DNA of 33,160 bases. Source: Candidatus Daviesbacteria bacterium RIFCSPHIGHO2_01_FULL_41_45 (GTDB taxonomy: Bacteria; Patescibacteriota; Microgenomatia; Daviesbacterales; UBA10151). Under the pieces are notes generated by a model. It saw only the letters and a program-made list of their open reading frames with translations. It was not told the DNA's origin and did no database searches. Shown here piece after piece: positions 1-33,160 of the stretch (its first letter is position 1; each line of letters starts with the position of its first letter). The position numbers and the translations under genes were made by a program. The stretch covers positions 1 to 33,160 of the forward strand of contig MFCS01000012.1 of NCBI GenBank assembly GCA_001776975.1. The letters are read 5' to 3'.

Positions 1-1441
1 TATTCCGGAAGGACTCGACAACGTCCCCTATTTGAAACTCCAAACCGGAAAACATCATTCCACATTCCTGACCCTTCTCCACCTTAGTCACCTCTTCCCG
101 GCTTATCTTTAAAGAGGTAATTTTACCTTCCCCAACCAACTCCTCACCTCTGATCAACCTAATCTTAGGACCTTTTGAAAATGTCCCCTCCACCACCCGG
201 CACCCAGCAATTTTTTGATCTTTTCCGTAAGGAAACTCCGCGATAATTTGGGCTCTCCCAAAGACCTCCTCAACTATCCCTGGAACCAACATCCCATCTA
301 CTACATCTTTTATTTCATCTAAAAGCTCATAAATAATGGCATAGTGTCTAATTAAAATATGCTGGGTCTCAGCGATTTTATTGGCCGAAGGTCTGACTGA
401 CACATTAAAACCAATCACTATGGCTTTGGTGGATTCAGCCAAGTGAACATCTGAGTCCACGACCTCTCCGGTACCCGAAAAGATTACCTTAATATGTTCT
501 GCTTCCTCATTAAATTTAGCCAAGTTTTCCTCAATCGCCTCTAGAGATCCTTGGTTATCTGCCCGAACCACCACATTTAACACATCCGAATCCTCTGTCT
601 TTAACTTCTCTATCAAACTCTTGACCGCCCCCACTGTCTGAGCTGTAACTGCCTCACTGCCCAAGGCTGCCCCTACCCCTGGCACACTCTCCCATCCTAA
701 AATCTCTACCGGAGTTGATGGCCCAACGGTATCCAATATTTTCCCATTCCAATCAAACATTCCTTTAACCTTACAATCCACCCCACCCACACTGATGGAG
801 TCACCTTTTTTTAAGGTTCCATCTCTAACCAAAATAGTAGCTAAAGCACCTTTGAATTTATCCATATGAGACTCAATCACCACACCGCTTGGTGGTAAGT
901 TGGGATCCCCTTTTAACTCATGAATCTCCGCCACCAAAGTGACCGTTTCTAATAAAGCGTCCACCCCTTGGCCTGTTTTGGCCGATACCTCAACGATTGG
1001 CGTCTCCCCACCATACTCTTCTACCAATACCTGATTATCAGAAAGTTGTTTTTTAATCTTTTCCAGTTGCACCTTAATATTCACCCCCGGTAGATCAATT
1101 TTATTAACAGCCACAACCATGGGAACTTTAGCACTGTGAATATGTTTAATCGCCTCGATTGTCTGAGGCATAATTCCATCATCAGCTGCGACCACCAAAA
1201 CAGCGATGTCGGCTACCCTCGCCCCTCGGGAACGCATCTTCTCAAAAGCAGCGTGGCCTGGCGTATCAATAAAAGTGATTAATTTCCCTTGATGTTCAGT
1301 TTGATAAGCCCCAATAGCCTGAGTAATTCCGCCATGCTCACCAACTGCCACAGACGCCTTCCTGATAAAATCCAACAAGGAGGTCTTCCCATGATCAACG
1401 TGGCCGAGGATCGTTACAACTGGTGGTCTTACTTGTTTCAT
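1..1441 (-). CDS. infB: Translation initiation factor IF-2, 3'-truncated by the window edge; starts directly at the G domain
   Basis: Minus-strand translation from ATG at 1441: [46 protein letters not shown]...[37 protein letters not shown]...NKIDLPG. Not in the ORF track because its stop lies outside the window. Confidence 0.96.
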
Positions 1442-1471
1442 AATTTATCAGACTCGTTCTGTTACTATAAA

Positions 1472-2614
1472 TCACTCTTTTTTCTCTTCTGGATCTGTTG
1501 CTGTATCTTCAGGAGTTACTGCTGGATTATCAGCGATTGGAGTAGCCATCTCTTTATTTATCTCTTTTTCCTCCGGCTTAGCTGTCGGAAATGGTTGTCT
1601 CACCGAGCCATCACCCATACCTTCAATATCAATTTTGTATCCAGTTAATTTAGCTGCCAGTCTAACGTTTTGACCACCTCTACCGATCGCTAAAGATAGC
1701 TGGGAATCAGAGACTCTAACCTTAGCAATTTTTTCTTTGGGATCAGCGATAGTGACCTCAACATCTTTGGCCGGGGATAAACTTGAGGCAATAAACCGGG
1801 TTGGTTCATCAGAGTAGGAGATAATATCAATTTTTTCCTCCCCCAACTCTTGCATAACAGCTTGTACCCTCACCCCTTTTTGTCCAACCAGAGATCCCAC
1901 TGGATCTACTCCATCTTGAGTAGAGATAGCAGCTAACTTAGTCCTACCCCCAGCCTCACGAGCAATTATTTTAATCTCTACTGAACCACTTTGAATCTCT
2001 GGAACCTCTATAGCAAAAAGTCCTTTAACAAATTGGGGATCAGCCCGGGAGACCACCACCTCTGGACCACGCCTACCCTCTCTAATCTCCTTAATATAGA
2101 CCTTTAGTCTTTGCCCCTGATGATAATACTCATCCCTCGTCTGCTCCATCTGTGGCATAACACCCTCTGCCCGCCCCAAATCTACAAACCAACTATTCCC
2201 TTCCTGACGGGACATAGTACAAGAGATGACCGAACCAACTTTTTTCTCATACTCTTCTAACATGGCCCCTTTTTCAGCCTCATACAGTTTTTGCATAATC
2301 ACCTGTTTGGCAGTTTGGGCAGCAATTCTGGCAAAACCTGGAGGAGTTACATTTTCCTCACCATGTAAAATGGAGATCTCTCCACTAACAGCATCTATTT
2401 TGGCCGTAAAAGTTCCATCATCTTCTGCAGGAACTTCCTCTCCTCGTAAAGAGAGGTCTTTTCTATAGGCAGCTAGGGCAGCAGTTTCAATAGCATCAAT
2501 CACCACACTAACATCTACCCCTTTCTCAGAGGCAATCTGGTTTAAAGCTGCAGCAAATTCAGTTCTGGCTTGTACTGGCATATTTATTAAAAAAGGCGGG
2601 TCACCCCACCTCAC
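1472..2614 (-). CDS. nusA: Transcription termination/antitermination factor NusA (S1 and KH domains). Start is either GTG 2614 or ATG 2581
   Basis: ORF with NusA N-terminal domain, S1 (GSVISCTMSRQEGNSWFVDLGRAEGVMPQMEQ) and KH regions (DPVGSLVGQKGVRVQAVMQELGEEKIDIISYS; SLAIGRGGQNVRLAAKLTGYKIDI); directly upstream of infB. Confidence 0.95.
   Translation of the reverse strand: MRWGDPPFLINMPVQARTEFAAALNQIASEKGVDVSVVIDAIETAALAAYRKDLSLRGEEVPAEDDGTFTAKIDAVSGEISILHGEENVTPPGFARIAAQTAKQVIMQKLYEAEKGAMLEEYEKKVGSVISCTMSRQEGNSWFVDLGRAEGVMPQMEQTRDEYYHQGQRLKVYIKEIREGRRGPEVVVSRADPQFVKGLFAIEVPEIQSGSVEIKIIAREAGGRTKLAAISTQDGVDPVGSLVGQKGVRVQAVMQELGEEKIDIISYSDEPTRFIASSLSPAKDVEVTIADPKEKIAKVRVSDSQLSLAIGRGGQNVRLAAKLTGYKIDIEGMGDGSVRQPFPTAKPEEKEINKEMATPIADNPAVTPEDTATDPEEKKE
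2589..2610 (-). terminator. Intrinsic terminator/attenuator: GGTGGG-GTGA-CCCGCC-TTTTTT
   Basis: Minus strand: 6-bp stem (2610-2605 with 2600-2595, one G-U pair), GNRA-type GTGA loop, then six T. It lies 22 nt past the DUF4389 stop and inside the extended nusA reading frame. Confidence 0.75.
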
Positions 2615-2620
2615 AGAGAT

Positions 2621-2649
2621 ATTGTAGTGATCTAAGGGGAGTTAGTCAA
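2621..2649 (-). promoter_or_regulatory. Putative nusA-infB promoter TTGACT-N17-TACAAT
   Basis: -35 TTGACT (2649-2644), 17-bp spacer, -10 TACAAT (2626-2621), then 6 nt to GTG at 2614. Confidence 0.65.
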
Positions 2650-3369
2650 GTTGGGGCTGGCATCAGGTATGAAAAATCCTGCAAAACCCAGCATTAAAAG
2701 TAGGCCCATGAAGACTAGTTTGGCAGTCTTGTGGTTCATAGAGATATACAAACTAGGATACTCATCCGATAACCCGGACAGATAAGCCCACATGCTAAGT
2801 TCCACTCTTTCGCTATCTCTTGTTAATTCATAAATCCACTCAGGATACCTTCCTTTAAATAGAACCCAAAACCAAGCTAGAATATTTACCGTGAACCTGC
2901 TCGTCTCATCTAGAATATAATGATATACGCCGACGGGCATAATTAAAATCAATCTCATTAAGCCTCCAACCACCGGCAAGGCAAATAATCGACTGGGGTT
3001 TTGAGGGATAGGAATATCTAAAGTAAACCTGTCATCAACTTTGAAATCAAACCCTGGGTACCGATCGGTAATACCTAAAAAGTAGAATTGCATCTTTAGG
3101 GATAATTTCATTAAACTTAGGTTCATCTCATAAGCATATTGCCAATATGTACCTTTAAATAAAACCACGAAGGAATTGATAATATCAATGAATAATAAAT
3201 AAATTCCAACAAAAAACAAGACAATTAAAACCGGAATAACTGCAATAATTTTCACCAAGCCTCCGATCAATGGGACAGCGTAAAATCTGTTAGGGTGATT
3301 AATATTCTCAACTATTAGCTGAGGATAAACCCTATCTTTGTTAAATAACCAACTAATAAATTTATTCAT
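2632..3369 (-). CDS. DUF4389-like membrane protein with two tandem repeats
   Basis: Two similar halves: NHPNRFYAVPLIGGLVK...FKGTYWQYAYEMN...YFLGITDRYPGF and QNPSRLFALPVVGGLMR...FKGRYPEWIYELT...YLSGLSDEYPSL. Confidence 0.7.
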   Translation of the reverse strand: MNKFISWLFNKDRVYPQLIVENINHPNRFYAVPLIGGLVKIIAVIPVLIVLFFVGIYLLFIDIINSFVVLFKGTYWQYAYEMNLSLMKLSLKMQFYFLGITDRYPGFDFKVDDRFTLDIPIPQNPSRLFALPVVGGLMRLILIMPVGVYHYILDETSRFTVNILAWFWVLFKGRYPEWIYELTRDSERVELSMWAYLSGLSDEYPSLYISMNHKTAKLVFMGLLLMLGFAGFFIPDASPNLTNSP

Positions 3370-3387
3370 AACTACTTTTTAGTATAT

Positions 3388-4257
3388 CTAAAACCAGCTT
3401 TTTTTAGAAGATCCGAGACTCATCAAATCCTCATAGATCTTTTTCTCCTCCGAGGTTAGTTTTTTGGGAACTGCCAAATTTACCCTAACATAATGGTCTC
3501 CTTTGCTACTCTCGGAGAGGTGATTTACACCCTTACCCTTTAGTCTGATTAGTGATCCTGGCTGAGTACCAGTTGGCACTTTTAGCTTTACCTTACCCCA
3601 AACAGTATTCACCTCAATAGTATCTCCTAAGACAGCCTGGGGAATACTTAAGTGTAGATCTGAAAAAATATCTGCCCCTTCTCTTAAAAACTCAGCGTGA
3701 CGACTAACCTGAAAGGAGATATCTAAGTCACCAAACCGCATTCTAGTTCCATTATCCACCCCGGCTGGTACTCTAATGGTCATCCGGGAGCGTTTACCTT
3801 GTGGATCAGTGATCTCTACCTGTTTAGCTACCCCTTTAATGGCTTCGTCAAAGCTGATCTGCAGCTGATAGATCGGTCTTCTTTGAGCATGTTGTCCAAA
3901 GCCCCCTCCAAAAACCTGGTTAAAAAGCTCGAACGGATCTTCAAAGTTGCCAAAATCAAATTGGACATTGGGACCCTGTCCACCGGTAGAATATCTAAAT
4001 CCACCCCCGAAAGGGTTGCCACCAGAGGAAAACGGGTTAGGACCTGCGTGACCAAATTGGTCATAACTCTGTCTTTTTTGAGGATCAGATAAAATTTGAT
4101 AGGCCTCTGAGATCTCTTTAAACTTCTCCGCTGCCCCGGGAGAGTTATCCACATCAGGATGGTGAGTTCTAGCTAACTTACGGTAGGCTGACTTAACCTC
4201 TGTCTCTGTGGCGGTCTTGGCAACCCCCAAGACCTGATAATAATCCCTCTTGGCCAA
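3388..4257 (-). CDS. dnaJ: DnaJ-family co-chaperone without zinc-finger domain (type II); probable TTG start at 4257 (track ORF extends to GTG 4296)
   Basis: MAKRDYYQVLGVAKTATETEVKSAYRKLARTHHPD (J domain with HPD), Gly/Phe-rich region, DnaJ C-terminal domains; no CxxCxGxG repeats. Confidence 0.9.
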   Translation of the reverse strand: MAKRDYYQVLGVAKTATETEVKSAYRKLARTHHPDVDNSPGAAEKFKEISEAYQILSDPQKRQSYDQFGHAGPNPFSSGGNPFGGGFRYSTGGQGPNVQFDFGNFEDPFELFNQVFGGGFGQHAQRRPIYQLQISFDEAIKGVAKQVEITDPQGKRSRMTIRVPAGVDNGTRMRFGDLDISFQVSRHAEFLREGADIFSDLHLSIPQAVLGDTIEVNTVWGKVKLKVPTGTQPGSLIRLKGKGVNHLSESSKGDHYVRVNLAVPKKLTSEEKKIYEDLMSLGSSKKSWF

Positions 4258-4262
4258 GGCAG

Positions 4263-4466
4263 TTACATCCCTTTCTTTTTGTCGGGATTTCTCCACCTAC
4301 CAGCTGCTTTTTCTGCTGTCACAAAATCATGAACCCAATCTGATAATCGTCTTCGCGCCGGTCGCGGTGTAGCTGAACTTATAGCTGCTCTTTTCTCCGC
4401 AGCTATTTGGTCATATAACCGATGTTGGTCTCCCGGCTTTTCTGATCCATCATTATCCTCACTCAT
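4263..4466 (-). CDS. Small uncharacterised 67-aa protein between dnaK and dnaJ
   Basis: ATG overlaps the dnaK stop (ATGAGTGA) and its stop is 5 nt before the inferred dna[71 protein letters not shown]. Confidence 0.65.
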
Positions 4467-6375
4467 CTGACTTCTTCCCTTCCTCTACCACCTCTCCCTC
4501 CACCGTTTCGGAACTCTGATCTGGAGTCTTAGAAGTTGAGCTGGTGGCACCATCTGAACTTGGTTCTTCAGTGGCTGATTTTTGATCTTGATACATAGCT
4601 GTCCCAATCTTTTGTAAAGACTCCCCCAATGAATCGGCCTTAGTTTTAATGTTATCAATGTCACCCTTACTGATAGCATCTTTGGTTTCCTGAATTTTTT
4701 GCTCAACCTCGGTACGAATCTCCGCTGACACTTTCTCGGCAGCATCTTTTAAAGCTTTCTCGGCAGTATAGACTACGGTATCAGCGTTATTTCGCGTCTC
4801 AATCTCCTCTTTTTTCTGCCTATCTGCCTCAGCATTAGCCTCAGCCTCTTTAGTTAACCTCTCAACCTCATCTTTATCCAATCCTGTTGATCCGGTAATA
4901 GTGATTTTTTGCTCCTTACTGGTAGCTTTATCCAAGGCTTTAACGTTCAAGATTCCTGAGGCATCAATATCAAACGTCACCTCAACTTGGGGAACTCCCC
5001 GGGGAGCTGGGGGAATACCATCTAACACAAACCTGCCTAAAGATTTATTATCTGCTGCCATCGGCCGTTCACCTTGCAAGACGTTAATCTCCACCGCCGG
5101 TTGGTTATCAGCTGCAGTTGAGAAAATCTCTGATTTAGAGGTTGGGATCGTTGAGTTGCGGGAAATTAACGGTGTTGAAACTCCACCCAAAGTCTCAATT
5201 CCTAAAGTTAAAGGAGTTACATCAAGTAGTAAAACATCTTTAACTTCACCACCCAAAACTCCTCCTTGGATGGAAGCTCCGATAGCCACCACCTCATCAG
5301 GATTGACCCCCAAGTGTGGCTCTTTACCAAAAAATTCCTTGACACCTTTTTGCACCAACGGCATACGGGTCATCCCTCCCACCAAAACTACCTCATCTAC
5401 TTTATTTGCTTCAATTCCCGCATCCTTTATAGCTGACTTAACGGCCTCAAATGTTTTATCCACTAAGTCCTTAACCAGACCTTCAAGTTTAGCTCTGGTT
5501 AGCTTCATCTCCACATGCTTTGGTCCCGATGAATCAGCGGTCACAAAGGGAATAGAGATATCGGTCTCCTGAGAAGAGGAGAGTTCAATCTTAGCTTTCT
5601 CAGCTGCATCCTTTAACCTCTGTAGTGCCTGTTTATCATTTTTTAGATCAATCCCCTGCTCTTTTTTGAACTCCTCAGCGATAAAGTTAATAATTACCTG
5701 ATCAAAATCATCCCCACCTAAATGGGTATCGCCGTTGGTTGATTTAACCTCAAACACCCCTTCTCCCAGCTCTAAAATAGAGATATCAAAAGTTCCACCA
5801 CCTAGATCATAAACAGCGATAGTATGGGCATTTTTCTTATCCAAGCCATACGCTAAAGCAGCAGCAGTTGGCTCGTTAATGATTCTTTGCACATTTAATC
5901 CGGCAATCTCACCAGCTTGTTTAGTAGCCTGGCGTTGGGCATCATCAAAATAGGCCGGTACGGTAATCACAGCATCAGTCACCTTTTCACCAAGATAACC
6001 TTCAGCGTCAGCTTTGATCTTACCTAGGATCATGGCCGAGATCTCCTGAGGGGTGTACTCGTGACCATCCACTACCACTACTGCCATACCATTTTTACCA
6101 CTTTTTACCTCATAGGGCAGCCACTTCATGTCCCGTTGCACCTCAGGGTCAGAGAATTTACGCCCCATTAAGCGCTTGACTGAGAAAATAGTTTCTTTAG
6201 GATTGACTACTGATTGGCGTTTGGCAACCCGGCCAACGATGTTTTTAATTGGATTAACAACCGAAGGGATAATATTCTCACCTTCAGCTGAGTGGATGAC
6301 CTTGGGTTTTCCACCCTCCATCACCGCTACTACCGAATTTGTTGTCCCTAAATCAATTCCCACAATTTTTGACAT
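4459..6375 (-). CDS. dnaK: Chaperone protein DnaK (Hsp70)
   Basis: [27 protein letters not shown]... [40 protein letters not shown]; complete Hsp70. Confidence 0.99.
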
Positions 6376-6377
6376 AT

Positions 6378-6854
6378 TTAATTACTCTCCTTTCCTACTA
6401 CTACCTGGGCAGGTCTGATAACCTTACTCCCTATTTTATACCCTTTGGCAACTATCTCCAAGATTGTATTATTATCACCTGTCCTGGAATCTACCGCTTC
6501 ATGAAGCAATGGATCAAATTGCCCAGCTTCCTCAATCTCACTCAAACCTTCAGATTTTAACAGCTCTTGGAACTGCTTAACAGCCATCTCTACTCCCTTA
6601 AACCAACCTGATTGCCGATCAGCTTCAGTTGCTCCATTCAGAGCTTTTTCCAGATGATCCAAAACCGGCAGGAATTTTTTAACTAGCTCGGTCGTCGCCC
6701 AACCAGAAAGCTCACTTCTGCCCTCAGAGACCCGCTTTTCTAAGTTTTGGTAGTCGGCCACTGCCCGTTTTAATTGCTCCTCCAAAGACTTAACTCTATC
6801 CTCCAACTCTAGCATCTGATCTACTGGTTTAATTTTGATTTTTGAATTTTTCAT
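6378..6854 (-). CDS. grpE: Nucleotide exchange factor GrpE
   Basis: Coiled-coil N-terminus and GrpE core ([16 protein letters not shown]... VLDHLEKAL... VVGKESN) between hrcA and dnaK. Confidence 0.95.
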
Positions 6855-6865
6855 TTTAAATTATC

Positions 6866-7594
6866 TTAAAACCTCCCTGATTCTGTTAAAACTGAACTGA
6901 CAAACCTTAAATAAGGAAACACCACCGCACAGTTCATCCTAGCCGGACCCATTACCCCAATCACTCCGGCGTTTTCAGTATCTTCCGAGTACCTGGTGAA
7001 AGCAAATCCAGTAGGACGCAGATACTCAAAGCCGGTCTCATCTCCAAAGATGATATGGATCGGATCAGCCCCTTGAGCCTGGCCGATAATCTCCCTTAGG
7101 GTAGGAAACTCATCGAACAAGGATAACACAAATCTGGTGACATCAATATCATAAAACTCCGGGATATCTAAAATATTAGCTGCCCCACAATAATAAATAT
7201 CTCCATCTTTATCGGTAATCGCTAGGGCTAACATCCCACATTTCTTAGCTAAAGTCTTGGTTGCTTCTTTGAGCATCCCTTGATAATGAGCTCTTTTATC
7301 TAAAACTGATTGTTTAATCATCACCTCATCAACTACAGACACCTCCTTTTCCTTCATTAAATCAGAGATATAGAATCTAAAACCCATCGAGGTAGGAGCT
7401 CGGCCGGCTGAGGTATGAGGCTGTTTCAGGTAACCCAAATCAGTAAGCTTTACCATCTCATTGCGGATGGTGGCAGGGGAGATTCCTAGGTCATAACCTC
7501 TCTCAATGGTTTCTGATGCTACGGGTTCACCGTTCTTAGCATACAGCTCAATAACGGCTTTTAATAACTGTTTTTGTCTGTCATTTAAATCCAT
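6866..7594 (-). CDS. hrcA: Heat-inducible transcription repressor HrcA (short, about 242 aa)
   Basis: MDLNDRQKQLLKAVIELYAKNGEPVASETIERGYDLGISPATIRNEMVKLTDLGYLKQPHTSAGRAPTSMGFRFYI; C-terminal GVIGPxRM-like motif. Track start (7633) would place CIRCE inside the CDS, so ATG 7594 is preferred. Confidence 0.95.
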   Translation of the reverse strand: MDLNDRQKQLLKAVIELYAKNGEPVASETIERGYDLGISPATIRNEMVKLTDLGYLKQPHTSAGRAPTSMGFRFYISDLMKEKEVSVVDEVMIKQSVLDKRAHYQGMLKEATKTLAKKCGMLALAITDKDGDIYYCGAANILDIPEFYDIDVTRFVLSLFDEFPTLREIIGQAQGADPIHIIFGDETGFEYLRPTGFAFTRYSEDTENAGVIGVMGPARMNCAVVFPYLRFVSSVLTESGRF

Positions 7595-7596
7595 GG

Positions 7597-7623
7597 TTAG
7601 CAGTAATATACATTGAGTGCTAA
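7597..7623. promoter_or_regulatory. CIRCE operator (HrcA binding site), left arm imperfect
   Basis: TTAGCAGTA-N9-GAGTGCTAA versus consensus TTAGCACTC-N9-GAGTGCTAA; right arm perfect. Confidence 0.92.
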
Positions 7624-7633
7624 GAGTTGTCAA
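7605..7633 (-). promoter_or_regulatory. hrcA operon promoter TTGACA-N17-TATATT overlapping CIRCE
   Basis: -35 TTGACA at 7633-7628, -10 TATATT at 7610-7605, ATG 10 nt downstream of the -10. Confidence 0.8.
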
Positions 7634-7654
7634 GACCCTTCATTGTGCTATTCT
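7627..7654 (+). promoter_or_regulatory. Putative promoter of the divergent glycosyltransferase, TTGTCA-N16-TATTCT
   Basis: -35 7627-7632, -10 7649-7654, exactly 6 nt before GTG 7661. Confidence 0.45.
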
Positions 7655-7660
7655 TGATAT

Positions 7661-9049
7661 GTGCAACGGGTATTTACATTCAACCACTTACTGCTAATAG
7701 TCCTACTCCTCGCTGCTATTATTCGTTTTTACCGGCTCCCCGAGATGGCTAATTTTGATTTTGATCAAGAATATGCCTCCAATTTTGCCTACCTTATCTT
7801 TAATGAATACCCTCTAAGATTTATCGGCCAAGGATTATCAATGGATGGATTATATATGGGACCCTGGTATTTTTATTTTTTAACTCCTTTTTTTTATCTA
7901 TTTGGGTTACATCCCCTGGGAGGGTTTGTTGGGTCGGTCGTGGTGGGATTAATCACCGTCCTGATTTATTTTTGGGTGGGAAAAGAGTTTTTTGGAGTTA
8001 GGGCTGGTTTAATTGCTGCTGGATTAAGGGCATTTTTATTTTCTAAGATTGAGGTTGATTGGACAATGGTCCCAGCCTTCCATGTTGATGGCATGGTACT
8101 TTTAACCTGGATATGTTTCTACAAGTACTGGCAAGGAAAAACACTATATTTAGTACCACTAGGATTACTCTTTGGGTTATACACCAGTATCCACCCCATA
8201 CTCTTTCCCTTTTATATCGTCTTTTTAGTACTACTGGTTATTAAAAGAAAGCTGCCGGATTTAAAAACCACCTTACTCTCTATTATGGGATTTACCCTAG
8301 CCATACTGCCTTTAATAATCTTTGAGTTTTTACACAGCTTTTTGGAGATTAAAAAACTAATCTCACTTTTTTCCGGAGGTGGGCCAGAGTCAGGTAAAAA
8401 TCTCTCCCAGCTTCTATATTTTATCCAATATAATCTATCTGAACCATTCAGGGTTTTGGGGATAAGTTCTGAGCTACTTCAGCTATCGTCACTCATATTT
8501 TTAGGCAGTTTTATTTATTTAACAGTTAAAAAATACTTGTTTTTAAAAGATAAATTTCACTTATTATTTTATCTGCTTAGTTTTGTTGTTTTTACAGTTT
8601 ATTATTATCTCTCCCCAACTCATGTTCCAGAGTATTATTTTTTGGCAGTTACCACCCTGTCTCTTTTTTACATCTCAGGATTATTAAGTCTCATGCTTCA
8701 AAAACCCTCAACTAAAGTTATTTTAATAGGGGTATTTTTATACCTTTTAGTTGTTAACTTCCAATCTCTACGGACTAAATGGGACAACCCCTCCTTAATT
8801 ACTCTCTATCATAAAGATGCTGTAGTTAGAGAGATTCTCAAACATCAAAGTAATGATAAATACTTTATCTCTTATATCAAAGAACCTGGTTGGAACTTTG
8901 GTTTTGATTACCTGTTTAAGTATTATGGAAACTACCCAGATTATAAAAGAGCTGAACCACCAACTTATACCATTGTTATTCCCAAGGGTTTATCAGGAAC
9001 TGAAGCAGATTTCTCCTCTGGAAATATTAGATTAATCCTGCCAAAATAA
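7661..9049 (+). CDS. GT-C fold (ArnT/PMT-like, family 39-type) membrane glycosyltransferase
   Basis: Multi-TM protein with N-terminal acidic motif (MANFDFDQEYASNFAYLI) followed by hydrophobic helices; GTG start. Confidence 0.65.
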   Translation: MQRVFTFNHLLLIVLLLAAIIRFYRLPEMANFDFDQEYASNFAYLIFNEYPLRFIGQGLSMDGLYMGPWYFYFLTPFFYLFGLHPLGGFVGSVVVGLITVLIYFWVGKEFFGVRAGLIAAGLRAFLFSKIEVDWTMVPAFHVDGMVLLTWICFYKYWQGKTLYLVPLGLLFGLYTSIHPILFPFYIVFLVLLVIKRKLPDLKTTLLSIMGFTLAILPLIIFEFLHSFLEIKKLISLFSGGGPESGKNLSQLLYFIQYNLSEPFRVLGISSELLQLSSLIFLGSFIYLTVKKYLFLKDKFHLLFYLLSFVVFTVYYYLSPTHVPEYYFLAVTTLSLFYISGLLSLMLQKPSTKVILIGVFLYLLVVNFQSLRTKWDNPSLITLYHKDAVVREILKHQSNDKYFISYIKEPGWNFGFDYLFKYYGNYPDYKRAEPPTYTIVIPKGLSGTEADFSSGNIRLILPK

Positions 9050-9054
9050 TCCCA

Positions 9055-10065
9055 GTGGCACTTACCTACCAAAAGTCCGGTGTTAATTACCATTTAATGG
9101 ATGCTTTTAAAAACGCCTGTGTTAGGGCCGGTGGCAACTCTCCCCAGATCCTGGAATTTTCTGATCACTATTTAATAGATATCAATGAAGGGATCGGTAG
9201 CTTGAATCAACTAGCAGATGACATTTATCAAAAATCCGGGAAGGACTTTTACTACCAGGTTGGCTGGGGAAATGCCGCTACTATTTTAAATGATTTATCA
9301 ATGTTTGGGGCTGTACCCTTGACCCTGAAATTATTTGTAGCTGCTGGTAGTGAGAACTGGTTTGCTGATACCAAACGCTGGAAAAATTTAATAAGGGGAT
9401 TTAAAGATGGGGCTAAGTTTGCCGGGGCTTCCTGGAATGGTGGAGAGACTCAAACTTTAGTTGGGGTCATTAATCCTAAATCAATTGTTCTGGGAGGATC
9501 AGCTACCGGAGTAGTTTCACCAAAAACTAATCTTATCTCTGATAAAAATATCAAAGAGGGAGACAGAATAATTATTGTTGAAAGCTCTGGGGTACATACC
9601 AATGGCATAACTTTAATTAGAAAGTTGTTTAAAAATCATTTGAAGATTTTGGAGCTGGCGATCAAAGACAAAACCATAATATATTCCCCATTAATTCAAA
9701 AGCTGCAGCAGCAAAAAATTAGCATTCATTACTGCTCTCACATTACTGGTCACGGCTGGAGAAAGATTATGAGGTCAAAACTAAACTTCAGTTATCTAAT
9801 AGATAAACTGCCCAGGATACATCCAATATTTAAAAGTATTCAGCAAAAAAGCCGGATGTCAGATATACAGATGTATGGAGATTATAATATGGGAGCTGGG
9901 TTTATTTTGGTTGTTGATCCCAATTCAGTAGATTCCATTTTAAAAATAGCTAAGAGTTTAAAATATATTGCCCTTGATGCTGGAGTTGTCAAAAAAGGTC
10001 CCAGAAAAGTAGTTATCCCACCACTGGGAATTGAATTCCTAGGAAAATCATTACAGATTAGATAA
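9055..10065 (+). CDS. PurM-like (AIR synthase/phosphoribosylformylglycinamidine cyclo-ligase-related) protein
   Basis: MALTYQKSGVNYHLMDAFK...; SSGVHTNGITLIRKLF; HITGHGWRKIMR; YGDYNMGAGFILVV resemble PurM motifs. Canonical DGVGTK loop replaced by NEGIGSL. Confidence 0.75.
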   Translation: MALTYQKSGVNYHLMDAFKNACVRAGGNSPQILEFSDHYLIDINEGIGSLNQLADDIYQKSGKDFYYQVGWGNAATILNDLSMFGAVPLTLKLFVAAGSENWFADTKRWKNLIRGFKDGAKFAGASWNGGETQTLVGVINPKSIVLGGSATGVVSPKTNLISDKNIKEGDRIIIVESSGVHTNGITLIRKLFKNHLKILELAIKDKTIIYSPLIQKLQQQKISIHYCSHITGHGWRKIMRSKLNFSYLIDKLPRIHPIFKSIQQKSRMSDIQMYGDYNMGAGFILVVDPNSVDSILKIAKSLKYIALDAGVVKKGPRKVVIPPLGIEFLGKSLQIR

Positions 10066-10095
10066 AGGGATTATTCCTGGTAAGAGTTAGGTAAA

Positions 10096-11121
10096 TTATC
10101 TGAAGAGAGGAAAGAGGTTTTTGATGAAATTTATCAGATCGTTTAATCTTGTCTCAAGCAGACCCTGCTGTTTCTTAGACTCATTAAGCTGATTTTGTAG
10201 ATCATTAATTTTTTGATTTAACTGATCTGTAGTTTGGTCCTGTTCAGGGGCAACTGAAATCATAGGGGTGACTGAAGGGGTAACAAATACCCCATTTTTA
10301 TTCTCAAACTTTGGGATAACAATCGCATTTGAGTCCTTACAACTCCCTACTTTATTAATACAAGCTTTAACCTTAACTGTGTAGTCCTTATCGCTCTCGA
10401 GATATAGGACAGCCGATGGACCGTACTCGCTCTGCCTGATAGAGGTTTTACCTCCACTCTCGGTAATATAAATATCATACAGCACTTTATAACCATCAAT
10501 GTTTACTGCGCTCCACTTAACAGTGGCCGTCCTGCCACCATATTTATTAACAGACGCATCAGCTTTTTGATTTAATAACCATACTTTAATATCATCTTGG
10601 ATAGTTGGGAGTGGCTTGACTGTCGGATAATCGGTTGGATTACGGTAGTCTTTATAGGGATCCTCTACTGAGGTTCTATAAGAATAATTATCATAAGCAC
10701 TATCTGTGTGATACTGCCCATCAAAATCAACCTTGATCGTGGGAATGTACGGGTCAGTGTATGTCTTATCACCTGCTTTAACAATTGCTGTCACAGATCG
10801 AGTTGCCAGGTTTAAAGATGCCATCTTGGCATAAACTCCACAGCTCTCATCCATTATCACTGTTTCATTGCCAGATGATGTCATAATGTAATCGTTAGGC
10901 TGAGAGTCTGTAAATTTGAATGTTACTTGAGTTCCCAGACAGGGTGTTCCAAGACCCAAAAAGAATCTTATATTTCTACCATACCCGATATCAGACCTCC
11001 AACCCTGGGTATCAGCTTGTATCTGTCCCACCGGTCCGCCAGCCAAGATTACCGTTGGGGAAAGAATTAAAGCAGCCATTAAGGCAACTGTTGATGTTAG
11101 AAGTTTCTTCAATATAACCAC
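10096..11121 (-). CDS. Secreted protein with signal peptide, Ig/FnIII-like region and C-terminal coiled coil; start GTG 11121 or TTG 11112
   Basis: MKKLLTSTVALMAALILSPTVILAGGPVG signal peptide; C-terminus LNQKINDLQNQLNESKKQQGLLETRLNDLINFIKNLFPLF. Confidence 0.6.
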   Translation of the reverse strand: MVILKKLLTSTVALMAALILSPTVILAGGPVGQIQADTQGWRSDIGYGRNIRFFLGLGTPCLGTQVTFKFTDSQPNDYIMTSSGNETVIMDESCGVYAKMASLNLATRSVTAIVKAGDKTYTDPYIPTIKVDFDGQYHTDSAYDNYSYRTSVEDPYKDYRNPTDYPTVKPLPTIQDDIKVWLLNQKADASVNKYGGRTATVKWSAVNIDGYKVLYDIYITESGGKTSIRQSEYGPSAVLYLESDKDYTVKVKACINKVGSCKDSNAIVIPKFENKNGVFVTPSVTPMISVAPEQDQTTDQLNQKINDLQNQLNESKKQQGLLETRLNDLINFIKNLFPLFR

Positions 11122-11152
11122 AATTCTATCTGATTATTCCGCTGAAGGCAAA

Positions 11153-12913
11153 TCAGCTCTTCAAAATTGAGAGGAAGGCTTCTTGGGGGATCTCTACTCT
11201 CCCAATCATCTTCATCTTTTTCTTACCCTCTTTTTGTTTATCTAAGAGTTTATCTTTCCTAGTCCTATCTCCCCCATAAAGCTTGGCTATGACATCTTTC
11301 CTAAAAGCAGATACCGTCTCTCTGGCAACAATCTTTCCTCCCACCATTGCCTGAATCGCTATCTCAAAATTTTGTCTGGGCAAAACATTCTTTAATTTTT
11401 CAGCCAACCTCCTACCAACCGTCTCCGCCTTGGGTTTAAAAATAATTGTTGATAAAGCATCCACTTTTTGTCCCCCCACTAAAAGATCCACTCTAACCGC
11501 ATCCACCTCCCTAAACTCCAAAAGCTCCCAATCTAAAGAAGCAAACCCGGAAGAGGCTGATTTTAACTTATCATAAAAATCGGTGATCATCTCCGAAAGA
11601 GGCATCTGATAGCTCATCTCCACCTGATTACCAAAATGGGCCATATCAACAAACTGGCCCCGTCTGTCTTGAACCAACTCCATCACCACCCCAATATATT
11701 CTTGGGGAGTGAATATCTTTAAAGAGACCCATGGCTCTTCTAATCCCTTAATATTCTCTCCTTGTGGTAGCTCTGATGGATTATGAATAAACTCGCCATC
11801 TAGCTTGTACTCCACAGATGGGGTAGTAGCCAACATATTGACGTTAAATTCTTGAGCCAACCTTTCTTGGACCACCTCAGCATGTAATAACCCTAAAAAT
11901 CCACACCTAAATCCAGAACCTAGAGCAGCCGATTGTTCAGGGGTATAGGAAAAAGCTGGGTCTGCTAGTTTAAACTTAGACAAGGCTTCCTTAAGCTCAA
12001 AGTACTCCGAGGCATCAATTGGGTATAATCCAACATAAACCATCGGCTTGACGGTCTTATACCCCGGTAGTTGCTGTGCGGAAAAATCGGTGGAGATAGT
12101 ATCTCCGACATGTACCTGATCAGCCTGTTTAATACCGGTGGCAATATAGCCAATCTCCCCAGCTTTTAACTCATCAACGGGGGTTAGTTGGGGCGCAAAA
12201 TAACCTTTTTCCAACACCTGACCGGTGGACTTAGTCCCTAAAAACACTACCCGGGACTGGCTGGTAGGAACAGTGCCCTCAATAACTCTCACCTGAGCTA
12301 TTACTCCTTTATAGCCATCAAAGAAAGAATCAAAGATCAAGGCCCTTAATGGTTTTTCTATCTCCATCTTGGGTGCAGGGACCTTCTCGATGACAGTTTT
12401 TAAAATTTCCTCAACCCCAGCTCCTGTTTTACCCGATGCCAGAAGGATCTCGGTATCAGAAAAGCCAAAAGTATCGCTTAACTGTTTCCTACATTTATCA
12501 ACATCTGAGTTAGGCAGATCAATTTTATTAATAACGGGAATTAGTGTTAAATTTTGCTCTAAAGCTGCTAAACCATGAGCTAAAGTTTGGGCCTGGATAC
12601 CTTGAGTGGCATCCACTAAAAGTATTGCCCCCTCAACTGCAGCCAGTGACCGGGAGACTTCGTATGAGAAATCGACATGACCAGGAGTATCAATCAAATT
12701 TAGGGTATAGGGAATAGCGTCCAGGGTATAGGACATGCGGACTGGAGCCAGCTTGATAGTAATGCCCCGTTCACGCTCTAGAGCTAAGGAGTCCAGTAGC
12801 TGTTCCTGCATGTCTTTGCTGGCTACAGTCTGAGTAATCTCCAAAAACCGATCAGCCAAAGTTGACTTACCATGATCAATATGGGCAATAATACAGAAGT
12901 TCCTGATATTCAC
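11153..12913 (-). CDS. lepA: Elongation factor 4 (LepA)
   Basis: MNIRNFCIIAHIDHGKSTLADRFLE...ERERGITIKLAPVRM...NLIDTPGHVDFSYEVSRSLAAVEGAILLVDATQGIQAQTLA...; LepA C-terminal LYGGDRTRKDKLLDKQKEGKKKMK. Confidence 0.98.
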   Translation of the reverse strand: MNIRNFCIIAHIDHGKSTLADRFLEITQTVASKDMQEQLLDSLALERERGITIKLAPVRMSYTLDAIPYTLNLIDTPGHVDFSYEVSRSLAAVEGAILLVDATQGIQAQTLAHGLAALEQNLTLIPVINKIDLPNSDVDKCRKQLSDTFGFSDTEILLASGKTGAGVEEILKTVIEKVPAPKMEIEKPLRALIFDSFFDGYKGVIAQVRVIEGTVPTSQSRVVFLGTKSTGQVLEKGYFAPQLTPVDELKAGEIGYIATGIKQADQVHVGDTISTDFSAQQLPGYKTVKPMVYVGLYPIDASEYFELKEALSKFKLADPAFSYTPEQSAALGSGFRCGFLGLLHAEVVQERLAQEFNVNMLATTPSVEYKLDGEFIHNPSELPQGENIKGLEEPWVSLKIFTPQEYIGVVMELVQDRRGQFVDMAHFGNQVEMSYQMPLSEMITDFYDKLKSASSGFASLDWELLEFREVDAVRVDLLVGGQKVDALSTIIFKPKAETVGRRLAEKLKNVLPRQNFEIAIQAMVGGKIVARETVSAFRKDVIAKLYGGDRTRKDKLLDKQKEGKKKMKMIGRVEIPQEAFLSILKS

Positions 12914-12948
12914 AGTGTGGGTATTGTATTCTAATCTTCCCGCAGAGA

Positions 12949-14586
12949 CTAGAGAGCTCCTGTTTCCTTAATCATCTCCTGAGATTTTAATTTTGATTGC
13001 ATGGAGGCAAACCGCTTAATTATCCCTCCAAAAGTATGGATCTCTTTAACTTGTAGCAGCCAGACTAACAATAAATACACCCCCAGTCCAAACGAGCCAG
13101 CTATCCCAGTTAATAACATTAAATTAATTGTTTTCGTGGTATCAAAAACTAACTGATCAAAGGCTTTAATCGGAACATATAGGGCTACCGCTGCTACCAG
13201 TGCAGCAAACAGCATCTTCAAAAAAGGCTCCCACAGTTCCTTAAAACTAAATCCACCTAACTTATTACCCAACAATTGCACCAACATAACCAAGGAAATA
13301 TTAGAAACTATAGCGTAGGACAACCCTAAACTCCAGACCTCCCAACCCAAGACCCTAACAAAGACATAGCTTAAAATTACATTCAAGGTTACCGAGACAA
13401 CTGATACTATGACTGGAGTTCTGGTGTCTTTTAAAGCATAGAATCCCCTCATCAGTAATAAAACCACTGCTTGGGCTGTTAGACCAGCTGCTAAAAAGGC
13501 AACTGTCCGACCGGTCAATACCGTTGACGGCCAATCAAATTGAGAGGCTCCGAACACCAACCTTACTGCTGGAACTCTCAGGACGATTAAGATCGCTGCT
13601 GCCGGGAGGGTTAAAAAAAGAATTTGATGCATGGTAGTTAATAGCGTTCCTTTAAATAACTGCATCTCACCCCGGGATCTTTCCTGAGACAATACCGGGA
13701 GAGCTGCCTGAGCTAATGTTGCCCCAAATAAACCAATCGGGACAGTATGTAAGTGAGTGGCAAAAGTAAGATACGTAACCGATGAGGCGGAGATTAAAGA
13801 AGCCAACAAGATCCCCACAGTTTCATTAATCTGCTCTACTGCTACTCCCACGGTTCTCATGCTCATCATTGAGGAGACCTCTTTTAAGCCAGCGTCTTTG
13901 AGATTAATTTTTAAGCTATGACGAAACCCTAATTTGGAAACTAAGGGCAGTTGCACCAGAGCATGCATTGCTGCTCCCAAAACCACCCCAAAAGCTGCGC
14001 CATTGATACCTAAGATTGGGGTTAAAAAGATAATTCCCAAAATAATCCCCAAGTTATAAAATAAGGCTGCCAGCGCTGGAATGATAAACCTCTGATATGC
14101 TTGGGCGATCCCGGCATAAAAAGCCCCCACTGCCAATAAAATCTGCCCCAACATAATAATCCGAGTTAGTGAGGCGGTTTGTTGCTGTTCTGCAAAAGAA
14201 AATCCAGGCACCACCAATCTAGTTAAAGGATCAGCCAGAAAAAATACTAAGATACTGACTAAGGAAAAAACTATTAACACTAAATTGAGTATCCCCGAAC
14301 CAAATTCAAAAGCCTCTCTCTCGCTTTTTTTATGAAGATATTCTGTAAAAACCGGGATAAAAGCTACCGATACCGCTCCAAAGATTAGCAGTTGAAACAT
14401 CAGATCAGGTATCCGGAAAGCTGCCAAAAACACCGCTACAGCATCCGGGGAGAAGTTGTGTGCTAATAAGCGATCCCTAACTAAACCCAATATCTTAGAG
14501 GCAGCCACAGTAACCATCAAAACCACTGCCCCTGATAAAATTGAGTTCTGGCGAATGGACAGCAACTCAAATAAATTTTTGACCAT
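12949..14586 (-). CDS. murJ: Lipid II flippase MurJ (MviN)
   Basis: Multi-TM; SGAVVLMVTVAASKILGLVRDRLLAHNFSPDAVAVFLAAFRIPDLMFQLLIFGAVSVAFIPVFTEY. Confidence 0.95.
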   Translation of the reverse strand: MVKNLFELLSIRQNSILSGAVVLMVTVAASKILGLVRDRLLAHNFSPDAVAVFLAAFRIPDLMFQLLIFGAVSVAFIPVFTEYLHKKSEREAFEFGSGILNLVLIVFSLVSILVFFLADPLTRLVVPGFSFAEQQQTASLTRIIMLGQILLAVGAFYAGIAQAYQRFIIPALAALFYNLGIILGIIFLTPILGINGAAFGVVLGAAMHALVQLPLVSKLGFRHSLKINLKDAGLKEVSSMMSMRTVGVAVEQINETVGILLASLISASSVTYLTFATHLHTVPIGLFGATLAQAALPVLSQERSRGEMQLFKGTLLTTMHQILFLTLPAAAILIVLRVPAVRLVFGASQFDWPSTVLTGRTVAFLAAGLTAQAVVLLLMRGFYALKDTRTPVIVSVVSVTLNVILSYVFVRVLGWEVWSLGLSYAIVSNISLVMLVQLLGNKLGGFSFKELWEPFLKMLFAALVAAVALYVPIKAFDQLVFDTTKTINLMLLTGIAGSFGLGVYLLLVWLLQVKEIHTFGGIIKRFASMQSKLKSQEMIKETGAL

Positions 14587-14608
14587 TGTAAAAATAATAC
14601 TCTTAAAC

Positions 14609-14638
14609 TTGTCTTAAGGCTATATGGTATGTTAATAT
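14609..14638 (+). promoter_or_regulatory. Putative rpsT promoter TTGTCT-N18-TAATAT
   Basis: -35 14609-14614, -10 14633-14638, 7 nt before ATG 14646. Confidence 0.5.
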
Positions 14639-14645
14639 TCCCGAT

Positions 14646-14885
14646 ATGCCGATTATTCGTTCAGCCATCAAAAAGATGCGCAAAGATAAACTTCGCACTG
14701 CGAGGAACGCTAAACGCGAGGAGGGCATGAAGCGGGCAATTAAGACCGCCCGCCACACCCCAAACCCAAAAAACCTGACCGCTGCTTTCTCAGCACTTGA
14801 TAAAGCTGCCAAAGTCAACTTGATTCATGTAAACAAAGCTTCACGCTTAAAATCTCGCCTCTCAAAATTGGCCGCCATAAAATAA
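14646..14885 (+). CDS. rpsT: 30S ribosomal protein S20
   Basis: MPIIRSAIKKMRKDKLRTARNAKREEGMKRAIKTARHTPNPKNLTAAFSALDKAAKVNLIHVNKASRLKSRLSKLAAIK. Confidence 0.96.
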   Translation: MPIIRSAIKKMRKDKLRTARNAKREEGMKRAIKTARHTPNPKNLTAAFSALDKAAKVNLIHVNKASRLKSRLSKLAAIK

Positions 14886-14926
14886 TCCACACATAGTCTT
14901 CCACTTTTGGTAAACTAATAACTAAT

Positions 14927-15526
14927 ATGACTGCCCCAACTCAACAGTCTGCTCCAATTAAAAATCTCTTAAAAACTAACCTGCTAATCAGGAGCTCTGA
15001 TCGCTTAAAATTTCACACCCGATTAATAAAGTGGTTGCTCTCGTCTGGTAGATATATCGTTATTATTGTTGAGATGATCGTTATTGGGGCCTTCGTTTAT
15101 CGTTACAAATTGGACGCCGACTTAGTATCTCTACAAGAAGATATTGTTCAGCAATCTGCTTATGTCCAATCGTTAAAACGGGATGAGGATTTAATTAGAT
15201 TAACCCAGTTTCAACTCTCAAGTATTAAGACGGCTCGAGATGCTGATTTAGATGTGGCGACCTTCCTTTCTACGGTTGCCACCCTAACTCCTAAAAACAT
15301 TAAACTAACTACTCTGAGTATTAACAACGGAGGAGATATTAAAACAACTCCCACTTTTAGTCTCAATGGCACTACCACCTCTAATGATCAGTTGTCTCTA
15401 TTTTTAAAAACGTTACAAAAAGATCCCCAATTTGCTAACGTTACGCTGTCTAATCTTTCGTTTGAAGGCCTAACGACCTTCACTATTACTGGCGAGTTGG
15501 TTAAAAAAGGAGGTAAAACTTCCTAA
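14927..15526 (+). CDS. PilN-like type IV pilus assembly protein
   Basis: Single N-terminal TM, coiled coil, C-terminal ferredoxin-like region (FLSTVATLTPKNIKLTTLSINNGG...LSLFLKTLQKDPQFANVTLSNL). Confidence 0.65.
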   Translation: MTAPTQQSAPIKNLLKTNLLIRSSDRLKFHTRLIKWLLSSGRYIVIIVEMIVIGAFVYRYKLDADLVSLQEDIVQQSAYVQSLKRDEDLIRLTQFQLSSIKTARDADLDVATFLSTVATLTPKNIKLTTLSINNGGDIKTTPTFSLNGTTTSNDQLSLFLKTLQKDPQFANVTLSNLSFEGLTTFTITGELVKKGGKTS

Positions 15527-16123
15527 ATGAACCCCCGTTACTCCAGATACTACACCCACATTGAACCGGTATTTAAAAATCCGCTGGTTCGTTCCTTTGC
15601 CCCTTTTATCTTTAGCTTGATTTCGTTGATGGTTTTTGGGATATTTGCTATCCGCCCAACTATCTCTACCATCCTAAACTTGGACCAATCCTTAAATAAC
15701 AGCCAAACAGTATTAAATAAATTAAACTTAAAAGCCCAAAATCTGGTGGAGGGGAAAAATAATTATAATTCCTTGGATGAGCAAACCCGGCGTAAGATAG
15801 CTCAAGCCATTCCACCTTTTGCCCAGCTTTCCTCGGTTATCGCCTCGCTGCAAACCTCACTGGCTTCACAATCAGCTATCTCCAGCTTACAAATTCAGCC
15901 CTTAACCATCTTTGACATTTCAACTCCCAGCAAATATCCTGCCGAACTAAAAACAGTTGAGTTTACTTACTCAGTATCTGGAAACTATCCCCAATTAATT
16001 AGCGCTTTGCAAAGCCTTAAACGCTCATCTCGACTGATCAGCATTGACTCTGTTATGATCACCAAAGCTGCCAGTGATGCGACCCAGATGAACGTCTCTG
16101 GGAAAGCCTATTTTTTGAGATGA
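15527..16123 (+). CDS. PilO-like type IV pilus assembly protein
   Basis: N-terminal TM plus coiled coil and PilO-like C-terminus; directly follows the PilN-like gene. Confidence 0.6.
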   Translation: MNPRYSRYYTHIEPVFKNPLVRSFAPFIFSLISLMVFGIFAIRPTISTILNLDQSLNNSQTVLNKLNLKAQNLVEGKNNYNSLDEQTRRKIAQAIPPFAQLSSVIASLQTSLASQSAISSLQIQPLTIFDISTPSKYPAELKTVEFTYSVSGNYPQLISALQSLKRSSRLISIDSVMITKAASDATQMNVSGKAYFLR

Positions 16124-16287
16124 ACAACCGATCGTTTCTTTATATCGTCATCCTTACTTTTTTAACTGTCGCAGCCTGGGTAGTTTTTGACATCCTGCAC
16201 TCTAGATCCCAAATCACAACACCTACTGAGACCCAGAAATTAATTGAACCGATCTCCCCTACATTTGAGATCGAGGTTTTAAAATGA
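16120..16287 (+). CDS. Small 55-aa single-TM protein, absent from the ORF track
   Basis: MNNRSFLYIVILTFLTVAAWVVFDILHSRSQITTPTETQKLIEPISPTFEIEVLK; ATGA overlaps at both ends with the flanking genes. Confidence 0.75.
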   Translation: MNNRSFLYIVILTFLTVAAWVVFDILHSRSQITTPTETQKLIEPISPTFEIEVLK

Positions 16288-17198
16288 GAATCCCTACAAT
16301 ACTGGGAATACTCCTTCTAGTCATAGGTATCGGGGTGGGGGTTTATTTAACTAAAGAGCGACAGGTCTTTTTTTCTCAAGCCAGCGTAGTTAATACTCCC
16401 AGTCAAGTAACAGTAGCCAATATCGACTCTACCTCAGCCTCAATTTATTGGCAAACTGACAAAGAGTCCCCCGGGTTTATTACGGCCGGATTAACACCTT
16501 CTGGTTTAGATTTAACTTTTAATGATGATCGGGATCTACAAACCCCTCAAAAACACACTCTTCATTTTGTTACACTAAAATCCCTCCAAGCCGATACTAC
16601 CTATCATTTCCAGGTTGTGTCTGGTGGCGTAGCAGATACCCAAACACGCTCATTTACCACTAGTAGGGAGGTTTCCCCTAGTAATTTATCGCCCCTCAGT
16701 GGGGTAGTGCTGGATGAAAAGTTACAACCGGTTACTGAGGCTTTAGTTATCCTAAGTATCCCGGGTGCCCAATCTTTAGCGACTATCACAAAATCGAGCG
16801 GTAACTTTATTCTACCCTTAGTTTCCCTAAAAACCGCAGATTTAGCTTTGGGTTTTGACCTCTCAACGTCAAAAGTTGGCTCCTTGAAGATATTTAACTC
16901 ATTAAAAAACTCCACACTAGAGGTAGAGATCCCTTCATCTTATGAACCATCACTGCCAACAATTATCCTCGGAGAAAATCGATCTTTAGTTCCCACTAAG
17001 GCACCCACACCCACCCCAGATCCAATAACTAAATATGATCTGAACGCAGATAAAAAATTAGATGATAAAGATCGTCAGATTATCAGGAGTAATTTTTACA
17101 GTCAAAAAGAGGATTCACTAAGAGTTGATTTCAACGGTGATGGGGTAGTCAATCAACAAGATCTATCTCTTTTCAACAACGCTGCTGCTAATTTGTAA
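16284..17198 (+). CDS. Surface/secreted protein: TM/signal, FnIII-like domain, carboxypeptidase-regulatory-like domain, C-terminal type I dockerin
   Basis: SQVTVANIDSTSASIYWQTDKESPGFI...; PTPTPDP linker; two Ca-loop repeats DLNADKKLDDKDRQII and DFNGDGVVNQQDLSLF. Confidence 0.8.
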   Translation: MRIPTILGILLLVIGIGVGVYLTKERQVFFSQASVVNTPSQVTVANIDSTSASIYWQTDKESPGFITAGLTPSGLDLTFNDDRDLQTPQKHTLHFVTLKSLQADTTYHFQVVSGGVADTQTRSFTTSREVSPSNLSPLSGVVLDEKLQPVTEALVILSIPGAQSLATITKSSGNFILPLVSLKTADLALGFDLSTSKVGSLKIFNSLKNSTLEVEIPSSYEPSLPTIILGENRSLVPTKAPTPTPDPITKYDLNADKKLDDKDRQIIRSNFYSQKEDSLRVDFNGDGVVNQQDLSLFNNAAANL

Positions 17199-17850
17199 TA
17201 AACCTCTCAGTTAACCTAAACAAGCCTAATTTCTCATCTGTTTTACCTGATTTAATATCCGACTCAGTGTCCAAGACTATTCTATATAGCCTCTGCCAAT
17301 CACAGTCCTGAAAACGTTTTTTTTGATCACCTACTTTCTTCCTCATAAACGGGCTAGCTGGAGCAGGTAATAAGTTTCTTCTTAACCCATAAAAGATCAT
17401 GCTGAGCGTATACATCCCGCCATAGTTTTGCAGCAGCTTCTCTAACTCTACAAAGGCCTCTTTTTTACCTTCTAATAAACTATCTATAAATGGGAAAGCG
17501 GTTATCTCTTTTTCAGCCTCAAACTGGGTTATGTTAGCCTTGATTTTTTTAGCTGAGGAGATAATCTTACTATCAACCCGAGGGCTATCGGCAACCAATA
17601 ACACCGTTAAACTCTCCTCTCCTTGAGGTAAAATTTCCAAGTCCAAGTTGTCTGGAAGATTCTCAGCTACGATTAAACGAGAACTGCTGGCAAATAATGG
17701 CGCCGACTGAATTAACTGTTGTAATTTCTCTACCCCATCAATTTTTATATCAACACTGTAAACAACATCTTCCTCAAATGAAGATTTTATCTTTAACAGC
17801 TGATCTCTCTTGCTAACCAACCCCGGGCCATATAAAACAACTGCTTTCAT
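17188..17850 (-). CDS. holA: DNA polymerase III delta subunit-like protein (short)
   Basis: HolA-like pattern (YSVDIKIDGVEKLQQLIQSAPLFASSSRLIVAENLP; TLSMIFYGLRRNLL), near rpsT; only 220 aa. Confidence 0.55.
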   Translation of the reverse strand: MKAVVLYGPGLVSKRDQLLKIKSSFEEDVVYSVDIKIDGVEKLQQLIQSAPLFASSSRLIVAENLPDNLDLEILPQGEESLTVLLVADSPRVDSKIISSAKKIKANITQFEAEKEITAFPFIDSLLEGKKEAFVELEKLLQNYGGMYTLSMIFYGLRRNLLPAPASPFMRKKVGDQKKRFQDCDWQRLYRIVLDTESDIKSGKTDEKLGLFRLTERFITN

Positions 17851-19064
17851 TATTCAACTCTTCTTTCTGAGCTAGGAGTAGCCTCTAAACTCCCAGAAAT
17901 AATCTTCTCAATGTATCTGTGAATCAACTCAAAATTATTATCCGGAGGAATTAAGACAAAAGCTCCTCCGTATAGATACGCCGGAGGGGCAATCAGTAAC
18001 GGTGGCTTAACGCTGGGGTCCACTACAAAACTTCTGATTAACTTTATACCCCGGGCAAATTTAATAAAGTTCGGATATTCACTTACCGGTATATCGACCT
18101 CTACACTTTCACCGAACGTTTTGATCATGCCCACTATTTTTTGTGGATCGGTCAGAGTATTAACAGTTAGTATCTTATCTTTAAAGGACGATAGCACCAA
18201 CTGCTGTCTTCGGGAACGGGCAAAATCAGACCCTTCATTACCAGTGCCATGTCTACTTCTGACAAACTTTAAGGCCGTTTCTCCGTTCATTTGAGTTAGA
18301 CCTTTTTCAAAAGAGAGATGCTCAAACCGGCAAGGGAACAGCTTGAAAACTTCTTTATCAGTAAACTCAAACTCGTTCTTGGGCTGAGCAGCTACTGTCG
18401 CCACCTTGCCATCTTTTTGCATTAAAGCCTTAATTTTATTGGAACTTGCTCCCATAGCTTTCACCTGCTCCTCAGATATCTCAATCTCCTTTTCCTCTAA
18501 GTCACAAAGCTCCCTCTCCTTACCTGGCACAGGGTAGAAATAATCTTCAAATGAATTTTGGACATCTATATTAATCCCCTCTACTAAATCTACTGCCTTG
18601 GTAAATCCACTAAAATCCATCCTCGCCCCATACGGGATCTTGATGCCCAACACCCTACCAATCTCCTCTTTGACCAACTCTAGACCCGTACCCTTAGTAA
18701 CCCCCAGATGATATAGGGCATTAACTTTAACTGCATACTTTTCTATCCACAAATCCCGCGGGAGGGATATTAAATCAGCTGATTTTTTCTCAGGATCAAT
18801 AGAAACAACCATGATAGTATCGGTAAGATTGGGTCCGTCGTGCCCTTTACCGGGGATTCCCAGCAGTAAAACATTGATTCTTCCCCTATCCAGCTGTAAC
18901 CCCCCATAAGGATCAAAAATCCGGGTCAGATTAGCTGGGGAGATGGGTGAGGTTATTAAAAATAATCCCACTATAAAACTGATAACTATTAAAAAAGGGG
19001 TCTTTTTTTTCCTCCACCATTTTTTTAAGGGTTTTTTAAAGGTAATTGGCTTAATCTCCTCCAC
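17850..19064 (-). CDS. LytR-CpsA-Psr (LCP) family cell-wall polymer transferase
   Basis: N-terminal TM; INVLLLGIPGKGHDGPNLTDTIMVVSIDPEKKSADLISLPRDLWI; ALKFVRSRHGTGNEGSDFARSRRQQLVL. Confidence 0.93.
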   Translation of the reverse strand: MEEIKPITFKKPLKKWWRKKKTPFLIVISFIVGLFLITSPISPANLTRIFDPYGGLQLDRGRINVLLLGIPGKGHDGPNLTDTIMVVSIDPEKKSADLISLPRDLWIEKYAVKVNALYHLGVTKGTGLELVKEEIGRVLGIKIPYGARMDFSGFTKAVDLVEGINIDVQNSFEDYFYPVPGKERELCDLEEKEIEISEEQVKAMGASSNKIKALMQKDGKVATVAAQPKNEFEFTDKEVFKLFPCRFEHLSFEKGLTQMNGETALKFVRSRHGTGNEGSDFARSRRQQLVLSSFKDKILTVNTLTDPQKIVGMIKTFGESVEVDIPVSEYPNFIKFARGIKLIRSFVVDPSVKPPLLIAPPAYLYGGAFVLIPPDNNFELIHRYIEKIISGSLEATPSSERRVE

Positions 19065-19740
19065 TTACTGCCTCCACAATTTGCACAAACTCACCAGGAT
19101 CAAGCGAGGCCTTGCCAACCAAAAGTCCATCTAAGATCTTACTCTCCAAAAAACTACTGGCATTCTCCGCGGTGACACTCCCTCCATATAATACCTGGGT
19201 GTCTTGACCTGTTTTTTGTTTTATCAAAGTAGCTATCTTCCCCGCACTCTGGGGGGTATCAGCCTCTCCGGTTCCAATGGCAAAGATCGGCTCATACGCT
19301 ACCAGATCAACCCCTTCTGGGATGGGAACATCAACCCCTTCTATGCAAACTAAAGGGGTAATACTGTTTTTACGGGCCATCTCTACCTTTTCTTTCACCA
19401 TCTCGTCAGTTTCAAAAAAGTTGTGACGTCTTTCGGAGTGCCCAATTATGGCAAAATCTACAAAATCTTTTAAAATCGCCGCCGACTCCTCACCGGTATA
19501 TGGTCCAACCTCAAAGGGTGATAAATCCTGCACCCCAACTATTAATGGATAATTACCAACCATGACTGCTTTTTTTACCTCCTCAACATCGGTAAAGGGC
19601 GGGCAAACAACTACCTTTAAATTATTGTTTTTAGGTAATCTAGGGCCAACAAGCTCAATCCACTCCAAGGCCTCTTTAATGGTTTTATTAGACTTCCAGT
19701 TAGCTATAATCCAGATGTTTTTATTCTCCAAACCAACCAT
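19051..19740 (-). CDS. tpiA: Triosephosphate isomerase (short)
   Basis: WIIANWKSNKTIKEALEWI; DFAIIGHSERR; LVAYEPIFAIGTGEADTP; VLYGGSVTAENA. Confidence 0.96.
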   Translation of the reverse strand: MVGLENKNIWIIANWKSNKTIKEALEWIELVGPRLPKNNNLKVVVCPPFTDVEEVKKAVMVGNYPLIVGVQDLSPFEVGPYTGEESAAILKDFVDFAIIGHSERRHNFFETDEMVKEKVEMARKNSITPLVCIEGVDVPIPEGVDLVAYEPIFAIGTGEADTPQSAGKIATLIKQKTGQDTQVLYGGSVTAENASSFLESKILDGLLVGKASLDPGEFVQIVEAVSGGD

Positions 19741-20098
19741 ACTTTTTCAAGTCTACTATAAACTCCTGCGAGACTTCTACACCCTCCGATTCTAAAAGAT
19801 ATTTTTGGGCTATTTTGGTATGATCTTCACAGCTGGTAGAAATATACCCTATTCGATTAATTACCCGCTGCCAAGGCAGAGAGTGTTTCTCAGAGTTAAA
19901 ATGCAAAATCCCACCCACCAACCTAGCTCCTCTGGGCAAACCAGCCAAAACAGCTATATATCCATAAGTTGTTACCCTGCCATAAGGAATATCTTTTATG
20001 AGCACAATTACCCTGTCTTTGAAGGTAACCTCAGGCAAGAAGCTTGAGAAGCTCTGTTTTTTGGGTAAAGCCGACTTTACGGCCTGTTTCCTGGTCAT
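19721..20098 (-). CDS. Alkyltransferase-like (ATL/MGMT-fold) protein; probable TTG start at 20038
   Basis: VIVLIKDIPYGRVTTYGYIAVLAGLPRGARLVGGILHFNSEKHSLPWQRVINRIG; catalytic PCHR Cys replaced by Trp (PWQR). Confidence 0.85.
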   Translation of the reverse strand: MTRKQAVKSALPKKQSFSSFLPEVTFKDRVIVLIKDIPYGRVTTYGYIAVLAGLPRGARLVGGILHFNSEKHSLPWQRVINRIGYISTSCEDHTKIAQKYLLESEGVEVSQEFIVDLKKYGWFGE

Positions 20099-20288
20099 CT
20101 TTTAAAACTACAAAAGTGGGAATACTCATTACCCCAAATTTGGCAGCCACTCCCTCTGAGTCTTCATCCACATTAATTTTAACAATCTCAACCCTATCTT
20201 TCATCTCCTCCTCTAACTCATGTATCACCGGCTCCATCATTTTACAGGGTTGACACCAAGGAGCCCAAAAATCTAAAAGTTTTGTCAT
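20031..20288 (-). CDS. Thioredoxin
   Basis: MTKLLDFWAPWCQPCKMMEPVIHELEEE...VDEDSEGVAAKFGVMSIPTFVVLKD; CxxC and cis-Pro. Confidence 0.93.
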   Translation of the reverse strand: MTKLLDFWAPWCQPCKMMEPVIHELEEEMKDRVEIVKINVDEDSEGVAAKFGVMSIPTFVVLKDDQETGRKVGFTQKTELLKLLA

Positions 20289-20368
20289 AGAGTTAAGATA
20301 TTAACACCAAAAAATTTAGTTGGGAAGTAGTGATTATTTACTCAAAAAAATATGGTAACATACAGCTC

Positions 20369-22282
20369 ATGCCCATCTCGCCAAGGCTCGATGTAGACTC
20401 CTCCCCTCTTTTAGATGAGCTAAATCCTGTTCAGCAACAAGCCTCTCAAGAAACAGAGGGGCCAGTATTAATTTTAGCTGGAGCAGGTTCTGGTAAAACA
20501 AAAGTTTTAACTCACCGTGTGGCATATTTAATTAAAGAAAAACGGGTTCCAGCAGAAAATATCCTGACAGTAACCTTCACTAATAAAGCTGCTGGGGAGA
20601 TGAAAAAACGCATTATGAATTTAATTGGTTCAGCTAGTATTCCCACCATGGGTACCTTTCATTGGCTAGCATCCAAAATATTAAGAAGAGATGGTAAACA
20701 AATTGGCTTATCCCCAGGCTTTTCTATCTATGACGAGAACGATGCTTTAGATGCTATCAAAGAAGCTATGGAAAAACTAAATCTAGCCTCCCAAAAAACC
20801 TCTCCCTCAGCAGTTAGATCCACCATCTCCTCCGCCAAAAACGAGATGATTAACTCTTTAGAGTACCCCAAATATGCCCGGGGCTATTTTCAGGAAACTG
20901 TTGCCAAAATTTATATTGAGTATCAAAAAATCCTTGAGAAAAATCAGGCCGTCGACTTCGACGACCTGCTATTATTAACAGTAAAGCTGTTCCAAACCGT
21001 CCCCGCCACCCTAGCTTATTATCAAATTACCTTTAGATATATCATGGTTGACGAGTATCAAGACACTAACCAGGTCCAATATATTTTATCCAAACTTTTG
21101 GCCAACCGGCATAAAAATATCTGTGTGGTGGGGGATGCTTCCCAGGCTATTTATGGCTTCCGCGGGGCAGATTTTAGAAACATCGTTAACTTTCAAAAGG
21201 ATTATCCCAACACCAAAGTTTTTAACTTAGAGCAAAACTACCGCTCCACTCAAATTATCTTGGATGCTGCCCACTCAGTGATTAGCAAAAACACCTCCCA
21301 CCCAGTTTTATCTTTATGGACAGATAAAAAAAGTGGCTCCAAGATCAAGATTGTAGAAACTAGAAGTGAAAAAGAAGAGGGTTTATATGTATTATCGCAA
21401 ATTAAACAGTTGGGGCTACCATTATCTGATTACGCTATTTTATACCGGACCAACGCCCAGTCCCGAGCCCTAGAGGAGGTTTTTTTACAAACTGGTACAC
21501 CCTATACCTTAGTTGGCGGAACCCGCTTTTATGAGAGAAAGGAGATTAAAGATGTTTTAAGTTACTTAAAGTTAGTTCAAAATCCCACAGATACAGTAGC
21601 TTTAAGAAGGATCGAGAAAATCGGTAAAGGCAGAATGAATAAATTCCTGGAGTTACTCAATACACCCTCCTTAGCTAATTCACAAAACTCTACTCTAGAA
21701 TTACTTGATCTCATCTTGAAAACAACCGCTTATCTGGAATATCTGGATGATGGAACAGATGAAGGTAGATCCCGAGTAGAAAATGTTAAGGAGTTAAGGT
21801 CAGTTGCAGAACAATATCCGGATTTAGTACAGTTTTTGGAGAATGTGGCCTTAGTAGAGAATGAATACTCGGCTAATGAACACGGCTCACGCTGGCGTAC
21901 TGAAAAACTGAAAGAAAATCATACTGAAGCAGTAACCCTAACCACTCTGCATCAATCAAAGGGATTAGAGTGGCCGGTGGTATTTTTGGTAGGCATGGAG
22001 GAAGGATTATTCCCTCATTCCAGATCTTTTCTAAATCCTGATGAATTAGAGGAAGAGAGAAGGCTTTGTTATGTTGGCATAACTAGAGCCAAAGAAAGAT
22101 TATATTTAACTTATACCAAGTCCCGGTTATTCTTTGGAACCCGTTCCAATAACTTAGTCAGTAGGTTTTTAATCGATATACCTCAAGATATTGTAGAATC
22201 CAATCTCAACTATCAAGACCGGGATCAATTTTTGGACGATGTCTCAGTTAGTAAAGATGAGGATGATTGGTTAAATACTTAA
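20369..22282 (+). CDS. UvrD/PcrA-family superfamily I DNA helicase; start ATG 20369 preferred over track start 20330
   Basis: LNPVQQQASQETEGPVLILAGAGSGKTKVLTHRVAYLI; VTFTNKAAGEMKKRI; VDEYQDTNQVQY; YVGITRAKERLYLTY. Confidence 0.95.
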   Translation: MPISPRLDVDSSPLLDELNPVQQQASQETEGPVLILAGAGSGKTKVLTHRVAYLIKEKRVPAENILTVTFTNKAAGEMKKRIMNLIGSASIPTMGTFHWLASKILRRDGKQIGLSPGFSIYDENDALDAIKEAMEKLNLASQKTSPSAVRSTISSAKNEMINSLEYPKYARGYFQETVAKIYIEYQKILEKNQAVDFDDLLLLTVKLFQTVPATLAYYQITFRYIMVDEYQDTNQVQYILSKLLANRHKNICVVGDASQAIYGFRGADFRNIVNFQKDYPNTKVFNLEQNYRSTQIILDAAHSVISKNTSHPVLSLWTDKKSGSKIKIVETRSEKEEGLYVLSQIKQLGLPLSDYAILYRTNAQSRALEEVFLQTGTPYTLVGGTRFYERKEIKDVLSYLKLVQNPTDTVALRRIEKIGKGRMNKFLELLNTPSLANSQNSTLELLDLILKTTAYLEYLDDGTDEGRSRVENVKELRSVAEQYPDLVQFLENVALVENEYSANEHGSRWRTEKLKENHTEAVTLTTLHQSKGLEWPVVFLVGMEEGLFPHSRSFLNPDELEEERRLCYVGITRAKERLYLTYTKSRLFFGTRSNNLVSRFLIDIPQDIVESNLNYQDRDQFLDDVSVSKDEDDWLNT

Positions 22283-22935
22283 TTAAACTTAAATGTTTTG
22301 AGAGCTTGAGTTGAAACACCTTCATACTTCGGATCTCCAAAAGAGAACTCCAAACAAGCGTATTTATTAACTGGAGTTGGTAGTCGAATATAAGCAATCC
22401 TGACAGGATCTTCCGGGCCACGAACTCCGATCGTGCTCCATAACACATTATAAATTTCTACTCCTGAATTAGTTTTTATCTTGTCAAGAGATCTTACCTC
22501 GGTTAAGCCTTGAATCTCTGTTGCTGCCTCTATCTTAATCCACTCCTCAAACTGCAAAGTTACCACCTTTGGATAAATGTCAATCAGACATGCAGGATAA
22601 ACACCAAAAGCTGAACGATATGCTTCTTTATAGTTTTGATCATTGCTTGGCTTAAAGGCCGGAATTATGTCAGGTGAAATGAAGGGAACCAACTCCCAAT
22701 CTTGTGGATACTTTACGGAGAACTTATAGGTTAAATTTGTATACACTTTCCAACTAGCAGTTTCATCAGAGCTATCTGATCTGGGAACACCACCAGTTGG
22801 TGAGAGTGGAATATTTAGCACGGGAGCATTGATTGGAAATGATAGAGAGGTATTTCTACCCCACAAAAATCCACCTCCAGTAGCAACTAGTATAAATACT
22901 CCGACTAGAATCCATGCTGGAGCAAAGCCTTTCAT
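22279..22935 (-). CDS. Single-TM secreted/anchored protein with PsbP-like domain
   Basis: N-terminal TM; SWKVYTNLTYKFSVKYPQDWELVPF. Confidence 0.5.
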   Translation of the reverse strand: MKGFAPAWILVGVFILVATGGGFLWGRNTSLSFPINAPVLNIPLSPTGGVPRSDSSDETASWKVYTNLTYKFSVKYPQDWELVPFISPDIIPAFKPSNDQNYKEAYRSAFGVYPACLIDIYPKVVTLQFEEWIKIEAATEIQGLTEVRSLDKIKTNSGVEIYNVLWSTIGVRGPEDPVRIAYIRLPTPVNKYACLEFSFGDPKYEGVSTQALKTFKFN

Positions 22936-22937
22936 TT

Positions 22938-23153
22938 TTATTTAAAATCCTCTTCTTTTAATCCAGCTTGCCTCATAATTCCCTTGACTGTTCCAATCGG
23001 AATCTCCTTTTTGCTCATTGGAACAATAGTTGTTAAAACTTTATTGCCAACTGTTTTCCTAAACTTGCCATGACTTCCTGACTGACCAGAAAACAAAAAT
23101 CCCTGTTTCTTCAATCCGCTGACTACATCCTTAGATGAGTACCTTTTAGGCAT
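22938..23153 (-). CDS. hicA: HicA-family mRNA interferase toxin
   Basis: MPKRYSSKDVVSGLKKQGFLFSGQSGSHGKFRK...; dsRBD-like fold pattern with GSH. Confidence 0.88.
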   Translation of the reverse strand: MPKRYSSKDVVSGLKKQGFLFSGQSGSHGKFRKTVGNKVLTTIVPMSKKEIPIGTVKGIMRQAGLKEEDFK

Positions 23154-23391
23154 ACTGATGCCTGATTTCGGTGACAGACAATGAAGGCATCTCTATTTTA
23201 TTAACTGAGTTCTCTGGAGCGTCCTCCATGTACAGCTCAACTGCCTCCTGAATATTTTTTACTGCCTCCTCATAGGTCTTGCCAAAACTTGAAACATCCA
23301 CATTCAGACACTGGGCCACAAAATATTTACCTTCTTTCCAGATGACATTAGTGAAGATTCCTGTTTTATGATCCTTCTTGACACTTTTCAT
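23146..23391 (-). CDS. hicB: HicB-family antitoxin (short, no evident DNA-binding domain)
   Basis: IWKEGKYFVAQCLNVDVSSFGKTYEEAVKNIQEAVELYMED; overlaps hicA by 8 bp. Confidence 0.88.
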   Translation of the reverse strand: MKSVKKDHKTGIFTNVIWKEGKYFVAQCLNVDVSSFGKTYEEAVKNIQEAVELYMEDAPENSVNKIEMPSLSVTEIRHQYA

Positions 23392-23397
23392 ACCTAC

Positions 23398-23406
23398 ATT
23401 ATACCA
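23398..23406 (-). promoter_or_regulatory. Extended -10 TGG-TATAAT of hicBA
   Basis: TATAAT exactly 6 nt before the hicB ATG (23391). Confidence 0.65.
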
Positions 23407-23427
23407 CTAACTGGAATATCTAGGGTC

Positions 23428-23456
23428 TTGTGTAAATCAATAGCATCCTTTACTAT
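23428..23456 (+). promoter_or_regulatory. Putative promoter TTGTGT-N17-TACTAT of the SurA-like gene
   Basis: -10 at 23451-23456, 6 nt before ATG 23463. Confidence 0.5.
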
Positions 23457-23462
23457 TGGCCA

Positions 23463-24152
23463 ATGCCAAAAGCAAGTCCAAAGGCCAAAGTAAAAAGTGC
23501 AAAGTTATCCAAAAGCGACATTGGTGACGAGAAGAAACAATCTACTAAATCTCCAATACTTCATTCAATAAATAAGATTAGGGCTTATCGACCAGTTAAA
23601 AGAGACTACCTGGCATTAATAATAGTTGGGCTGGCAGTATTGGCTTTTTTTAATAAAGGTTGGTTTATCGCTGCCACAGTTAACGGACAACCTCTCACTA
23701 ACCTGGAGGTTCAAAAAAGATTGAATTCCTCCTACAAAGAGAGTGTGGTAAATCAGATGGTTGGAGAGAAGATACTGGAACAGGAAGGAACTAAAAAAGG
23801 GGTCGTTATTTCCCAACAAGATCTAAACAGTCGGGTAGAGGCTGATGAGAAATCTTATGGAGGTAAAGAGGTTTTTGAGATGTTACTCTCCCAACAAGGA
23901 TTAAGCCGGGAAGATTATCTGACTAGAGTCAAGGCATTATTACTAATAGAGAGAATCTACTCTGCGGAGATAAAACCAACTGATGAGGAGATGAAATCTT
24001 TTATGGAGGAGAACGCATCTTTGCCAGAGGCTACAGATGAAGCTAAGTTCAAAGAGTTTGCCACCACCCAACTCTCACAGCAAAAACTATCCCAAGTTTT
24101 TTCCCAAAAGTTCTCCGAGCTTAGAAAATCTGCCAACATCCAAATTTTTTAA
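23463..24152 (+). CDS. SurA-N-domain-like membrane-anchored protein (foldase-like)
   Basis: TM followed by AATVNGQPLTNLEVQKRLNSSYKESVVNQMVGEKILEQEGTKKGVVISQQDLNSRVEADEKSYGG; no clear PPIase domain. Confidence 0.7.
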   Translation: MPKASPKAKVKSAKLSKSDIGDEKKQSTKSPILHSINKIRAYRPVKRDYLALIIVGLAVLAFFNKGWFIAATVNGQPLTNLEVQKRLNSSYKESVVNQMVGEKILEQEGTKKGVVISQQDLNSRVEADEKSYGGKEVFEMLLSQQGLSREDYLTRVKALLLIERIYSAEIKPTDEEMKSFMEENASLPEATDEAKFKEFATTQLSQQKLSQVFSQKFSELRKSANIQIF

Positions 24153-24745
24153 TTACTTAAGGTTCTTATAATCTCCTCAACTTGAGTTGATAAATCTATT
24201 TTTGAGGTTGCTTTTAAGCCACCCTGAGAAACCCGGTGAGTTATATCTAAAGCACTACCATTACCCAAACTAACACACCATTGATAATCTACATCTCCGT
24301 TATTATCTCTAGATTTAGTTTTTAAGACTTGGTAACTCCCTAGAGTTATTAGCTCACCTTTACAATTTAGGTTTGGAGTTACTAAAACAGTCACTGGTTT
24401 GACCGCCCGATCACAAGCGATGGTTGTATCAGTTGATGAGTTTGGATCAAACTCCAGATGGGAGGAGTTAGAACAGGTAAGCAAACCCCAACCTTGAGGA
24501 TATTTTAAAGCAAACCCCTGTCCTGAGTATATTTTGCTATTAGTAGTATCAGTGGGAGAAATTTGAGAGTTTGTTTGATTTGGGTTGGTAATCGTTCTAA
24601 GAGAGGCTAGAGGGTCCAGATTGTTTTCAGCTGGGATTTCCTGTTTGGCCCGACTGATAAAAAAGAAGGTGGCTAGGGTAATCAGTACCAACAACACCAC
24701 CGCTCCACCGATAACAAGTTTTAACCGTTGATCTGTCCCAACCAT
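24149..24745 (-). CDS. Single-TM secreted/anchored protein, PsbP-like
   Basis: TM then KIYSGQGFALKYPQGWGLLTCSNSSHLEF. Confidence 0.45.
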   Translation of the reverse strand: MVGTDQRLKLVIGGAVVLLVLITLATFFFISRAKQEIPAENNLDPLASLRTITNPNQTNSQISPTDTTNSKIYSGQGFALKYPQGWGLLTCSNSSHLEFDPNSSTDTTIACDRAVKPVTVLVTPNLNCKGELITLGSYQVLKTKSRDNNGDVDYQWCVSLGNGSALDITHRVSQGGLKATSKIDLSTQVEEIIRTLSN

Positions 24746-24751
24746 GGCTGA

Positions 24752-24781
24752 GTTTTACCATATATCCCATAGCTTTGTCAA
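24752..24781 (-). promoter_or_regulatory. Putative promoter TTGACA-N18-TAAAAC
   Basis: Perfect -35 at 24781-24776; -10-like 24757-24752; 6 nt before ATG 24745. Confidence 0.5.
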
Positions 24782-24833
24782 TGCCAAGAGCATCACCATT
24801 GATCATCAGCTAGTCGAACAAGCTTAGATCTAT

Positions 24834-24839
24834 TACAAT
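24834..24839 (+). promoter_or_regulatory. -10 TACAAT of the FemAB-like operon
   Basis: Exactly 6 nt before ATG 24846; -35 weak. Confidence 0.5.
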
Positions 24840-24845
24840 ATCTGC

Positions 24846-25880
24846 ATGGACCTGAGACTTTTATCTGATCCGGATAAAGATAATTATAATAAACTCATCA
24901 CTCACGTCGTACAATCCTGGGAGTGGGGAAGTTTTCGGGAGACTCTGGGATTGACCACGCTTCGTTATGGTTTATTTATTGATAAAAAACTCCACCTGGC
25001 TTTTCAGCTCACTATCCATAAAATTCCTTTTACAAATAAAACTTTTGGCTATTTACCCAAAGGCCCCTACCCTAGCAAGGAGTTACTTGATGCCTTGGTA
25101 GAGATTGGTAAAAAATACAACTGTATTGCTATTAAAATAGAGCCCAACATTCAGGTCTCAGATTCCCGCAGTCAAGCAAACGCCCTTGACAAAAGACTCA
25201 TCCCTTCATCTAAAACCTTATTTACAAAGTATAATTTCTTACTTGATCTGACTCAATCAGATGATCAAATATTACAAAAAATGCATCCTAAAATCAGGTA
25301 TAACATCAAGGTAGCTCAAAAACATCAAGTCGTTATAGAAGAAAGAACCGACGATGATGGATTGGCAATTTATTTAAAGTTATACTTTGAAACTACCAAA
25401 CGGCAAAACTATCACGGACACTCACCCACTTATCATCGCCTTCTCTGGAATACCCTAAAACAACAAAACATGGCCCGGATTTTGATCGCCTCCTATACCA
25501 CACCGGGGTCAAATGTTAAAATTCCCCTCTCTGCCTGGATGTTATTTAATTTTAAAGATACTCTTTATTATCCCTATGGGGGATCTTCTAGCGAATACAA
25601 AAATGTCATGGCTTCTACACTTTTAGCTTGGGAGACAATTAAGCTCGGTAAGAAACTAAAATTAAAAACTCTAGACCTGTGGGGAGCCCTAGAACCAGAG
25701 GCCTCTATTAATCACCCCTGGAGAGGATTTCACCAATTCAAGGAGAGATTAGGACCCAGTCTAGTCGAAAACCTAGGGAGTTTTGATCTGGTATTTAATA
25801 AACCAATGTTTTTTGCCTTCAATCAAATTGATAAAATGACAAAATTAAAGGTTTTACTACTGCGCACCATTGCCCATTAA
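24846..25880 (+). CDS. FemAB/FmhB-like peptidoglycan interpeptide-bridge aminoacyltransferase (paralog 1)
   Basis: MHPKIRYNIKVAQKHQVVIEERTDDDGLAIYLKLYFETTKRQNYHGHSPTYHRLLW...YYPYGGSSSEYKNVMASTLLAWETIKLGKKLKLKTLDLWGALEP. Confidence 0.88.
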   Translation: MDLRLLSDPDKDNYNKLITHVVQSWEWGSFRETLGLTTLRYGLFIDKKLHLAFQLTIHKIPFTNKTFGYLPKGPYPSKELLDALVEIGKKYNCIAIKIEPNIQVSDSRSQANALDKRLIPSSKTLFTKYNFLLDLTQSDDQILQKMHPKIRYNIKVAQKHQVVIEERTDDDGLAIYLKLYFETTKRQNYHGHSPTYHRLLWNTLKQQNMARILIASYTTPGSNVKIPLSAWMLFNFKDTLYYPYGGSSSEYKNVMASTLLAWETIKLGKKLKLKTLDLWGALEPEASINHPWRGFHQFKERLGPSLVENLGSFDLVFNKPMFFAFNQIDKMTKLKVLLLRTIAH

Positions 25881-25885
25881 TAAAT

Positions 25886-26800
25886 ATGAATATTATTGAT
25901 CCCCGGCAATCAAAACAGTGGGGCCACTTTATGTCCCAGATTGATTGGAAAATTGAGTTTATCAAGAACCGTCAGATATTTATCCGCCGGCTACCTCTTT
26001 TTCCATACAGCGTTATAAAATTCCAAAGACCTCAAAATCCTCTACCTTTAAAAGAGATTGATCAGATCGCTCAAAAACACCAAGCTCTGTTTGTAAACAT
26101 TGACCCCCATTTTGAGGGATTTGATGAAGCAGATTTGAAAAAACATGGTTTTATAAAATCCAACATGATCCTCTCTCATACCTCAACAGTTTTATTGAAT
26201 TTAACCCAAACACAGATAAGTCTGTGGAAAAGTTTTTCTGAGAATGCCCGACGGAATATTAAAAAAGGTCAAAGATCAAAGATCAAAATTAAAAAGGTTT
26301 TTTTAAAAAACCAAAAGAATGACACTGAGTTTATAAAATTTTACCAGTTACTAAAATCATTAACCAAGATGAAAAAATTTTATATCCCAAGTTATGATGA
26401 ATTTTATAAAAAAATGACCGCTTTTAAAGAATCGTCGGTGTTGTTTTTTGCCTATGAGGAATCTACCTCTGAGCCAATTGCCACTGTTTGGATGGCAGGA
26501 TATCAGACTACTGCTTTTTATGTTCAAACAGGGATTACTCAAAAAGGATATGAAAAGTTGGCCAATTATCAGATTGTCTGGGAGCTATTAAAAGAAGCCA
26601 AAACACTGGGGTATAAACAGTTTGATTTTGAAGGAATTTATGACCCCAGATACCCCAAGGAAAGAAGTAAGTGGCAGGGATTCTCCGAGTTTAAAAAACG
26701 GTTTCATGGTACCATTATAGAGTATCCGCCTTCTTATATAAAAATCTATAACCCTTTTTTCAAGCTGATATATCTACTATCAAAGATCTTGCCAAATTAA
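25886..26800 (+). CDS. FemAB/FmhB-like protein (paralog 2)
   Basis: SLWKSFSENARRNIKKGQRSKIKIKKV...YVQTGITQKGYEKLANYQIVWELLKEAKTLGYKQFDFEGIYDPRYP. Confidence 0.85.
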   Translation: MNIIDPRQSKQWGHFMSQIDWKIEFIKNRQIFIRRLPLFPYSVIKFQRPQNPLPLKEIDQIAQKHQALFVNIDPHFEGFDEADLKKHGFIKSNMILSHTSTVLLNLTQTQISLWKSFSENARRNIKKGQRSKIKIKKVFLKNQKNDTEFIKFYQLLKSLTKMKKFYIPSYDEFYKKMTAFKESSVLFFAYEESTSEPIATVWMAGYQTTAFYVQTGITQKGYEKLANYQIVWELLKEAKTLGYKQFDFEGIYDPRYPKERSKWQGFSEFKKRFHGTIIEYPPSYIKIYNPFFKLIYLLSKILPN

Positions 26801-26801
26801 G

Positions 26802-27557
26802 ATGAGCCCTGAGTATAGCTTGATTATCGTTTTAATAATTTTGCTGGGTCTTTTGATCCTGCTTGGTCGCATTAGGTTAAGACGTTTAGCAAGTTACGAT
26901 TCACCAATCTTGGGAAAAGTAGAGGTCTTCCAAAAATATAACGGCGAAAAGGTGTTGACAACTAATTCCTTCCCCCAGGGAATCTCCACAGAACAACCAT
27001 CAATTAAATACAGCTATTGGTATAAAATTGCCAACGAGGCCTTTAGGTACACTAAAAATATCAAAAATCCTCAAGTGTTGTGCTTCGGATTGGGGGCTAA
27101 TACCAGCTCTTTAATACTGGCTAAACTAAATCCCAAAATCCAGCAAACAATCATCGAGATAGACGCTCAGATCATCCAAGCTTGCAAGGATTACTTTCAG
27201 CTTAACGATCTTATACAGCTCACTTTAATTCAGGCCGATGCCTTTAAAGTCATTGACTCCGGATCACAGTTACCAAATAACCACTATGACGCTATAATCG
27301 TTGATATATTCTTGAGCTCCCCTCCTTATATTGATAAAAAATCAAACACGCCAATCTTTATTAAAAAACTTCTGACACTTTTAAAACCAAAAGGAATGGT
27401 CATATTTAACCGACCATCTCATAATCAAGAGGCCAGGCGTGCAGGAATAGAGCTAAAAAAAGAGCTGGATAAATATTTCCAAACATCACAATTGTTTGAT
27501 ATCAAAGATCCCCGAGGTTACCGCAACAACGTCATTACCGCCTCATTTAAGCTGTGA
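26802..27557 (+). CDS. Membrane-anchored spermidine synthase-like methyltransferase-fold protein
   Basis: N-terminal TM; QVLCFGLGANTSSLILAKLNPKIQQTIIEIDAQIIQACKDYF...YDAIIVDIF. Confidence 0.75.
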   Translation: MSPEYSLIIVLIILLGLLILLGRIRLRRLASYDSPILGKVEVFQKYNGEKVLTTNSFPQGISTEQPSIKYSYWYKIANEAFRYTKNIKNPQVLCFGLGANTSSLILAKLNPKIQQTIIEIDAQIIQACKDYFQLNDLIQLTLIQADAFKVIDSGSQLPNNHYDAIIVDIFLSSPPYIDKKSNTPIFIKKLLTLLKPKGMVIFNRPSHNQEARRAGIELKKELDKYFQTSQLFDIKDPRGYRNNVITASFKL

Positions 27558-27563
27558 TACAAT
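27555..27563 (+). promoter_or_regulatory. Extended -10 TGA-TACAAT before sbcD
   Basis: TGATACAAT overlapping the upstream stop codon; 10 nt before CTG 27574. Confidence 0.45.
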
Positions 27564-27573
27564 CCTTGCAACT

Positions 27574-28728
27574 CTGAAACTTTTACATTTTGCTGATATC
27601 CACATTGGAATGTTAAATTACTCTAAGCTTGATCCAACCACCGGTTTGGAATCTCGGTTAATTGATTTTTTTAATACCTTAGATTTTATCATTGATTATG
27701 CTATCAAGGAACAAGTTGATGCGGTAATTTTTGCTGGAGATGCTTATAAAACCCGCGATCCCTCCCCCACTCAACAACGGGGCTTTGGAGAAAGAATCAA
27801 AAGAGTTCCCAAGGCTGGAATACCTTTAATAATGGTAGTGGGCAACCACGACACTCCTAACGCTGAAGGTAAGGCTAATACCTTGGATATCTACTCAGCT
27901 TTAGAGGTGGAGAATATGTGGGTCAGTCGTAAATCAGAGCTAATTAATATTCCTACCAAATCTGGCAACCTACAGGTTATTACTGCTCCCTGGCTACAAA
28001 AATCTGATTTTAAATCTCTGGGAGCCGATCTGCCACACTTTTATAGTAAAATTAACCCCGCAGAAGCTGCAATTTTAGTTGGACACTTAGAGGTTGAGGG
28101 GGCTAGCATGGGATCAGAAAAAGGCTTAGCCATTATAAATGACGCTACAATCCCCCTTTCTTTATTAACTGATAAAAGACTCTCCTATGTTGCCCTAGGA
28201 CACATTCATAAATATCAAAACCTAAATCCTTCTGACAATCCCCCCGTTATTTACTCCGGTTCACCAGAAAGAATTGATTTTGGGGAGATCAAGGAAGATA
28301 AGGGGTTTGTCATGATAGAGATCCTTAAGGGAATTGTTAAATATCAATTTGTTAAGACCCCTGCCAGAGATTTTGTTGATATCCACTGCTCACTAAAACC
28401 CGAGGATAACAATCCGACTCAAACCGTTATCAAAGAGATTAAAAAACACCCCCTTAAAGATTGTATCGTCAAATTAACAATTGATATTCCGGCTGGAATA
28501 GGCACAGATCTGGCCATGGACCAGGTGAAGAAGGCCTTAGTGGAAGCCTATTTTATCGCCGGGATCTCTCGTAACCTAGAAAGGGTCAATCGAGAGATGC
28601 TTGAGGGGGGTAAAGAGATGGAAAAATTAATGCCCCTGCAAGCTCTGCAAAAATACTGGCAAGCTAAAAAATATGATCAAAAAAGAATTGCCGAGTTGGA
28701 AAAATATGCCTCTGAGCTCCTATCATGA
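27574..28728 (+). CDS. sbcD: SbcD (Mre11-like) nuclease subunit; apparent start CTG 27574 (track start 27496 overlaps the previous gene)
   Basis: (M)KLLHFADIHIG, VIFAGDAYKTRDP, VVGNHDTP, GHLEVEG, LGHIHKYQ phosphoesterase motifs. Confidence 0.93.
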   Translation: MKLLHFADIHIGMLNYSKLDPTTGLESRLIDFFNTLDFIIDYAIKEQVDAVIFAGDAYKTRDPSPTQQRGFGERIKRVPKAGIPLIMVVGNHDTPNAEGKANTLDIYSALEVENMWVSRKSELINIPTKSGNLQVITAPWLQKSDFKSLGADLPHFYSKINPAEAAILVGHLEVEGASMGSEKGLAIINDATIPLSLLTDKRLSYVALGHIHKYQNLNPSDNPPVIYSGSPERIDFGEIKEDKGFVMIEILKGIVKYQFVKTPARDFVDIHCSLKPEDNNPTQTVIKEIKKHPLKDCIVKLTIDIPAGIGTDLAMDQVKKALVEAYFIAGISRNLERVNREMLEGGKEMEKLMPLQALQKYWQAKKYDQKRIAELEKYASELLS

Positions 28729-30878
28729 TACCATCTAAACTTAAACTATCGAACTTCACTTCCTACGGCGAAAATTCACCAGTTTTAGATTTTACACCTT
28801 TACATATGGCTGCTATCTCCGGATCTAACGGGGTTGGTAAATCATCTTTACTTGATGCAATCATCTGGTGTATCTGGGGAACTTCCCGAGCGGGAGATTC
28901 ATCCGATGAGCTAGTCCGTTTGGGACAAATTAATATGTCGGTAGAGTTTTCGTTTGAGTTAGATAATCACCCCTACACCATCAAACGATCCAGAAAGCTG
29001 GGTTCATCTACCAGCCTCGAGTTTAAATCCGCTTCACATAACCTGACCGAAGGAACGATTAAAGCTACTCAACAAAAAATTATTGATACTATCCATTTAA
29101 CCTTTGACACCTTTGTAAACTCGGCCTATATCAGACAAGGACGAGCTGACGAGTTTACCACTAAGGGTCCCACTGAACGCAAAAAGATCCTGACTGATAT
29201 TTTAGGATTATCTCAATATGACATTTTAGAGGAAAAAGCCAAAGAAAAAATCAAACAAATTGAGGCAGACTTGAAGCTTAGAGAATATCAGTTGCTGGAA
29301 ATTGAGGCAGAGCTAGCTGCCCAAGAAGGCCAAGCAGAAAAACAAAAAATGGTAGCTCAAAAAGTTAACCAACTTGAGGGAGAGATGAAAGGTTTACAAA
29401 TTAAACTTAAGTTACTACAAGGCGAGCGGGCGTCCCTCTTTCTGTCTAAACAGCAGGCCGATAAACTTCACCAAACATACCAGGAAGCCAAACAAGAGTT
29501 AGAGACCATTACCTCCTCGGGAAAACAACGCAAAGACCAGATCGCTAAATTACAAAGCGAGATTGAATCTCTAAGTGGAGTTGATACAGAGCTGGAACAG
29601 CTCAAAACCATTCAAGCTACACTAGAAGCGCTGTCCTTAAAAAAACAGCAGAATCTGGAGAAACAACACCAATATTCTGAAATTGATGGCAAGCTTCAGT
29701 TAAAAAAACAGCGTCAGTCTCAAGTTGAGGCAGAGATAAGTGATACCAAAAATAAACTAAAAGATCTGGAAAAAGATCAAGCTATCTGTCCTACCTGCAA
29801 ACAACCATTAGATCGGGCTCAAAAACTCGAGGCTAGTAAAGAATTATCCCAAAAAATAGTCGCTCTGAGTGAGACATTCCAAGGGATTGATATTAGCGCT
29901 GAAGAGGCACAACTTAAACTACTAGAAGTTCAATTAGGTAGCCTTTTGGTGGATGATAAGCAGATTCTGGAACTAAAAAACCGGCTGGCTAAATTACAGC
30001 ATCTACAGAACCAAAAAGAGCAATTAATTCAAAAAAATTCCTCTCTTGAATCAGAGCAAAAAGTGGTTACAGAGCTAAGAGAGCTGTATCTAAATAAAAA
30101 AACTCAGGTGGAAAAACTAGAAGTTGAGGTAAGTAAAGCACCTGATTTATCGGAACAACTCAACTCAGTTGACCAAGCAATTCTCAAAGAAGAGTCACAA
30201 CTTGACGCTCTGCGTCAGGAGGAGAAATCCACTCAGAGCACCTTGGGAGAGATTAAGCAGTTAATCAACCGTAGTGAACAGCTACAAAAAACTAAAAATA
30301 TAAAGTCGGAGGAGCAGTTAAAACTCCGCGCAGAAAAGTCGATTTATGAGGAGTTAGCTCTAGCCTTTGGAAAAAAAGGGATCCAAGCAATGATTATTGA
30401 AACCGTTATTCCGGAGATTGAGGAAGAGACAAACACCCTACTCGCTCGCCTAACCGATGGCAGAATGAGTGTTCGACTGGAAACTCAGCGTCAGACTAAA
30501 ACCAAACTAGCCGGTGGAGAAAAAGGATTGGTGGAAACACTGGATATTATTATCTCGGATGAGATGGGAGAAAGAGCTTATGAGTTATACTCGGGAGGAG
30601 AGGCTTTCCGGGTCAACCTCTCTTTAAGACTAGCCTTATCTAAGCTTTTAACTAACCGGGCCGGTTCAAAACTGCAGTTTTTAGTTATCGATGAAGGCTT
30701 TGGTACTCAAGATTCACAAGGATTATCCCGGGTGGTGGAGGCATTAAATACTATCAAAGAAGATTTTGCCAAAATCTTGGTGATTACTCATCTTGATGAG
30801 TTAAAGGAGGAGTTTGATGTCAGGGTGGAGGTCTCCAAAGGACCAACTGGCTCTACCTTTGAAGTGGTCGGGGTTTAG
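28725..30878 (+). CDS. sbcC: SbcC (Rad50-like) ATPase, compact 717 aa
   Basis: GSNGVGKSSLLDAIIWCIWG Walker A; CPTCKQPL zinc hook; ELYSGGEAFRVNLSLRLALSKLL signature; LVIDEGFGTQD Walker B; ATGA overlap with sbcD. Confidence 0.96.
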   Translation: MIPSKLKLSNFTSYGENSPVLDFTPLHMAAISGSNGVGKSSLLDAIIWCIWGTSRAGDSSDELVRLGQINMSVEFSFELDNHPYTIKRSRKLGSSTSLEFKSASHNLTEGTIKATQQKIIDTIHLTFDTFVNSAYIRQGRADEFTTKGPTERKKILTDILGLSQYDILEEKAKEKIKQIEADLKLREYQLLEIEAELAAQEGQAEKQKMVAQKVNQLEGEMKGLQIKLKLLQGERASLFLSKQQADKLHQTYQEAKQELETITSSGKQRKDQIAKLQSEIESLSGVDTELEQLKTIQATLEALSLKKQQNLEKQHQYSEIDGKLQLKKQRQSQVEAEISDTKNKLKDLEKDQAICPTCKQPLDRAQKLEASKELSQKIVALSETFQGIDISAEEAQLKLLEVQLGSLLVDDKQILELKNRLAKLQHLQNQKEQLIQKNSSLESEQKVVTELRELYLNKKTQVEKLEVEVSKAPDLSEQLNSVDQAILKEESQLDALRQEEKSTQSTLGEIKQLINRSEQLQKTKNIKSEEQLKLRAEKSIYEELALAFGKKGIQAMIIETVIPEIEEETNTLLARLTDGRMSVRLETQRQTKTKLAGGEKGLVETLDIIISDEMGERAYELYSGGEAFRVNLSLRLALSKLLTNRAGSKLQFLVIDEGFGTQDSQGLSRVVEALNTIKEDFAKILVITHLDELKEEFDVRVEVSKGPTGSTFEVVGV

Positions 30879-31578
30879 TTTCAAATGACAAACCTAGTTT
30901 CTCTTTGTAGTGAGGTGGGAGTAAATTAAGGTATCTTCGTCTTCGCTCTTCTAATCTGTCTCTTCTCTTGGGATTCATTAAGTCCACCACTAAATCACCT
31001 TCTTCTAATTCCTCTTTTCTTTTTTTTATCCTTGCAGTTAAGTCTTCTAGCTCCGCCCCGCTGAATTGTTTCTTAGTACCGTCGCTCAAAACCCCGCCCC
31101 CCGCCTCTACCGCAGCCTCAAGTTCATCCAGCTTAAAATCATATCTTACTAAAATAGGTCCTGTTCTCTCAGTAAGCTCTTCCTCTATTTGTTCTATTGC
31201 CCGTAAAGTTTGCTTAGCGTTAGTTGGGCTTTCCACCCAGTTCCTTCTTCGTCGATTATCAATCATAGAATCTAAACGGGTATTAATAGGAACTGCTAGG
31301 CGTTCTAAGATTGTCCACAATCGGTACTCATCATAGTCAGCCTCATGACTTAATAATCTATATGATCTTGGGCAACTATCATATAAATCATGATCTTCTA
31401 TTCTCAGTGTATGCTCCATTACAGCCCTACTCTTACTCCATTTAGCAAAACCCCTGGGATCAGTAGAGGTGTCCGGCTGAGGAGATTGCCATCTTCTATA
31501 ATGATTTACTAGTCTACCGTACTTTTTCTTAAATACAGCTCTTATCTCTGCAGCAGATCGTATCTGCGGTCTTTCCAT
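30853..31578 (-). CDS. Uncharacterised charged protein
   Basis: 241-aa ORF with Arg/Glu-rich helical composition; its 3' end overlaps sbcC antisense by 26 bp. Confidence 0.65.
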   Translation of the reverse strand: MERPQIRSAAEIRAVFKKKYGRLVNHYRRWQSPQPDTSTDPRGFAKWSKSRAVMEHTLRIEDHDLYDSCPRSYRLLSHEADYDEYRLWTILERLAVPINTRLDSMIDNRRRRNWVESPTNAKQTLRAIEQIEEELTERTGPILVRYDFKLDELEAAVEAGGGVLSDGTKKQFSGAELEDLTARIKKRKEELEEGDLVVDLMNPKRRDRLEERRRRYLNLLPPHYKEKLGLSFETKPRPLQR

Positions 31579-31611
31579 CTTGGCTGAACTATACTACCTT
31601 GAAGATAATCT

Positions 31612-31639
31612 TTGAAGTGGTGAAGATTTAATCTACAAT
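31612..31639 (+). promoter_or_regulatory. Putative promoter TTGAAG-N16-TACAAT
   Basis: -10 at 31634-31639, exactly 6 nt before ATG 31646. Confidence 0.5.
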
Positions 31640-31645
31640 AGATAG

Positions 31646-32014
31646 ATGGCATGGCTAAAAAAACTTTCACTAGTCATTCTTGTTGGATCTATTTTAGGAT
31701 TTATTGTTTATCAGGTGGAACCGCCTAAGTCTTGGGGGGAAGCTACCCTTATCCACTGGGTTTTATTTTATATTCCATTATTAATTCTCCTTACTTCAGT
31801 ATTTAATCTATTATTAAAGCAGTCGTTAAAAAGTCTGGTATTAGCTATCGGAGTTATTCTATTAATAATTTTACAAGGATTTCATACCCTAACTATCCTC
31901 ACCGGACCTTTTGTCATAATAGGAATATTTTTCATCCTCCGGTCACTGAAAACATCAACCAACCCCCCCAAACATAATAGATCTCTGAAACTAGTCAAGC
32001 TTAGAAAGCAATAA
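31646..32014 (+). CDS. Small multi-TM protein of unknown function
   Basis: 122 aa with several hydrophobic helices and a basic C-terminus. Confidence 0.65.
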   Translation: MAWLKKLSLVILVGSILGFIVYQVEPPKSWGEATLIHWVLFYIPLLILLTSVFNLLLKQSLKSLVLAIGVILLIILQGFHTLTILTGPFVIIGIFFILRSLKTSTNPPKHNRSLKLVKLRKQ

Positions 32015-32020
32015 GGTTCA

Positions 32021-32049
32021 TTGCACCGAGGCTAATATAGACATATAAT
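32021..32049 (+). promoter_or_regulatory. metG promoter TTGCAC-N17-TATAAT
   Basis: Consensus -10 at 32044-32049, exactly 6 nt before ATG 32056. Confidence 0.7.
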
Positions 32050-32055
32050 TCCCTC

Positions 32056-33160
32056 ATGAACAAGTTTTTTTTAACTACCGCTATTCCCTATGTAAACGGT
32101 AAGCCTCACATTGGTCATGCTTTAGAATATTTCCAGGCTGATACAATCAGGAGATATTACCAATTAAAAGGTTTTGATACCTTGCTTCTTTCAGGAGCCG
32201 ACGAAAATGCTTTAAAAAACGTTCAGGCAGCTGAAAAAGAAGGCCTTCCTACTCAGGAATTTTTAGATAAGAACTCAAAAGTTTTTGAGGATGCTTTTGA
32301 AAAGTTAGGTGTTAAGCTCAATATTTTCCAAAGAGGATCAGATAGTGAAAAACATTGGCCTGGGGTACAAAAGCTGTGGAAGCTCTGTGACAATAGTGGC
32401 GATCTTTATAAAAAAAGCTACTCTGGACTATATTGTGTGGGGTGTGAATCATTCAAGCACCCCAAAGAACTTGTTGAGGGAAAATGCCCTGAGCACTTAA
32501 AAAAGCCTGATGTTGTTGAAGAGAAGAATTATTTCTTTAGATTATCTAAATATCAAGAGAAATTAATCCAGTTAATCGAATCAGGTGAGTTTAAGATCAC
32601 TCCTGAAAATAAAAAGAATGAAACTTTGTCTTTTATCAAATCAGGTTTAGAGGATTTTTCAGTCTCTCGTTCTAACGAAAGAGCTAGGGGCGTTGGAGTT
32701 CCTGTCCCTGGTGATGATTCTCAAAAGATCTATGTTTGGTTTGATGCTTTAAATATCTACATGACAGGAGTTGGGTTTGGTTGGAACGAGGAGACCTGGG
32801 AAAAATGGTGGCCGGCTGATCTACATATTATCGGAAAAGATATTAATCGCTTTCATACAGTTTACTGGCCAGCGATGTTGCTTTCAGCCGGGGTTTCTTT
32901 GCCAAAAGAAGTGTTAGTCCATTCATTTATTAACGCTCCCGGAGGTCAAAAGATGTCAAAGAGCTTAGGGAACGTCGTTGATCCATTTGAATTATCGAAT
33001 CAATTCGGATTGGAAGGATTAAGATATTACCTTTTATCTCAAATCCCAACTGAAGATGACGGAGAGATTAGTCTTGAGCGGTTAAAAGAAGTTTACACCT
33101 CAGACTTGGCTAACGGTCTCGGAAATCTAGTTTCCCGAGTAGCTAAGCTCTGTGAGAATA
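32056..33160 (+). CDS. metG: Methionyl-tRNA synthetase, truncated by the window end
   Basis: MNKFFLTTAIPYVNGKPHIGHALEYFQADTIRRYYQLKGFDTLLLSGADEN...APGGQKMSKSLGNVVDP (KMSKS). Not in the ORF track because there is no stop in the window. Confidence 0.97.
   Translation, partial: MNKFFLTTAIPYVNGKPHIGHALEYFQADTIRRYYQLKGFDTLLLSGADENALKNVQAAEKEGLPTQEFLDKNSKVFEDAFEKLGVKLNIFQRGSDSEKHWPGVQKLWKLCDNSGDLYKKSYSGLYCVGCESFKHPKELVEGKCPEHLKKPDVVEEKNYFFRLSKYQEKLIQLIESGEFKITPENKKNETLSFIKSGLEDFSVSRSNERARGVGVPVPGDDSQKIYVWFDALNIYMTGVGFGWNEETWEKWWPADLHIIGKDINRFHTVYWPAMLLSAGVSLPKEVLVHSFINAPGGQKMSKSLGNVVDPFELSNQFGLEGLRYYLLSQIPTEDDGEISLERLKEVYTSDLANGLGNLVSRVAKLCEN

Follow-up and report, generated by a model that had tools for sequence, protein, structure and literature searches.

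What does a terminator-like hairpin do between the promoter of nusA and its start codon? Such a hairpin stands in the window analyzed here, a 33,160-nucleotide stretch from a 685-kb genome in 34 contigs, whose minus strand carries dnaK, dnaJ, a DUF4389 gene, nusA and an infB-like frame in that order. The first-pass annotation had proposed an attenuator between the nusA promoter and nusA, opened by a ribosome initiating on a 5′ GUG. Our analysis retains the first part and abandons the second: the terminator-like hairpin is real, and its best interpretation is as the rimP-leader attenuator described by Naville and Gautheret (2010), which in the absence of RimP stands directly before nusA; its control is probably autogenous. 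The locus comprises the following features:

2644..2649, minus strand: −35 element TTGACT of the nusA promoter, within the 3′ end of the DUF4389 gene; the same promoter type occurs in nearly all family members
2621..2626, minus strand: −10 element TACAAT, with a 17-nt spacer from the −35
2612..2614, minus strand: predicted transcription start (about G2614) with GTG at 2614-2612, six bases after the −10 and placed by −10 spacing only; relatives do not keep this GTG as an initiation codon
2595..2610, minus strand: putative attenuator hairpin GGUGGG-GUGA-CCCGCC (5′ arm GGTGGG 2610-2605, loop GTGA 2604-2601, 3′ arm CCCGCC 2600-2595), its GGG/CCC core invariant among relatives
2589..2594, minus strand: U6 (T6) tract, completing the intrinsic-terminator signature
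1472..2581, minus strand: nusA, 369 aa, ATG at 2581-2579, with an infB-like reading frame downstream
2632..3369, minus strand: gene for a DUF4389 protein upstream of nusA, on the same strand here; this neighbor position is not conserved

Promoter, spacer, hairpin, U6 tract and nusA ATG were thus all found where they had originally been placed. The start site and termination at the nusA leader are both predictions from the DNA. The nusA promoter scores 10/12, joint best of 14 promoters in 6 kb, and the leader hairpin tops the list of terminator-like sites in the first 6 kb of the window. Folding of the 28 nt that begin at the predicted start gives −14.1 kcal/mol (z = −3.9), a value equaled by 0/200 shuffles. 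The predicted start lies about 33 nt from the nusA ATG. The gap between the U tract and this ATG is just 7 nt, so that transcripts entering nusA from upstream must also cross the hairpin.

Conservation was assessed in 45 genomes of the family, in all of which NusA was found and the DNA ahead of it was read; an order-level search gave the same 45. A hairpin with a T tract precedes nusA in every one of them. The GGG/CCC core and the GG/CC outer pairs are invariant across the 45 hairpins. A promoter of the TTGACT-17-TAAAAT type lies ahead of the hairpin in nearly all members, and in the aligned nusA upstream regions promoter and hairpin are kept together, the joint conservation to which the first-pass annotation had looked.

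The spacing on either side of the hairpin is more variable. The −10 element lies 25-32 nt from the hairpin in 34 of the 43 family members scored, and the hairpin is at most 15 nt from the nusA ATG in about half of the family but 60-185 nt from it in 16/45 relatives. These longer stretches (including L012, L014, L017, L019, L021, L023, L029, L031, L094 and L105-L108) are in some cases rich in inverted repeats and alike between genomes, and may represent small mobile or palindromic elements. Separately, a purine-rich AAGG/AGGA-type stretch occurs between the −10 and the hairpin, 4-22 nt ahead of the latter, at family and class loci; it is present in 34/69 leaders, against a shuffled mean of 17 and maximum of 27, and the segment that would hold it is absent from the window.

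The window stands out by its short spacing between promoter and hairpin. Its hairpin begins about 5 nt from the predicted start, and 8 nt separate the −10 from the pairing region, where most relatives have about 25. Comparably short spacings occur in four other family genomes (G010, L025; G042 and G043, L104 and L097; G044, L024) and in some other families. Termination by a polymerase this near its start is itself a prediction, and is a point against the attenuator reading for the window.

The motif is restricted to nusA. An exact pattern (GGTGGG-N3-8-CCCRCC, then TTTT within 6 nt) was searched across the 45 whole family genomes and occurs in 42, at nusA only; in the remaining three the hairpin at nusA has a tail that differs slightly. 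Genome-wide controls comprised 400 kb of one relative (G029) together with pattern and model searches of whole genomes. By a rule accepting any terminator-like hairpin in the 170 nt ahead of a gene, 14 of 341 G029 genes were positive, as were 7 of the 103 with a divergent neighbor, whereas the same rule applied to nusA of the family returned 44/45. Scans for the GGG/CCC core gave 0/30 in the nusA body and about 1% in shuffled upstream DNA; the reverse-complement count (29) was not used as a control, the stem being nearly self-complementary.

Two further observations come from the G029 stretch. Terminator-like hairpins closely precede rpoB, fusA, tuf and genes for ribosomal proteins (S10, L3) at about 235-261 kb of contig C1 (L120-L122), the genes being named by inspection of protein starts; these hairpins suggest that other genes of transcription and translation also have leader attenuators. 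At G029:C1:362820-362840 (L127, about 2820), a hairpin AACCTCCCACAAGGGAGGTT-TTTTTT immediately precedes the start codon ATG of a 266-aa gene whose upstream neighbor is divergent. This is the layout of the nusA leader with another sequence.

Outside the family, the class was sampled with 60 genomes from 32 families. The GGG/CCC core was identified in 37 of these genomes and 21 of the families (the scan gave 38/60, of which L131 was judged spurious and dropped; scan label f19b denotes genome G061, assigned to f18). Among the 22 class genomes without this core, nine carry a different terminator-like hairpin, and in several families the sequence has been replaced by an unrelated hairpin with Ts still following. 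Pair counts reveal changes that preserve pairing at stem positions 4 to 7. Some class families (f16, f5, f13 and f36) have no hairpin at nusA, and the hairpin is therefore dispensable. In f16, f5 and f36 (L143-L145, L179-L181), where the hairpin is missing, a −10-like element lies very near the nusA ATG and the gene looks near-leaderless. Beyond the class, a terminator-like hairpin precedes nusA in 18 of 40 sampled genomes, several with AAGTGGG...CCCACTT, although start sites there are less certain. No relative was found in viral contigs with NusA.

Could the hairpin serve the nusA mRNA without terminating its synthesis, as a 5′ stabilizer or translation element that protects the 5′ end or provides a U-rich ribosome site? 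The short leaders invite this reading, since in the window and several relatives the hairpin lies within about 10 nt of the start site, and in about half of the family it lies close to the ATG. The usual distance from the −10 is considerably greater, however, and hairpin and U tract are both retained where they are far from the ATG. Where an unrelated hairpin has been swapped in, Ts still follow it. We regard this alternative as unlikely.

It is very unlikely that the hairpin does nothing more than terminate the dnaK-dnaJ-DUF4389 operon, the nusA promoter lying before it by chance. A terminator of the upstream operon alone was the simpler reading offered in the first-pass annotation. In the window the upstream gene runs in the same direction as nusA and stops 50 nt short of its ATG, and the hairpin can also end that operon. 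The upstream gene changes among relatives, however, while the hairpin stays with nusA in all 45, nearly always together with the promoter. In at least 18/45 family genomes the neighbor is a divergent ORF of at least 182 aa, so that there is no upstream transcript to end; by sequence inspection these neighbors include a formate-tetrahydrofolate ligase (L102), a P-type ATPase (L013) and an SPFH-like protein (L018). The changing neighbor, in these genomes a long divergent gene, indicates that the hairpin belongs to nusA, although in the window it may additionally end the dnaJ operon.

It is extremely improbable that translation initiated on the 5′ GUG carries a ribosome through the hairpin in the NusA frame, melting the stem and preventing termination: the frame GTG...MRWGDPPFLIN-M is open in the window from the predicted start to the ATG, and one relative (L013) has an in-frame ATG just 5′ of its hairpin, but maintenance of the frame across relatives is hardly above chance, the nusA frame being open through the hairpin in 19/45 family genomes against 14 and 14 for the two wrong frames, and in 15/37 against 17 and 12 in other class families. 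Only 8/45 offer a start codon in frame at the stem or ahead of it, several of these being GTG inside the stem itself, and the 16 relatives with long gaps between hairpin and ATG also speak against the proposal. On these frame counts, a leaderless-ribosome model is not supported, though for the window genome by itself it keeps a slight probability.

The preferred reading, an attenuator in the leader of the nusA operon, gains a candidate effector from what the lineage lacks. Searches for RimP (PF02576) gave no match in any of the 45 family genomes or the 154 phylum genomes, and detected it in 10/14 control genomes. The leader persists without rimP, and RimP is therefore an unlikely effector in this phylum, with NusA the natural candidate. 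The choice between RimP and NusA as regulator was left open by the 2010 paper (PMC2965389). A leader kept where RimP is gone thus provides a natural experiment, one that points to NusA rather than RimP.

Taken together, we consider it likely that the element is a leader attenuator of the rimP-leader kind ahead of nusA, in a lineage where RimP is undetected, and that NusA most likely sets the terminated fraction. RNA polymerase starting from TTGACT/TACAAT, or reading in from upstream, would make the GGUGGG-CCCGCC hairpin and its U tract before reaching nusA. Part of the transcripts would end at the U tract, and the rest would continue into nusA-infB. NusA, favoring termination at such hairpins, would most likely determine this division, such that more NusA yields less nusA mRNA. 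By analogy, the most likely form of control is autogenous attenuation in which NusA strengthens termination in its own leader. A candidate antiterminator, formed by leader pairing with the loop and 3′ arm, was rejected: its mean score of 6.14, compared with 5.89 for shuffled leaders, falls within the shuffled range.

A broader view may be offered tentatively, and we hold it as possible but somewhat short of probable. The leader may be a very old autogenous switch, common to Patescibacteria and other phyla, in which NusA recognizes a UGGG/CCCR stem. Such a switch would have outlasted rimP, so that RimP could not be its effector in the phylum, and in several lineages would have moved within a few bases of the start, releasing RNAs of only about 26 nt. 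The findings extend the most widespread predicted bacterial attenuator to Patescibacteria, where regulation is little known. The family alignment also supplies natural variants, some with the hairpin abutting the promoter, that could be taken straight into termination assays in vitro.

Two known systems invite comparison. In B. subtilis, NusA is reported to control its own synthesis by stimulating termination in the leader (cited in PMC12288461). Both systems place an intrinsic terminator in the leader of a NusA-encoding operon; NusA dependence is reported for B. subtilis, whereas in the window organism it is what we infer. The leaders also differ in length, at about 180 nt in B. subtilis (PMC2965389) and about 33 nt from predicted start to ATG in the window.

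The closer counterpart is the rimP-leader, a short terminator built on a GGGc(...)gCCC stem; it precedes rimP-nusA-infB and is specific to that operon (Naville and Gautheret 2010, PMC2965389). Among predicted attenuators it is the most ubiquitous, its proposed effector is NusA, and it sits 4-130 nt from the first gene of the operon (PMC2965389). Hairpins of the rimP-leader kind were also retrieved here at Nitrospirae, Deltaproteobacteria, Latescibacterota, Coriobacteriales and Burkholderiales-type loci, and Pfam named the downstream gene RimP in 6/6 tested.

Fourteen rimP-leader hairpins of other bacteria, one of which (L052) precedes nusA and not rimP, were used to build a 32-nt covariance model (R1). 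The model, which contains no Patescibacteria sequence, ranks the nusA hairpin first in the 33 kb of the window (16.8 bits, E 0.11; runner-up 12.2 bits). Over the 45 whole family genomes, 22 of its 30 matches at E ≤0.5 fall on the nusA leader and 8 elsewhere, and in the G029 stretch the nusA site ranks second. Single E-values are modest, as expected for a 32-nt model, and the weight of this result lies in recurrence at one site.

Rfam takes a different view of the element. RF01770 (rimP; gathering threshold 47 bits) has no match in the window and none listed at nusA of family relatives, and a scan of the window with Rfam returned nothing at gathering level and one chance match at E 6. RF01770 also misses short hairpins ahead of Pfam-confirmed rimP in several phyla (L049, L055, L060, L066, L074). 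Named after the same operon leader, it is a 102-nt model that apparently covers a longer form, and the general short form of the rimP-leader appears not to be covered by Rfam.

Three features set the window hairpin apart from the rimP-leader. RimP is absent and the hairpin sits directly on nusA; it abuts the predicted start site; and the c...g closing pair is not kept (GGG-GUGA-CCC), most relatives having GGGC...UCCC. That pair is printed in lower case in PMC2965389, which we take to mean less conserved, and the closing position (pair 12-19) also varies in rimP hairpins of other phyla. The likenesses are more extensive. Both are short terminators with a G-rich 5′ arm, a C-rich 3′ arm, an invariant GGG/CCC and a U tract. 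Both head the nusA-infB operon and are not seen at other genes, the motif being absent from other terminators across the 45 whole genomes. As to position, nusA and the infB-like frame are in place and the hairpin distance fits, but the first gene is nusA and not rimP, RimP being absent from the phylum sample. A motif this short does not distinguish common descent from convergence on the same recognition. The rimP-leader of other phyla, AAGUGGG...CCCRCUUUUU, is nearly identical to the family hairpin, AAGGUGGG...CCCRCCUUUUU.
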